From an uncultured Methylophaga sp. (GTDB taxonomy: Bacteria > Pseudomonadota > Gammaproteobacteria > GCF-002020875): a DNA stretch of 64,000 nt. The translations under genes and the position numbers were made by a program. The DNA is taken from NCBI GenBank assembly GCA_937877715.1, contig CALEHW010000036.1, forward strand, positions 1-64,000, in the 5' to 3' direction. Within the stretch, counting starts at the first letter, position 1. Every line of letters begins with the position of its first letter. Below, one piece after another: positions 1 to 64,000 of this stretch. The notes under the pieces were generated by a model. The model was not told the DNA's origin. It was given only the letters and a program-made list of their open reading frames with translations, and did not search any database.

Positions 1-183
1 GAACCAGAAGGCCGCCTGACTGATGACCCTGAACACCACTTTTGACAATAACTCCGCATCCATCTCCTTCCCATCACTCGCCACATCAACCTCATAACCG
101 TGCTCTTTAAGGTAGCGACGGAGTAGCTCCCGAAGCTTCTTGTCATCATCAACAACCAGTATATTCTTTTTGTCTCTCATCAT
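1..183 (-). CDS. OmpR-family response regulator, N-terminal part (runs off left edge, possibly broken)
   Basis: An open frame reads leftward from ATG at 183-181 (or 180-178) to the window edge. It begins MRDKKNILVVDDDKKLRELL and continues through RRYLKEHGYEVDVASDGKEM, the first beta-alpha-beta unit of an OmpR-type receiver with the acidic pocket DDD near residues 11-13. Such proteins are phosphorylated on a later Asp by a sensor kinase and then bind promoters through a C-terminal winged helix. After about residue 47 (DAELLSK) the frame reads VVFRVISQAAFWF, which does not look like the expected strand carrying the phospho-acceptor Asp. The gene may therefore be interrupted at about position 40. 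The missing remainder prevents a firm call. The family assignment is strong; the intact or broken status is uncertain. Confidence 0.7.
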   Translation of the reverse strand, partial: MMRDKKNILVVDDDKKLRELLRRYLKEHGYEVDVASDGKEMDAELLSKVVFRVISQAAFWF

Positions 184-349
184 CTTGCACCAAAATAGTG
201 GCTTCAACTGGCAATAATCATATCCTATCGGATCATTGATAGAATGGACAAATATGAAATATTCTGAAATTTTGTCGCAACTCTCTCCCCATAGTATGGG
301 GACCATGGCTGGCACTTGGTTTCGAAGCCGTGCATCGGTTTTTTACGCC

Positions 350-381
350 CAAAAAAAGCAGCACCGCAATGGTACTGCTTC
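350..381 (-). terminator. Rho-independent terminator downstream of hupB
   Basis: Read on the minus strand, a 10-bp stem (AAGCAGTACC / GGTGCTGCTT, one G-T pair) with the loop ATTGC is followed by a run of seven T. It lies about 40 bases past the hupB stop codon. Confidence 0.85.
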
Positions 382-418
382 CAATCACCGCGCCCACCAA
401 GGTGCGGCCGATTACAGT

Positions 419-694
419 TTAGCTGTTGACCTTCTCTTTAAGAGCCTTGCCCGCCTTGAATGATGGGCAACGTGAGGCCTTAATCTGAATAGCCTCACCA
501 GTCTTTGGATTTCTCCCCATTCTGGCTGCGCGATCAGAGGCCTTGAAGGTTCCGAACCCTGCAATCTGCGCATTCTCCCCCCCCTGCAGAACATCGCCAA
601 CAACCTCAACCAGCGCATCCATCACCAACTTTACATCCTTCTTGGAGGCCCCTGTTTTTGCTGCCACCAATGTAACCAACTCTCCCTTATTCAT
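419..694 (-). CDS. hupB: DNA-binding protein HU (beta type)
   Basis: A 91-residue protein that is full length for the HU/IHF family. HU is a nucleoid protein that binds and bends DNA without strong sequence preference, as a homo- or heterodimer. The start MNKGELVTLVAAKTGASKKD and the beta-arm region with RNPKTGE near residues 61-67, the part that enters the minor groove, are visible. The C-terminus is SFKAGKALKEKVNS. A good Shine-Dalgarno (GAGGA) precedes the ATG by six bases. The gene stands alone between the tRNA operon terminators and its own terminator at 350-381. HU-beta is favoured over IHF because of its length and its lack of IHF-specific extensions. Confidence 0.95.
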   Translation of the reverse strand: MNKGELVTLVAAKTGASKKDVKLVMDALVEVVGDVLQGGENAQIAGFGTFKASDRAARMGRNPKTGEAIQIKASRCPSFKAGKALKEKVNS

Positions 695-733
695 AGTATT
701 CCTCGCAATAGAATCAGTTTAAAAAGAGAGTTG

Positions 734-739
734 ATTATA
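734..739 (-). promoter_or_regulatory. Probable -10 element of the hupB promoter
   Basis: A perfect TATAAT on the minus strand lies about 40 bases upstream of the hupB ATG. I see no convincing -35 hexamer at 16-18 bases. The -10 also sits within a short ACACA...TGTGT inverted repeat. Confidence 0.45.
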
Positions 740-782
740 CACAGAGAATGTGTGTGTACTACCCCCCACATAAATAACGAAT

Positions 783-818
783 AAAAAAAACAGCCTGCCA
801 CATTAGTGACAAGCTGTT
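783..818 (-). terminator. Second (distal) terminator of the tRNA operon
   Basis: On the minus strand a 13-bp stem (arms 789-801 and 806-818, with G-T pairs) and a four-base loop are followed by eight T. It directly follows the duplicated tRNA-Lys 3' end at 826-847, so the tRNA end and its terminator appear to have been duplicated together. Confidence 0.8.
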
Positions 819-825
819 TAATGGT

Positions 826-847
826 TGGTGGGACATGAAGGATTCGA
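826..847 (-). repeat. Duplicated 3' end of tRNA-Lys (tRNA remnant or att-like scar)
   Basis: The 22 bases at 826-847 are identical to 953-974, the T-arm, acceptor and CCA end of tRNA-Lys(CUU). Identity stops within the T loop. The sequence beyond it (848-900) no longer resembles a tRNA. The copy has its own downstream terminator (783-818). This is the pattern left by integrases that recombine in tRNA 3' ends, or by a small tandem duplication followed by decay. Confidence 0.7.
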
Positions 848-910
848 TCGGCAAAGCCGAGACGACCAGCGGGAGTCCACCGCAGGTGAGAACCCCCTAT
901 CCTACCCAAA

Positions 911-947
911 AACAAAAAAGCAGCTTGCCTGAATCGACAAACTGCCT
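911..947 (-). terminator. Proximal terminator of the tRNA operon
   Basis: On the minus strand a 10-bp stem (arms 938-947 and 918-927, with two G-T pairs) is followed by six T, G and five T. It begins five bases after the tRNA-Lys CCA end. Confidence 0.75.
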
Positions 948-952
948 GTATA

Positions 953-1028
953 TGGTGGGACATGAAGGATTCGAACCTTCGACCAAGAGATTAAGAGTCT
1001 CCTGCTCTACCAACTGAGCTAATGTCCC
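953..1028 (-). tRNA. tRNA-Lys (anticodon CUU)
   Basis: A 76-nt cloverleaf with encoded CCA. The acceptor begins GGGACAT. The anticodon stem GGAGA/TCTCT encloses the loop CTCTTAA, which gives anticodon CTT. The T loop GTTCGAATC is canonical. It is the last gene of the tRNA operon, six bases after tRNA-His, and is followed by a terminator. Confidence 0.95.
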
Positions 1029-1034
1029 AAAATA

Positions 1035-1111
1035 TGGGGTGACTGATGGGGCTCGAACCCACGACCACCGGAATCACAATCCAGGGCTCTACCAACTGAG
1101 CTACAGTCACC
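1035..1111 (-). tRNA. tRNA-His (anticodon GUG)
   Basis: The gene spans 77 nt, including the extra 5' G (-1) that pairs with discriminator C73, the identity element for HisRS, and an encoded CCA. The anticodon loop TTGTGAT gives GTG. Confidence 0.95.
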
Positions 1112-1202
1112 ATTGTTCTTTACTGCTTACTGCTCCTTCTTGACTTCGTTCTACCGTATATGGCGCGCCCGGCAGGATTCGAACCTGCTACCCTCGGCTT
1201 AG

Positions 1203-1860
1203 CTTACCACTATAGCTTTCGCTACCCTGCAATACACAGGTTTGATGGTCTGGACTATCTCTTCACCATTTCAGGTGTCGCACGTATAGTCTCTACGGAG
1301 CCCTTCGATAATCAGAGGCCAAACGTACATTTGTACTCTGATTATTCTTCGGTGCTTCTACCCTCAAAGTAACTGAACGCTTGAATTTCTTTGGATCCAG
1401 ATAATAACACTCATCAGTATCAGGACAATAGACACAGTAGAGATCAATCTCACTTTTATCTACCGGTTGCATGTGTGTTCCACTTGTATCAGCCCAACAG
1501 GACCTGAAGTGAACGGTCAATGCGCCCGTTTTATCCACCGACTTGTACTTAACCTGTACCCGCCTAAATTCCTTATCCTTATATGCAACCAAATCAAATG
1601 GTGCATGCTCAGTTACCGGATTCAAAACCATGAATCCTTGCTCGAATAAATCGAGCTGAGCCTTCAAAACACCGTGATCTCCCTTCTCCTTTGTATGATG
1701 CATATATCAAATATACATCAACCATTGGATGGGTCAACCAAAGGTTTCCTCGGGATTGCCATCAGCGCGACCTGTTAAGGTTTCCCCGATACGGTGCGAT
1801 CCACTTCACAGGTTATCTTTCCCTGTGAAGGCCCCTAGTTCATGCAATATGCACGCGTTG
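1203..1860 (-). ncRNA. Group I self-splicing intron in tRNA-Arg(UCU)
   Basis: A 658-nt insertion in the anticodon loop with every core helix of a group I ribozyme visible. P1 pairs exon GGCCTT (1866-1861) with the guide GGGGCC (1835-1830), with a U-G wobble at the splice site. P2 is CTTCACAGG/CCTGTGAAG (1830-1822/1812-1804). P3 is TCGCAC (1799-1794)/GTGCGA (1283-1278). P4 is TCGGG (1789-1785)/CCCGA (1754-1750), inside P/Q-like boxes. P7 is GACTAT (1291-1286)/ATAGTC (1258-1253). P8 is CACC/GGTG (1277-1264). P9 is CCTG/CAGG (1240-1226), and a GAAA-capped hairpin lies at 1224-1213. The intron ends with the required terminal G at 1203. The guanosine-dependent mechanism follows from the family. 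Subgroup IC3 is inferred from tRNA-borne relatives. The endonuclease gene fills the P6-side loop. Confidence 0.93.
1293..1703 (-). CDS. Intron-encoded PD-(D/E)XK homing endonuclease
   Basis: A 136-residue protein encoded within the group I intron. The fold signature is that of the small PD-(D/E)XK enzymes associated with group I introns, of which I-Ssp6803I from a cyanobacterial tRNA-fMet intron is the known type. An N-terminal helix KGDHGVLKAQLDLFEQGF is followed by NPVTEHAPFDLV, with the catalytic-type Asp at residue 37, and then VQVKY with Gln50 and Lys52. Such enzymes cut the intronless tRNA allele and so copy the intron into it. No Shine-Dalgarno precedes the ATG at 1703. The TAG stop (1295-1293) ends two bases before the P7 5' strand, so the coding sequence is packed against the ribozyme core. 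The frame is intact, which suggests recent or continuing selection. Target specificity cannot be read from the sequence. Confidence 0.85.
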   Translation of the reverse strand: MHHTKEKGDHGVLKAQLDLFEQGFMVLNPVTEHAPFDLVAYKDKEFRRVQVKYKSVDKTGALTVHFRSCWADTSGTHMQPVDKSEIDLYCVYCPDTDECYYLDPKKFKRSVTLRVEAPKNNQSTNVRLASDYRRAP

Positions 1861-1909
1861 AAGGCCGATGCTCTATCCTGATGAGCTACGGGCGCAAAAC
1901 TAAAAAATT

Positions 1910-1986
1910 TGGTCGGGGTGGAGGGATTCGAACCCCCGACATTCTGCTCCCAAAGCAGACGCGCTACCAGGCTGCGCTACACCCCG
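1910..1986 (-). tRNA. tRNA-Pro (anticodon UGG)
   Basis: A 77-nt cloverleaf with encoded CCA. The anticodon stem TCTGC/GCAGA encloses the loop TTTGGGA, which gives TGG. It is the first gene of the tRNA operon, 14 bases ahead of the split tRNA-Arg. Confidence 0.95.
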
Positions 1987-2036
1987 AAAAGCCGATCCAG
2001 TCCAGAATCCCTTCCAGAAAGAAACAGCGAGCGCGA

Positions 2037-2064
2037 ATAATACCATCAACCATTCTTGCGTCAA
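2037..2064 (-). promoter_or_regulatory. Sigma-70 promoter of the tRNA operon
   Basis: TTGACG (2064-2059), a 16-base spacer and TATTAT (2042-2037) read toward tRNA-Pro. They are followed by a GC-rich discriminator (TCGCGCTCGC) of the kind seen in stable-RNA promoters under stringent control. The regulation is inferred. The promoter overlaps the divergent folD promoter. Confidence 0.7.
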
Positions 2065-2071
2065 TACTGAG

Positions 2072-2080
2072 TGCTATAAT
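2072..2080 (+). promoter_or_regulatory. Extended -10 promoter of folD
   Basis: TGCTATAAT is a perfect TATAAT with the upstream TG of an extended -10 element. It lies about 45 bases ahead of the chosen folD start. No good -35 is present at 17 bases, as is usual for extended -10 promoters. Confidence 0.6.
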
Positions 2081-2124
2081 GTTGCAACTTTTTTACCATC
2101 CACGGTGTTATGGAGTCAGCTAAG

Positions 2125-2982
2125 ATGAGTGCAAATATCCTCGACGGAAAGGGAATCGCCACAGAGATCAAGGAGGATGTGCGTAGAGAGGTAGACTCCC
2201 TGCTTGCTAAGGGGCGCCGCCAACCGGGGCTAGCCGTCATCCAGGTTGGAAGTGACCCCGCCTCCAGCGTCTATGTGCGCAACAAGAGAAACAGCTGCAG
2301 CACTGCCGGCATCCTCTCCATTGAGCATGATCTATCTAAAGAGACCACTCAGGAAGATCTACTGGCAATTGTTGACCTGCTAAATAGTGATCCAACCGTT
2401 GACGGGATTCTGGTGCAGCTCCCCCTCCCCTCACACATTGATCCCGAGACAGTTATCGAGGAGATCCATCCGGACAAGGATGTGGATGGCTTCCACCCCT
2501 ACAACATGGGACGGCTAGCACTGAAGATGCCGGTACTTCGCCCCTGTACACCAAAAGGGGTAATGACGCTTCTGGAACGTACCGGAATCCCGCTAGAGGG
2601 AAAGGAGGCGGTGATTGTGGGGGCATCCAACATTGTAGGCCGCCCAATGACCCTGGAGCTACTCTCTGCCCGCTGCACCACCACAACCTGCCACAGCAAG
2701 ACGCAGGATCTGGAGGCTCATGTACGCCGTGCCGAGATTCTGGTTGTGGGAGTTGGAATCCCCAATTTCATCCCAGGTAAATGGATCCGTGAGGGGGCTG
2801 TGGTGATCGATGTTGGCATCAACCGGCTGGATGATGGAACCCTGACCGGTGATGTCGATTTTGCTGGGGCCAGTGAGAGGGCCTCATGGATAACACCAGT
2901 TCCAGGTGGCGTAGGCCCGATGACTATTGCTACCCTGCTACAAAACACGTTGAAGGCGGCCGAGGTTCTCCACGGCACCTAA
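2125..2982 (+). CDS. folD: Bifunctional methylenetetrahydrofolate dehydrogenase/cyclohydrolase FolD
   Basis: FolD oxidises 5,10-methylene-THF with NADP and hydrolyses the product to 10-formyl-THF, supplying one-carbon units for purines and formyl-Met-tRNA. The protein has 285 residues. It shows the YVRNK motif with the catalytic Lys, [18 protein letters not shown], the PCTPKG loop and the Rossmann segment [12 protein letters not shown]. The start at 2125 ([10 protein letters not shown]) is preferred over an in-frame ATG at 2110, because GGAG lies nine bases ahead of 2125 and homologues start there. It stands alone, diverging from the tRNA operon and converging with cysS after 23 bases. Confidence 0.96.
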
Positions 2983-3005
2983 GAGATTATTTCGCAAGTA
3001 TAAAA

Positions 3006-4397
3006 TTATCCCCGTCGCCAGGTAGTGCCCTCAGCACTGTCCTCCAGCACAATCCCCTGCTCCACAAAGAGATCACGAATACGGTCTGACTCCGCCCAAT
3101 CCTTGTTGGCCCGTGCAGTGGTACGATCCTCAATCAACTGCTCAATCTCCTCATCACTGAGTCCACCATCTGAGGAGCCCTCCCCCTGCAGAAACTGCTC
3201 TGGATCCTGCTGCAACAGCCCAAGAATATCCGACAGTCGTCTCAGAAGGGCTGCGTAAGAGGCAACTACTTCCGTTGGATCGCTCGCCAGACGGTTTATC
3301 TCACGCACCAGATCAAACAGCACAGATAGAGCCTCTGGGGTATTGAAGTCATCATCCATTGCCGCATTGAAGCGCTGTTCCCAGTCACCACCCTCAATTA
3401 CCTCTGCCCCACCTGCCTCGATTCCACGCAGTGCGGTGTAGAAACGGGTGAGTGCCGCCTGAGCATTCTGCAGATTCTCTTCGGTATAGTTGAGCGGACT
3501 GCGGTAGTGGCTGGTGAGCAGGAAGTAGCGAACCACCTCGGCCGGATACTTCTGCAACACCTCGCGGATGGTGAAGAAGTTCCCCAGTGACTTTGACATC
3601 TTCTCGTCATCCACCCGCACAAATCCAGCATGCATCCAGTAGTTGACGAAGCTCTCGCAGGTCGCCCCTTCCGCCTGCGCAATTTCGTTCTCATGGTGTG
3701 GAAAGATCAGATCCATTCCCCCACCGTGAATATCAAAGTGGTTGCCGAGGCACTGGGTCGACATGGCCGAACACTCAATATGCCAGCCTGGACGCCCCCT
3801 ACCCCATGGTGAGCCCCAACTAGGCTCATCCGGCTTGGCTGATTTCCAGAGCGCAAAGTCCACCGGATCTCTCTTGAGATCTCCTATCTTGACTCGAGCA
3901 CCAGCCTGCAGATCCTCCAGGTTCTTGCCTGAAAGCTTGCCATACTCCTCAATCTCAGAAACCTCACAGTAGACATCACCATTCTCCGCCACATACGCCT
4001 TACCGTTGGCAATCAACTTCTCGATCATGGCGATAATCTCATCCATCGAATGAGTTGCACGTGGCTCCCGGGTTGGCGGCTCAATTCCCAGTGCTGCAGC
4101 ATCCTCATGCAGAGCACCGACAAAACGGTCCACCAGGTCATTGAAGTCTTCACCATTCTCATTTGCCCGATTGATGATCTTGTCATCAATATCGGTGATA
4201 TTACGAACGTAGTTAACCTCATAACCACGAGCACGCAGGTAGCGAACCACCACATCAAAGAAGACCATAACCCGGGCATGACCGACATGACAGAAGTCAT
4301 AGACTGTCATACCACAGACATACATATTGACCTTTCCGTCATGGATTGATTTAAAGGTCTCCTTGGAGCGGCTCTGAGTATTGTAAATCTGTAACAT
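3006..4397 (-). CDS. cysS: Cysteinyl-tRNA synthetase
   Basis: A class I aminoacyl-tRNA synthetase of 463 residues (usual about 460) that charges tRNA-Cys. Zinc ligand Cys28 lies in YVCGMTVYD and the HIGH-type signature is HVGHAR. IECSAM and PHHENEIAQ carry further zinc ligands, and KMSKSLGNF is the KMSKS loop. The start [10 protein letters not shown] matches the family. No Shine-Dalgarno is present, and a TATAAT ends only eight bases ahead of the ATG, so the mRNA may be leaderless. A nested palindrome separates it from the divergent ppiA. Confidence 0.97.
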
Positions 4398-4405
4398 GGC
4401 GTGGG

Positions 4406-4434
4406 ATTATATCGCCACGGGTTATCAATATCAC
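4406..4434 (-). promoter_or_regulatory. Probable cysS promoter with almost no leader
   Basis: GTGATA (4434-4429), a 17-base spacer and a perfect TATAAT (4411-4406). A transcript from here would start at about 4399, essentially at the cysS ATG (4397). Confidence 0.55.
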
Positions 4435-4437
4435 TTA

Positions 4438-4570
4438 CATTAATCGTCTTGTAAGTAATGGCAGATATGTGCGGGCAACCGTCTGTGGCCATGCGGCCAC
4501 AGACGAGGATACATGGATGTACTCGAGCGTGTTACCAGCACAGATCTGCCATTACTTACAAGACGACTAA
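4438..4570. repeat. Nested palindromic element between cysS and ppiA
   Basis: Perfect 22-base outer arms (4445-4466 and 4544-4565) extend outward with one mismatch to about 28 bases. They enclose a perfect 11-bp inner hairpin (4480-4490/4495-4505, loop ATGC) and a small TACAT/ATGTA palindrome near 4511-4520, followed by AGCGTGTTACC. The architecture resembles the elements at 14,762 and 52,449. It fills most of the divergent cysS/ppiA spacer, so it also bears on both promoters. Confidence 0.8.
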
Positions 4571-4615
4571 TAGTGTTATTATTCGCGCCAACTTTTCAAC
4601 AGAGACAGGAATAAA

Positions 4616-5242
4616 ATGAAAAAAAATCTTATCAAGGTCGGGGCGGCAGCTGCTGTTATTGGTGCAATCTTTTTTACTGTAGTGCCAGCATCCTTCGCAA
4701 TTGCAAATGAGAAAAACACCGAGATCGCCGCTGACAATCCAGTTGTTGCATTCAAAACCAACCTTGGGGACATTAAGGTAGAGCTTGATGCTGTCCGTGC
4801 ACCCTTCACCACAATAAACTTTATCCACTATGTGAAGAAGGGACACTATGACGGCACCATATTTCACCGTGTCATCCCCAACTTCATGATTCAGGGCGGT
4901 GGTTTTACGACCGACTACGAGAAGAAACTAACTGATGACATGATTCCAAACGAGGCAGATAACGGGTTGAAGAATCTATCTGGCACTATTGCTATGGCAC
5001 GCACCAGAGACCCTCACTCTGCAACTGCTCAATTTTTTATCAATACCACCGATAACGGCTTTCTTGACCATACCCAAAAAACTCCTCGTGGCTGGGGTTA
5101 CGCTGTTTTTGGCCATGTTATCGACGGCATGGATGTGGTACGCAAGATTGAGCATGGTGAGACTGGGGCAGGGGGAATGTTTTCAACTGATGTGCCCAAA
5201 GAGATGGTCATCATCGAGTCTGTACAAATCATCTCCAAATAA
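4616..5242 (+). CDS. ppiA: Periplasmic peptidyl-prolyl cis-trans isomerase (cyclophilin)
   Basis: A 208-residue cyclophilin with an N-terminal Sec signal: MKKN, then a hydrophobic stretch to about residue 28 with an Ala-X-Ala-like site (ASFAIA). It should therefore act on exported proteins in the periplasm. The catalytic Arg segment FHRVIPNFMIQGGG and the pocket residues [16 protein letters not shown] are intact. AGGA lies eight bases ahead of the ATG. ppiB follows after 54 bases and encodes the cytoplasmic counterpart without a signal, so the pair probably arose by duplication. Confidence 0.93.
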   Translation: MKKNLIKVGAAAAVIGAIFFTVVPASFAIANEKNTEIAADNPVVAFKTNLGDIKVELDAVRAPFTTINFIHYVKKGHYDGTIFHRVIPNFMIQGGGFTTDYEKKLTDDMIPNEADNGLKNLSGTIAMARTRDPHSATAQFFINTTDNGFLDHTQKTPRGWGYAVFGHVIDGMDVVRKIEHGETGAGGMFSTDVPKEMVIIESVQIISK

Positions 5243-5251
5243 TTTTTGTAT

Positions 5252-5279
5252 GGCCTAAATCATGCAAGTGTTTAGGTCC
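5252..5279 (+). other. Stem-loop between ppiA and ppiB
   Basis: GGCCTAAA and TTTAGGTCC can pair across an 11-base loop. No T-run follows, so it is more likely an mRNA processing or stability hairpin than a terminator. Confidence 0.4.
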
Positions 5280-5296
5280 AAATCAAGGAAAACCAA

Positions 5297-5788
5297 ATGA
5301 AAGTAAACATGAAAACCTCCCTCGGGGATCTTACCATCGAGCTAGAGAGCGAAAGGGCCCCAAAAACTGTAGACAACTTCCTCAACTACTGTCGTGAAGG
5401 TTTCTACGATGGCACCATCTTCCACCGTGTAATCCCCGGATTTATGGTTCAGGGTGGTGGCATGGAGCCAGGCATGACAGAAAAAACCACCAAAGATCCT
5501 GTGGAAAATGAGGCCGCGAATGGACTTACCAATGATGTTGGCACCCTCGCCATGGCTCGTACCATGGACCCCCACTCTGCAACCGCACAGTTCTTCATCA
5601 ACACCAACAGCAACAGCTTCCTCAACAATCCTGGTCAAGACGGTTGGGGTTACTGTGTGTTCGGCAAAGTTACCGAGGGTATGGATATAGTCCGTGAGAT
5701 CGAGAAGGTAGAGACCGGCAGCAGCGGCTTCCATGATGATGTCCCCAAAGAGGATGTGGTCATCGAGAAGATAACCGTAGAGGAGTAG
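5297..5788 (+). CDS. ppiB: Cytoplasmic peptidyl-prolyl cis-trans isomerase B
   Basis: A 163-residue cyclophilin without a signal peptide, the usual PpiB length (164 in E. coli). The active-site Arg is in [14 protein letters not shown], and [16 protein letters not shown] lines the proline pocket. AAGGAA lies just ahead of the ATG. lpxH begins 10 bases after the stop, so ppiA-ppiB-lpxH are probably co-transcribed. Confidence 0.95.
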
Positions 5789-5798
5789 ACTGCAGGCG

Positions 5799-6515
5799 AT
5801 GTCCACCTGCTTTATCGCCGACCTCCACCTCTCCGCTGAAGAGCCAGAGACGGTGGAGCGTTTTATCCGTTTCCTCAATGAGGAAGCTGGAGAGCACAAA
5901 ACACTATATATCCTGGGTGACCTGTTTGAGCTCTGGCTTGGAGACACCCTGCCATCATCCGGCTCCGAACCTGTACTGGAGGCACTCCGCACTGTCACTG
6001 ATGGTGGGACAGATATCTATGTGCAACATGGAAACCGGGATTTTCTTCTCGGTAGCGGTTTCGAAAAACAGAGTGGCTGCAAACTTATAGCTGACCCCTA
6101 CCTGATCGGACTGGATGGCAGACGCATCCTGCTTACCCATGGCGATCAGTTATGTACCGGTGACCTCAGTTACCAGAAATACCGCAAACTGATCAGAAAT
6201 CCCCTGGTACGCTGGACCCTGCTCCACCTGCCATCAACCGTACGTGTAGCCATTGGTGATAAACTGCGCAGACGCAGCAATTATGACAAAGGCAATAAAA
6301 CCTCCGCCATCATGGATGTTACCGAGGACAAGGTGAGGGAGACCATGAGGGAGTGGAATACCCGACTACTGATACATGGCCACACCCACCGCCCCGCGCT
6401 CCACAATTTTGAGCTGGATGGGAAGTCTGCAGAGCGGATGGTATTGGGGGATTGGGAATCGGCGGACAATACAATCATCTACCGGGATGGTAGTTTCAGA
6501 CAGCTAACCCTGTAG
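5799..6515 (+). CDS. lpxH: UDP-2,3-diacylglucosamine diphosphatase LpxH
   Basis: A membrane-associated calcineurin-like phosphoesterase (238 residues) that splits UDP-2,3-diacylglucosamine to lipid X and UMP in lipid A synthesis. All metal-binding motifs are present in order: DLHLS near the start, GDLFELWLGD near residue 40, HGNRDF near 79, THGDQ near 114 and HGHTHRP near 195. Its presence confirms a Gram-negative envelope. It follows ppiB, as in other gammaproteobacteria, and converges with metZ after nine bases. Confidence 0.96.
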   Translation: MSTCFIADLHLSAEEPETVERFIRFLNEEAGEHKTLYILGDLFELWLGDTLPSSGSEPVLEALRTVTDGGTDIYVQHGNRDFLLGSGFEKQSGCKLIADPYLIGLDGRRILLTHGDQLCTGDLSYQKYRKLIRNPLVRWTLLHLPSTVRVAIGDKLRRRSNYDKGNKTSAIMDVTEDKVRETMREWNTRLLIHGHTHRPALHNFELDGKSAERMVLGDWESADNTIIYRDGSFRQLTL

Positions 6516-6524
6516 GAGAGACTC

Positions 6525-7700
6525 CTAAAGCCCTCTGACCAGATCCTGCTTCAGATCCTCGATATCCTCCAGCCCCACTGCCACCCGAACCAGTCCACCG
6601 CCAATACCAGCCTGCTGCTTCTCCTCTGGGGTCAGACGCCCGTGAGTGGTGGTTGCGGGGTGAGTTATTGTGGTCTTAGTATCACCCAGATTGGCGGTAA
6701 TGGATACCATCTTGGTGGCATTGATCAAACCCCAAGCAGCCTCCTGCCCCCCCTCAAGTTCGAATGAGAGGATACCACCAGCACCACTCTGCTGGGTTGA
6801 GGCAAGCTCATGCTGAACGTGACTCTCAAGACCAGGATAGTGGACTACCGAGACCCCGGGCTGCTGCTCCAGCCACTGCGCCAGCAGAGTAGCATTTTTG
6901 GTATGTGCATCCATCCGCAACTTCAGGGTCTCCAGCCCCTTGAGGAAGATCCACGCATTGAACGGACTCATGGAGGGGCCGGCTGTACGCAGGAAGCTGT
7001 ATACATCATTGCCAACTACCTCCTCGGAACCGACCACTGCGCCGCCCATTGCACGCCCCTGTCCATCCAGATACTTAGTTGCAGAGTGGATAACGATATC
7101 GGCCCCTAGCGCCAGTGGCTGCTGCAGGGCGGGTGTACAGAAGACATTATCCACCGCCAACAGGGCCCCATTCTGGTGGGCAAGTGCTGCCAGTGCAGAT
7201 ATATCCCCAACCTGGGTTAGTGGATTGGCGGGCGTCTCCAGAAATAGCAGACGGGTATTGGGACGCATGGCCTGCTCCCACTCCGCTAACTCAGTGAGAG
7301 AGACAAAGGTGACCTCTATCCCAAACTTGGCCATGAACTGGTTGAATAGAACCACAGTGGTCCCAAAAACACTGCGCGAGACTACTACGTGATCACCCGC
7401 CTTGAGTAGACCCATACAGGTCGAGAGGATTGCCGCCATCCCGGATGAGGTTGCGACACAGCGCTCCCCTCCCTCAAGGGCAGCCAGACGCTGCTCAAAG
7501 GTTCTTACTGTAGGATTGGTGAAGCGAGAGTAGATATTCCCCGGTTCATCACCGGAAAAGCGGGCAGCTGCCTGTTCGGCAGAATCGAAGACATAGCTGG
7601 AGGTGGGAAAGATCGGCTCACCATGCTCCCCCTCATCGGTTCTCAGATGGCCTGCACGAATGGCTCGTGTCGAGAAACCGTACTCCTCTGGATCAATCAT
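6525..7700 (-). CDS. metZ: O-succinylhomoserine sulfhydrylase
   Basis: A PLP enzyme of the Cys/Met metabolism family (391 residues) that makes homocysteine directly from O-succinylhomoserine and sulfide, bypassing cystathionine. The PLP Lys is in HSATKYLDGQGR. YSRFTNPTVRTFEQRLAALE and ATSSGMAAI are the usual signatures. The N-terminus EYGFSTRAIRAGH and the position downstream of purF are typical of MetZ in pseudomonads and Chromatiales. A MetB (cystathionine gamma-synthase) assignment is possible from family similarity but less likely in this context. It is the last gene of cvpA-purF-metZ. Confidence 0.93.
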   Translation of the reverse strand: MIDPEEYGFSTRAIRAGHLRTDEGEHGEPIFPTSSYVFDSAEQAAARFSGDEPGNIYSRFTNPTVRTFEQRLAALEGGERCVATSSGMAAILSTCMGLLKAGDHVVVSRSVFGTTVVLFNQFMAKFGIEVTFVSLTELAEWEQAMRPNTRLLFLETPANPLTQVGDISALAALAHQNGALLAVDNVFCTPALQQPLALGADIVIHSATKYLDGQGRAMGGAVVGSEEVVGNDVYSFLRTAGPSMSPFNAWIFLKGLETLKLRMDAHTKNATLLAQWLEQQPGVSVVHYPGLESHVQHELASTQQSGAGGILSFELEGGQEAAWGLINATKMVSITANLGDTKTTITHPATTTHGRLTPEEKQQAGIGGGLVRVAVGLEDIEDLKQDLVRGL

Positions 7701-7728
7701 CTTCGTCCCCTCTCCTTATCAAATTTAC

Positions 7729-9243
7729 TCACATCGAGTTGTGGACCCCAATCACCTCATCATCCAGTTCGTCGCGCCTCTCCTTCTCTAAGTCGCAGCG
7801 CTCCGCCTCAAGATCCTGAAGGTACTGCTCATCAATACCTCCTGTTACATAATTTGCATCAAACACAGAGGTATCAAACTGCCCTATCTGTGGGTTACCC
7901 TCCTGCACCGCATCAATCAGATCCTGCAGATCCTGATAGATCAGCCGATCTGCACCGATAATGGCAGCCACCTCATCCTCGGTACGACCATGCGCAATCA
8001 GTTCCGAGGCAACCGGCATATCGATTCCGTAGACGTTGGGGTAACGGACCGGAGGTGCTGCCGAGGCGAAATAGACCTTTCTCGCTCCGGCAGAGCGAGC
8101 CATCTCGATAATCTGGGCAGAGGTGGTACCGCGCACAATCGAGTCATCCACCAGCAACACATTCTTCCCCTTGAACTCCAGCCCCAGCGGGTTGAGTTTC
8201 TGGCGCACCGATTTCTTGCGCTGCTTCTGTCCCGGCATGATAAAGGTACGACCAATATAGCGATTCTTGATGAAACCCTCTCGATAGACGATATCCAGGA
8301 TGTATGCCAGCTGCGAGGCTGCCGTGCGACTGGTGTCGGGGATGGGAATCACTACATCTATGTCGTGCTCCGGCCACTCTCTTAGAATCTTGGTGGCCAG
8401 CTTCTCCCCCATCCGCAATCTCGCCTTGTGAACATGGACATTATCGAGAATGGTGTCGGGACGGGCAAAATATACATGCTCGAATATACATGGAGAGAGC
8501 ACTGGATTCTCCGCGCACTGTTTTGTATGCAACCCGCCATGGGCATCAATAAAGATCGCCTCTCCTGGCTCCAGCTCACGCATCAGTCTGTAACCAAGAA
8601 CATCAACAGCAACACTCTCCGAGGCGACCATATACTCCTTGCGCCCACTCTCCAGCGTCTTCTCCCCTATACAGAGAGGACGAATCCCGAATGGGTCACG
8701 AAAGGCGACAACCCCATATCCGGTAATCATCGCTACCGCAGTATAACCACCCTCACACCGACGGTGAACCCCGGCAACAGCATTGAAAAGATCCTCCACC
8801 TCGAGTTGAAGCTTTCCCAAATGCTGCAACTCATGAGCGAACACATTGAGCAGGATCTCCGAATCGGAATCCGTATTGATGTGGCGGAGATCCTCCAAAT
8901 AGAGGTCACGCCTTATTTTTGTTGCATTGGTGAGGTTACCATTGTGGGCCAAGGCAATCCCGTAGGGTGAATTTACATAGAATGGCTGCGCCTCGGCAGA
9001 GGATGAGCAACCGGCTGTGGGGTAACGGACATGGCCGATACCCATGTTGCCCTGCAAACGCACCATGTGGCGAGTATGGAAGATATCCTTCGCCAATCCA
9101 TTGGCCTTTCTGAGGAAGACCTTGCCATCATCACAGGTCATGATGCCAGCCGCATCCTGCCCTCTGTGCTGCAGCACAGTCAAACCGTCGTAGAGTGACT
9201 GATTGACTGCCATGTTTGAGACAATTCCGATGATTCCACACAT
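7729..9243 (-). CDS. purF: Amidophosphoribosyltransferase
   Basis: First committed step of purine synthesis: PRPP plus glutamine gives phosphoribosylamine. The protein has 504 residues. Cys2 after Met is the N-terminal nucleophile (MCGIIGIVS) of the glutaminase domain. The phosphoribosyl-transfer signature [15 protein letters not shown] lies near residue 360. No iron-sulfur Cys or propeptide is seen, which agrees with the E. coli type. It lies between cvpA and metZ in a common gammaproteobacterial operon. Confidence 0.97.
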
Positions 9244-9266
9244 AGATGATTGCTCTTGTTATTCCA

Positions 9267-9794
9267 TTAAAGTAGTGGAGTATACGAGAAATAACTCCGT
9301 AAATGCTCCGGTAACTGACCCTGTAGCCAGGCGGTGATCTCCTGAACATGCCCCAGCAGCAGTGATTCATGCCACCAGCCATCTTGGGGGAGCGGGGTCA
9401 ACCCCGCTAGCAGAACCAGTAGCGATACAACCAGCACCCCTCGTGCTGCACCGAAGACCATCCCCAACAGGCGATCCATCCCCCCGAATCCGGAGAAATC
9501 TATCAAACTCTGCATCGCCCTATTTATGAACGACCCCAGAATCAAGGTCACCAGAAAGAGGAGGGCAAAGGATGCCCCTGCACGAATGGATGGAGTCTCG
9601 ATAAAGAGCTCAAAAATATGGGCCTGATCTGCCGAGAAATTCAGCGCGACCCAGAATGCAGCAACCCAGGTTGCCAGCGAGATCGCCTCCTTGAAGAAGC
9701 CGCGCAGCAGACTTATTCCTGTGGAGATCAAGATGATCCCCAGGATTACCAAGTCGGCCCAGTTCAGGCCACTCTGTTCAACAATTGGAGGCAT
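9267..9794 (-). CDS. cvpA: Membrane protein CvpA
   Basis: A 175-residue inner-membrane protein with four hydrophobic segments (near residues 13-31, 36-50, 73-90 and 110-135). The N-terminal WADLVILGIILISTGISLLRG is a typical CvpA start. CvpA was named for colicin V production and is linked to purF and envelope homeostasis; its molecular role is unclear. GGGAGA precedes the ATG. It is the first gene of cvpA-purF-metZ, 34 bases after lysS. Confidence 0.9.
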   Translation of the reverse strand: MPPIVEQSGLNWADLVILGIILISTGISLLRGFFKEAISLATWVAAFWVALNFSADQAHIFELFIETPSIRAGASFALLFLVTLILGSFINRAMQSLIDFSGFGGMDRLLGMVFGAARGVLVVSLLVLLAGLTPLPQDGWWHESLLLGHVQEITAWLQGQLPEHLRSYFSYTPLL

Positions 9795-9828
9795 CCAATC
9801 TCCCGGTTCCTGGTGCCAAGGGTTGACC

Positions 9829-11331
9829 CTAGCCTGTTGGTCTCATATGTGGAAACAGTAACACATCACGGATGGATGGCGAATCGGTAAAGAGCATTAC
9901 CAGCCGATCAATACCGATACCCTCACCCGCCGTTGGTGGCATACCATGCTCCAGCGCCACCACATAATCCTCATCATAATGCATAGCCTCATCATCACCA
10001 GCCTCTTTCTCCTCAACCTGCTGACGGAAACGCTCTGCCTGATCCTCATAATCGTTCAGCTCCGAGAAGCCATTGGCAATCTCACGACCACCAACAAAGA
10101 ACTCAAAGCGGTCGGTGACAAATGGGTCATCATCACTCCTGCGTGCCAGCGGTGAGACCTCAGTTGGATATGCAGTAATGAAGGTCGGATTCATCAGACG
10201 ATGCTCAACCGTCTTCTCGAAGATCTCGATCTGCACCTTGCCCAGACCGTAACTATCCTTTAGAGGAATATCCAGTTTTTCAGCCACTGCCCGGGCACTA
10301 TCAAGATCATCCAGATCGGCCTCGGTCAGACCAGAATTGAAGCGAAGAATAGACTCCTTCACCGTCATTCTGTCAAAAGGCTTTCCAAAATCATAGACAT
10401 CTCCCTGATAATTGACCTGACTGGATCCAAGAACCTCCTCAGTAACTCCACGCAGCATCGCCTCGGTTATATCCATCAGGTCTCGATAATCAGCATAGGC
10501 CTCATAGAACTCAATCATGGTGAACTCTGGATTATGGCGGGTTGAGAGTCCCTCGTTACGGAAGTTGCGATTGATCTCGTAGACCTTCTCGAAACCTCCA
10601 ACAACCAGACGCTTGAGATAGAGCTCCGGTGCAATCCGCAGAAAGAGATCCATATCCAGTGCGTTATGGTAGGTGGCAAATGGACGTGCAGTTGCCCCTC
10701 CAGGGATCGCCTGCATCATCGGGGTCTCCACCTCCATAAAGCCGCGCCCATTAAGAAAATTGCGGATATACTGCACCACCTGAACTCGAGTCTTGAATAC
10801 ATCTCGTGAGGCATCGTTCATGATCAGATCGATATAACGCTGACGGTATCTAGCCTCGGTATCTGTCAGCCCATGAAATTTCTCCGGCAGCGGGCGAACC
10901 GACTTGGTCAATATCCGAATGGAATCAACCTTGACCGAGAGCTCTCCAGTCTTGGTCTTGAACATAACCCCCTCAGCACCAATAATATCCCCAATATCCC
11001 ACTTCTTGAAACCTGCATACAGCCCCTCTGGCAGGGTATCCCGCTGTACAAAAAGCTGTATCTTTCCACTCATATCCTTGAGATGGGTAAAAGCAGCCTT
11101 GCCCATGATGCGCTTGGCCATCATCCGTCCAGCCACTGCTACTCGAACTCCCCGCTCCTCCAGTGCCTCGGACCCCATCTCCCCGTACTCGGCATGGAGC
11201 TCACCAGCGATCACGTTCCTGCGGAAGTCGTTGGGAAAGGCATTCCCCTCCTCACGCAGCAGATCCAGCTTCTGGCGCCGCTCCGCAATCAATCTGTTTT
11301 CATCAACTTTCTGGTTTTTTTCTTTTGACAT
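9829..11331 (-). CDS. lysS: Lysyl-tRNA synthetase, class II
   Basis: A 500-residue class II synthetase. An N-terminal OB-fold anticodon domain (about residues 60-150) precedes the catalytic core with motif 2 [20 protein letters not shown] and motif 3 [13 protein letters not shown] near the C-terminus. It lies downstream of prfB, with a REP-like hairpin in the 42-base spacer. The prfB-lysS order is also that of E. coli. Confidence 0.97.
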
Positions 11332-11345
11332 CTTACTCTTCTCTT

Positions 11346-11371
11346 CTGGATCTCCGCCTGCGCGGAGATGA
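11346..11371. repeat. REP-like palindrome between prfB and lysS
   Basis: ATCTCCGC and GCGGAGAT (11350-11357/11362-11369) pair across the loop CTGC. The flanks TGG...GACG match the hairpin at 25,345-25,370 in opposite orientation, and stem differences are compensated on both sides. Confidence 0.75.
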
Positions 11372-11373
11372 CG

Positions 11374-12472
11374 TTACAGCCCTGACTTCAAACTCTCCTC
11401 AATAAACGGGCCCAGATCACCATCCAGAACCGCCTGCGTATTTCCAGTCTCATGGCCTGTCCGCAGATCCTTGATCCGCGACTGGTCCAGCACATAGGAG
11501 CGAATCTGGCTGCCCCACCCTATATCAGACTTAGCATCCTCTGCCGCCTGCTTCTCTTCATTCTGTTTCATTAACTCCATCTCGTAGAGCTTCGCCTTCA
11601 GCATGCTCATTGCAGTTGCCTTGTTCTTGTGCTGAGAACGTTCATTCTGGCACTGCACCACAATCCCGGAAGGCTCATGGGTAATACGAACCGCTGAATC
11701 GGTCGTATTAACATGCTGCCCACCAGCCCCTTGGGCACGGTAGGTATCCACTCTTAGGTCTGATGGGTTGATCTCAATATCAATATCCTCATTGACCTCA
11801 GGATAGACAAAAACTGAAGAGAACGACGTATGACGGCGATTCCCGGAATCAAATGGTGACTTGCGTACCAGACGATGCACCCCAGTCTCCGTTCTCAGCC
11901 AGCCAAAGGCGTACTCTCCCTTCACCTGAATGGTCGCAGATTTTATACCCGCAACCTCACCTGCCGAGACCTCCATCAGTTCCACATCAAAACCACGACG
12001 ATCACCCCAACGCAGATACATCCGCAACAACATCTCGGCCCAATCCTGGGCCTCCGTACCACCTGATCCAGACTGAATATCGATAAAGGCATTGGACCCA
12101 TCTTGTTGACCAGAGAACATGCGCTGAAACTCCAGCACCTCAATCTCTGATGTTAATAACTCAAGATCAGCAATAACCTCTTCAACAGTATCATCGTCAC
12201 CCTCCGCCTCTGCCATCTGCAGCAATTCATTGGCATCTGTCGTACCGCTGGAGAGTCGATCAATCCCCTCCACAATCTTCTCTAGTCGAGACCTCTCCTT
12301 TCCCAGGCTCTGTGCCCGCTCCGGATCATTCCAAACCTCAGGTGATTCCAGTTCACGATTAATCTCAATCAGCTGCTCCGCCTTCTCAGCGTAGTCAAAG
12401 ATACCCCCTAAGAGACTCTGTGCGCCCCTGTAGCTCTTTGATCTGACTGTAGATTGGGTTGAACTCAATCAT
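11374..12472 (-). CDS. prfB: Peptide chain release factor 2, with programmed +1 frameshift
   Basis: RF2 terminates translation at UGA and UAA. Reading begins at ATG 12472 ([20 protein letters not shown]), with AGGGA upstream, and meets an in-frame TGA at 12397-12395. The slippery context AGG GGG TAT CTT TGA C is identical to the E. coli site: an internal Shine-Dalgarno, the CUU slip codon and a poor stop context. After a +1 shift the frame continues [13 protein letters not shown] to 11374, giving 365 residues, the same length as E. coli RF2. SPF (stop recognition) and GGQ (peptide release, in [10 protein letters not shown]) are intact. RF2 level thus controls its own synthesis. recJ lies 85 bases upstream. 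Confidence 0.96.
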
Positions 12473-12557
12473 CTTTTATCTATCCCTGAATGTTCCCGAA
12501 AAACAGGAAGAATTATACACACTCTCCCCGTGTAAATAGTGGATCAATGGCAACTAC

Positions 12558-14240
12558 TTACGACTCAACGATGGTCTCCACAATCAACTGCAGACTATCT
12601 CTACCCCGCCATCTATTGACATCCATTCGGTAGACAATCTCCAGATTATTACCTCGCTCTGGTAGCAGCTGCTCCGACTGGTAAAAGGCAATTGCATCTA
12701 CACGATCACCAGATTCGCCGTCACGCAGAACAAGTTTCAGGTGGTGTTCACCGACAATCCGCCACTCCTCCAGAACAAATAGATCTCGAAACAAAGGCTC
12801 AGGAAAACCCTCCCCCCAGGGGCCAGACTCTCTCAATAGCTCTGCTGTCTCCAGTAGACGCTCTCCACTGGAGAGTCCACCATCGGTATAGAGCACACCC
12901 TCCAGCATCTCATCACTAACCAATGTGGAGACTGTCTGTTCAAAAAGAGTTCTGAAAAGCTCAAAATCATGTTCACGAATGGATACCCCTGCTGCCATTG
13001 CGTGCCCCCCAAACTGGAGAATCATACCGGGGTTTTTTTTGGATATGGCACCAATCAGATCCCTTATATGGAGACCAGAGATAGAGCGTGCAGAACCTTT
13101 CAGCGTGCCACTTTCCCCACGGGCAAAGACAATTACTGGCCTATGCAACTGCTCCTTAATTCTTCCAGCAACAATTCCAACCACACCCTCATGCCAATGT
13201 GGCTGGTAGAGGGCAAGAGCCGAAGAGACCACATCACCATCCAGGTGCAGGGATTCTATTATGGATTCCGCATCCTCCCTAATCCCCGCCTCCACCTCAC
13301 GACGCTGTCGGTTGATGCTGTCCAGTGCCCGCGCCTGAGGAAGAGCCTGCTGCCTATCCTCTGCCAGCAGACAATCAATCCCTGCCCCCATCTCCGCCAT
13401 TCTTCCTGCCGCATTGATTCGGGGACCAACAGTAAAGCCGAAATCTGAGGCAACTACCCGGTTCTGCTCTCTACCCGCCACCTCAAGTAGTGCGGCTACA
13501 CCTGGTGAACAGTGGCCCTGACGAATACGCTGAATACCACTATTCACCAAAATCCGATTATTCCGATCCAGCCTCACCACATCCGCAACTGTTCCAACTG
13601 CAACCAGATCCAGCAGTGTTGCCGGGTTAAAGTCAGACCCTAGTTTCTGCCTGACAGCACACACCAGATAGAAGGCAACGCCAACGCCAGCAAGGTTGGG
13701 GCTTGCAAAATCATCACCCTGTTGATTCGGATTCACGATCACATCTGCTGCCGGAAGCTGATCCCCTGGAAGGTGATGATCAGTTACCACCACAGCCATC
13801 CCGGCTCTTTTTGCTGCTGCCACCCCGCTAATACTTGATATTCCATTATCAACTGTTATTAAGAGATTAGGAGAATATTTTAATGTTAATTCAACTACTT
13901 TTTCAGAGAGACCATACCCATGTTTCTTGCGGTCCGGTACCACATAATTGATATTTGCCCCCATCGATTGCAGACCACGTACAGAGACCGCACAGGCCGT
14001 TGCACCATCAGCATCGTAATCAGCAACGACAACTATGGAATCACTGCGAATGATAGAGGAGGCAACAAGCTCCGCAGCCTGCCCCACATTTTTCAGCGAG
14101 GATATGGGGAGAAGATTCTTTAGGGAGTGGTCCAGATCTGCAACAGCGCGGATACCACGAGAACGATATATACGGTCCAGTATGGACGGTATCCCCTCCA
14201 GCTGTTGACTGTCAGGAATGGTACGCTGGACAATTCTCAC
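12558..14240 (-). CDS. recJ: Single-strand-specific 5'-3' exonuclease RecJ
   Basis: A DHH-family nuclease (560 residues; E. coli 577) acting in RecF-pathway recombination and mismatch repair. Metal motifs are VVADYDADGATA, TVDNGISS and VVVTDHHLPG (the DHH triad), followed by NPNQ. The DHHA1-type segment QFGGHAMAAGVSI lies near residue 420. The start is GTG at 14240, and its GTGA overlaps the stop of the preceding gene by four bases, so the two are translationally coupled. Confidence 0.96.
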   Translation of the reverse strand: MRIVQRTIPDSQQLEGIPSILDRIYRSRGIRAVADLDHSLKNLLPISSLKNVGQAAELVASSIIRSDSIVVVADYDADGATACAVSVRGLQSMGANINYVVPDRKKHGYGLSEKVVELTLKYSPNLLITVDNGISSISGVAAAKRAGMAVVVTDHHLPGDQLPAADVIVNPNQQGDDFASPNLAGVGVAFYLVCAVRQKLGSDFNPATLLDLVAVGTVADVVRLDRNNRILVNSGIQRIRQGHCSPGVAALLEVAGREQNRVVASDFGFTVGPRINAAGRMAEMGAGIDCLLAEDRQQALPQARALDSINRQRREVEAGIREDAESIIESLHLDGDVVSSALALYQPHWHEGVVGIVAGRIKEQLHRPVIVFARGESGTLKGSARSISGLHIRDLIGAISKKNPGMILQFGGHAMAAGVSIREHDFELFRTLFEQTVSTLVSDEMLEGVLYTDGGLSSGERLLETAELLRESGPWGEGFPEPLFRDLFVLEEWRIVGEHHLKLVLRDGESGDRVDAIAFYQSEQLLPERGNNLEIVYRMDVNRWRGRDSLQLIVETIVES

Positions 14241-14710
14241 AGCCTGAAGGCCCGTCTAGCAAAAAGGATTTTACCCAACTCCATAACCTTTTCGAGTCCT
14301 GACTGATCTCTCCATATCCAGATACCATTAGCCCCCTCAAATTTGGGGAGAATAGATATCTCCTGCTGTCTGGATTCAGCCCCGGCCGCATGCAACACCA
14401 TCTGTGCCTCATTGAGTAGCTCCCTCCACAGCATGGCATCCTCTCCACGGGGCATAAAATCATGCAGGTTGGCCCCGGCCACACAGTGCAGCGGTGTTGT
14501 TTTTACAGCTCCCCCCTTCGAGAGTTGCAGCCTCCACTCCATGTCACTATAAAAGCTTAGAACCATCCCCCTCTCCGTAAACAGGGGTGCAAGCCTGCCG
14601 ATCAGGTTGTGCTGATGCTCAATGGAGATTCTGCCAGGCTCGATCTCGAAGAGACGAAGAACATCCCAATCTGCCACCAGCTGTACGGGGGTCACATTAA
14701 ATATTTCCAC
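14237..14710 (-). CDS. Short RpfE/COG4255-like protein coupled to recJ
   Basis: A 157-residue protein starting at GTG 14710, with AAGGA seven bases upstream. The central part resembles the uncharacterised RpfE/COG4255 proteins (sometimes called ApgM-like) that sit beside recJ in Xanthomonas and other Proteobacteria. Recognisable blocks are GANLHDFMPRGEDAMLWREL, LLNEAQMVLH and IWIWRD, the last corresponding to the family's W-x-W-G segment. From memory the family is roughly 300 residues, so about 100 residues seem missing at the front and some at the end. The gene may be trimmed or a minimal form. A palindrome sits just upstream (14,762-14,840), where the missing 5' part would be. The overlap with recJ argues that it is still translated. 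Function unknown. Confidence 0.6.
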   Translation of the reverse strand: MEIFNVTPVQLVADWDVLRLFEIEPGRISIEHQHNLIGRLAPLFTERGMVLSFYSDMEWRLQLSKGGAVKTTPLHCVAGANLHDFMPRGEDAMLWRELLNEAQMVLHAAGAESRQQEISILPKFEGANGIWIWRDQSGLEKVMELGKILFARRAFRL

Positions 14711-14761
14711 AACATATCCTTAAACAACAACGGCACGAACAGTCTCAAAAGCTTCTTTATG

Positions 14762-14840
14762 CTTTTTCTGGACTGTCGATAGTCTATGGATGGCTATCGT
14801 CAAGCGCGCACGGATGTTTTATAGCGTATCCAGGAAAAAG
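14762..14840. repeat. Nested palindromic element between thrC and the recJ pair
   Basis: Outer arms CTTTTTCTGGA (14762-14772) and TCCAGGAAAAAG (14829-14840) pair with one bulge. Inside lie a GATAG/CTATC palindrome around ATGGATGG and a segment ending in AGCGTATCC. The order of parts resembles the elements at 4,438 and 52,449, but the pairing is weaker. Confidence 0.5.
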
Positions 14841-14870
14841 TATGTACAAACTGAAGGGACATCTGATAAA

Positions 14871-15962
14871 TCACATGTTGCTAAGAATAGCCCCTTTGAC
14901 CTCTTCAAGGGTTGCATCCACCGTAATCAACGGACGTGTGCTCTGCTTGATTGCGGTATCGGGATCCTTCAGACCGTGACCGGTCAGGGTACAAACCACC
15001 TTGCTACCCGCAGGAATCTTCCCACTCTTGAGGTCACGTAGCGCACCTGCAACCGAGGTTGCTGATGCCGGCTCACAGAAGACCCCCTCTCTCTCTGCCA
15101 GCAGTTTCTGTGCCGCAAGAATCTCCTCATCCGTGCACTCGTCAAACCAGCCGCCGGACTCCTTCTGTACGTTCCACGCCTTGTCCCAGCTCTGTGGATG
15201 ACCGATACGGATTGCAGTTGCCACAGTCTCTGGCTCATCCACCATCTCGCCACGCATGAAGGGTGCAGCTCCTGCAGCCTGATAACCAACCATGGTTGGG
15301 CGAGTCGGAACGATGCCATCCTCGGCATACTCCACATACCCCATCCAGTGAGCAGAGATGTTGCCCGCATTACCCACCGGCAGACAGTGGTAGTCAGGGG
15401 CAGCGCCCAACTCCTCAATAATCTCAAAAGCAGCTGTCTTCTGACCCTGCAACCGGAATGGATTAATGGAGTTCACAATAGTAACCGGGGCCTCCTCTCC
15501 AACCTCTTTCACCAACTGCATACCATCATCAAAATTACCGTGAATCTGAATTACCACCGCCCCATGCATCATCGCCTGAGCCAGCTTGCCCAGTGCGATC
15601 TTGCCATCTGGAATCAGCACAAAAGCAGTAATTCCAGCACGTGCTGCGTAGGCAGCTGCGGCTGCCGAGGTGTTTCCGGTAGAGGCACAGATAATGGCCT
15701 TGCTACCCTCCTCCACCGCCTTGGTAACCGCCATACACATACCGCGATCCTTGAAGGATCCGGTTGGGTTAAGACCCTCATATTTGACATAGATCTCCGC
15801 ATCCACCCCCACATCACCGGGGATATTCTTCAACTTGATCAGTGGAGTATTTCCCTCCCCCAGATCGATGATCCTTGTGTCCTCGCTTATGGGTAGACGG
15901 TCACGATAACGATCCAGCAGCCCTGTGTAATGTTTTCTAAATGGCACGATAGTTTTCTCCAA
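14871..15962 (-). CDS. thrC: Threonine synthase
   Basis: A PLP fold-type II enzyme (363 residues) that converts O-phosphohomoserine to threonine. The PLP Lys lies in [30 protein letters not shown] and [16 protein letters not shown] are cofactor-binding loops. The compact length and sequence style are those of the Pseudomonas/Bacillus-type enzyme rather than the roughly 430-residue E. coli ThrC. It lies downstream of hom in a transaminase-hom-thrC series. A 166-base palindromic element separates hom and thrC. Confidence 0.95.
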
Positions 15963-16015
15963 CTATAAAATTTTCAGGCATTGAGAGCCTCGTGTAATTA
16001 TAACCGCTCCCCAGC

Positions 16016-16181
16016 ATGAGTCGGCTCCATTTATCTTCTCAAAGGCTGCTTCTATCACTGCTTGCCACCCATTTTTCAGCGCCTACCAAAACTCGCTGAG
16101 CTCAAACACTGGTAGGCTTTTTCTGAAAAATGGGCAGAAAGCAGTGCGCAGCCAATTCGTCGATAAAGGGAGCCGACTCAT
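16016..16181. repeat. Long nested palindrome, family A copy 1 (hom/thrC spacer)
   Basis: Three nested levels. The outer arms are 16016-16035/16162-16181 (20 nt, one mismatch). The middle arms are 16056-16079/16123-16146 (24 nt, four internal mismatches). The core hairpin at 16081-16117 has GCCTACC/GGTAGGC. Read on the minus strand, the core loop and flanking boxes match copies 2 (47,190) and 3 (48,784). This copy is in the opposite orientation to both. Confidence 0.85.
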
Positions 16182-16203
16182 ACGGGAGAGCTGTCACCAT
16201 ATT

Positions 16204-17514
16204 TTAATCAAGTGTCTCCATACGGATCCGCATAACCGATCCGTACACACAATCCAGTGCCTCAATGGCAGAGATGGCACGATTCATCCGCCCCTCCTTC
16301 GTCTTGTGAGTTAACAGCACGATGGGAACCTGTGTCCACTCCTCGGTAACATCCTTCTGCACAAAGGCCTCGATACTGATCTCCTGCTCCCCAAGAATAC
16401 GAGTTATCTCGGCCAATACACCAGATTTGTCCTCCACCGCCATCCGTAGATAGTAGGCAGTCTCTACCTGGTCAATAGGCAGGATTGGGAGATCCTCCAG
16501 CGCATCAGGCTGGAAGGCGAGATGGGGAACACGATTTTCCGGATCAGAGGTCAGTGCACGAACCACGTCGACAGTATCGGCAACCACTGCCGAGGCGGTA
16601 GGCTCATCTCCTGCACCGGCACCATAGTAGAGCGTCGGGCCAACTGCATCGCCCATCACCAGGACTGCATTCATTACCCCATCAACATTAGCAATCAACT
16701 GCCGCTCAGGAATTAATGTAGGGTGCACCCGCAACTCAACGCCAGCATCTGTCTTGCGTGCAACACCAAGATGCTTGATGCGATATCCAAGTTCCTCGGC
16801 ATAGGAGACATCCTCTGCCGTAATTTTGGTTATCCCCTCTGTCATTGCCTTATCAAATTGCAGCGGAATACCAAATGCAATTGATGCAAGAATTGTCAGT
16901 TTGTGTGCCGCATCAATTCCCTCAACATCAAAAGTTGGATCTGCCTCGGCATAACCCAACTCCTGAGCCTCCTTGAGCACATCCCCGAAGGCACGCCCCT
17001 TGTCTCTCATCTCAGTAAGGATGAAGTTTCCGGTGCCATTGATGATTCCAGCCAGCCACTGAATCTGATTGGCTGCCAGCCCCTCACGAATCGCCTTGAT
17101 GATTGGAATTCCACCAGCCACCGCAGCCTCAAAGGCGACCATAACGCCATTCTCCTGCGCCAATGCAAATAGCTCATTGCCGTGAGTTGCAATCAGTGCC
17201 TTGTTGGCGGTAACCACATGCTTGCCCTGTGAAATCGCCTGAACCACCACCTCACGGGCCAGCTCGGTACCACCCATCAATTCAAGTATTATCTCGATAT
17301 CTGGATCATTGGCCACCTCAAATGGATCCGTAGTCAGCCGAACCCCCTCTGTTCCACAGATTCTTGGGCGCTCCAGATTACGTACTGCAGCCATGCTAAT
17401 CTCAATCTGGCGGCCAGCACGACGTGCAATCTCTGCTGCATTACGGGTTAGAACATTGACACTTCCACAGCCAACAGTCCCCAACCCGAGGATCCCTATT
17501 TTTACTGGTTTCAT
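16204..17514 (-). CDS. hom: Homoserine dehydrogenase
   Basis: A monofunctional NAD(P)-dependent enzyme (436 residues) that reduces aspartate semialdehyde to homoserine, feeding threonine and methionine. The Rossmann start is GILGLGTVGCG. GIINGTGNFILTEM and EADPTFDVEGIDAAHKL are the catalytic signatures. An ACT domain (YYLRMAVEDKSGVLAEITRI, about residues 350-425) suggests feedback control by threonine. It is not fused to aspartokinase. It follows the alaC-type gene by 18 bases, so the two are probably co-transcribed. Confidence 0.96.
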   Translation of the reverse strand: MKPVKIGILGLGTVGCGSVNVLTRNAAEIARRAGRQIEISMAAVRNLERPRICGTEGVRLTTDPFEVANDPDIEIILELMGGTELAREVVVQAISQGKHVVTANKALIATHGNELFALAQENGVMVAFEAAVAGGIPIIKAIREGLAANQIQWLAGIINGTGNFILTEMRDKGRAFGDVLKEAQELGYAEADPTFDVEGIDAAHKLTILASIAFGIPLQFDKAMTEGITKITAEDVSYAEELGYRIKHLGVARKTDAGVELRVHPTLIPERQLIANVDGVMNAVLVMGDAVGPTLYYGAGAGDEPTASAVVADTVDVVRALTSDPENRVPHLAFQPDALEDLPILPIDQVETAYYLRMAVEDKSGVLAEITRILGEQEISIEAFVQKDVTEEWTQVPIVLLTHKTKEGRMNRAISAIEALDCVYGSVMRIRMETLD

Positions 17515-17532
17515 CTTTTAATTACTTCCCTG

Positions 17533-18750
17533 TTACTGTTCGCTATCAAGAATGCCATCACTCTTGAACATCTCCCGAATACCCCGAACTGCCTGTCGGG
17601 TACGGTGCTCATTCTCAATCAATCCAAAACGGACATACCCATCTCCATACTCACCAAATCCGATTCCCGGGGAGACCGCAACCTTGGCCTCACTCAATAG
17701 TTTCTTGGAGAACTCCAGCGACCCCATCTCTCGGTAGGGTTCAGGAATTGGTGCCCAGACAAACATCGTCGCCTTTGGTGGTTCAACCTCCCAACCTACA
17801 GAGTTAAGCCCGCTGCAGAGCGCATCCCGACGCTTGAGATACATATCGCAGATATCGTGAACACAATCCTGCGGCCCCTCCAAGGCCGCAATTGCTGCCA
17901 CCTGAATGGGGGTAAACATCCCGTAATCGAGATATGACTTCATTCGTGCCAGTGCTGCAACCAGAGTAGGATTCCCCACCATAAAGCCCACACGCCAACC
18001 AGGCATGTTGTAGCTCTTGGAGAGGGTAAAGAACTCGACCGCAATCTCCTTAGCCCCCTCTACCTGAAGGATCGATGGCGACTGATAGCCATCAAAGACT
18101 ATATCTGCATAGGCCAGATCGTGAATTACCCAGATCTGATGCTCCTTTGCCAGCGCCACCACCTTCTCGAAGAAATCCAGCTCCACACAGTGGGTTGTTG
18201 GATTGCCCGGAAAATTGAGAACAAGCATCTTGGGGCGAGGCCAGGAGTCCTTGATCGCCTTCTCTAGCTCGGCAAAAAAATCTCCGCCTGGAGTTAGTGG
18301 AACGTGTCGGATATCTGCCCCAGCAATAATGAAGCCATAGGGGTGGATTGGATATGCCGGATTGGGAACCAATACCGTATCACCAGGACCAACCGTAGCA
18401 AATGCAAGATGGGCCAACCCCTCTTTAGAGCCGATAGTGACGATAGCCTCACTATCCATATCCAGCTCAACCTCATAGCGGTCACGATACCAGTTGCAGA
18501 TTGCCCTGCGCAGCCGTGGAATACCCCTGGACATGGAGTAACGGTGGGTATCCGGACGCTGTGCTGCCTCAGTCAGCTTGTCGACAATATGCTGCGGGGT
18601 CGGTTGGTCTGGATTTCCCATCCCAAAATCAATGATATCCTCGCCCCGCTGTCTCGCCTTTGCCTTCAACTCGTTGACGATATTGAAGACATATGGAGGC
18701 AGCCGTTTGATTCTCTGGAAATCCCCAATCAAGACCTTAACTCCGATCAT
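17533..18750 (-). CDS. alaC: AlaC-type alanine/glutamate-pyruvate aminotransferase
   Basis: A PLP aminotransferase, class I fold (up to 405 residues). [24 protein letters not shown] and the PLP Lys in [16 protein letters not shown] are typical of AlaC (YfdZ), which makes alanine from pyruvate and glutamate. This gene often lies before hom-thrC in gammaproteobacteria. The start could be ATG 18750 or TTG 18732; the latter has GGAG upstream. The substrate assignment rests on family and context. Confidence 0.88.
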
Positions 18751-18815
18751 TTAGTGGCTAAAAAAGTAGACGAAAGTATACCTCAGTAATCTGCCAGAAA
18801 ATAGAAACGAAGGTC

Positions 18816-19694
18816 TTAAAGAAGCGTATCCTCAGAGTAACCGGCACGCTCTATGATGTCATGCAGGTTGTGCAGCGCCTCCAACTGAATCTGCCTTACA
18901 CGCTCTCTGGTAACCCCCATCTCCTTGCCCAGCGCATCCAAGGTCATCTCCTCCTCATCCTGCAATCCAAAACGATGGACAATAATCCTGCGCTCACGCT
19001 CACCAAGACCATCCAGCCACTCACTCAGGTGAGAGAATATCTCATCTCTCAGCAACTGATCCCCATGCTCCCTAAGGGAGCTATCCTCTATCCCCTCACC
19101 GACGGTCCGGCTGGAACCTTTGGTAATCGGGCGCTCTGTTGATGTCTGGTTATCCTTGAGCCCGAGAATCCAGTCTACATTCTGCTCCGATCCATCAAGA
19201 AAATCGGCAATCTCAGTAGTTGATGGCTCATGGCTCTCAGACTGGGAGAGATGGCGAGAGGCTCGAACATAGCGCCACATCTCCTTCAGGATATGGATTG
19301 GCAAACGCACCGTTCGTGCCTGATTCATCACCGCACGATCTACGCTCTGACGGATCCACCAGGTTGCATAGGTCGAGAAACGAAAGCCACGCTCAGGATC
19401 AAATTTTTCAACTGCTCGCATCAACCCAAGGTTGCCCTCCTCAACCAGATCCATTAACAGCACACCACGATTCTGGTAACGTCTTGCAATGCTTACAACC
19501 AGACGCAGATTGGACTCGATCATATGGTTCCTGGCATCCATATCGCCCTGCTGCACCTTACTGGCACACACCCTCTCCTCCTCTGCGGTAAACAGTGGAT
19601 ACTCCCGAATCTCCCGCATGTAGAGGTGGAGGGCGTCGTGATCCTTCCCCTTCAGTCTACCGGATGAAAACTCCTCTGGACCTGAACTACCCAT
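18816..19694 (-). CDS. rpoS: RNA polymerase sigma factor RpoS
   Basis: A stationary-phase/general-stress sigma factor of 292 residues (E. coli 330). The shortfall is in region 1.1, which is only about 20 residues here. Region 1.2/2 reads [34 protein letters not shown] and [20 protein letters not shown]. Region 3 has [13 protein letters not shown], and region 4 ends with the helix-turn-helix [15 protein letters not shown]. It lies eight bases after nlpD, the standard arrangement. In E. coli the main rpoS promoter is within nlpD. Confidence 0.96.
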
Positions 19695-19702
19695 GTCGCA
19701 AC

Positions 19703-20659
19703 TTATCTACCAGAGATGGCAGAGAGGTAATTCATCGGATCAACCGGCTTCCCCCTCTTGCGCACCTCAAAATGTAGTTTTACCCGATCGGTTCCACTGC
19801 TCCCCATCTTCGCAATTTGCTGGCCAATTTTCACCAGATCCCCCTCGCCAACCTGAAGCTGACTGTTGTGTGCATATGCGGTCAACAGATTGTTGTCATG
19901 CTTGATAATCAACAGTTTTCCGTAGCGTACTAGACCGGTGCCGCTATAGACCACCTTCCCATCTCCCGCTGCCAGGATTGGATCCCCCCTCTTGCCACTG
20001 AACTCAACCCCGGTTATACCGCGCTGTTTGGAGTAACGCTGTACAATTTTTCCCGACGATGGGTTGGTAAATCCTGTTGACCCTCTGGCCGATGAACGCT
20101 TTGCCACCTTGCCAGAGGAGTTGACTCGACTCTGTTTTAGTTTTAGTTTTGGTTTTAGTTTTGGTTGAGTTTTTGACTCTGCCCCTGACGATGCCTGCAG
20201 AGATAAAGTCTGGGGCGACAACCTTAATTTCTGACCAACATGGATCCTGTATGGAGATTTCAGCCGATTCCAGCGTGCCAGGTCACCCATTCGCAACCCC
20301 AGTTTCTCTGCTACTACGCTCAGGGTATCTCCAGACTGTACGATATAGTACTTGCCCCCTGTTGCAGCCCTATTTGTGGTGGAGCTGGTTTGTGATGGGT
20401 GCAACCGCAGATTCTGGCCACGATGAATAGTGTAGGGAGATGGTATTCCATTCCAGCGCGCCAGATCCAGATAGTCCAGATCAAATTCCATCGCAATCAT
20501 GTAGAGGCTATCCCCTGTACGAACGGTATAGCTCTGTGGAATCTCCCCCGCCAGGTGGGTCTGGTTGGAGACCGGAGAGAGAGATGAACGGTTGCTGCTG
20601 CACCCCGCAATGGATATGGCAATAACCAATAACCAGGGAGTGGAGCAGTATCTTCTCAT
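19703..20659 (-). CDS. nlpD: LysM/M23 lipoprotein NlpD, activator of cell-wall amidases
   Basis: A 318-residue protein from ATG 20659, where TGATG overlaps the upstream stop. A longer frame to 20707 has no support. Residues 1-20 form a lipoprotein signal ending in IAGC (Cys20), so it should be anchored in the outer membrane. Two LysM repeats follow ([20 protein letters not shown] and [20 protein letters not shown]), then a basic linker and a C-terminal M23 (LytM) domain. The M23 domain lacks the first metal ligands (GVEFSG in place of an H-x-GxD pattern) but keeps LHFEVR. It therefore looks like an amidase activator, as NlpD is in E. coli, rather than a hydrolase. Confidence 0.93.
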
Positions 20660-21234
20660 CAGGAACGGAGGAAAAAGTAGATTGCTGCCAGCAATACGGC
20701 TATCCACCCCATGCGTGTCATCCAGCCACGCTCCATCTGCAGAAATTTCTCACCTCCCCAGATCACAAAAGCGGCCACCAGAAAGAAGCGTGCGCCACGG
20801 CCAATAATTGAGGCGACCATGAACAGTGGAAGTGACATGGTAAGTGCGCCTGCACTAATGGTAAACAGCTTGTAGGGAATGGGAGAGAATCCGGCGAGGA
20901 AGACAATCCAGAGCCCATATTCGGTGAACAGCTCTCTGGCATGCTCATATGATGGCTGCCATCCCCACTGCTGAATCAAAGGCTCAACCAGTTCCAGCCC
21001 GTAAAAACCGATCAGATAGCCAAACAGGCCGCCCAGTACCGAGGCGATGGTTACCAGAGTGGCGTATCTCCACCCTCGATCAGGGTGAGCCAGAGTCATT
21101 GGTGCCAGCAGCACGTCAGGCGGCACCGGGAAGAAGCTGGATTCAGCAAAACTCAGCCCTGCCAGAACCCGCTCCGCATGGGGACGGTCGGCCCAACGGG
21201 CAACCCGCTCATTCATTCTGTTCATCCACTCCAT
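20659..21234 (-). CDS. yqaA: YqaA-family (SNARE-associated/VTT-like) membrane protein
   Basis: A 191-residue inner-membrane protein of the YqaA branch of the DedA/VTT superfamily. ESSFFPVPPDVLLAPM near residue 31 is the re-entrant motif. GGLFGYLIGFYG and LAGFSPIPYKLFTISAGAL follow, with several membrane segments. DedA relatives are linked to lipid-carrier scrambling and proton gradients; the role of this branch is unsettled. It shares one base with pcm and overlaps nlpD as TGATG, so surE-pcm-yqaA-nlpD-rpoS form one tightly coupled unit. Confidence 0.85.
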   Translation of the reverse strand: MEWMNRMNERVARWADRPHAERVLAGLSFAESSFFPVPPDVLLAPMTLAHPDRGWRYATLVTIASVLGGLFGYLIGFYGLELVEPLIQQWGWQPSYEHARELFTEYGLWIVFLAGFSPIPYKLFTISAGALTMSLPLFMVASIIGRGARFFLVAAFVIWGGEKFLQMERGWMTRMGWIAVLLAAIYFFLRS

Positions 21235-21896
21235 TATCCTGCTCCTGCACGCATGGGGACAAACAGCACCGACCCCAGATTTTCCTGCTCATACCCCTCC
21301 GAAGTTCGTGTCAGCTCAATCAACTGCTGTTCCTTCTTCTCCGGCCCCACCGGCACCACCATTTTGCCACCAATCTCCAGCTGGTTGAAGAGACGAACAG
21401 GGATACCCGAGGGGGCCGCCGTAACCAGAATGGCATCAAATGGGGCCTTCTCCTCCCATCCCACATGGCCATCATCAAGCTTCATCTCTACATTGAGAAT
21501 TCCCATCTCGGAGAAACGCTCCTGAGCTCGCCTAATCAGCGCCCCGATCCGTTCCACGGTATAGACCTGGGGAACCATCTTTGCCAGGATCGCCGTCTGA
21601 TAGCCAGATCCGGTACCTATCTCCAATACCCGTTTTGGGCGCCCATAACGCATCAGCGCCTCAGTCATCAGGGCAACAATATATGGCTGAGATATAGTCT
21701 GTTCGTGGCCAATTGGCAGCACCACATCATCGTAGGCCCTATGTGCCAGCGCCTCATCCACAAACTGGTGACGAGGCACTGTACGAATTGCATCAAGCAC
21801 CTCGAGATTGGTTATCCCCTGCTCCTCCAGCCTGGTTATCAGACGCTCCCTGACCCGGCGTGAACGCATACCTACACCATAGCTCATGACAACCAT
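21234..21896 (-). CDS. pcm: Protein-L-isoaspartate O-methyltransferase
   Basis: Repairs isoaspartyl damage by SAM-dependent methylation. The protein has 220 residues. The SAM motif VLEIGTGSGYQTAIL and the substrate segment PIGHEQTISQPYIVALM are intact. Its start overlaps the surE end by 13 bases. Pairing of surE and pcm upstream of nlpD-rpoS is the classic gammaproteobacterial arrangement. Confidence 0.95.
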   Translation of the reverse strand: MVVMSYGVGMRSRRVRERLITRLEEQGITNLEVLDAIRTVPRHQFVDEALAHRAYDDVVLPIGHEQTISQPYIVALMTEALMRYGRPKRVLEIGTGSGYQTAILAKMVPQVYTVERIGALIRRAQERFSEMGILNVEMKLDDGHVGWEEKAPFDAILVTAAPSGIPVRLFNQLEIGGKMVVPVGPEKKEQQLIELTRTSEGYEQENLGSVLFVPMRAGAG

Positions 21897-22630
21897 TGCT
21901 CCATACCGTCAATCATCGATCTCTGGGTCAGATCCGTATGTATCGGGGTAACTGAGATCCAGCCATTTTCAACCGCATGAAAATCGGTCCCCTCCTCTCC
22001 ATCCTCCGCCTTGCCAGCTGCACCTACCCAGTAGATATCCTTGCCCCGTGGATCTTTCATCCTTACCACCGGCTCCGAACGGTGTCGACGCCCAAGACGC
22101 GTCGCTCTGAACCCACGAATCTCTTCCCATGGAAGGTTGGGGACATTCACATTAAGAATGGTCTCTGGCCCCAGAGGGTGTTGCTCAAGCCTCGCCAGTA
22201 TCTTCTCTACTGCAATAGCCGCCGAGTCAAAATGGTGGCATCTATCTTCCCTGCAGACCAGGGAGACAGCAATCGCTGGCAATCCCAGAAAACGTCCTTC
22301 CATAGCTGCCGCAACGGTCCCCGAATAGAGAACATCGTCTGCCATATTGGCACCGGCATTGATGCCAGAGATCACAATCTCCGGATCCTCATCCAGTAGA
22401 CCCGTGAGTGCAAGATGGACTGAATCGGTTGGGGTTCCATCAACCGAGTAATCCCCATTCTCATGGGTAAACAGGTGTAGGGGATGTTCCAGAGTCAGTG
22501 AGTTACTGGCCCCACTACGGTTACGGTCAGGTGCTACAACAACAACCTCCGCCCGCTGCACCATACGTTCCCTGAGTGCCTGCAGCCCCGGAGCATTCAC
22601 ACCATCATCATTACTAAGAAGGATTTTCAT
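21884..22630 (-). CDS. surE: 5'/3'-nucleotidase SurE
   Basis: A metal-dependent nucleotidase and exopolyphosphatase (248 residues) linked to stationary-phase survival. The N-terminal LLSNDDGVNAPGL holds the Asp-Asp metal site. PDRNRSGASNSLTL and ISGINAGANMADDVLYSGTV are family signatures. It is the first gene of surE-pcm-yqaA-nlpD-rpoS and follows the pnp terminator. Confidence 0.96.
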   Translation of the reverse strand: MKILLSNDDGVNAPGLQALRERMVQRAEVVVVAPDRNRSGASNSLTLEHPLHLFTHENGDYSVDGTPTDSVHLALTGLLDEDPEIVISGINAGANMADDVLYSGTVAAAMEGRFLGLPAIAVSLVCREDRCHHFDSAAIAVEKILARLEQHPLGPETILNVNVPNLPWEEIRGFRATRLGRRHRSEPVVRMKDPRGKDIYWVGAAGKAEDGEEGTDFHAVENGWISVTPIHTDLTQRSMIDGMEQWLS

Positions 22631-22645
22631 AAGGTATGGATTCTA

Positions 22646-22677
22646 CAAAAAAAGGGACCCAGATGGGTCCCTTTTTT
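22646..22677 (-). terminator. Terminator after pnp
   Basis: The 9-bp perfect stem AAGGGACCC/GGGTCCCTT with loop ATCT is followed on the minus strand by seven T. A-runs on the other side would also let it work in reverse. Confidence 0.9.
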
Positions 22678-22683
22678 CTCTCT

Positions 22684-22728
22684 GATGTATGGATGGCAGG
22701 TCTGAAACAGACCTGCCATCCATACATC
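22684..22728. repeat. Perfect 21-bp inverted repeat at the pnp stop codon
   Basis: Arms 22684-22704 and 22708-22728 are exact complements with a three-base loop. The outermost base belongs to the pnp stop codon. It stands between pnp and the terminator at 22646, giving two consecutive strong hairpins at the 3' end of the mRNA. Confidence 0.85.
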
Positions 22729-24803
22729 TATACAGCTTTCATACTGAGACGAATTCGTCCCTGACGATCAACCTCAAGTACCTTAACCTGAATCACATCA
22801 CCCTCAGTCAGATGGTCTCCCACCTTCTCAACACGCTCCTCGGAGATTTGTGAGATGTGAACCAGACCATCCTTGCCAGGAAGGATATTTACAAAGGCAC
22901 CGAAGTCCATCAGCTTGACTACCTTACCCTCATAGATCTTATTGACCTCGACATCGGCAACGATAGTCTCAATCCTCTTCTTCGCCTCATTGGCTGCATC
23001 ACCGTCTGTCGCTGCAATCTTGATGCTACCATCATCATCCAGATCAATCTTGACCCCAGTCTCCTCCTGAATGCCGCGAATAACCACACCGCCCTTGCCG
23101 ATCACGTCACGAATCTTGTCCGGATCGATCTTCATGGTGAGATAACGTGGGGCATACTCAGAGACCTCTTCGCGTGGCGTAGAGATTGCTGCACTCATCT
23201 CACCAAGAATGTGAAGACGTGCATCACGCGCCTGATCCAAGGCGATCTCCATGATTTCACGGGTGATACCGGTAATCTTGATATCCATCTGCAGGGCAGT
23301 AATACCCTCTTCAGTACCAGCTACCTTAAAATCCATGTCACCGAGGTGGTCCTCATCACCCAGAATATCGGTCAATACTGCAAACTCATCTCCCTCCTTA
23401 ATAAGACCCATCGCAATACCTGCAACCGGAGCCTTCAGGGGAACACCTGCATCCATCATTGAGAGACTGCTACCACAGACAGAGGCCATGGAGCTGGATC
23501 CATTGGATTCAGTAATCTCAGATACAACGCGCAGGGTATATGGGAAATCATCGTTTGATGGAACCACCGCTTGGATGCCACGCTTGGCCAGCTTGCCGTG
23601 GCCAACCTCACGACGGCCTGGGCTACCAACACGACCTGTCTCACCTACGGAGAATGGTGGGAAATTGTACTGCAGCATGAATGGGTCCTTGAAGCTCCCC
23701 TCCAGTGCGTCAATAATTTGTGCATCACGCTCTGTACCAAGGGTAGTGACCACCAGTGCCTGGGTCTCACCACGGGTAAAGAGTGCCGAACCATGTGCTC
23801 TTGGCAATACTCCGGTCTTTACGTGAATTGGACGAACAGTCTTGGTGTCACGTCCATCAATTCTTGGGTTACCCTCAATAATACGGCCACGTACTGTCTT
23901 CTTCTCAAGTTTGCTTACTGCACCCTTGACGGCGTCTGCATCCCACTCGCTATCTTCGGTAGCTAGCTCTGCGATAATCTGATCACGCACCTCGCCCATG
24001 CGGCCATAACGCTCCATTTTGTCTGCAATCTGATAGGCCTCGGTTACTCCGTCTGTGCCTGCAGCCGCAACTGCATCAGCCAGTGCAGCATCCTCTGCAG
24101 CAGCCTCCCACTCCCACTGCTCTACACCGAGCTCTGCAACCATCTCATTGATGGAGCTGATCACAATCTGCATCTGCTCATGGCCAAACAGTACCGCGCC
24201 CAACATCACCTCCTCAGAGAGAACGTTGGCCTCGGACTCAACCATCAGTACTGCATCTGCTGTACCGGCAACACTCAGCTCCAGATCGGAACTCTCTTTC
24301 TCGGATGCGGTAGGGTTAAGAATGTACTCACCATGACTGTAACCAACCTTGGCTGCACCAATTGGGCCCTGGAATGGGACACCAGAGAGTGCCAATGCTG
24401 CAGAGGTACCGATCATTGCCGGAACCTCCGTATCAATCTCTTTGTCAGCCGAAATAACAGTTGCAATAACCTGCACCTCACTCATGAACCCCTTGGGGAA
24501 AAGTGGACGGATTGGACGATCAATCAATCGGCAAGTAAGTGTCTCCTTCTCTGTAGGACGACCCTCTCTGCGGAAAAAGCCGCCAGGGATCACACCTGCA
24601 GCATAGAACTTCTCCTGATAATTGACGGTAAGAGGGAAGAAATCACGGCCCTCTCGTGCCTCCTTCTCGGCAACCACTGTCACCAGAAGAACCGTGTCTC
24701 CCATGCTGACCTTGACTGCACCAGATGCCTGACGGGCGATTTCGCCTGTCTCTATTGTTACCTTCTGATTTCCGTACTCAAAACTCTTGATGAAAGGTGT
24801 CAC
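22728..24803 (-). CDS. pnp: Polyribonucleotide nucleotidyltransferase (PNPase)
   Basis: A phosphorolytic 3'-5' exoribonuclease of the RNA degradosome (691 residues, usual about 700). It has two RNase PH-like domains ([20 protein letters not shown] in the first; [20 protein letters not shown] in the second) flanking an all-helical linker. They are followed by a KH domain ([19 protein letters not shown], about residue 560) and an S1 domain ([18 protein letters not shown]-like, about residue 620). It lies 114 bases after rpsO, as in E. coli, with a hairpin in the spacer that could be a processing site. Confidence 0.97.
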
Positions 24804-24884
24804 TTGTTCTTTTTCCCGACAATAGTGAAACGAGGCCCATCCCCATTCCGATTTAATTTACCTAGATCTTAAAATTAATCGTGA

Positions 24885-24907
24885 CCGATACAATATTCTT
24901 GTATCGG
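24885..24907 (-). other. Hairpin in the rpsO-pnp spacer
   Basis: The perfect 9-bp stem CCGATACAA/TTGTATCGG has a five-base loop and no strong T-run after it. In E. coli this spacer holds an attenuating terminator and an RNase III site that lets PNPase control itself. A similar role here is inferred from position only. Confidence 0.55.
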
Positions 24908-24917
24908 CAGATGGCCA

Positions 24918-25187
24918 CTATCTACGTAGACCCAGATCTGCAATCAGCTGAGAATAACGACCACCATCGCTCTTCTTGAGATAGTCCAGCAATTTGCGGC
25001 GCTGATTTACCATCTTCAACAACCCCTGACGGGAATGGTGATCCTTATTATGCTCCTTGAAATGGCCGGTCAGATCATGAATACGTGCGGTAAGCAGCGC
25101 AACCTGAACCTCTGGGGAGCCGGTATCACCCTCTCCACGTTGATGTTTCTGAACAATCTCACCCTTCTGTTCTGCACTCACTGACAT
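24918..25187 (-). CDS. rpsO: 30S ribosomal protein S15
   Basis: An 89-residue protein of exact family length. S15 binds 16S rRNA at the h20-h22 junction early in 30S assembly. [20 protein letters not shown] and [20 protein letters not shown] are diagnostic. It has its own promoter region upstream and pnp downstream. Confidence 0.98.
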
Positions 25188-25270
25188 AACTCTATAACTC
25201 CGTAATCGTTACCTGCTCTCAGGCAACTCTGAAAAATTTACAAACCAAGACCCAAAAATGAAAGGGGCAT

Positions 25271-25299
25271 ATTTTATCGATGCAACAGCAACTCCACAA
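25271..25299 (-). promoter_or_regulatory. Possible rpsO promoter
   Basis: TTGTGG (25299-25294), a 17-base spacer and TAAAAT (25276-25271) lie about 85 bases ahead of the rpsO ATG. The resulting leader could hold an S15-binding site, but I see no clear pseudoknot. Confidence 0.4.
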
Positions 25300-25344
25300 G
25301 GGATATCTGATATGAACGAGGTTAATCATCAGCATCCATTTTAC

Positions 25345-25370
25345 GTCATCCCCGCGTAGGCGGGGATCCA
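25345..25370. repeat. REP-like palindrome upstream of rpsO
   Basis: ATCCCCGC and GCGGGGAT (25348-25355/25360-25367) pair across GTAG, with flanks CGTC...CCA. It is the same element as 11,346-11,371 in reverse orientation. Confidence 0.75.
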
Positions 25371-25389
25371 GGACGTTCGATGACACAAC

Positions 25390-25470
25390 AAGGGGACACA
25401 ATACTTAATTCCTTAATTCGAGGAATTAAGTATTGTGTCCCCTTATTAGATAGTGTCCCCTTATTAGATA
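25390..25470. repeat. 23-bp perfect palindrome plus an 18-bp tandem repeat at the truB stop
   Basis: Arms 25390-25412 and 25422-25444 are exact complements across a nine-base loop. From 25435 the unit GTGTCCCCTTATTAGATA occurs twice in tandem (25435-25452, 25453-25470), the second copy abutting the truB stop codon. The sequence style (GGGGACACAATACTTAATT) is like REP elements mobilised by REP-associated transposases; no such transposase lies nearby. As RNA the hairpin could end or protect truB transcripts. Confidence 0.75.
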
Positions 25471-26394
25471 CTAAACTGAGACTAGTCTCCTAGGTGCAAT
25501 CCTGCCATCGTCAGTAATCTCACCTACCCCAACAAATTTTTCCGCATCATCATATATACGAACCCAGCCATCCTCTGGTGCCCCGGAGATCTGCACAGGC
25601 TGCCCCTGACGTATGTAGTAGCTACTGTCTCGATCCAGCTTTACCTGCTCATAATCTTCCACCGCACTATCCAGTGCCAGCAGCCTCCGATCCAGCCCCT
25701 GGTTACCGTCAGACTCTCGGATCTCCTCCAGTTGTTCCAGGGTCAGCAGATCGCTCTCATCATATGGCCCCAACGCAGTTCTGCGCAGTGCCGACACATG
25801 CGCTCCACAACCCAGAACCTCTCCAATATCCTCAACCAGGGTACGTACATATGTCCCCTTGGAACAGTGGACACGGATAGTCATTTTGTTCTCTTGCAGG
25901 TTCAGATCCACAAACTCCAGACCGTAGATTGTCACCTGACGTGGCTCACGCTCGATCTCGATACCCTGATGTGCCAATTTATAGAGTGGCTGACCATTGA
26001 CCTTGATGGCCGAATGCATGGGAGGGATCTGTTCAATATCCCCCCTGAACTGCTCCATGGCCTCCTCAATCCGCCCCTCTGTAACCCCCTCAACTAGGCG
26101 CTCACTCACCACCTCACCCTCGGAATCACCGGAGCGGGTCACCACACCCAGCTGGCACTCCGCCAGATAGCTCTTGTCTGCATTCAATAGAAAACCGGAA
26201 AACTTGGTCGCCTCACCCAGACAGATCGGCAAAATGCCGGTTGCAATAGGGTCCAGACTACCGGTATGACCAGCCTTCTTTGCAAAGAAGAGATGCTTTA
26301 CCCGCTGCAGGGCACCATTCGAAGTAATTCCAGCCGGCTTGTCCAGAAGTAGAATACCGGAGACATTGCGCCCCTTGCGATTTCTCCTTCCCAT
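25471..26394 (-). CDS. truB: tRNA pseudouridine-55 synthase
   Basis: Makes the universal pseudouridine of the T loop. The protein has 307 residues. GHTGSLDPIATGILPICLGE near residue 40 holds the catalytic Asp. KSYLAECQLGVVTRSGDSEG and a C-terminal PUA-like domain (about residues 245-305) are present. It follows rbfA by two bases. Confidence 0.96.
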   Translation of the reverse strand: MGRRNRKGRNVSGILLLDKPAGITSNGALQRVKHLFFAKKAGHTGSLDPIATGILPICLGEATKFSGFLLNADKSYLAECQLGVVTRSGDSEGEVVSERLVEGVTEGRIEEAMEQFRGDIEQIPPMHSAIKVNGQPLYKLAHQGIEIEREPRQVTIYGLEFVDLNLQENKMTIRVHCSKGTYVRTLVEDIGEVLGCGAHVSALRRTALGPYDESDLLTLEQLEEIRESDGNQGLDRRLLALDSAVEDYEQVKLDRDSSYYIRQGQPVQISGAPEDGWVRIYDDAEKFVGVGEITDDGRIAPRRLVSV

Positions 26395-26396
26395 GA

Positions 26397-26768
26397 CTAC
26401 TCCTCCCCTCCATGCCTGGAGACATCTTCCGCAACCACCTGATCAATAAGCGATTCCATATGGCTGCCACGCTCAACCGATTCATCATGCTTGAAGTGCA
26501 ACAGTGGAACTGTTCTCAACTTCAGGCTCTTGCTCAGTTTTGAACGCAGAAATCCTGCCGAGTGCTCCAGTGCCTTCAGTGTATTCTCAACCGAACTATC
26601 CTCCCCAAACAGGGTGAAATAGACATTTGCATGGGAGAAGTCCGGGGTCACCTTCACAGCCGTGATGGTTACCCACCCCAGCCTAGGGTCTCTCAGTTCA
26701 CGCTGAATAAGTTCACCCAGGGCACGCTTGACCTGTTCGCCAACCCGGCGAGTACGTTCATTATTCAT
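26397..26768 (-). CDS. rbfA: Ribosome-binding factor A
   Basis: A 123-residue KH-like protein that binds free 30S subunits and helps 16S rRNA 5'-end maturation and cold growth. RRVGEQVKRALGELIQRELRDPR and PLLHFKHDESVERGSHMESL are characteristic. It lies between infB (three bases) and truB (two bases). Confidence 0.95.
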   Translation of the reverse strand: MNNERTRRVGEQVKRALGELIQRELRDPRLGWVTITAVKVTPDFSHANVYFTLFGEDSSVENTLKALEHSAGFLRSKLSKSLKLRTVPLLHFKHDESVERGSHMESLIDQVVAEDVSRHGGEE

Positions 26769-26771
26769 TAA

Positions 26772-29303
26772 TTACAGCTTTCTTGAAACCTCAACACGCT
26801 CGAAGACCTCGATCTGGTCCCCTTCCTTGACGTCATTGTAGCTCTTCACGCCGATACCACACTCGGTTCCGGCACGAACCTCACTGACATCATCCTTGAA
26901 TCTACGTAGTGATTCGAGCTCACCCTCGTAGATCACAATATTGTCACGCAGCACGCGGATAGGGTTGTTCCTCTTGACCACACCCTCAGAGACCATACAG
27001 CCTGCAATAGCACCAAGTTTGGGAGAGCGGAACACATCCCGCACCTCGGCAAGACCAACAATCTCCTCCTTGAAGTCTGGAGAGAGCATCCCCTCCATCG
27101 CACGCTTGATCTCATCAATCGCATCATAGATGACACTGTAGTAGTGGAGATCAACCCCCTCAGTCTCAATCATCTTCTTGGCGGTTGCATCGGCACGCAC
27201 ATTAAAACCTATCACAATCGCATTGGACGCAATTGCAAGGTTGGCATCCGACTCGTTAATTCCACCAACACCTGAGGAGACCACATTGACGTTGACCTCT
27301 TCAGTTGAGAGCTTGTTAAGTGCATCACCCAACGCCTCTGCAGAGCCGTGCACATCTGCCTTGATAAGGATATTGACAGTCGAGGTCTCGCCATCCTGCA
27401 TCCGCTCGAACATGCGGTCCAGACTCGCCTGCTTCTGCTGGGCCAGACGGATATCACGATATTTGCCCTGACGGAAGTTGGCAACCTCTCGAGCCTTGCG
27501 CTCATTAGGCACCACAATCGCCTCTTCACCCGCCTCGGGCACACCAGAGAGACCAAGAATCTCGACCGGAGTAGATGGGCCAGCCTCTGCCAACTGTTTA
27601 CCATGCTCATCCATCATCGCCCGCACCCGGCCGTACTCACGGCCGGCCAGAAGGATATCTCCCTTGCGCAGGGTTCCACTCTGCACCATAACCGTAGCGA
27701 CAGCACCACGCCCCTTGTCGATTCGGGACTCAACCACGTTACCCTTAGCCGGGGCATCGCTAATTGCGGTCAGCTCCAGCATCTCCGACTGCAGGATGAT
27801 CGCATCCAGCAGCTCATTAACACCCTCACCAGTGTGGGCAGAGACGTTGATAAACATAACATCACCACCCCAATCATCCGGCACCACATCCTTGCTTGCC
27901 AGCTCACTCTTAACCCGCTCCGGATCCGCCTCCGGCTTATCAATCTTGTTGACCGCGATAATCAGCGGCGCGCCCGCAGCTCGTGCATGCTGGATCGCCT
28001 CCTCAGTCTGTGGCATCACCCCATCATCTGCCGCAACCACCAGAATCACAATATCGGTTACCTTGGCACCACGGGCACGCATTGCGGTAAATGCCGCATG
28101 TCCCGGGGTATCGAGGAACGCGACCTCCCCCTTGGGAGTCGTGACCCGATAGGCACCAATGTGCTGGGTAATACCACCAGCCTCATCCTTGGTGACCTGT
28201 GATTCACGGATATAATCCAATAGAGATGTCTTGCCATGGTCTACGTGACCCATAATGGTGACAACCGGGGCGCGCTGTTCACCCTCACCCTCCTTATCAT
28301 CTTCGGTTGCAAACAGCTCCTCCTCCAGCGCATTCTCCTTCACCATCACCGGGGCATGGCCCATCTCCTCAACCAGCAGTGCGGCAGTCTCCTGATCGAT
28401 TATCTGATTGATGGTCGCCATGGTTCCCAGATTCATCATCACCTTGATCAGCTCTGCAGCCTTGATAGACATCTTCTGGGCCAGATCGCCAATTGTTACG
28501 GTCTCTGGAACCTGTACCTCGATAACAACCGGTGCGGTTGGCTTAGTAAAACCGTGTTCGGTTTCGATATCAACCTTGGCACCACGGCGCGGCTTTGCCG
28601 ACCTCTTCTGTTTCTTGCGTCCGGACTTACCGGCGGCGACATGGAGCTCCTTGCGTCCATAACGGGTCGGCTGCCTCCGATCTGACTTCTTTTTGCCAGC
28701 AGACTCCTTCTCCTCTTCCTGTTTTTTTGCAGCCGCCTTCTCCGCCACCTGACGTGCCTGCTCATCAAGGATACGGCGTTCTTCACTCTCACGGATCTTC
28801 TTCTCGGCCTGCTCCTTCTCGCGACGCACCGCCTCATCACGGGCATGCTCCTCATCCTCACGCTTCTGGATTTGGTGTTTGCGACGATCTTCATCCTGCT
28901 GCAGACGCTGGCGCTCCTCTTCGGCTCGCCTCTCCAGCTCAACTTTCTGCTTTTCTTCAGCCTCTCTGCTCTGTGCCTCAACGGTAGCTGGATCCAGTGG
29001 TTTTGTGATTGTCCGTTTTTTACGGATCTCTACATTTACACTTTTGCTACCTACAGCGCGACCACCACCCACCTTCAGGGTAGAGGTTGATCGTTTCTTG
29101 AGGGTTACCTTACCCTTGGATCCGGCACTATTGCCGTCACTATGAGATTGGCGAAGGAAGCCCAGCAGCTTCATCTTCTCATCATCAGATATCTCGTCTT
29201 CTATACTGCTTTTCGTCACCCCCGCATTGGCAAGCTGTTCAAGCAGGCGATCTGCTGGAATTTTGACGACCTCAGCAAACTGGACGATTGTTACCTTTGA
29301 CAT
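26772..29303 (-). CDS. infB: Translation initiation factor IF-2
   Basis: A GTPase that brings fMet-tRNA to the ribosome (843 residues). The N-terminal IF2N domain starts [21 protein letters not shown] long Arg/Glu/Lys-rich linker follows (about residues 100-230). A second IF2N-type domain ([20 protein letters not shown]) comes next, then the G domain with [30 protein letters not shown] and NKIDKPEAD, and domains II-IV. Internal starts, as in E. coli IF2-beta, cannot be excluded. It follows nusA by 27 bases. Confidence 0.97.
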
Positions 29304-29330
29304 GGTGTTCTCTCCTTACCGCTATCCCTG

Positions 29331-30887
29331 TTACCCTTCTGATCCAGCATCACCGGAGGTGGCCACTTCCTGCGCCGTCTCCTGCTCCTCAGCAAACCAC
29401 GGCTCTCTCGCCTTCATGATCAGCTCAGATGCACGCTCTGGATCAACACCCAGACCATCTAGATCCATCAGCTCATCAGTAGCCTGCTCAGCCAAATCCT
29501 CTCCAGTGATAATGCCATGCGCTGCCAGCTTGTACGCCAGCTGCTCATCCATCCCCTCAAGATCAAGCAGGTCCTGCGCCGGGGCTCGCCCCTCCAGAAC
29601 CTCTTCGTGCGAGATTGCACGGGTCAACAGATAATCACGGGCACGGTTACGAATCTCAGCAACGATATCCTCGTCAAACTCCTCAATTGCCATCATCTCT
29701 GACTCATCAACGTAGGCAATCTCCTCGACCCCACTAAACCCCTCCTGAACCAGGATCGCAGCCACATCCTCGTCCACATCGAGCTGCTCCATCAACTTCT
29801 TCTGGATCTCTGCCGCCTCGGATTCCGCCTTGGCATCGAACTCCTCCTCACTCATTACATTCAGATTCCATCCAGTGAGTTCACTAGCGAGGCGAATATT
29901 CTGTCCACCCCGACCGATCGCCTGGGATAAATTCTCCTCCTCCACTGCAATATCCATCGAGTGCTTGTCCTCATCTACCACCACAGAGACCACCTCTGCC
30001 GGAGACATCGCATTAACCACAAACTGTGCATCATTCTCGTCCCATGGCACGATATCGACACGCTCGCCGGCCAGCTCGTTAGAGACCGCCTGGACACGTG
30101 AACCGCGAATACCGACACATGCACCCACCGGGTCAACCCGACGATCCAGACTTTGGACCGCAATCTTGGCGCGGGAACCAGGGTCACGCGCAGCGCCCTT
30201 GAGCTCAATCATGCCGTCACTTATCTCAGGAACCTCCAGAGTGAAGAGCGCAATCAGCACCTCTGGCGCTACCCTGCTCATCACCAGCTGTGGTCCACGC
30301 TGCTCGGTCTGGATCTCCATCAGGCAGCCACGTAGTCGATCACCCGGGCGAACCGGATCACGTGGAATTTGGTGCTCCCGTGGAATTACCGCCTCAGCAT
30401 TGCCGCCAAGATCGATGATTGCACTACCGCGGTCCATCCGCTTGACGATTCCACCCAGCAGCTCACCAACTCGTTCCTGATACTCGGCAGAGACCTTCTC
30501 CCGCTCCGCCTCACGGACCTTCTGGAAAATCACCTGCTTGGCTGCCTGCGCGGCAATACGGCCAAACTCGACCGAGGCGATAGGTTTCTCAATAAACTCA
30601 CCTGGCTTGATATCTGGGTCCTCATCAACCGCATCAATCAGCCAGAGCTGGGCATCCGGGTACTCCATCTCAATACCGGGCTCATCCCCATCAAGCACCT
30701 CCCAGGTCTGGAAGGTCTCATACTCCCCGGTATCACGATCAATCGCGACACGAACGCCGATATCCTCACTATGTTTTTTCTTGGTTGCCATCGCCAGCGC
30801 CGACTCCAATGCCTGGAAAATAACCTCCCTACTGATATCCTTCTCATTGGATACCACCTCCACAACCTGAAGAATTTCTTTACTCAT
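29331..30887 (-). CDS. nusA: Transcription termination/antitermination factor NusA
   Basis: Binds RNA polymerase and nascent RNA and controls pausing, termination and rRNA antitermination. It has 518 residues (E. coli 495). The N-terminal domain is followed by S1 (about residues 135-200) and two KH domains (PVGACVGIRGSRVQAVSNEL and LSQAIGRGGQNIRLASELTG). Two acidic helix-hairpin repeats lie at the C-terminus (near 365-425 and 440-500). The tail after 500 is Glu/Ala rich. It is co-oriented between rimP and infB. Confidence 0.97.
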   Translation of the reverse strand: MSKEILQVVEVVSNEKDISREVIFQALESALAMATKKKHSEDIGVRVAIDRDTGEYETFQTWEVLDGDEPGIEMEYPDAQLWLIDAVDEDPDIKPGEFIEKPIASVEFGRIAAQAAKQVIFQKVREAEREKVSAEYQERVGELLGGIVKRMDRGSAIIDLGGNAEAVIPREHQIPRDPVRPGDRLRGCLMEIQTEQRGPQLVMSRVAPEVLIALFTLEVPEISDGMIELKGAARDPGSRAKIAVQSLDRRVDPVGACVGIRGSRVQAVSNELAGERVDIVPWDENDAQFVVNAMSPAEVVSVVVDEDKHSMDIAVEEENLSQAIGRGGQNIRLASELTGWNLNVMSEEEFDAKAESEAAEIQKKLMEQLDVDEDVAAILVQEGFSGVEEIAYVDESEMMAIEEFDEDIVAEIRNRARDYLLTRAISHEEVLEGRAPAQDLLDLEGMDEQLAYKLAAHGIITGEDLAEQATDELMDLDGLGVDPERASELIMKAREPWFAEEQETAQEVATSGDAGSEG

Positions 30888-30939
30888 AACACGACTCTCT
30901 TAGCTTCTCTTAATCTATTACAAATACACATATCAATTA

Positions 30940-31398
30940 TCAATTAAAATCCGGGATCAGGTGAGCCTTGTCGATCTGCACCAACGGGAGGCGGAATAGC
31001 TCTTCTCCGATCTCAACCACCACATCCTCCCCATCAACCCCTTTCAAGATGCCCTCAAACTTGCGACGTCCGTCTATTGGAAATGAGGTCCGCACAAAGG
31101 CCCTGTTACCAGCAAAACGAATATAGTGTTCCTCGACAAATAGCGGGCGTTCCAGGCCCGGAGATGAGATCTCAAGGCTGTAGTGACCTCTGAGTGGATC
31201 TTCAACGTCCATAACTGCACTTATTTGTCGGCTCACCTGCTCACAATCGTCCAGAGTTATCCCCTCCTCCTGATCGATATAGACCCTGAGAAGAGAGTGC
31301 CTACCTTGTGGCAGATACTCAATTCCCACAAGCTCATAACCCAACCCCTCCACTACTGGAGCAAGCAGATCATGCAGTTTGTCTCGCGCTGTCGCCAT
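30940..31398 (-). CDS. rimP: Ribosome maturation factor RimP
   Basis: A 152-residue protein needed for 30S maturation. GYELVGIEYLPQGRHSLLRV and LTIDDCEQVSRQISAVMDVE-like segments and YSLEISSPGLERPLF are typical. The C-terminal SH3-like part ends QIDKAHLIPDF. It is the first protein gene after the initiator tRNA terminator, as in the metY-rimP-nusA-infB order of E. coli. Confidence 0.95.
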   Translation of the reverse strand: MATARDKLHDLLAPVVEGLGYELVGIEYLPQGRHSLLRVYIDQEEGITLDDCEQVSRQISAVMDVEDPLRGHYSLEISSPGLERPLFVEEHYIRFAGNRAFVRTSFPIDGRRKFEGILKGVDGEDVVVEIGEELFRLPLVQIDKAHLIPDFN

Positions 31399-31430
31399 CT
31401 TCTCTCAATTACACTGTTCAAAAAAAGATA

Positions 31431-31467
31431 AAAAAAGGCCGATCTCATCAAAAAGATCGGCCTTTTT
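31431..31467 (-). terminator. Terminator after tRNA-fMet
   Basis: A strong hairpin AAAAAGGCCGATCT/AGATCGGCCTTTTT around ATCAAAA is flanked by A-runs and T-runs, so it could act in both directions. It lies six bases after the tRNA CCA end. Some readthrough into rimP is expected by analogy with E. coli metY. Confidence 0.9.
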
Positions 31468-31473
31468 GTGATT

Positions 31474-31550
<77 letters not shown>

Positions 31551-31623
31551 TCAAAGTGAGGCGTATATTACAGATGGGAGTCTAGAGTTGCAATGCGTTT
31601 TTTATGTTGTTGATAGACTATTT

Positions 31624-33090
31624 TTAACCAATAGCACTCTGGCAGATCATCATCAACTGCCCAGGGAACAGCCCCAAAACCAGCACAACTAGCGCATTCG
31701 CAGAGAGCGTGAGCCCTGCCGGATCGAGGCCGAATTGTGGTGAGGCTACAGCATCTTCATCTGGCATATCGAAGTAGATTGTCTTGATCACTCGCAGGTA
31801 GTAGTAGGCGCCAATGATTGAGAAGAATACGGCGGCGACCGCGAGCCAGACCAAATCTACGGAAATCACCTGCTGGAGTACAGCGAGCTTGGCGTAGAAG
31901 CCAACGGTGGGTGGTACCCCTGCCATTGAGAACATCAGTATAAGCATCATCAGGGCGAACCAAGGGCTCTTCTTTGCCAGCCCCTTGTAGTCACTGATCT
32001 CCTCGGCCTCGAAGCCTCTATGACTCATCAACAGGATCATACCAAAGCCACCGGCAGAGGTAAGTGCGTAGGTAATGGCATAGAACATGGCTGATTCAAA
32101 ACCGGCCTCTGTACCACTGAGAACACCGAGCAGCAGGAATCCGATATGGGAGATGCCCGAGTAGGCGAGCATTCTTTTTAGGTTGGTCTGTGCGATTGCA
32201 ATAACGTTACCGAAGGCCATAGAGAGCAGTGCCAGAATGATCAGCATCGGCTGCCAATCTACAACCAGGCCACCCAGTCCATCCACCAGCAGACGCATCA
32301 CCATGGCAAATGCGGCAATCTTGGGGGCACTACCGATATAGAGTGTTACCGAGGTTGGGGCGCCATGATATACGTCCGGCACCCACATATGGAACGGAAC
32401 CGCGCCCAGCTTGAAGGCAATACCGGAGACCATAAATACAAGGCCGAAGACCAACACCAAATTCAGGTCTTGATCACCACTCTGCAGCTGGATCGCATTG
32501 GCGACCTCACCGACATTAAGAGTTCCAGTGGCACCATAGATCATCGAGATGCCGTACAGCAGCATGCCAGAGGCCAGTGCACCCAGCACAAAGTATTTCA
32601 TCGCCGCCTCAGAGGCACGGGCAGAGTCCCGCTGGAGGGCAACCATTGCATACATAGAGAGAGACATCAGCTCCAGCCCCAGATATAGCGTGAGGAAGGA
32701 GTGTGTAGAGACCAGGATCATCATTCCCAATACACCAAAGAGCCCCAACACAAAGTACTCGCCACGATAGAGGCCACGCTCCTGCTGATACTCCTTCGAA
32801 TAGAGGAAGACCATGGTCGTAATAAGCAGGATGGCAATTTTCAGCACATCACCCATAGCATCGCGAACAATGGAACCGCTAAAGAGGATCTGGGACTCTC
32901 CTCCCATCCCCATTGCAACAACCGCTGCAGTAACCAACAGTGAACCCAGTGTCAGCAACCAGGTGACGATTCGGCAGCTGTCGCAGATGAATAGGTCTAC
33001 TAGCAGCACGACACATGCCAGTGACAGAAGTGTAATTTCTGGTGCTACTGCGACAAGTTCTGCTATCTCAAAATTCATAATACTACTCAC
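31624..33090 (-). CDS. nuoN: NADH-quinone oxidoreductase subunit N
   Basis: An antiporter-like proton-pumping subunit of complex I (488 residues, about 14 membrane helices). Conserved features are a Glu in TM5 (GLELMSLSMYAMVAL), a Lys in FKLGAVPFHMWVPDVYHGAP and NLKRMLAYSGISHIGFLLLG. It is the last gene of the nuo operon and overlaps nuoM by four bases. Confidence 0.97.
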   Translation of the reverse strand: MSSIMNFEIAELVAVAPEITLLSLACVVLLVDLFICDSCRIVTWLLTLGSLLVTAAVVAMGMGGESQILFSGSIVRDAMGDVLKIAILLITTMVFLYSKEYQQERGLYRGEYFVLGLFGVLGMMILVSTHSFLTLYLGLELMSLSMYAMVALQRDSARASEAAMKYFVLGALASGMLLYGISMIYGATGTLNVGEVANAIQLQSGDQDLNLVLVFGLVFMVSGIAFKLGAVPFHMWVPDVYHGAPTSVTLYIGSAPKIAAFAMVMRLLVDGLGGLVVDWQPMLIILALLSMAFGNVIAIAQTNLKRMLAYSGISHIGFLLLGVLSGTEAGFESAMFYAITYALTSAGGFGMILLMSHRGFEAEEISDYKGLAKKSPWFALMMLILMFSMAGVPPTVGFYAKLAVLQQVISVDLVWLAVAAVFFSIIGAYYYLRVIKTIYFDMPDEDAVASPQFGLDPAGLTLSANALVVLVLGLFPGQLMMICQSAIG

Positions 33091-34601
33091 AATTTAGATA
33101 CCGTCATCTGCTGCAATAGGTGGTCAACCGATGCGTGCATAATATCGATTATTGGTGCGGGGTAGAGCCCCATTCCCAGTACTGCGGCAGCCAGTATCGA
33201 CATCATCAGAAACTCTCGGCCGGTTATATCACTCAGCCCTGCAACCCCTTCATTAGCCACCTTTCCGTAGACTACGCGCTTGTACATCCAGAGGGTGTAG
33301 GCGGCACCAAGAATCAGGGTGGTGGCGGCAAGGAAGGCGATCCAGAAGTTTGCACGGAATGAACCGAGGATAACCATAAACTCACCGACAAAACCGGATG
33401 TTCCCGGCAGCCCTGCATTGGCCATGGAGAAAAAGAGCATGAATGCGGCAAATGCCGGCATGGTGTTAGCAACACCACCGTAATCGTTGATCTGACGAGA
33501 GTGGAGGCGATCATAGAGGACACCAACACTTAGGAACATGGCGCTGGAGATAAATCCGTGGGATATCATCTGTGCCAGTCCACCCTCAACTCCGATAGCA
33601 GCGCCCACCATGCTGCCGCTCTCTTTGAAGACCATGAATGGGATAAAAAATCCAAGGGTTACAAAACCCATATGGGAGATCGACGAGTAGGCGATCAACT
33701 TCTTCATGTCCTGCTGCACCAGCGCCACAAATCCGATATAGACCACGGCGATCAGTGAGAGTGTGATCATGAAGGTATCGAGCGCACTACTGGCGTCGGG
33801 CAGAATGGGCAGACTGAAGCGGAGGAAGCCGTAGGCACCCATCTTCAGCATGATTGCCGCCAGCACTACTGAACCGCCGGTTGGGGCCTCTACGTGGGCA
33901 TCTGGCAACCAGGTGTGGACTGGCCACATCGGAACCTTGACCGCAAAGGCAAGCAGGAAGGCAAAGAAGATAAGCATCTGCGCCGTCATCCCGATCCTCA
34001 GGTCATGGTAGGCGAGGATTGAGAAGGTGTTGCTCTCGCTGTAGAGCCAGAGTAGTGAGATCAGCATGAATACCGACCCCAGGAATGTGTAGAGGAAGAA
34101 TTTGATGGTGGCGTAGACACGGTTTGGTCCACCCCAGACACCGATGATAATGAACATCGGAATCAGCATCGCCTCCCAGAAGATGTAGAAGAGGATCGCA
34201 TCCAGTGCCGCAAAGACCCCATTCATCAGCCCTGTCATGATCAGGAAAGCGGCCATGTACTGTGAATTTCTGTCCTGAATTACCTCCCATCCAGCAATTA
34301 CTACAATCACAGTGATAAAACTGGTCAGGACGATAAATGGCATGGAGATTCCATCAACCCCAAGGTGGTAGTTGATATTGAATGGCTCAATCCATGGGAC
34401 CATTTCCACAAACTGCATCAGATGGGTGGAGCGGTCGAAATCGGTCATTAGCGAGATTGAGATCAGCAGGGTAATGATAGAGAAAGCCAGTGCAGTGACC
34501 CGCCCAAGCACCCCACGCTGGTCACCAACCACCAGGGTGAGCAATCCTCCCAGGATGGGTACCCAGATCAGTAAACTCAGTAAATTGCTACTTGAATCCA
34601 T
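33087..34601 (-). CDS. nuoM: NADH-quinone oxidoreductase subunit M
   Basis: An antiporter-like membrane subunit (504 residues). IFWEAMLIPMFIIIGVWGG holds the key Glu. FAVKVPMWPVHTWLPDAHVEAP and DMKKLIAYSSISHMGFVTLG are the Lys-bearing discontinuous-helix segments. It lies 18 bases after nuoL. Confidence 0.97.
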   Translation of the reverse strand: MDSSSNLLSLLIWVPILGGLLTLVVGDQRGVLGRVTALAFSIITLLISISLMTDFDRSTHLMQFVEMVPWIEPFNINYHLGVDGISMPFIVLTSFITVIVVIAGWEVIQDRNSQYMAAFLIMTGLMNGVFAALDAILFYIFWEAMLIPMFIIIGVWGGPNRVYATIKFFLYTFLGSVFMLISLLWLYSESNTFSILAYHDLRIGMTAQMLIFFAFLLAFAVKVPMWPVHTWLPDAHVEAPTGGSVVLAAIMLKMGAYGFLRFSLPILPDASSALDTFMITLSLIAVVYIGFVALVQQDMKKLIAYSSISHMGFVTLGFFIPFMVFKESGSMVGAAIGVEGGLAQMISHGFISSAMFLSVGVLYDRLHSRQINDYGGVANTMPAFAAFMLFFSMANAGLPGTSGFVGEFMVILGSFRANFWIAFLAATTLILGAAYTLWMYKRVVYGKVANEGVAGLSDITGREFLMMSILAAAVLGMGLYPAPIIDIMHASVDHLLQQMTVSKL

Positions 34602-34619
34602 TGTTATCTTCCGTAGTCC

Positions 34620-36611
34620 CTATCGGTAAATCACCCAGGCCAGCATAATCAGCAGACCAATAATCATTGCAAAGGCGTAGTGGTAGAGGTAGCCACTCTG
34701 CAGATGACGAATCACTGCGGCAATCTTCCCCACTCCACGAGCAGATCCGTTAACCATCATCCCATCAATAAGCTTGGTATCGCCGACCTTCCAAAATAGT
34801 CCTCCGATCCCACGGGATCCACCAGCAAAGAAGATCTCGTTGAAGCTGTCAAAGCCATATTTGTTCTCAAGAATGCGGTGCAGTGTAGAGAAACGTGCGC
34901 GGATCATCTCTGGAATATCTGTACGCACCATATAGAGATAGTAGGCAGTACCAACACCGGCCATCGCTAGCCAGAATGGAGGTGCCATCATCCCGTGAAG
35001 GATAAATCCGAAGACGCCGTGGAAGCTCTCACCAACATGTGCCAACACATCATGCTCTGGCCTGACCTGAATTGCGTCGCCAAAGAAACCGGCAAAGAGC
35101 ATCGGCTCCACATAGAGTGCACCGATAATTACTGAGGGGATTGCCAGTGCAATCAGCGGGCCAGTTACTACCCACGGGGTCTCATGTGGCTCATGAACAC
35201 CATGGTGGCCATGATCATCATCTTCATCGCCATGATGGTCTGTAGATTCACGGAAACGCTCCGGGCCATGGAAAGTGAGGAAGAACATCCGGAAACTGTA
35301 GAGCGCGGTGATAAAGACACCGGAGAGCACCGCTATATAAGCGAAGGTGGAGCCGGAGACGGTTGAGGCATGCACCGCCTCGATAATCGCATCCTTGGAG
35401 AAGAATCCGGCAAAACCGGGAAATCCGATCAGTGCCAGGGATCCCACCAGTGAGGTCCAGTAGGTGATCGGCATATATTTTTTCAGTCCACCCATGCGGC
35501 GCATATCCTGCTCATGGTGCATCGCGATAATGACCGAACCGGCCGCCAGGAATAGCAGTGCCTTAAAAAAGGCGTGAGTCATCAGGTGGAAAACACCGGC
35601 AGCATAGGCCGAGGCACCTAGTGCCACCGTCATATATCCAAGCTGGGAGAGTGTCGAATAGGCAACGACACGCTTAATGTCGTGTTGTACCAAACCGAGG
35701 AAACCCATGAATAGCGCGGTAATGGCGCCAATCACCATGACCACGGATAGTGCGGTCTCCGAGAGCTCAAACAGAGGTGACATCCGGGCTACCATAAAGA
35801 TGCCAGCGGTAACCATTGTTGCAGCATGGATCAGTGCAGAGATCGGGGTCGGGCCCTCCATCGAATCTGGGAGCCAGACATGGAGCGGCACCTGTGCCGA
35901 TTTACCCATTGCACCAATAAATAGCAGGATGCAGATCACTGTCATCACTGACCACTCGCTATCACCCAGGATATTGATAGTCTGCCCCTCTACCGCTGCG
36001 GTACCAGCAAAGACCTCAGCATAATCCATCGACCCGAAGTAGAGCAGTACTGCTGCAATACCTAGCAGAAAACCAAAGTCACCAACACGGTTGACCAGGA
36101 AGGCCTTCAGGTTGGCGTAGATTGCTGTCTCTTTCTGATACCAGAAACCGATCAACAGGTAGGAGACCAGACCAACCGCCTCCCAGCCAAAGAAGAGCTG
36201 CATGAAGTTGTTGGACATCACCAGCATAAACATGGAGAAGGTAAAGAGGGAGATGTAGCTGAAGAAGCGCTTGTACCCTGGATCCTCCTGCATGTAACCA
36301 ATGGTGTAGATATGGACCATCAGGGAGACAAAGCTGACCACCACCAGCATCATTGCCGTCAGCTGATCTACCAGGAAACCGATATTGAAAGAGACACCAT
36401 CACTAACCAGCCAGGTGTAGACGTTGCCGTTGAAGGTGTTGCCATCAATCGCCGTATCCTTGAATACGACAAGGGCGAGAATAAATGAGATTGCTACACC
36501 GCCAATAGTGACTATATGGGCAATCCGGCGCTCCATCCAGTGGCCAAAGAGGCCGGCCATCAGGCTGCCTATCAGTGGAGCCAGAACAATTCCAAGGTAG
36601 ACCGATTTCAT
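34620..36611 (-). CDS. nuoL: NADH-quinone oxidoreductase subunit L
   Basis: The distal antiporter-like subunit (663 residues), with about 16 membrane helices and a long C-terminal lateral helix. FFGWEAVGLVSYLLIGFWYQ, KSAQVPLHVWLPDSMEGPTP and DIKRVVAYSTLSQLGYMTVA are the conserved pumping segments. A His/Asp/Glu-rich soluble loop (STDHHGDEDDDHGHHGVHE, about residues 450-470) could bind metal, an observation only. Confidence 0.97.
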   Translation of the reverse strand: MKSVYLGIVLAPLIGSLMAGLFGHWMERRIAHIVTIGGVAISFILALVVFKDTAIDGNTFNGNVYTWLVSDGVSFNIGFLVDQLTAMMLVVVSFVSLMVHIYTIGYMQEDPGYKRFFSYISLFTFSMFMLVMSNNFMQLFFGWEAVGLVSYLLIGFWYQKETAIYANLKAFLVNRVGDFGFLLGIAAVLLYFGSMDYAEVFAGTAAVEGQTINILGDSEWSVMTVICILLFIGAMGKSAQVPLHVWLPDSMEGPTPISALIHAATMVTAGIFMVARMSPLFELSETALSVVMVIGAITALFMGFLGLVQHDIKRVVAYSTLSQLGYMTVALGASAYAAGVFHLMTHAFFKALLFLAAGSVIIAMHHEQDMRRMGGLKKYMPITYWTSLVGSLALIGFPGFAGFFSKDAIIEAVHASTVSGSTFAYIAVLSGVFITALYSFRMFFLTFHGPERFRESTDHHGDEDDDHGHHGVHEPHETPWVVTGPLIALAIPSVIIGALYVEPMLFAGFFGDAIQVRPEHDVLAHVGESFHGVFGFILHGMMAPPFWLAMAGVGTAYYLYMVRTDIPEMIRARFSTLHRILENKYGFDSFNEIFFAGGSRGIGGLFWKVGDTKLIDGMMVNGSARGVGKIAAVIRHLQSGYLYHYAFAMIIGLLIMLAWVIYR

Positions 36612-36620
36612 AATATTCCC

Positions 36621-36926
36621 CTACCCCCTCAACTCATCAAGATCATCAACATTGATGGTTCGACGATTACGGAACAGCAGTACCAAAATTGCCAACCCGA
36701 TTGCCGCCTCTGCAGCAGCCACAGTCAATATAAAAAAGACAAAGACCTGGCCCGCCGTATCTCCAAGATAGTGGGAGAAGGCGACAAAATTCATGTTAAC
36801 CGAGAGCAGCATCAGCTCGATCGCCATCAGCAGGATGAGGACGTTTTTTCTGTTGATAAATATGCCTGCCATACTCAGGGTAAAGAGCATGGCGCCGAGG
36901 ATCAGGAAGTCGGACAATTCAATCAT
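36621..36926 (-). CDS. nuoK: NADH-quinone oxidoreductase subunit K
   Basis: A 101-residue subunit with three membrane helices. Two membrane-buried Glu residues, in [19 protein letters not shown] and [13 protein letters not shown], are the conserved proton-path residues. It shares four bases with nuoJ. Confidence 0.96.
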
Positions 36927-37522
36927 GACACGCTCTCCTCTCTAATATCGAGCATCCGAACCCGATCATTTCGATCAACCCTATGCTGATGTGGAATATC
37001 CTGTTTTTTGCTCTCCACCCGACGACGGAAGGTGAGGCCAATGGCTGCAACAATCGCAATCAGTAGAATGGCTGCTGCCACCTCAAAGGAAAAGAGATGT
37101 GTTGTATATAGCTGCTCACCCAACTCCTTGGTATTACTGTAGTCGGATCCATGGGGAACAGGAGCAGGGAAATTCTCACTGCTGAAGTAGCGTCCACCCA
37201 GAACTATTCCCATCTCGAAGACGATGGTTGCCGCAACCAGTATGCCGGCCGGCAGATAACGGGTGAAGCCCTCGCGTAGTGGCTCCATATTCATATCGAG
37301 CATCATCACCACAAAGAGGAAGAGCACCATCACAGCCCCCACGTAGACTAGGACCAGGGTAATGGCGAGGAACTCGGCCTCCAGCAATAGCCAGATTGCA
37401 GAGGTGGTAACGAAGGCAAGAATCAGAAAAATTGCCGCATGGACAGCACTCTTTGCACTGATCACACGGAATGCGGCAAACAGCAGAATTGCACTAAATA
37501 GATAGAAAAGGACACTAGTCAT
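36923..37522 (-). CDS. nuoJ: NADH-quinone oxidoreductase subunit J
   Basis: A 199-residue membrane subunit with five helices. [20 protein letters not shown] includes the TM3 pi-bulge region. The C-terminal tail is charged. It shares one base with nuoI and four with nuoK. Confidence 0.96.
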
Positions 37523-38055
37523 TATCTGTATCTCCCATCGACTTCCAGATCAGCTGCCAGTTGTGGCTCATGCTCATCCCCAATTCTCAATAGTGCCTCC
37601 TTGGTCATGACGTTCTGACCACGACCATCAAAGATATATTCGTAAACCCTGGTCTCCACAATCGCCTCTACAGGGCATGCCTCCTCGCAATATCCGCAGA
37701 AGATGCATTTGAAGAGATCGAGCTCATACTTTGTTGTTCTGCGATTGCCGTAGTTTCTTGATCTACCAACGCCATTGATCTCAGGTGCATCCTCATCTCG
37801 AGGTGCCGCCTCAATGGTAATTGCCATTGCAGGGCATACTGCCTCGCAGAGCTTACAAGCAATACAGCGTTCCTCACCATCGGGGTAACGACGCAGTGCA
37901 TGCAGGCCACGGAAGCGTGGTGACTGTGGTGCCTTCTCTTCCGGATAGTTGAGGGTAAATTTCTTTCTGAACAGATATCGACCAGTAACACTCAACCCCT
38001 TGAGCAGTTCCGACAGGGTCCAGGTTCTGATAATTTTCTTTAGCATATTCATCAA
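37522..38055 (-). CDS. nuoI: NADH-quinone oxidoreductase subunit I
   Basis: A 177-residue ferredoxin-type subunit of the peripheral arm. It carries two 4Fe-4S clusters (N6a, N6b) through [12 protein letters not shown] and [12 protein letters not shown]. It abuts nuoH directly. Confidence 0.97.
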
Positions 38056-39105
38056 TCAGGCTCCCAGAACACCGTCAAACCAGGGGCCAATCTCCGCGTA
38101 GATTGCAATACCCTCTACAAAGAGCCAGAAAATTGTTACTGGCAGAAATGCCTTCCATCCTAGGCGCATGATCTGGTCATAACGATAACGAGGGAAGGTG
38201 GCACGGAACCAGAGGAAGAAGAAGAGGAAGATCGACATCTTCATCAACAGCCAGAATAGTCCAGGAACCCAGGCAGTCATATCACCAAGCAGCGGAACTC
38301 CTGCAAAAGGTGAGAGCCAACCACCAAGGAAGAGGACACTAGCTAGTGCCGCAATCAGAATCATGTTGGCATATTCTGCCAGGAAGAAGATCGCAAAGGT
38401 CATGCCTGAATATTCAACATGGAAACCAGCTACAATCTCAGATTCACCCTCCGCCACATCAAATGGGGCACGGTTGGTCTCTGCAACACCTGAGAGGAAA
38501 TAGACTATAAATAGTGGGAATAGTGGCAACCAGTACCAGTTGAGGAAACCACCCTCTTGGGCGCGTACGATATCTCCCAGATTGAGGCTTCCAGCTGCCA
38601 TCAACACACCGACCAAGGCAAACCCCATCGCAATCTCGTAGGATACCACCTGAGCCGCTGAACGCAGCGCCCCGAGGAATGCATATTTTGAGTTGGAAGC
38701 CCAGCCGGCAATAATTACACCGTAAACTCCTACTGAGGTGAGTGCCAGAATATAGAGAAGACCAGCATCCAGATTAGAGAGCACCAATCCGTCATCAAAC
38801 GGGATCACCGCCCAGGCCGCAAGTGCTGGCGCAATAGAGAGTACAGGAGCCACCACAAAGAGCATCTTGTTGGCTCCTGTGGGGAGGATTATCTCCTTAA
38901 ACATCAATTTCAAGGCATCAGCAATAGGTTGCAACCAACCCTTGGGGCCAACTCTATTGGGGCCGATACGAACCTGCATATAGCCGATGATCTTGCGTTC
39001 GGCGTAGGTTAGATAGGCAACACCCAGCATTAGTGGTGCAACAATGACCACGATCTTGATAAGGGTCCAGATAACAGTGATTAGATCCTCAGGCAGCCCA
39101 AACAT
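38056..39105 (-). CDS. nuoH: NADH-quinone oxidoreductase subunit H
   Basis: A 349-residue membrane subunit (eight helices) that forms the quinone chamber with NuoB and Nuo[21 protein letters not shown] and the loop [21 protein letters not shown] are highly conserved. It overlaps nuoG by one base. Confidence 0.97.
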
Positions 39106-41297
39106 TATTCTGCACCCCCTGTTGTCGCCTGTCCCGCGTGGGCCAGTGGTGTCTGCTGTAGTGGTTCGGATCGCCTAACCAGACTATCCACCTGATAGAT
39201 TGGCGTCGATGCCACTGTGCAAGAGGAGGCATCACCAAGATCAGATAGTGCACTCCATGACCATTTTTCAGTCTCAGCCTGATCACAGAGCCCTCTGACC
39301 TCACTCAGCACATCTTCAGAGCTGTTGTAATCGAATCCATCTAGGTTGGCCATGGTTCCCATAACTCTCAGGATTTTCCATCCTGGGCGCGCCTCCCCTT
39401 TTGGTGCCACGGCACCACCAAAGCTCTGCCACTCCCCCTCTGCATTAACAAATGTACCGGAGGATTCAGTGAAGGCTGCCAGCGGCAGTATTACATCAGA
39501 TTTACCCATGGTTACAGAGTCTGCAAAAGTGGAGAGAGACACCACGAATTCGGATTTTCTGATCGCATCTGCTGCTGCAGGGCCTGCGGCCAGATCACTT
39601 TCTGCCTCAATTCCCATTAATAGCAGCCCCTTTGGAGCCATATCTACCATTGACGCAACATCCATTCCAACTGAATCCACTGTCGCATCTGCTGTGTCAC
39701 GGTGTGGAACAGCACCAGCTAGTAAGCCCCCAAGGGCATTGGCTCCCTCTGTCAAAACACTAAATGTAGCGCCTGACATTGATGCAATGGCACCAGTTAG
39801 CGCATAGATAACAGCCTGATTCTGGTCGCGATAGGCTATTTCACCCATCAACACCATCGCCTTTTCACCACCAATCAGTGACTCTGCCACTGCCTGGTGA
39901 GCTGGCTCTACATTGGCATCTGCAACCAACGCAGATAGTCCGGAGAGATCACCACCCATACCCATATCTACCATCGCTCTGGCAATAGCAGAAAGTGCTG
40001 GGGTTAGTTGATCTGTTACAACCTCTCCAGATAGTGGGAAGTTAAATTCAATACCATCGGGATTAACCGTGGAGACAGCAGCACCACTCAGCGCGGCCTT
40101 GCGAATACGGTGAGAGAGTAGTGGTTGCTCACGCTGGATATCGGAGCCTACAATCAGAACCGCATTCTGCTGTTCAATCTGTTGCAAGGTAGTGCCAAGT
40201 TGCGGAGCAATCTGGTCAGATTGACCAGAGAAATCCTGTTGGCGAAGACGGTGGTCAACACTATTTGATCCCAACCCACGCATCAACTTCTGCAGCAGGT
40301 AAAACTCTTCTGTTGTGCTACTTGGTGAGGCTAGCGCACCAAGTGCGCCCCCGCCATCAGTAGATGCAACCATCTTCATCCCATTGACTGCTGCCTCAAG
40401 TGCACTCTGCCAGTCGGTCTCTACCAACTGACCATCACTATTGCGCACCATGGGTTGAGTTACCCTATCTTCACTATCCAGAGCAAGATAACTGAAGCGG
40501 TCACGATCCGATATCCATATCTCATTGACTGCCTCGTTCTCCTGTGGAATAACACGCATCACCTTGCCGTTGCGGGTCTGAATCTGAATATTTGACCCAA
40601 CCGCATCATGGGGAGCCACTCCTGGAACACTCTTCAGCTCCCAGGAGCGGGCAGAGAAGAGGAACGGTTTGGACAGCAGCGCCCCCACTGGGCACAAATC
40701 AATTATATTTCCAGACAGTTCGGAGCTAAGTGCCTTCTGCACATAGGTTCCAATTTGCATATGGTCACCACGACCAGTACCACCAATCTCTGGAATGCCT
40801 GCAATCTCGACTCCAAAACGCACGCAACGGGTACAGTGGATACAGCGACTCATCTCTGTAGAGACCAGAGACCCGTAATCCTTCTCCTTTATGATGCGCT
40901 TCCCTTCGGTATACCGCGAGGTATCACCACCATAACCCAGAGCCATCTCCTGCAGATCACACTCTCCACCTTGGTCACATACTGGACAGTCCAGCGGATG
41001 GTTGATCAACAGGAACTCCATCACGCTCTTCTGTGCGGCAATGGCTTTCGGTGACTTTGTCCATGCTTTCATCCCATCGGTTACAGGAGTTGCACAGGCA
41101 GGAAGCATCTTTGGTGCATTCTCAACCTCAACCAGACACATCCGGCAGTTAGCTGAGACAGAAAGTTTCTTGTGATAGCAGAACCGAGGAATAGAGACGC
41201 CATTTGCATCAGCAACCTCAATCAACATCTGCCCCTGCCTGGCCTCCAGCCGGGTATCGTTGAGCTCTATCGTAACCTGATCTTTCTGCGTATCCAT
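39105..41297 (-). CDS. nuoG: NADH-quinone oxidoreductase subunit G
   Basis: The iron-sulfur subunit of the peripheral arm. The start at 41297 ([10 protein letters not shown], 730 residues) is preferred over an ATG at 41333, which would overlap nuoF. The 2Fe-2S cluster uses [15 protein letters not shown] and MLPAC. The His-ligated N5 cluster is in [17 protein letters not shown], and N4 is in [12 protein letters not shown] molybdopterin-oxidoreductase-like domain without cofactor function follows. Where E. coli NuoG has the four-Cys N7 site, the sequence reads [10 protein letters not shown] with no Cys, so N7 is absent. Confidence 0.95.
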
Positions 41298-41308
41298 TGT
41301 TATATTTC

Positions 41309-42586
41309 TTACCAGTCCGATGTCACCATGCACTGCTTGTGGTCGATATGGTGCTGGAATTCATCACGGTAGTGCTTAAGGAAACTACGTACCGGCATCG
41401 CTGCTGCATCTCCCAACGCACAGATGGTGTTACCCTCAATGTTTCCAGCCACACTGTCGAGCAGATCAATATCTGCCTGAGCTCCATTACCATCCTCAAT
41501 TCTCTGGGTTACTCGTGAGAGCCAGCCTGTACCCTCACGACATGGGGTGCACTGCCCACAGGACTCCTCATAATAGAAGTAGGCCAGACGGGCCAGAACC
41601 CGCGGCATACAGGTAGTCTCATCCATCACGATCACAGAACCTGCCCCAAGCATTGAACCCGCTGATGCGATGGAGTCATAGTCCATATTGATCCCCATCA
41701 TCTGATCCCCGGGTACTACTGGGGTGGATGATCCACCTGGAATTACAGCCTTCAGTTGGTGTCCATCTCGAACCCCACCTGCCATCTCCAGAAGTTCGGA
41801 AAATGGTGTTCCCATTGGAACTTCGTAGTTCCCAGGTCTATTTACATGGCCTGATACGGAAAACAGTTTCTCCCCTCCAGCATTGGGTAGCCCCTGATCG
41901 AGGAACCACTGTCCACCTTTAGAGAGAATAACCGGAATAGAGGCAAGACTCTCTGTGTTGTTTATTGTAGTGGGACGACCATAGAGGCCAAACCCGGCAG
42001 GGAATGGCGGCTTGAAACGGGGCTGCCCCTTCTTGCCCTCAATGGAATTTAGTAGCGCTGTCTCTTCACCACAGACATAGGCACCAGCACCAAGATGTGA
42101 GTGGAGCTGAAAATCAAAACCGCTGTCGAGTATATTATCTCCCAGCAATCCAGCGGCACGCGCCTCTTCCAGTGCCACCTCAAAGCGGCTGTATGGCTCC
42201 CAGAATTCACCACGGATATAATTGTAACCGGCCGATGCGCCGATACAGTAACCGGCAATAAGCATCCCCTCGATCAGTTGATGGGGGTTGTAGCGGAGGA
42301 TGTCACGATCCTTGCAGGTGCCCGGCTCTCCCTCGTCCGAATTGCAGACGATATATTTCTGTCCCGGTGCATTACGCGGCATAAAGCTCCACTTCAGCCC
42401 GGTTGGAAAACCTGCGCCACCGCGTCCACGCAGTGCAGAGAGTTTAATCTCGTCAATCAGCTCTTCTGGTGAGGTTTTCTCACTAAGTATTTTTTTCACC
42501 GCCTCATAGCCGCCACTGCTCTGGTAGGCGGCAAGGGTCCAGGAGTTCTCGAGGTGATTGTTTCTGAAACAGACTTGATTAGCCAT
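41309..42586 (-). CDS. nuoF: NADH-quinone oxidoreductase subunit F
   Basis: The NADH- and FMN-binding subunit (425 residues), the electron entry point. [19 protein letters not shown] binds [26 protein letters not shown] and the N3 cluster ligands in [12 protein letters not shown], plus a later Cys ([10 protein letters not shown]), are intact. It lies two bases after nuoE. Confidence 0.97.
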
Positions 42587-42588
42587 GG

Positions 42589-43071
42589 TTAGCTCTCCTG
42601 CCTCAGTTCGTCGAGTAGACGATCAATCTTCTCGGGGTTGAGTTGCTCATGGTAGTGCTCCCCCACCTGCATGACTGGGGCATTGACACAGGCACCCAGA
42701 CACTCAACCTCTTTCAGAGAGAACATTCCATCCTCGGTAACCTCACCGAACCCGATATCCAGTTTCTCCTGCAGGTGGTCAACCACTCCCTTGGAGTTTC
42801 TCAACATGCAGGATATATTGGTGCAGACACAGAGTTTGTGTTTGCCGACCGGTTTGTGTTCATACATGGAGTAGAAGGTTGCCACCTCGTAGACATTGAT
42901 TGGGGGCATATCCAGATATGCTGCGACCTCATCCATCATCTCGGTAGTAATGGAGCCACCATTCTCATCCTGGACAATACGCAGGGCCGCCATTACGGCT
43001 GACTGTTTCTGCTCCTCCGGATATTTCTCGACCCATCGGTCAATATCTGCGCGTGCTGCTTCTGAAATCAT
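42589..43071 (-). CDS. nuoE: NADH-quinone oxidoreductase subunit E
   Basis: A 160-residue thioredoxin-like 2Fe-2S protein (cluster N1a). Ligands lie in [10 protein letters not shown] and [11 protein letters not shown]. It overlaps nuoD by four bases. Confidence 0.97.
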
Positions 43072-44321
43072 CTGTCAATCTCACCAAATACAACATCCAT
43101 GGTACCGATTACCGCCACCACGTCTGCCAGCATGTGTCCCTTGACCATGTCGTCCATCGCAGAGAGATGGGCAAAACCGGGGGCTCTGATCTTTAGTCGG
43201 TATGGTTTGTTTGCACCATCCGAAAGAATATAGGTGCCAAACTCACCCTTTGGATGCTCTACAGCGGCATATGCCTCTCCCTCAGGAATGGAGTAGCCCT
43301 CCGTGAAGTATTTAAAGTGATGAATAAGTGACTCCATCCCCTCTTTCATCTCTGCACGAGGCGGTGGTGCCACCTTTTGATCGGCGGCCATGACCAGACC
43401 TGGATTCTCTCTCAGCCAGTCAACACACTGCTTGATAATACGGTTTGATTCACGCATCTCTGCCATTCTAACCAGATAGCGGTCATAGCAGTCACCATTG
43501 ACACCAACGGGAATATCAAAATCAAGCTTGTCGTAGACTTCATATGGCTGTTTGCGTCGCAGATCCCAGGCGATTCCTGAGCCACGAATCATCGGACCGG
43601 TAAAACCGAGCTGCTTTGCCAAGTCTGGTGGGATCACGCCAATATCTACAGTACGCTGTTTCCAGATTCTGTTATCGGTCAACAGGGTCTCATACTCATC
43701 AATCAACCCGGGGAAGCGCTCGGTAAAGTTCTCGATGAAGTCCAGTACGGAGCCATCACGCCCCTCATTCTGACGCTTCAGGTCTTTTTCGCTTCTCCAG
43801 CGGTTTGGTTTGTACTTAGGCATAACGTCAGGAAGGTCACGATAGACACCGCCGGGACGGTAGTAGGCTGCATGCATACGAGCACCGGAGACAGCCTCAT
43901 AGAGGTCCATCAGATCCTCACGCTCGCGGAAGCAGTAGAGGAAAACGGTCATTGCACCCACATCCAGTGCATGGGTTCCCAACCACATAAGGTGATTTAG
44001 AATGCGAGTAATCTCATCAAACATTACCCGGATATACTGGGCCCGCTCAGGGACCTCCAGCTTTAACATCTTCTCGATGGTCATCACGTATGCATGTTCA
44101 TTACACATCATGGAGACGTAATCGAGACGATCCATATATGGGATGCTCTGGTTATATATACGCTGTTCGGCCAGCTTTTCGGTCGCCCTATGAAGGAGAC
44201 CAATATGGGGGTCTGCCCGCTCGATGGTCTCTCCATCCATCTCCAGAATCAGGCGCAACACGCCATGTGCAGCTGGGTGCTGGGGACCAAAGTTTAGTGT
44301 AAAATTCTTGACCTCAGACAT
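43068..44321 (-). CDS. nuoD: NADH-quinone oxidoreductase subunit D
   Basis: A 417-residue subunit of the quinone site, related to the large subunit of NiFe hydrogenases. [20 protein letters not shown] near the start holds the quinone-binding His. The Tyr-bearing segment [13 protein letters not shown] follows. NuoC and NuoD are separate here, not fused as in E. coli. Confidence 0.97.
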
Positions 44322-44916
44322 AACGGTTGTCCTTGCGAATTACACGTGGTGTATTGACCCTCTCCTTAATGGAGACCGGTGCGTATACCACCCGCTTCTG
44401 GAGATCGTCATAGCGCATCTCGACATTTCCCACCATGGGGAAATCCTTTCTGAATGGATGGCCGATAAAGCCGTAGTCGGTCAGGATTCTTCGAAGATCA
44501 GGATGCCCATCAAAGGCTATGCCGAACAGATCGAAGGCCTCTCGTTCGTACCAGTTGACGGATTTCCAGATCTCTATAACCGAGGGAATAACCGGAAACT
44601 CATCGTCATCTGCAAATACCCGCACCCGGAGGCGCTCATTGAGCCTTATAGAGAGAAGATGGAGAACAGCCGCGTATCGCTTTCCCTGCCACTGTTGGCC
44701 ATCTTCTTTGCCATATGTGGAGTAGTCAACACCACAGAGGTCGATCAGCTGGTCTAGCTGGAATTTGTGGTTCTGTTGCAGGGTGGTGCAGAACTCGATG
44801 TAGTCCGCCGCCTCAACCTCAACAGTAAGCTCACCATTCTGCTCAGAGAGAGATAGATCCATCTCTTCGAAGGTATCTTCAATCCGCTCCTGCAGTGTGT
44901 CGTCAGTCAGTGCCAT
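44314..44916 (-). CDS. nuoC: NADH-quinone oxidoreductase subunit C
   Basis: A 200-residue peripheral-arm subunit without cofactor. [29 protein letters not shown] is the family signature. It overlaps nuoD by eight bases and follows nuoB by two. Confidence 0.96.
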
Positions 44917-44918
44917 TG

Positions 44919-45395
44919 TTAACGTGCAATAGTGTTGGTACGACGAATTTTGTCATGCAGTTGAAGGATTCCGTAGAACAGTGCCTCTGCAGTAGGAGGA
45001 CAACCAGGCACATATATGTCTACCGGCACAATACGGTCACAACCACGTACAACTGAATATGAGTAATGGTAGTAGCCTCCACCATTGGCGCAAGAGCCCA
45101 TGGAGATTACCCAGCGTGGTTCGGACATCTGGTCATAGACCTTACGCAGTGCAGGGGCCATCTTGTTAACCAGGGTACCAGCCACAATCATCACATCAGA
45201 CTGTCGCGGACTGGGGCGAAAGATCATTCCAAAGCGGTCGAGATCATAACGTGCTGCCGCAGAGTGCATCATCTCAACTGCACAACAGGCGAGACCAAAT
45301 GTCATTGGCCACATGGAACCGGTACGGGCCCAGTTGATAAGTTTGTCTGCTGTGGTGGTTACAACACCCTCTTCGAGCAGCCCCTCTATTCCCAT
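44919..45395 (-). CDS. nuoB: NADH-quinone oxidoreductase subunit B
   Basis: Carries the terminal 4Fe-4S cluster N2 that passes electrons to quinone. Ligands are in [18 protein letters not shown] and [10 protein letters not shown]. The frame is open to 45506, but the start [14 protein letters not shown] at 45395 (158 residues) matches the family, with a GGGG stretch just upstream. It overlaps nuoA by 10 bases. Confidence 0.95.
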
Positions 45396-45742
45396 TCCAG
45401 TGCCCCTTTCTTCCACTCGTAGATGAATCCGATCACCAGAATGAGGAGGAAAATCCCCATTGCAGCCAAACCCACTACCCCGATTTTGTCGAGCACAATG
45501 GCCCAAGGGAAGAGAAAGGCGATCTCAAGGTCAAAAATAATAAAGAGGATGGCTACCAGATAGAAGCGTACATCAAATTTCATACGCGAGTCCTCGAAAG
45601 GCTCGAATCCACACTCGTATGGGGAGTTTTTTTCCCGATCGGGTCGGTGTTCACCCAGCAGGAAGCCTATTGCAATAGGTCCGACGCCGACAGCCAGACC
45701 GACGATGATAAACAGTAAAACAGGTAGGTAATGGTCTAACAT
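45386..45742 (-). CDS. nuoA: NADH-quinone oxidoreductase subunit A
   Basis: A 118-residue subunit with three membrane helices. The conserved Cys/Glu loop [31 protein letters not shown] identifies it. It is the first gene of the 14-gene nuo operon and lies about 130 bases after tRNA-Leu. Confidence 0.96.
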
Positions 45743-45869
45743 TACTATCGTCTACATTCCCTTATGCCCGACAATGGATCGAGCTTGTTCATAACAATCG
45801 TCCATGAGAGCTTAGTCTACTCTCTCCACCAGGGGATCAACAAATACTTTTGCATCCCCACCAAAAAAA

Positions 45870-45954
45870 TGGTGCCGAAGGCCGGACTTGAACCGGCACG
45901 GCTTACGCCACTACCCCCTCAAGATAGCGTGTCTACCAATTCCACCACTTCGGC
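45870..45954 (-). tRNA. tRNA-Leu (anticodon GAG)
   Basis: An 85-nt class II tRNA with a long variable arm (TGGCGTAAGCCGT) and encoded CCA. The anticodon stem CTATC/GGTAG encloses TTGAGGG, which gives GAG. It lies 28 bases after secG, the usual secG-tRNA-Leu order. Confidence 0.95.
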
Positions 45955-45982
45955 CTTGCTCTAACTTTCACCACCCGGAGTC

Positions 45983-46357
45983 CTATTCCACTGGAACCGG
46001 GATTCCTCCACTACTGTTCTGCTCAACATTCCCGCCATCAAAAATCTTCTCTTCAATGGGGGCAGGAACACCATCTTCTGCAGCTGGCTGCTGCATACGG
46101 TCCACTACGCTGGTTACTACCTTCTCTTTATGGCCGGCAGAATATGCCAGTGCGAGACTGGTGATAAAGAATATTGTTGCCAGACCAGCGGTCAATCTGG
46201 TCATGAATGAGGCCGATCCCTGCGATCCAAAGACGGTTGCAGAGGCCCCACTACCAAATGCAGCGCCTGCATCTGCCCCCTTACCCTGCTGTATCAGGAT
46301 CAGGCCAACCATACTGACGGCGGCAAATACATGTACTAGAAGAAGTATTGTCTGCAT
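45983..46357 (-). CDS. secG: Protein translocase subunit SecG
   Basis: A 124-residue inner-membrane part of SecYEG. It has two hydrophobic segments (about residues 2-22 and 51-70) joined by the conserved LIQQGKGADAGAAFGSGAS loop, then a variable acidic tail. It follows tpiA by six bases, as is common. Confidence 0.94.
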   Translation of the reverse strand: MQTILLLVHVFAAVSMVGLILIQQGKGADAGAAFGSGASATVFGSQGSASFMTRLTAGLATIFFITSLALAYSAGHKEKVVTSVVDRMQQPAAEDGVPAPIEEKIFDGGNVEQNSSGGIPVPVE

Positions 46358-46363
46358 GATCGA

Positions 46364-47116
46364 CTATCCTGCTGCGCGGCCAATGGCGAGGAAATCATCC
46401 GCTTTCAGTGAGGCACCACCAATTAGTCCGCCATCAATATCAGGCTGTGCCAACAACTCTGCCGCATTTCCTGCATTCATGCTGCCACCATACTGAATTC
46501 GTAATCCATCTGCCACAGACTGGTCCTGACTTGCGATATGGCCACGGATAAATGCATGAACATCCTGTGCCTGCTCTGGAGTTGCAGTCTTTCCTGTACC
46601 GATAGCCCATACTGGCTCATAAGCGATAATTGAGTTTTCAAGAACGGAGACACCGTAGGCATCGGTCACTGCATCGATCTGTCGGGCACATACCGCCTCG
46701 GTAATACCATCTTCACGCTCTTCCAACAGCTCACCAACACATAGTATTGGGGTCAGGCCTGCATCCTGGGCTGCTTTGAATTTTTCTGCCACCAGCTCAT
46801 CACTCTCGCCACGAATATTGCGACGTTCGGAGTGGCCGACAATAACGTATTTGCAGTTGAAATCGTTGAGCATGTCACCGGAAATCTCGCCTGTATAGGC
46901 GCCGGAGGCAGCATTGCTGAGATCCTGCGCACCCAATGCGATAGTGGTTCCCGTGATCAGGGAGGAGACCTCAGCAAGATAGGCTGCAGGTGGGCATACT
47001 GCCATCTCTGCACTATTCACATCTCTGATACCATCTTTCAGACCAGACACCAGAGTACGAATACTCTCGAGTGATCCATTCATTTTCCAGTTTCCAGCAA
47101 TAATTGGCTGACGCAT
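46364..47116 (-). CDS. tpiA: Triosephosphate isomerase
   Basis: A TIM-barrel enzyme of glycolysis and the Calvin cycle (250 residues). Catalytic Lys is in GNWKMNGS, His in VIVGHSERR and Glu in IAYEPVWAIGTGKTA. A family A palindrome lies upstream, between it and glmM. Confidence 0.97.
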   Translation of the reverse strand: MRQPIIAGNWKMNGSLESIRTLVSGLKDGIRDVNSAEMAVCPPAAYLAEVSSLITGTTIALGAQDLSNAASGAYTGEISGDMLNDFNCKYVIVGHSERRNIRGESDELVAEKFKAAQDAGLTPILCVGELLEEREDGITEAVCARQIDAVTDAYGVSVLENSIIAYEPVWAIGTGKTATPEQAQDVHAFIRGHIASQDQSVADGLRIQYGGSMNAGNAAELLAQPDIDGGLIGGASLKADDFLAIGRAAG

Positions 47117-47189
47117 TGGTAACTCCCTTCCACGAAATTGCAGCGGCGAATCTTAGCGATTCACTGCCAATAAATCAATCAAAATTGTG

Positions 47190-47380
47190 ATTTCTCATCC
47201 CATACGCAGAGATGTTTTATTGACAAGCTGACTGCGCTCTGTTTTTTGGTTATTTTTTAGAGATAGCCTGTCATTGTCTGAGTGTAGCAAGTTTTGACAG
47301 GCTCTGAAAAATCACTAAAAAACAGAGATAGAAGCAATCTTCGAGGAGAGAATAATATCTCTGCGTATGGGATGAGAAAT
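47190..47380. repeat. Long nested palindrome, family A copy 2 (glmM/tpiA spacer)
   Basis: Outer arms 47190-47213 and 47357-47380 are a perfect 24-bp match. Middle arms 47237-47262/47302-47327 are 26 nt with three differences. The core hairpin at 47265-47303 has stem AGCCTGTCA/TGACAGGCT and the loop box TGTCTGAGTGTAGCAAGTTT. The boxes TTTATTGACAAGCTGACTGC (left) and GATAGAAGCAATCTTCGAGG (right) recur in copies 1 and 3. Confidence 0.9.
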
Positions 47381-47391
47381 TACTTTAAGAA

Positions 47392-48729
47392 TTAGCTTCC
47401 CACTTGTTGTCGAACCACATGCGCCAACTCTTCGGCCATGGTGAAGACCTCCTCCTCATTCTGCCCCTCAACCATCACTCGAACCAGTGGCTCGGTACCA
47501 GATGGGCGCAGCAGGATACGTCCTCTCTCTCCCAATTTCTCTTCTGCAGCTCTCAATGCCCGCTGAATCTCGTCACTGTTGTTAACGCCCCGCTGACGCA
47601 GCGGCACATTGACCATCTTCTGGGGATATAGCGTAACCTCACTGGTCAACTGCGCCATGGTTTTGCCGCTCTCAACTATCTCGAACAGCACCTGTAGTGC
47701 GCTAACGACACCGTCACCTGTAGTGGCACGGTCCAGACAGAGTATATGGCCAGAGGACTCGCCCCCGATCATCCCGCCATTTGCCTGTAACATCTCCATC
47801 ACATAACGATCCCCCACTGCCGAGCGCATAAACGGGATCTCCATTTCGGAGAAGGCATGTTCCAGCCCCAGATTAGTCATCAGGGTGCCTACAATCGGCC
47901 CGATCAACTCCTCTTGCTGTTGTCGAGAACGTGCAATGATATAGAGCAGAAGATCACCATCAACCACATTGCCCTCACTATCTACCATGATACAGCGATC
48001 TCCATCACCATCCAGGGCGATGCCGAGATCTGCCTCATAGTGGGCAACCATTCCGGCCAGCACCTCCGGGTGGGTGGATCCGGTCTGACGATTGATATTG
48101 AGGCCATCAGGCTGATTACCAACTGTCATCACCTCGGCACCAAGCTCGGAGAAGACGAGGGGAGCGGTCGCATAAGCTGCACCATTGGCACAGTCCACCA
48201 CCAGCTTAATCCCCCTGAGCGAGAACCCCATCGGCACACTGCTTTTACAGAACTCAATATAGCGCCCCGGGGCATCATCGACTCGTCGAGCCTTGCCCAG
48301 CCTAGATGATTCAACACTCTCTATGGGGTCCTCAAGCAGCTGCTCCACCTCATGTTCCCACTGATCAGAGAATTTTTTCCCTTCGGCTGAGAAGAATTTG
48401 AAACCGTTATCGTAGAATGGATTGTGAGAGGCGCTGATAACCACACCAGCAGCAGCATGAAGGGTGCGTGTCAGGTATGCCACAGCCGGGGTTGGCATGG
48501 GGCCCAACAGACCAACATCCATTCCCGCCGCGGAGAAACCAGCCTCCAGGGCAGATTCAAACATGTATCCGGAGATGCGGGTATCCTTGCCGATCAGTAC
48601 CATACCGTGGCCATCACGGGCCGTCACCTTGCCTGCTGCATAACCAAGATGCATGGCGAAATCCGGAGTGATTGGTGACTCCCCAACCTCTCCACGGATG
48701 CCATCGGTACCAAAATATTTTCTACTCAC
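47392..48729 (-). CDS. glmM: Phosphoglucosamine mutase
   Basis: Converts glucosamine-6-phosphate to glucosamine-1-phosphate for peptidoglycan and LPS precursors. It has 445 residues. The phosphoserine loop is VVISASHNPFYDNG (Ser near residue 102). The metal loop is ALDGDGDRC, GGESSGHI binds sugar and RPSGTEPLVRVM binds phosphate. It is flanked on both sides by same-orientation family A palindromes. Confidence 0.96.
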   Translation of the reverse strand: MSRKYFGTDGIRGEVGESPITPDFAMHLGYAAGKVTARDGHGMVLIGKDTRISGYMFESALEAGFSAAGMDVGLLGPMPTPAVAYLTRTLHAAAGVVISASHNPFYDNGFKFFSAEGKKFSDQWEHEVEQLLEDPIESVESSRLGKARRVDDAPGRYIEFCKSSVPMGFSLRGIKLVVDCANGAAYATAPLVFSELGAEVMTVGNQPDGLNINRQTGSTHPEVLAGMVAHYEADLGIALDGDGDRCIMVDSEGNVVDGDLLLYIIARSRQQQEELIGPIVGTLMTNLGLEHAFSEMEIPFMRSAVGDRYVMEMLQANGGMIGGESSGHILCLDRATTGDGVVSALQVLFEIVESGKTMAQLTSEVTLYPQKMVNVPLRQRGVNNSDEIQRALRAAEEKLGERGRILLRPSGTEPLVRVMVEGQNEEEVFTMAEELAHVVRQQVGS

Positions 48730-48783
48730 TGCTTTTCCTTTATATCAATCGTTCCATAACTGTAACAGTTCACCCATTGTAAC

Positions 48784-48969
48784 TACTCGTTCCGTGAGTG
48801 CGCCCTTTTTTCAACGAATCGGCTACGCCTCGTTTTCCAGCACTTTTTTCAGAAAACAGCCTGCCAGTGTCTAAGCGTAGCGAGTTTTAGCAGACGCTGA
48901 AAAAAGTGTGGGAAATAAGGGAAAAAGTAGACTCTGAGGAGAGAAAAGATCGCATTCACAGAACGAGTA
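48784..48969. repeat. Long nested palindrome, family A copy 3 (folP/glmM spacer)
   Basis: Outer arms 48784-48802 and 48951-48969 (19 nt, two non-Watson-Crick positions). Middle arms CACTTTTTTCAG/CTGAAAAAAGTG (48841-48852/48897-48908). The core at 48857-48899 has the loop box TGTCTAAGCGTAGCGAGTTT. It is in the same orientation as copy 2. Confidence 0.87.
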
Positions 48970-48992
48970 ATGGTCAGGAAGTTTATAGCCAT

Positions 48993-49805
48993 TCATAATA
49001 GACCGGTACCCGCCAGTGCCTCGCAAGTCTCCCTTACATCATGCACTCGCACAACAGCTGCCCCACGCTCTATAGCAACCACAGCTGCTCCAACGCTGCC
49101 CAACACCCTCTTCTCAACAGGAGCATCACCCAGTAGGGCACCTATCATCGATTTCCTCGAGAGCCCAACCAGCAGAGGAACTCCCAGGCGGCTGAAATGG
49201 CCCAGCCCTTTGAGCAGTTGAAGATTGTGATCCAGGTTTTTTCCAAAGCCAAAACCCGGATCTACTAGAATCCTGGAACGTGGGATACCGGCCAGTTCAC
49301 AGTGGGCCACCCTCCCCCCCAAAAAGCTGATTACATCTTCAACAACATCCTCATAAACAGGTTGCTGCTGCATGGTTCCAGGCTCTCCCTGCATATGCAT
49401 CAGACAGACGGAGACATCCAGTGATGCCGCTGCCTCCATGGCACCATCCACCCGTAGTGCACGTACATCGTTGATTATATCTGCACCTGCAGCAACAGCA
49501 GCCCGCATCACCTCCGGCTTGCTGGTATCGACCGAGATGGATACGTCACTCTTGCTGTGAATTGCCTCGATTACGGGAACCACCCGCCTCAACTCCTCTT
49601 CAACGGAGACTGTAGCGGCACCCGGACGGGTTGACTCTCCACCGACATCAATGATTGTTGCGCCCTCCTCAACCATAGTGAGGGCCTGTGAGAGAGCTGT
49701 GTCTGGGACAAGATAATCCCCTCCATCCGAGAAGGAGTCCGGAGTTACATTAAGAATCCCCATGATGCGAGGAGGAGCATCCATGGCTTGCTGGGAGACG
49801 GCCAC
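48993..49805 (-). CDS. folP: Dihydropteroate synthase
   Basis: A TIM-barrel enzyme of folate synthesis that joins pterin diphosphate to p-aminobenzoate; it is the sulfonamide target. It has up to 270 residues. MGILNVTPDSFSDGG and DVGGESTRPGA are the pterin-site loops, and DPGFGFGKNLDHN follows. The frame starts with GTG at 49805, immediately after the ftsH stop; ATG at residue 8 is an alternative. The ftsH-folP-glmM order is standard. Confidence 0.96.
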   Translation of the reverse strand: MAVSQQAMDAPPRIMGILNVTPDSFSDGGDYLVPDTALSQALTMVEEGATIIDVGGESTRPGAATVSVEEELRRVVPVIEAIHSKSDVSISVDTSKPEVMRAAVAAGADIINDVRALRVDGAMEAAASLDVSVCLMHMQGEPGTMQQQPVYEDVVEDVISFLGGRVAHCELAGIPRSRILVDPGFGFGKNLDHNLQLLKGLGHFSRLGVPLLVGLSRKSMIGALLGDAPVEKRVLGSVGAAVVAIERGAAVVRVHDVRETCEALAGTGLL

Positions 49806-51740
49806 CTAGTGCTGTTTTGCCGGTCCACCGATGGATGGGTCAGCACCCTTATCCGCTGAGGAGCTCTCCTCTACCGGAATAGCCTGCCCCATATCATCAT
49901 CCTCATCAGAATCACTCCAGTCCTCTGGTGGGCGTGGTGTCCGTCCCGCCATGATATCCTTGATTTGACTCTCGTCAATAGTCTCGAAACGGATCAGTGC
50001 ATCTGCCATGCTGTCGAGTTTATCTCTGTACTTGTGCAGAATGGTCTCGGAACGCTCGTAGTTGCGGTCAATAACTGAGCGAATCTCCTCATCGATCAGA
50101 TGGGCAGTCTCATCTGAAACCTCTTTATGCTTGGTGACAGAGCGCCCTAGGAACACTTCACCCTCCTCTTCTGTGTATGTAAGTGGGCCCAACTTTTCGG
50201 ATAGCCCCCATTTGGTCACCATGTTTCTGGCGATCTCCGTCGCCCGTTCAATGTCATTTGAGGCGCCTGTAGTAACGGCATCCTTACCAAACACCATCTC
50301 CTCGGCAATACGGCCGCCAAAGAGGCTGGAGACCTGGCTCTCCAGACGCTGCTTGCTGTGGCTGTAGCGATCCCCCTCGGGGAGAAACATGGTTACCCCA
50401 AGGGCCCGGCCTCGGGGGATAATTGTCACCTTGTAGACTGGGTCGTGATCCGGAACCGAGAGTCCTACAATGGCGTGCCCCGCCTCATGGAATGCGGTCA
50501 GCCTCTTCTCATCATCACTCATCACCATGGAGCGCCGCTCTGCACCCATCATGATTTTGTCCTTGGCCTTTTCGAATTCAGCCATGTTGACCAGACGTTT
50601 TCCCCCTTTAGCAGCAAACAGGGCGGCCTCATTGACCAGATTAGCCAGATCCGCCCCGGAAAAACCCGGGGTACCGCGTGCCAGCACCTTAGGTTTCACA
50701 TTCTTGGCAACTGGAACCTTATTCATGTGAACCTTAAGGATCTGTTCGCGACCACGCACATCAGGTAGTGGCACCACTACCTGGCGGTCAAAACGTCCGG
50801 GACGCAGCAGTGCTGGATCCAGTACATCTGGACGGTTGGTGGCGGCAATCACGATAACCCCATCATTGGCCTCAAATCCGTCCATCTCTACCAGTAGCTG
50901 GTTGAGGGTCTGCTCGCGCTCATCGTGTCCACCGCCAAGACCGGCGCCACGATGGCGGCCCACTGCATCAATTTCATCAATGAAGATGATACATGGGGCA
51001 TTTTTCTTGGCCTGCTCGAACATGTCACGAACCCGAGATGCACCAACACCGACAAACATCTCGACAAAGTCCGAACCGGAGATAGTAAAGAATGGAACCT
51101 TGGCCTCGCCCGCAATGGCTTTGGCAAGCAGTGTTTTACCGGTACCTGGTGAGCCTGTCAGCAGTACGCCACGTGGAATCTTGCCGCCAAGTTTCTGGAA
51201 TTTGCCTGGATCCTGCAGAAAATCCACCAACTCAGAGACTTCCTCCTTAGCCTCCTCCACACCAGCAACATCTGCAAAGGTAACCTGAACCTGATCTTCA
51301 TTCAGTAGCCTTGCCTTGCTCTTTCCGAATGACATTGGCCCACCCTTGCCGCCCATGCCGCCCTGCATCTGACGCATGAAGAATATCCAGACTGCAATCA
51401 GCAACAACATCGGGAACCATGAGATGAATATCTGCATCAACATTCCCTGCTGCTCAGGGGGCTGCGCATTGAAGGCAACACCATTTTCGATCAGATCCTT
51501 GATCAACCCGCGATCACCTGGATCATAGGTGGTGAAGGTCTGGCCAGAGGTATTTACCCCTTTCAGCACTTGACCCTCGATCTCGACACGGTTGACCCGC
51601 CCCTGACGAACATCTGTGATGAACTGTGAGTACTCCATACTCTGCGAGCTGGAGTTATGGGGGGCGAAGCTGTTGAAAACAGACATCAGAACTGTCGCAA
51701 TGACGACCCACAGAAGGATGTTTTTAATCATGTCATTCAA
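49806..51740 (-). CDS. ftsH: ATP-dependent zinc metalloprotease FtsH
   Basis: A membrane-anchored AAA+ protease (644 residues) that degrades LpxC, sigma-32 and damaged membrane proteins in E. coli. Two membrane helices (about residues 5-22 and 107-124) flank a periplasmic domain. Walker A is [18 protein letters not shown]. The pore loop is [10 protein letters not shown]. The second region of homology includes [20 protein letters not shown]. The zinc site is HEAGHAIVG. The acidic C-terminus is variable. In the same direction lies rlmE, now separated by an IS element. Confidence 0.97.
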
Positions 51741-51859
51741 GATTTGGTTTCCTGTTGTTATTTGTTGTGTCTACCGCTTTATGGGGGCAATTATACCCAA
51801 AATCAACCCCTATCTATCGAATATTAGGTGCCACAGCAATTTGCCAATTACACCATTAT

Positions 51860-52400
51860 GAATCCTCCACCGGCTAAAGCCGGTGGTTTCTGGTTACGGC
51901 TGAAAGCCGGTCATTTCGCCTAAAGGCGATTTACAGCACACTAAAATCATCATCTGGCTCGTTCGGCTTCTGGTTTTCTATGTACGCTTTCCAGACTTCA
52001 TCGGTTACATTTCCACTTGAAGCTACCCAATATCCCCTCGCCCATAAATGCTGGCCCCAATACCTCTTCTTTAGTTGCGGAAACTCTGTAAGCATCTTGT
52101 GTGAACTCTTTCCTTTCAGAAATTGCACCACCTTGGATACCAACAAACTCGGTGGTATTCCTATCAGCAGATGCACATGGTCCCTGTTGATTGATCCTGC
52201 ATAGATGATTAGCTCTTTACTTCGTGCAATCTCTCGCAGCAACTCTCTACACCTCAACCCAACATCACCACTCAACACCGGATAACGATACTTCGTCACC
52301 CAGACCAAGTGATATTTGCAATCCCAAATCGTATGACCCCCATGTTTATAATTCTGCATAACACAACCATACCACCTAACCCTAGCCGCCTGAAGGCGTG
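51860..52400 (-). mobile_element. IS200/IS605-type insertion sequence (tnpA only)
   Basis: A single-gene element inserted between rlmE and ftsH. Downstream of tnpA lie three small hairpins: CCACCGGC/GCCGGTGG (51867-51886), CGGCTGAAAGCCG (about 51898-51910) and CGCCTAAAGGCG (about 51918-51929). Upstream is CGCC-TGAA-GGCG (52387-52398). Such subterminal hairpins are what HUH transposases recognise in place of inverted repeats. Exact ends cannot be fixed without an empty site. No tnpB and no omega-RNA-type tail are seen. Confidence 0.8.
51931..52359 (-). CDS. tnpA: IS200/IS605 family Y1 HUH transposase TnpA
   Basis: A 142-residue single-strand transposase. The HUH motif is H61-V-H63 in INRDHVHLLIG. 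The catalytic Tyr is Y126 in VWKAYIENQ. YHLVWVTKYRYPVL near the start is the family signature. Length and motifs are complete, so it may be active. These enzymes excise and insert single-stranded DNA at replication forks. Confidence 0.93.
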   Translation of the reverse strand: MQNYKHGGHTIWDCKYHLVWVTKYRYPVLSGDVGLRCRELLREIARSKELIIYAGSINRDHVHLLIGIPPSLLVSKVVQFLKGKSSHKMLTEFPQLKKRYWGQHLWARGYWVASSGNVTDEVWKAYIENQKPNEPDDDFSVL

Positions 52401-52448
52401 GGATTTACGGATCCCCTATCGGGGACTTTAAATAGGCACCTGCACGGT

Positions 52449-52550
52449 GAGCACGTCCATACTGTTTCAGAAGATGCCATAAATACCTCCCTGTAGGCAC
52501 GATAGCGGCGTCTATGCCGCTGACGCTTCTGAAACAGTACAGATGTACTC
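52449..52550. repeat. Nested palindromic element between the IS and rlmE
   Basis: Perfect 14-base arms TACTGTTTCAGAAG/CTTCTGAAACAGTA (52460-52473/52526-52539) extend outward with G-T pairs to about 25 bases. Inside are AGCGGC/GCCGCT (52504-52509/52516-52521) and the segment CTCCCTGTAGGCACGATAG. It resembles the elements at 4,438 and 14,762 in layout. Confidence 0.75.
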
Positions 52551-52592
52551 ATCTTGAGAGACAAACAGGCGTAACTATCGAATAGTCAGATA

Positions 52593-53219
52593 TCATCCTC
52601 TGAACTTTCTGGCTAGCAGGTAGACCTCACGACTACGTCCTCTGGATGCTTTCGGTTTTCTGGTAATTACAGTCGAGAAATCCGCCCTCAAGGCACGTAA
52701 CAGCTCGTCAAACCCCTCCCCCTGGAACACCTTCATCAGAAGATCGCCCCCTTTTCTCAGGGTATGGCAGGCAAAATCGTGGGCCATCTCGACCAGAACC
52801 ATCGCCTTTGGGATATCCACAGCACTAACCCCGCTCAGATTGGGGGCCATATCGGAGAGAACCAGATCAACGCTCTCTCCCCCCAGCTTTTCAAGCAGTT
52901 GCTGCAACACCTCATCATCCCTAAAATCTCCTTGTATAAATGTGGCTCCCGGAACTGGTTCAATATCCAGTAGATCCATTGCAACTACGGCCCCCTTTTC
53001 CCCCACCTCTCGAACTGCAATCTGGGTCCAGCCACCCGGGGCCGCGCCTAGATCAACAACCCGCAGGCCAAGGCGCAGCAAGCGGTCTTTTTTATCGATC
53101 TCCAGTAGTTTGTAGACTGCACGCGAGCGATACCCTTCTGACTGAGCCCTTTTCACAAACTCATCATCAAAGTGCTCCTGCAGCCAGCGGCTACTACTTT
53201 TACTTCTTGCCATTGTCAA
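52593..53219 (-). CDS. rlmE: 23S rRNA (uridine-2552-2'-O)-methyltransferase
   Basis: A heat-shock SAM methyltransferase (RrmJ/FtsJ) that modifies U2552 in the A loop of assembled 50S subunits. It has 208 residues (E. coli 209). The K-D-K-E-type catalytic set lies in [17 protein letters not shown] (SAM), [11 protein letters not shown] and LMKVFQGEG. It diverges from yhbY by about 60 bases. The rlmE-ftsH pairing is ancestral. Confidence 0.96.
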
Positions 53220-53282
53220 TTCCCGACATTACCATACGCACCCCATTTACAGAGAGATACTCAACAAGCTTTCCGGACAATC

Positions 53283-53576
53283 ATGAATCTTACAGGAAAA
53301 CAGAAACGTCACCTTCACGGATTGGGGCACGACCTCCATCCGCTGGTTACAGTCGGTGGAAACGGAATATCAGATGGGGTGCTTGCTGAGCTTGACCAGA
53401 CCCTTGAGCACCATGAACTGATAAAGATCAAGGTTGGTGCGAGAGACCGTGAAGAGCGCAAGGAGCTGATTGAGGAGCTGGTTGCCAAAAGCGGTGCTCT
53501 CTTGGTCCAGACCATCGGCCACACTGCGTTGCTCTATCGCAAGGCCAAAAAGCCATCCCTACAGATTCCTCGATAG
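53283..53576 (+). CDS. yhbY: CRM-domain ribosome assembly protein YhbY
   Basis: A 97-residue RNA-binding protein associated with pre-50S particles. LTGKQKRHLHGLGHDLHPLV and the GxxG-type loop VTVGGNGISDGVL are typical. The start at 53283 (MNLTGKQ) matches homologues; the frame is open further upstream without support. It diverges from rlmE and converges with greA. Confidence 0.94.
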   Translation: MNLTGKQKRHLHGLGHDLHPLVTVGGNGISDGVLAELDQTLEHHELIKIKVGARDREERKELIEELVAKSGALLVQTIGHTALLYRKAKKPSLQIPR

Positions 53577-53600
53577 GCGCAGCCAATTCGTCGACAAAAA
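53577..53600. repeat. Fragment of a family A palindrome abutting the yhbY stop codon
   Basis: GCGCAGCCAATTCGTCGA (53577-53594) also occurs at about 16146-16163 in family A copy 1, and its reverse complement matches the left box of copies 2 and 3. It begins on the base after the yhbY TAG. No partner arm is visible, so it is a solo remnant. Confidence 0.65.
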
Positions 53601-53627
53601 TATCTGTTGTAGAGTGAGTAGTTACCC

Positions 53628-54107
53628 TCAGGCAATATAGCGAATCTCGACAATCTCCAGATTTCTGATCCCACCTGGGGTCTGAACCACTACGGGTTCC
53701 CCCTCCTCCTTGCCAATCAGTGCCCGGGCAATCGGTGAATTAATTGAGATTTTTCCCTCTTTGATATCGGCCTCATCATCCCCGACAATCTGATAGGTCA
53801 CCTCGTCACCGTTATCCTCATCCTCCAGATCAACGGTAACCCCGAAAACCACACGTCCATTCTGCGGCAGGGTCATTACATCTATCTCCTGGGCGTTGCT
53901 CAGCTTTGCCTCCAGATTCTGAATTCTGCCCTCAATGAATCCCTGCTGCTCACGTGCTGCGTGGTACTCGGCATTTTCCTTGAGATCGCCATGGGCACGG
54001 GCCTCGGCAATATCATCCACAACTGCTGGACGATCAACCGTCCTCAACCGATGCAACTCCTCTCGCATCTTCTCCGCACCCTTTACCGTTACCGGAATCT
54101 TGTTCAT
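53628..54107 (-). CDS. greA: Transcription elongation factor GreA
   Basis: Rescues backtracked RNA polymerase by stimulating transcript cleavage. It has 159 residues. The N-terminal coiled coil carries the acidic tip [22 protein letters not shown], and the C-terminal FKBP-like globular domain includes [20 protein letters not shown]. It overlaps carB by four bases, as in many gammaproteobacteria. Confidence 0.97.
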
Positions 54108-57100
54108 GCCACTACTCCATGCAGATCTTGTAGCCTGTTGACCTCACGGTCATTCAGTTTTGGGAGAGCGTAGGCCAGGGCCTGGGCTCCGGCAACTGTC
54201 GTGAAATATGTGATCTTGTGATTCAGGGTTTCACGACGGATAGAGTATGAGTCGGCAATTGCATGTTTCCCTTCCGTAGTATTGATGATGAGGTTAATCT
54301 CGCCATTCTTGATCCGGTCCACAATATGGGGGCGCCCCTCTGTCACCTTGTTGATACGCTCACATGGGATAGAGGCGCTATTAAGTGACTCTGCGGTACC
54401 ATTGGTTGCAACCAGCTCGAATCCGGCATCTGACAATTCCCTGGCAACCTTGATGATCGCCTCTTTGTCACCATCACGAACACTGATGAATGCTCGTCCA
54501 GATTGAGGAAGAGGTCCACCAGCAGCAAGTTGTGATTTTGCGAAGGCCTCACCAAAGCTGCGGCCAACCCCCATCACCTCGCCGGTCGATTTCATCTCTG
54601 GCCCCAGTAGCGGATCCACTCCGGGGAATTTCACAAATGGGAAGACCGACTCTTTGACCGAGAAGTAATTGGGAACAATCTCTGTTGTTACCCCCTGCTC
54701 ACTAAGGCTCTGTCCCGCCATACAGCGGGCTGCCACCTTGGCCAGTGGTCGTCCAATCGCCTTGGAGACGAAGGGAACGGTACGGGAGGCGCGAGGGTTG
54801 ACCTCAAGGACGTAGATATTCTCTCCCTCAGCAGTTTTCTGAATCGCAAACTGCACATTCATCAGACCCAACACTTTCAATTCAAGTGCCATTGCACGAG
54901 TCTGTTCACGCAGACGATCCTGAACCTCATCCGAGAGATCATAGGGTGGTAGTGAGCATGCAGAATCACCAGAGTGAACTCCGGCCTGCTCAATATGCTG
55001 CATGATGCCGCCGATCACCACATCGGTGCCGTCACAAATCGCGTCCACATCTACCTCGATTGCATCATTGAGGAAACGGTCCAGCAGTACGGGGCTCTCA
55101 TTGGAGACCTGTACGGCCTCACGGAAATAGGTCTGCAGCCCCTCAGCATCGTGGACAATCTCCATGGCCCGTCCACCCAGTACATAGGATGGGCGCACAA
55201 CCAGCGGATAACCAATCTCCTCTGCCAGTGTTAGTGCGTCATCTTCGGCACGGGCAGTACGGTTGGGTGGCTGCAGCAGACCCAGCTTGTTAAGCGCCTG
55301 CTGGAACCGCTCTCTATCCTCAGAAAGATCGATTGCATCAGGGCTGGTGCCGATAATTGGCACCCCTGCCTTTTCAAGATCCAGCGCCAGTTTCAGTGGA
55401 GTTTGGCCACCATACTGAACGATGACTCCTGCCGGTTTTTCGGTCTCAACAACCTCCAGCACATCCTCTAGGGTGAGCGGCTCAAAGTAGAGTCGGTCAG
55501 AGGTATCATAATCGGTAGATACAGTCTCTGGATTACAGTTGACCATAATGGTCTCGTATCCATCCTCACGCATTGCCAGCGCCGCGTGGACACAGCAGTA
55601 GTCAAACTCAATGCCCTGACCAATTCGGTTGGGGCCTCCACCAAGCACCATGATCTTCTTGTTGTCAGAGGGGCTGGATTCACACTCCTCCTCATAGGTG
55701 GAGTACATGTATGCAGTATTTGTGGGGAACTCTGCGGCACAGGTGTCTACTCGCTTGAATACCGGGCGTATATTCAGCTGGTGACGATGGCTGCGTACTG
55801 TGTATTCATCACTCTTCAGTAGTGTTGCCAGACGTCGGTCCGAAAACCCTTTGCGTTTCAGCAGTTTCATCTGCAGCGCATCAAGGTCACTTAGCACACC
55901 CGCTGCAACCTCTCTCTCATCCTTAAGCAGATCCTCGATCTGCACCAGGAACCAGGGGTCAATCCAGGTTGCCTCAAAGATCTCTTCCATAGACCAGCCG
56001 GCACGGAAGGCATCAGCCACATACCAGATCCGCTCAGGTCCAGGCACACGCAACTGTTTGCGTAGGGTCTCTTTCAGATTGCCTGCATCAAGTGCAATCT
56101 TCTCATCCAGCCCGTCAGCGCCCATTTCCAGCCCCCGAAGTGCCTTCTGCAGAGATTCCTGGAAGGTACGGCCGATTGCCATCACCTCACCTACCGATTT
56201 CATCTGGGTAGTGAGGGTTGCCTCTGCCTGCGGGAATTTCTCAAAGGTGAAGCGGGGAATCTTGGTTACTACATAGTCAATCGACGGCTCAAATGATGCC
56301 GGGGTAGCACCACCTGTAATCTCATTCTGGAGCTCGTCGAGGGTGTATCCAACTGCCAGCTTGGCGGCGATCTTGGCAATCGGGAAACCGGTTGCCTTGG
56401 AGGCGAGTGCAGAGGAGCGGGAGACCCGTGGATTCATCTCGATGATGATCATTTTGCCATTCTCGGGATTGATCGCAAACTGCACATTGGAGCCGCCGGT
56501 ATCGACCCCGATTTCACGCAGTACCGCCAGCGAGGCGTTACGCATGATCTGGTACTCCTTGTCTGTCAGGGTCTGTGCCGGTGCTACGGTTATGGAGTCA
56601 CCGGTGTGGACCCCCATAGGGTCAAAATTCTCGATTGAGCAGATGATTATGCAGTTATCCTTGTGGTCACGCACCACCTCCATCTCATACTCTTTCCAAC
56701 CCAGTACCGACTCCTCGATCAACAACTCATTGGTTGGGGAGAGGTCGAGACCACGTTCGCAGATCTCGGCAAACTCCTCACGATTGTAGGCAATGCCACC
56801 ACCACTTCCGCCCATGGTGAACGAGGGGCGAATAATTACCGGAAAACCGAGAGAGGCCTGCACCTGCTGTGCCTCCTCCATGCTGTGGGCAATATCGGAA
56901 TTTGGGGTATCCAGCCCTATCTTGTGCATCGCATCACGGAAGCGCTCACGATCCTCGGCCTTGTCGATGGCGTTACTGGTTGCACCAACCATCTCTACAT
57001 CGTACTTCTCCAATACACCTTCACGCTCCAGATCGAGCGCACAGTTCAGTGCAGTCTGACCGCCCATGGTTGGGAGCAGTGCATCGGGGCGCTCTTTCTC

Positions 57101-57334
57101 GATAATTCGTTCAACCGTCTCCCAGTAAATTGGCTCGATGTAGATCGAGTCCGCCATCTCTGGATCGGTCATGATGGTTGCAGGATTTGAGTTGACCAGA
57201 ACTATCCGGAACCCCTCCTCACGCAGTGCCTTGCAGGCCTGGGCACCAGAGTAATCAAATTCACAGGCCTGCCCAATAACAATCGGGCCTGCACCAATAA
57301 TCAGAATGCTTTTAATGTCGGTACGCTTTGGCAT
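54104..57334 (-). CDS. carB: Carbamoyl-phosphate synthase large subunit
   Basis: Makes carbamoyl phosphate for arginine and pyrimidines from bicarbonate, ammonia and 2 ATP. It has 1076 residues (E. coli 1073). Two homologous ATP-grasp halves each begin with a dinucleotide-like loop ([36 protein letters not shown]). [20 protein letters not shown] and [19 protein letters not shown] are the grasp loops. A C-terminal MGS-like allosteric domain (about residues 935-1076) should bind UMP and ornithine. It overlaps carA by one base. Confidence 0.98.
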
Positions 57335-58497
57335 TACTCGGCTCCCTGCTCAGCTACATCACGCGCCTGTTGCATCAATTCGATAAAGTGGTCGAACAAC
57401 GGGGCTACATCATGGGGGCCCGGGCTTGCCTCTGGGTGCCCCTGAAAACTGAATGCGGGACAGTCGGTTCGCTCTACCCCCTGCAGAGACTTGTCAAAGA
57501 GAGACCTATGAGTTGCCATCAGGTTTTCTGGAAGGCTATCTTCAGCAACTGCAAAACCGTGGTTCTGGCTGGTTATCATCACTTCACTGCTTTGTAAGTT
57601 TTGAACAGGATGGTTGGCACCATGGTGGCCAAACTTCATCTTCTCTGTTTTAGCACCACTGGCCAGGGAGAGGAGCTGATGACCAAGACAGATACCAAAT
57701 AGCGGCATCTTCTCGTCAAGCAGTCGTTTGATACTGTTCTGTGCGTAGTCGCATGGCTCGGGGTCGCCGGGGCCATTGGAGAGAAATACACCATCCGGAG
57801 TTAGGGAGAGCACCTCTTCTACCGGGGTTGTGGCCGGAACCACCTGCAGGCGACAACCACGATCCACCAGCATCCGAAGGATATTGCGCTTAACCCCGTA
57901 ATCATAGACCACAACATGCCATGGCAGTGAGGATGGGTTTTGTATCGGGGCTGGCAACCCCTCTTCAAGTTCCCAGCTTCCCTGTTCCCAATCGTACTGT
58001 TTGTCGGTGGTTACCTCTCTGGCCAGATCCATGCCTTGTAGTCCAGGAAAGGCCTTTGCTGCCTCAATGGCGGCATTCTCATCAATCTGATCACCTGCAA
58101 CTATACAGCCGCTCTGTGCACCCTTCTCTCTGAGAATTCTGGTTAGGCGACGGGTATCGATACCGGCAATTGCAACTGTATTATTACGTACTAGGTATTC
58201 GGTAAGAGTCTCCCTGCTACGCCAGTTACTCTGAATCTGCGAACGATCACGAATAACCAGCCCCGCAGTCATCACTACAGAGGACTCTTCATCTTCCGGA
58301 TTCGTTCCAACATTACCAATATGTGGATAGGTCAACGTCACTATTTGACGCATATATGAGGGGTCGGTCAGGATCTCCTGGTAGCCGGTCATTGCGGTAT
58401 TAAATACCACCTCACCTGCTGTCTCACCAGAAATACCAATTGACTCCCCGTAAAAGAGGCTACCATCTTCTAGTGCCAGTATTGCAGGTGTTGCCAT
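57334..58497 (-). CDS. carA: Carbamoyl-phosphate synthase small (glutaminase) subunit
   Basis: Supplies ammonia from glutamine to CarB. The start [18 protein letters not shown] at 58497 (387 residues) matches the family; an in-frame ATG lies 15 bases upstream. Neither has a strong Shine-Dalgarno. The N-terminal half includes [19 protein letters not shown]. The class I glutaminase half has the nucleophile Cys in [15 protein letters not shown] and the His/Glu in [11 protein letters not shown]. Confidence 0.96.
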
Positions 58498-58695
58498 AGT
58501 TGATTCGCGCATAGAAAACGGGATTCACTGTTACGCAAGTCCCGTGTTCAAACTCCAGTCGGTCTAGCATCCGCCCAGAATGGGGGGGATTTGGTAAATT
58601 CTACTCCGAGCGCCCCAAAACGTCCATGCCCTGCCCGTGAAAAATTACTGTTTTCTTATAAAACCAGCCATGGAAGCGGTCCTGACCCCGTATAC
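58498..58695 (-). promoter_or_regulatory. dapB-carA spacer, probable carAB promoter and leader
   Basis: About 180 bases without a gene. On the minus strand TGGACG, a 17-base spacer and TAGAAT (near 58603-58631) form a plausible sigma-70 promoter. Between it and carA, ACGGGA/TCCCGT (58519-58546 area) can form a weak hairpin. I see no ARG box or leader peptide that I could defend. Confidence 0.35.
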
Positions 58696-59541
<846 letters not shown>

Positions 59542-59583
59542 TTAATCGCCTAATATAGAAGCACGGTTCTGTTGATGATAATA

Positions 59584-60720
59584 CTACTCAGCCAGATCCT
59601 CAAAAAATCCTTTGACCTTGTCGAGCCAAGATGTGTGATGGGGGCTATGTCTCTCTCGCTTCTCATCCAGGGACTCACCAAACTCCTGCAACAGCTCCTT
59701 CTGCTTGCTACTCAATTTTATCGGGGTCTCGACAATCATCCGGCATAACAGATCTCCTGTTCCACTGCTACGGACCGATTTCACCCCCTTGCCTCGGAGG
59801 CGGAACAGTTTTCCGGTCTGCGACTCGGCAGGAATCTTCAATTTGACGCATTGACTGTTCCCCAGACAGGGCACATCAACCTCACCACCTAGAGTTGCAG
59901 TCACCATGCTGACAGGTATCTCACAGTAGAGGTCATCCCCATCCCGCTTGAAAATAGCATGCTCCCTGACGGAGACCTCAACAAAAAGATCACCTGATGG
60001 GCCACCATTTTCACCGGGCTCACCCTCACCACTAAGGCGGATACGGTCCCCTGTATCCACGCCCCCGGGGATCTTGACTGAGAGTGTCTTCTCCTTTTTG
60101 ATCTTGCCAGCCCCGTGACAGGCAGCACATGGATTCTTGATCTCTTTGCCAGAACCATGACAAGTTGGACAGGCTTGGGCAACCGAGAAGAATCCCTGCT
60201 GCATACGCACCTTGCCAGCACCGGCACAGGTGTTACAGGTGGCGGGAGTAGTGCCAGGTTTTGCCCCTGTACCACTACATTTCCCGCAAATCTCCATGGC
60301 CGGAATACGAATCTCACGGGTAATTCCACTGATCGCCTCCTCCAGCGTCAGCTCCATCCGGTAGGCAAGGTCAGATCCACGGTAGACCTGGGGCCCACCT
60401 CTGCCACGACCACCGCCAAAGATATCGCCAAAGAATTCGTCAAAGGCATCGCCAACACCACCGAAACCAGCTCCATGACCACCACCCATTGAGGGGTCAA
60501 CCCCAGCATGCCCAAATTGATCATATGCAGCACGCTTCTGGGTATCTCCAAGAACCTCATACGCCTCCTTGAGCTCCTTGAATTTCTCCTCTGCATCATC
60601 GCTATCAGGGTTACGATCAGGGTGATACTTCATTGCCATTCGACGATAGGCTTTTTTCAGGTCGCCCTCACTGGCATTTCTGTCAACCCCAAGAACCTCG
60701 TAGTAATCTCTTTTAGACAT
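59584..60720 (-). CDS. dnaJ: Chaperone protein DnaJ
   Basis: The Hsp40 co-chaperone of DnaK (378 residues). The J domain at residues 1-70 has the HPD loop in [11 protein letters not shown] Gly/Phe-rich stretch (about 75-115) follows. Four CxxCxGxG zinc repeats are [24 protein letters not shown] and CAACHGAG (about 147-210). The C-terminal substrate-binding region follows. It lies 143 bases after dnaK. Confidence 0.98.
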
Positions 60721-60778
60721 GTTATTTTTCAGGTAGTTACTTGATATTTTAGCATCTTATATATTAAGATATTCAAAA

Positions 60779-60840
60779 CCACAGAGAGCACAGAGCATGC
60801 CAAGATAAACATAATCCTGCATGCTCTGTGCCCCTTGTGG
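60779..60840. repeat. Inverted repeat in the dnaK-dnaJ spacer
   Basis: Arms of 22 bases (60779-60800 and 60819-60840) pair except for about four internal positions. The perfect core is GCACAGAGCATGC/GCATGCTCTGTGC. Only a short T-run follows on the minus strand, so it may attenuate dnaJ relative to dnaK or mark an mRNA processing site. Confidence 0.7.
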
Positions 60841-60863
60841 TTGCACAGACTGTTTGATTAACG

Positions 60864-62783
60864 TTACTTCTTGTCGTCTACCTCTTCAAACTCGGCATCA
60901 ACTACATCGTCATCCTGTGATCCTGCTCCACCATCTGCTCCACCAGGAGCTGCCGCCCCCTCTTCTGGCTGACTATACATGCGCTCTGCCATTTTAGATG
61001 AGGCCTCGGCCAAGGCCTTGCTCTTCTCTTCGATCACTGCGGCATCATCATCCTTCATTACAGCCTCAAGCTCAGAAATTGCAGACTCAATGGCACCCTT
61101 TTCATCAGCCTCCACTTGGTCTCCGGCCTCTTCCATTGCCTTGCGGGTGGAGTGGATAAGGCCATCTGCCTGGTTGCGGGCATCAACCAGTTCGTGGAAT
61201 TTCTTGTCCTCATCAGCATGCGCCTCGGCATCGGCAACCATCTTCTCGACCTCTTCATCACTGAGACCACTCGATGCCTTGATAATGATGGATTGCTCTT
61301 TACCAGTTGCCTTGTCTTTTGCAGATACATTAAGGATGCCGTTGGCATCAATATCGAGGCTAACCTCAATCTGAGGTGTACCACGTGGTGCAGGTGGAAT
61401 ATCAGTCAGATCAAAACGGCCAAGTGATTTATTTGCAGAGGCCTGCTCACGCTCACCCTGCAATACATGCACCGTAACTGCACTCTGATTATCATCTGCT
61501 GTAGAGAAGGTCTGCTGTGCCTTGGTTGGAATTGTTGTGTTCTTGTCAATCAGCTTAGTCATTACCCCACCCATGGTCTCGATTCCGAGAGAGAGTGGCG
61601 TTACATCCAATAGCAGAACGTCATTTACATCACCAGCCAGCACTCCACCCTGAATTGCTGCGCCCATCGCTACCGCCTCATCAGGATTGACATCCTTGCG
61701 TGGCTCCTTGCCGAAGAAGGCCTGAACCTGCTCCTGAACCTTGGGCATACGGGTCTGTCCACCAACCAAGATTACATCCTTGATCTCAGAGGCAGAGAGC
61801 CCCGCATCCTTTAGTGCAACACGACACGGTTCAATCGAGCGCTGTACCAGATCATCTACCAGGGATTCCAGTTTGGCGCGGGTCATCTTGATATTCATAT
61901 GTTTTGGGCCAGAGGCATCGGCAGTAACATATGGCAGATTGATATCGGTCTGCTGACTGGAGGAGAGCTCGATCTTCGCCTTCTCTGCAGCCTCTTTCAG
62001 ACGCTGCAACGCCATTGGATCGTTGGAGAGATCAACCCCCTGATCCTTTTTAAACTCATCAACCAGGTAGTCCATGATGCGGTTATCAAAGTCCTCACCA
62101 CCGAGGAAGGTGTCGCCATTGGTTGCCAACACCTCAAACTGATGCTCACCGTCAATCTCTGCGATCTCGATAATGGAGACATCGAAAGTACCACCACCAA
62201 GGTCATAAACAGCGATGGTGCGGTCACCCTCTTTCTTATCCATACCGTAGGCCAGTGCCGCCGCAGTTGGCTCATTGATGATTCGCTTGACCTCAAGACC
62301 GGCAATCTTGCCTGCATCCTTGGTCGCCTGACGCTGGGAGTCATTGAAATATGCGGGAACAGTTACTACGGCCTCGGTGACATCCTCACCCAGATACTCC
62401 TCAGCAGTCTTCTTCATCTTCTGAAGAACACGGGCAGAGACCTCCGGTGCAGCCATCTTGTTGTCCCCAACCTGAACCCAGGCATCCCCATTGTCTGCCT
62501 TGACGATGCTGTACGGCACCAAGTCAATATCCTTCTGCACAACCTTGTCCTCGAAACGGCGTCCAATCAGCCGCTTGATCGCAAACAGGGTATTGTGCGG
62601 ATTGGTAACAGCCTGACGTTTTGCAGACTGCCCAACCAGAACCTCGCCATCAGCGGTATAGCCGATTACTGATGGCGTGGTACGTGCCCCCTCACTATTC
62701 TCAATTACTCGCGCCTTGCCGCCCTCAAGTACTGCTACACAAGAGTTGGTTGTTCCCAAATCAATTCCGATAATCTTTCCCAT
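60864..62783 (-). CDS. dnaK: Chaperone protein DnaK (Hsp70)
   Basis: A 639-residue ATP-dependent chaperone. The start [20 protein letters not shown], phosphate loop [14 protein letters not shown] and [14 protein letters not shown] are the Hsp70 signatures. The substrate-binding domain starts after [17 protein letters not shown] (about residue 390), and the helical lid and acidic tail end [13 protein letters not shown]. It has its own sigma-32 promoter and works with GrpE and DnaJ encoded on either side. Confidence 0.98.
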
Positions 62784-62848
62784 AATATTCTCTCTCTAGT
62801 TTCAATTTTTTCAATTAGTTATGTTGATCGCTTTACTCTCTCTACCTG

Positions 62849-62876
62849 ATATGGGGACTCTTTTTTCCATTTCAAG
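62849..62876 (-). promoter_or_regulatory. Sigma-32 heat-shock promoter of dnaK
   Basis: CTTGAAA (62876-62870), a 13-base spacer and CCCCATAT (62856-62849) match the E. coli sigma-32 consensus at essentially every position. The start point would lie about 60 bases ahead of the dnaK ATG. hrcA is also in this cluster, but no CIRCE repeat is seen here. Confidence 0.9.
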
Positions 62877-62901
62877 AAAACATGTCAACTGTTTCAAATA
62901 T

Positions 62902-63516
62902 TTATGAACTCACAATAACCCTGGCTGGACGCAACAGGCGCTCATTCAGGGTATACCCCTTCTGCACCACATCCATAACCGTGTTTGGCTCCATATCAGG
63001 GTTGGGCACCATAGTCATCGCCTCATGCTGCTCCGGGTCAAAACGGACACCTTGTGCATCCATCACCTCGATATTGAACTTCTCCAGCACCCCAAATAGC
63101 TGTTTACTTGTCAGCTCCATTCCCTCAAGAATGGTTAAGACATCATCGCTATCTCTGGCCGCCACCAACCCCAGATCAATACTGTCTGCAACAGCCAGTA
63201 ATTCCCGAGCAAAGGATTCCAGGGCGAATTTGCGTGCGTTCTGAACGTCACGAGCAGTTCTCTTTCTGAGATTCTCCATCTCCGCCTGTACCCGTGTCAT
63301 CCGATCCAGATACTCTGCCGCCTGCGCCTTGGCTGCCTCTAGTTCAGAATCTGTCGTAGTCTCCCCGGCTGACTCGTCTTCTTCGATATCGCCCCCACCC
63401 TGAACATCTAAATTCTCTTCATCTGTTGACTCAACAGCAGACACATCTTGCTCCTGACCGATCTCATCTATATCTACACTATCCTCTTCTGAGGATGCAA
63501 CTTCCTTTTTGCTCAT
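62902..63516 (-). CDS. grpE: Nucleotide exchange factor GrpE
   Basis: Releases ADP from DnaK and acts as a thermosensor. It has 204 residues. An acidic disordered N-terminus (to about residue 58) precedes a long coiled coil (AKAQAAEYLDRMTRVQAEMENLRKRT region). The C-terminal beta domain has GVRFDPEQHEAMTMVPN and VMDVVQKGYTLNERLLRPARV. It lies downstream of hrcA. Confidence 0.97.
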   Translation of the reverse strand: MSKKEVASSEEDSVDIDEIGQEQDVSAVESTDEENLDVQGGGDIEEDESAGETTTDSELEAAKAQAAEYLDRMTRVQAEMENLRKRTARDVQNARKFALESFARELLAVADSIDLGLVAARDSDDVLTILEGMELTSKQLFGVLEKFNIEVMDAQGVRFDPEQHEAMTMVPNPDMEPNTVMDVVQKGYTLNERLLRPARVIVSS

Positions 63517-63551
63517 CCAAAAATCCTTTCTACTTCTCTAAATTGGCTGCC

Positions 63552-63584
63552 ATTATAGGTTGGGGCTATCTCATGGAATTCAAG
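63552..63584 (-). promoter_or_regulatory. Possible grpE promoter (sigma-32-like and/or sigma-70)
   Basis: CTTGAAT (63584-63578) and CCCCAACC (63565-63558) resemble a sigma-32 site with a 12-base spacer. A perfect TATAAT (63557-63552) follows immediately. The upstream element lies inside the 3' end of hrcA. Confidence 0.4.
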
Positions 63585-64000
63585 GCGGAACCCAAAATTT
63601 TTGCTGTCATGTCAACCACAGGAATCACTTTGTCATATGCCATTCTGGTTGGACCAACCACACCAAGTACACCGACCACCCCATCCTCATGACGATATGG
63701 TGCCGTTACCACACTGCAGTCATCAAATGAGCTATATCCTGACTCTTCTCCGATAAAGACCTGAACCCCGTCAGCCTCCATACACTGGTCCAGCAGATGG
63801 ATCATGTCCCGCTTCTCGCCAAAGGCATCAAACAGCTGCCGCAGGCGATCCATCTCACACAGCTCACCATACTCCATCAACCTGGAGCGACCAGAGACCA
63901 CTACATCATCTTCTCCAACTTTCCCGGAGGTGACAACCTGTTGAGCCATCCTCACGATCCCCTGCATCGCCCCATCCATCTCGCCTCTGGCCCGCTCCAG
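63566..64000 (-). CDS. hrcA: Heat-inducible transcription repressor HrcA, C-terminal part (runs off right edge)
   Basis: The last 144 residues of HrcA, which binds CIRCE operators of chaperone genes in many bacteria. GRSRLMEYGELCEMDRLRQL, VQVFIGEESG, CSVVTAPYRHEDGVVGVLG and GPTRMAYDKVIPVVDMTAK are typical of the GAF-like C-terminal domain. The DNA-binding N-terminus lies outside the window. Together with the dnaK sigma-32 site this implies dual heat-shock control, as is known in some beta- and gammaproteobacteria. Confidence 0.94.
   Translation of the reverse strand: MERARGEMDGAMQGIVRMAQQVVTSGKVGEDDVVVSGRSRLMEYGELCEMDRLRQLFDAFGEKRDMIHLLDQCMEADGVQVFIGEESGYSSFDDCSVVTAPYRHEDGVVGVLGVVGPTRMAYDKVIPVVDMTAKILGSALNSMR

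Follow-up and report, generated by a model that had tools for sequence, protein, structure and literature searches.

A predicted group I intron with a PD-(D/E)XK endonuclease gene in a tRNA-Arg(UCU) gene, and the relatives of its endonuclease across bacterial phyla and phages

Among the described systems closest to the locus reported here, the cyanobacterial tRNA-fMet gene carries a group I intron in its anticodon region (Bonocora and Shub 2001, PMID 11251845; Zhao et al. 2007), and its product of about 150 residues, I-Ssp6803I (2ost), is an intron-borne homing endonuclease of the PD-(D/E)XK class. Group I introns also interrupt tRNA-Arg(CCU) genes of alphaproteobacteria (Paquin et al. 1999) and tRNA-Leu(UAA) genes of cyanobacteria and proteobacteria, and for BbgpI of Bartonella both self-splicing in vitro and splicing in vivo have been shown (PMC7717549). 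A survey published in 2014 recorded bacterial tRNA introns only in cyanobacteria and in alpha- and betaproteobacteria (PMC4033280), and a review of the same year placed every phage group I intron then known in protein genes (PMC3984707). The union of homing endonucleases with self-splicing introns has so far been argued from a few phage cases.

Here we analyzed a 64,000-nt stretch of DNA (the window; genome G000) in which a tRNA-Arg(UCU) gene is split within its anticodon. Our main reading, to which we give a probability of roughly 0.93, is that the insert represents a mobile group I intron of the type known from bacterial tRNAs and follows U34 of a tRNA-Arg(UCU) gene for which no second copy was found, with splicing, cleavage and homing being what we infer from its features. 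A published report of an intron in tRNA-Arg(UCU) was not found, but our coverage of the literature was partial and priority is therefore not established.

The split tRNA-Arg(UCU) gene and its intron

With introns allowed, ARAGORN called tRNA-Arg(tct) over 1895-1161 on the minus strand with a 658-nt intron; once joined, the exons form a complete tRNA-Arg(UCU) of 77 nt. Without introns, the program called no tRNA at this locus. The gene belongs to a tRNA-Pro/-Arg/-His/-Lys cluster, and its features are as follows.

1861..1895, minus strand: 5' exon of tRNA-Arg(UCU), last base U34 (ARAGORN on the joined exons, introns allowed; identical exon in G003)
1203..1860, minus strand: 658-nt group I intron, last base G at 1203 (covariation over 28 homologues; empty sites)
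1832..1863, minus strand: P1, CUU(C) at 1863-1860 with GGGG at 1835-1832, U.G at the splice site (U.G invariant in 28/28)
1804..1830, minus strand: P2, 9 bp (two-sided changes in 9/9 pairs)
1794..1799, minus strand: 5' strand of P3, partner at 1283-1278 (5/6 pairs covary)
1750..1789, minus strand: P4-P5 domain, P4 being 1789-1785 with 1754-1750 (covariation and sequence)
1743..1749, minus strand: 5' strand of P6, putative partner at 1302-1297 inside the ORF (sequence)
1293..1703, minus strand: PD-(D/E)XK endonuclease gene, intact, 136 codons, in loop L6 (Pfam PF11645, AlphaFold2/Foldseek, dN/dS)
1253..1291, minus strand: P7 (1291-1286 with 1258-1253), 3' strand of P3 (1283-1278) and P8 (1277-1264) (covariation and sequence)
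1206..1249, minus strand: P9.0 (1249-1246 with 1209-1206), P9 and a GAAA-capped hairpin (1224-1213) (covariation and sequence)
1161..1202, minus strand: 3' exon of tRNA-Arg(UCU), from C35 onward, CCA encoded (ARAGORN; empty-site alleles of G004, G005 and G001)

The junction U34|C35 is the only one that gives both an exon-terminal U.G pair and an intron-terminal G. In three sister genomes of the same genus (G004, G005 and G001) the tRNA-Arg(UCU) gene is uninterrupted and lies in the same tRNA-Pro/-Arg/-His cluster, and in these empty alleles GGCCTTCTAAG runs unbroken over the predicted junction, while G003 carries the same intron between exons identical to those of the window copy. The initial annotation had placed the cut between U34 and C35 and held that joining the exons restores a perfect tRNA, and both points are borne out by ARAGORN and by the three empty sites. 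A sub-threshold Rfam match to YrlA over the tRNA exons was dismissed as tRNA likeness.

The structure of the intron was assessed in an alignment of 28 ORF-deleted homologues, drawn from six phyla and one phage-like contig, with the P3/P7 pseudoknot included. Over the 12 helices P1-P9, 94.3% of cells are paired and 38 of the 56 pairs show two-sided changes; none of 500 shuffles reached as high, and slid structures were merely 33-41% paired. The splice-site U.G pair is found in every one of the 28 sequences, the exon pairs of the anticodon stem covary as well, and in P2 several two-sided changes already separate the window copy from that of G003. P1 of the window copy could alternatively pair in the longer register GGCCUU/GGGGCC. 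Every core helix originally named from the window (P1, P2, P3, P4, P7, P8, P9 and the GAAA hairpin) is present with support from covariation, and the comparative structure over these relatives supports the identification of the insert as a group I intron.

The expectation that the Rfam model RF00028 would detect the intron did not hold for the window copy, which gave no match even at E ≤ 1, the likely reason being its 411-nt ORF. Close relatives that lack the ORF match the model over the model's full length with E values of 3.7e-6, 4.2e-6, 2.9e-4 and 2.3e-4, at 30-36 bits and thus below the gathering score of 50. Further, a covariance model of the 3' half of the intron also recovers introns of tRNA-Arg(CCU) and tRNA-Leu(UAA) genes in other Pseudomonadota, which places the window intron with the bacterial tRNA introns. 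We take its core to be putatively IC3-like, for its likeness to the Azoarcus intron and other tRNA introns. Intron-blind tRNA annotation misses a gene split in this way, as both ARAGORN without introns and Rfam skip the window copy.

The intronic endonuclease, its carriage within the genus and the decoding of AGA

The endonuclease gene reaches into the predicted intron core: its last codons and TAG stop constitute the 3' strand of P6 and J6/7 (GGCTCCGTAG), P7 begins one base past the stop, and the intronic homologues share an ORF ending in ...(V/A/T)P-stop. The initial annotation had described an intact 136-residue endonuclease of the I-Ssp6803I type and pointed to the Pfam family PDDEXK_5. 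The ORF at 1703-1293 is indeed intact and its product matches that family (PF11645) at E 7.4e-40 over residues 2-133, in agreement with the predicted fold: the AlphaFold2 model (pLDDT 90.6) returned four chains of 2ost, that is I-Ssp6803I, as its top four PDB matches in Foldseek (E 1.3e-10 to 3e-7; TM on the query 0.65-0.79). The structural alignment gives 20-24% identity to I-Ssp6803I, and the sequence match is marginal (E 0.012). Of the catalytic D...QxK residues, D37 is invariant and Q50 and K52 are nearly so among 37 homologues, and the comparison with the ORF of G003 (dN 0.06, dS 0.8-0.9) indicates that the gene is under purifying selection.

Carriage of the intron is patchy with respect to host relationships, being present in G000 and absent from G004, and present in G003 and absent from G005. 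The intronless G004 is the nearest to the window genome among the genus genomes compared (87% nucleotide identity in folD, 91% in cysS), and the intron-bearing G003 is more distant (73% and 79%); in folD, which adjoins the tRNA cluster, G003 is itself closest to the intronless G005. The intron ORFs of G000 and G003 are 85% identical with a dS of 0.8-0.9, against a dS of about 2.1 for the adjacent folD, a comparison that involves one neighboring gene with dS near saturation. We favor horizontal spread of the intron within the genus, and several independent losses could also give the patchy pattern.

Such losses are part of a reading in which the intron is an immobile inherited relic, carried by the ancestor of the genus and cleanly lost from several species, with an endonuclease that no longer drives movement. 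It would agree with the finding that most gammaproteobacterial carriers have the intron at the same position and in the same cluster of tRNAs, with the grouping of the gammaproteobacterial sequences in the endonuclease tree, and with the identical empty sites that precise intron loss would leave. We nevertheless regard it as unlikely, since carrier and non-carrier are nearest relatives on folD twice (G000/G004 and G003/G005), the intron ORF of two carriers is more similar than the neighboring genes, and the window ORF is undamaged and shows the mark of purifying selection, while decayed and ORF-less copies exist elsewhere.

Whether the gene still functions bears on decoding. In the draft assembly (99.8% complete, 74 contigs) 32 tRNAs were found by model, including Arg(CCG), Arg(ACG) and Arg(CCU), and none of the 32 is a second tRNA-Arg(UCU); a mismatch-tolerant pattern search likewise turned up no further intact copy in either G000 or G003. 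The long ORFs of the window, with ~14,200 codons in all, contain 80 AGA codons. Given this use and the lack of a hit to another tRNA-Arg(UCU), AGA decoding probably depends on splicing, and this bacterium would then probably rely on a ribozyme, through its predicted splicing, to read AGA. It had been proposed that AGA and AGG both depend on splicing if the gene is single-copy. No other such gene was found in the 99.8%-complete assembly, and the proposal probably stands for AGA but not for AGG, which need not depend on splicing because a tRNA-Arg(CCU) gene is present elsewhere in the genome (locus L063).

The reading that the insert blocks a dead pseudo-tRNA, with AGA decoded by a gene missing from the assembly, could appeal to the 74-contig draft, where tRNAs such as Cys and Leu(UAA) were not found and assembly gaps might hide another copy, and to the apparent deletion of the 3' splice-site region in a related clade (L090, L095, L181). 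We consider it highly improbable, because the exons are identical in G003 with perfect base-pairing, the intron core is nearly identical between G000 and G003 while the ORF diverges, and AGA is in use with no second tRNA-Arg(UCU) found in either genome. Removal of the insert by protein enzymes rather than by a group I ribozyme, as occurs with anticodon-loop introns of archaea and eukaryotes (PMC4033280), is hardly credible for an RNA with a P1-P9 structure, a P3/P7 pseudoknot, an invariant splice-site U.G and covariation, and with relatives that match RF00028.

In our preferred reading of a mobile group I intron, an external guanosine would attack at the U.G pair of P1 and the exons would be ligated at the terminal G, this predicted self-splicing restoring the tRNA needed for AGA. 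The endonuclease presumably targets the anticodon arm of intronless tRNA-Arg(UCU), a view strengthened by freestanding homologues beside that tRNA; it would cut intronless genes there, and repair would then copy the intron in.

Endonuclease relatives across phyla and phages

A scan of 84,980 species genomes yielded 163 relatives of the endonuclease, and the best 80 were kept and classified by hand. Among these best 80 of 163, 57 are intronic in tRNA-Arg(UCU), in six phyla, 19 are freestanding, 2 lie beside an ORF-less intron and 2 are truncated; a plasmid collection contained no relative of the endonuclease that we could find. Intronic carriers include Gammaproteobacteria, Saprospiraceae, Chitinophagaceae, Acidobacteriota, Anaerolineae, Ignavibacteria and Longimonas, and cultured carriers include Niastella yeongjuensis, Longimonas halophila, Wenzhouxiangella limi and Cytobacillus gottheilii. 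The impression first gained, of a gammaproteobacterial oddity, has to be given up: such introns occur in 18 of 369 sampled Gammaproteobacteria and in at least five other phyla, where they are ORF-bearing.

Of 34 loci examined with freestanding copies, 33 have an intact tRNA-Arg(UCU) next to the endonuclease gene, a count that includes L069, where ARAGORN's Pyl call was re-read as Arg UCU, and the lone exception adjoins tRNA-Arg(CCU). Their hosts comprise Actinomycetota, with the copies on the opposite strand, Synechococcus phage Sf-FR1, Acinetobacter phage Herod and many viral contigs. An intermediate arrangement is seen in two Bacillota, Paenibacillus sp. BSR1-1 and Cytobacillus gottheilii (L121, L125), with an ORF-less intron of 288-290 nt and the endonuclease just downstream. 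In two Ignavibacteria (L137, L147) the endonuclease-bearing intron sits, by our own reading, after U36 and not U34 of tRNA-Arg(UCU). The endonuclease tree, which comprises few columns (139 for 96 rows), needs at least three context switches on well-supported branches and seven by parsimony, as exemplified by the freestanding L102 in an intronic gammaproteobacterial clade.

Several automatic labels were set aside. ARAGORN's calls of Ser(gct), Gln, Phe and Leu(caa) at some intronic loci were dismissed; the examined exons read CUU|CUAA, except in the two Ignavibacteria, whose intron follows U36. L094 is labeled archaeal, which we took as a binning error because the sequence clusters among those of Gammaproteobacteria, and the Asp intron call in the EFP01 phage (L067) was not retained, the non-ORF sequence being too little for a group I core.

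Among viruses, an 83.7-kb viral contig (IMGVR_UViG_3300034197_000017; L077/L233) has a tRNA-Arg(UCU) split by a group I intron bearing the same endonuclease, with the endonuclease at 10001-10408 of L233 and phage-like genes for ERF, a deoxynucleotide kinase and HNH. More distant freestanding PD-(D/E)XK relatives lie near tRNA genes in Salmonella phage vB_SenA_SM5 (L066) and in the haloarchaeal virus HATV-2 of Halorubrum (L068).

In the 369 sampled Gammaproteobacteria, the covariance model found introns in 50 genomes, and the 18 in tRNA-Arg(UCU) comprise 3 with an intact ORF, 2 with a decayed ORF (an internal deletion in L175 and a frameshift in L177) and 13 that are ORF-less. The ORF-less L165 has kept the relic codons FRRVP-stop, and the Paenibacillus intron the relic DYREVP-stop, the same as the end of its own neighboring endonuclease. 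From the decayed ORFs and the ORF-less introns with relic codons, the endonuclease lineage appears to move in and out of introns. The indication that ORFs exit introns as well as enter them is suggestive only, because the relic match is short and partly overlaps the conserved P6, and an alternative close to ORF exit is raised by a phage nuclease study of 2023 (PMC10448857).

We hold with moderate confidence that one endonuclease lineage tuned to tRNA-Arg(UCU) moved into and out of the group I introns of this gene more than once and spread between phages and at least seven bacterial phyla, and that all stages in the proposed birth and decay of a mobile intron are extant for this one target: freestanding, beside an ORF-less intron, inside the intron, as a decayed ORF, as an ORF-less intron with relic codons, and as an empty site. 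Its adaptation to tRNA-Arg(UCU) was probably independent of the intron, as its freestanding occurrence beside an uninterrupted tRNA-Arg(UCU) in phages and Actinomycetota, its position beside an ORF-less intron in Bacillota, its intronic position in many phyla and the loss of the ORF would suggest.

The survey also brought up loci of other kinds. In one gammaproteobacterial clade (L090, L095 and L181, the last in G362) an apparent deletion takes away the 3' splice site together with a portion of the 3' exon but leaves the endonuclease intact, and G362 yielded no further tRNA-Arg(UCU); the deletion is either an assembly error or the mark of a dead tRNA. Most of the gammaproteobacterial loci L182-L211 are tRNA-Leu(UAA) genes with a group I intron, frequently part of a Gly-Cys-Leu cluster, and the introns of ~690 nt (L191, L198) have an ORF that looks HNH endonuclease-like by eye. 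Vepritskiy et al. are said to have reported, in 2002, a tRNA-Leu(UAA) intron in a gammaproteobacterium. In the G000 draft, tRNA-Cys, tRNA-Leu(UAA) and tRNA-Gly(GCC) were not found; they probably represent one missing cluster, which is possibly itself intron-split.

Comparison with known systems

For a single target gene, tRNA-Arg(UCU), different phyla show the nuclease outside the intron, next to it or within it, and the relic codons give a hint of direction. How mobile introns are born has long been debated, and one proposed route thereby becomes testable. Several carriers are cultured strains.

The window intron resembles the cyanobacterial tRNA-fMet intron in being an anticodon-region group I intron whose PD-(D/E)XK endonuclease has a predicted fold matching 2ost, and differs from it in residing in tRNA Arg UCU, in other hosts, and in encoding an endonuclease 20-24% identical by structural alignment. 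The tRNA-Arg(CCU) introns, although found by the 3'-half model of the window intron, occupy another isoacceptor and a site after the anticodon (as read by ARAGORN) instead of U34|C35, and those examined have no relative of the window endonuclease. The tRNA-Leu(UAA) introns share the ARAGORN intron position class and are found by the same model, but interrupt another tRNA, and the gammaproteobacterial ORFs that we looked at are HNH-like by eye.

The locus and its relatives are also like collaborative homing, or the Bonocora-Shub pathway, described for phage T3 gene 5.3 and I-TslI (Curr Biol 2009, PMC2856452), in that a freestanding and an intron-borne endonuclease are associated with one conserved site, a likeness extended by the ORF-less intron and neighboring endonuclease of L121 and L125. 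Unlike in the T3/I-TslI case, the host gene is a bacterial or phage tRNA, the endonuclease is of the PD-(D/E)XK class, and relic codons suggest exit from introns in addition to entry.
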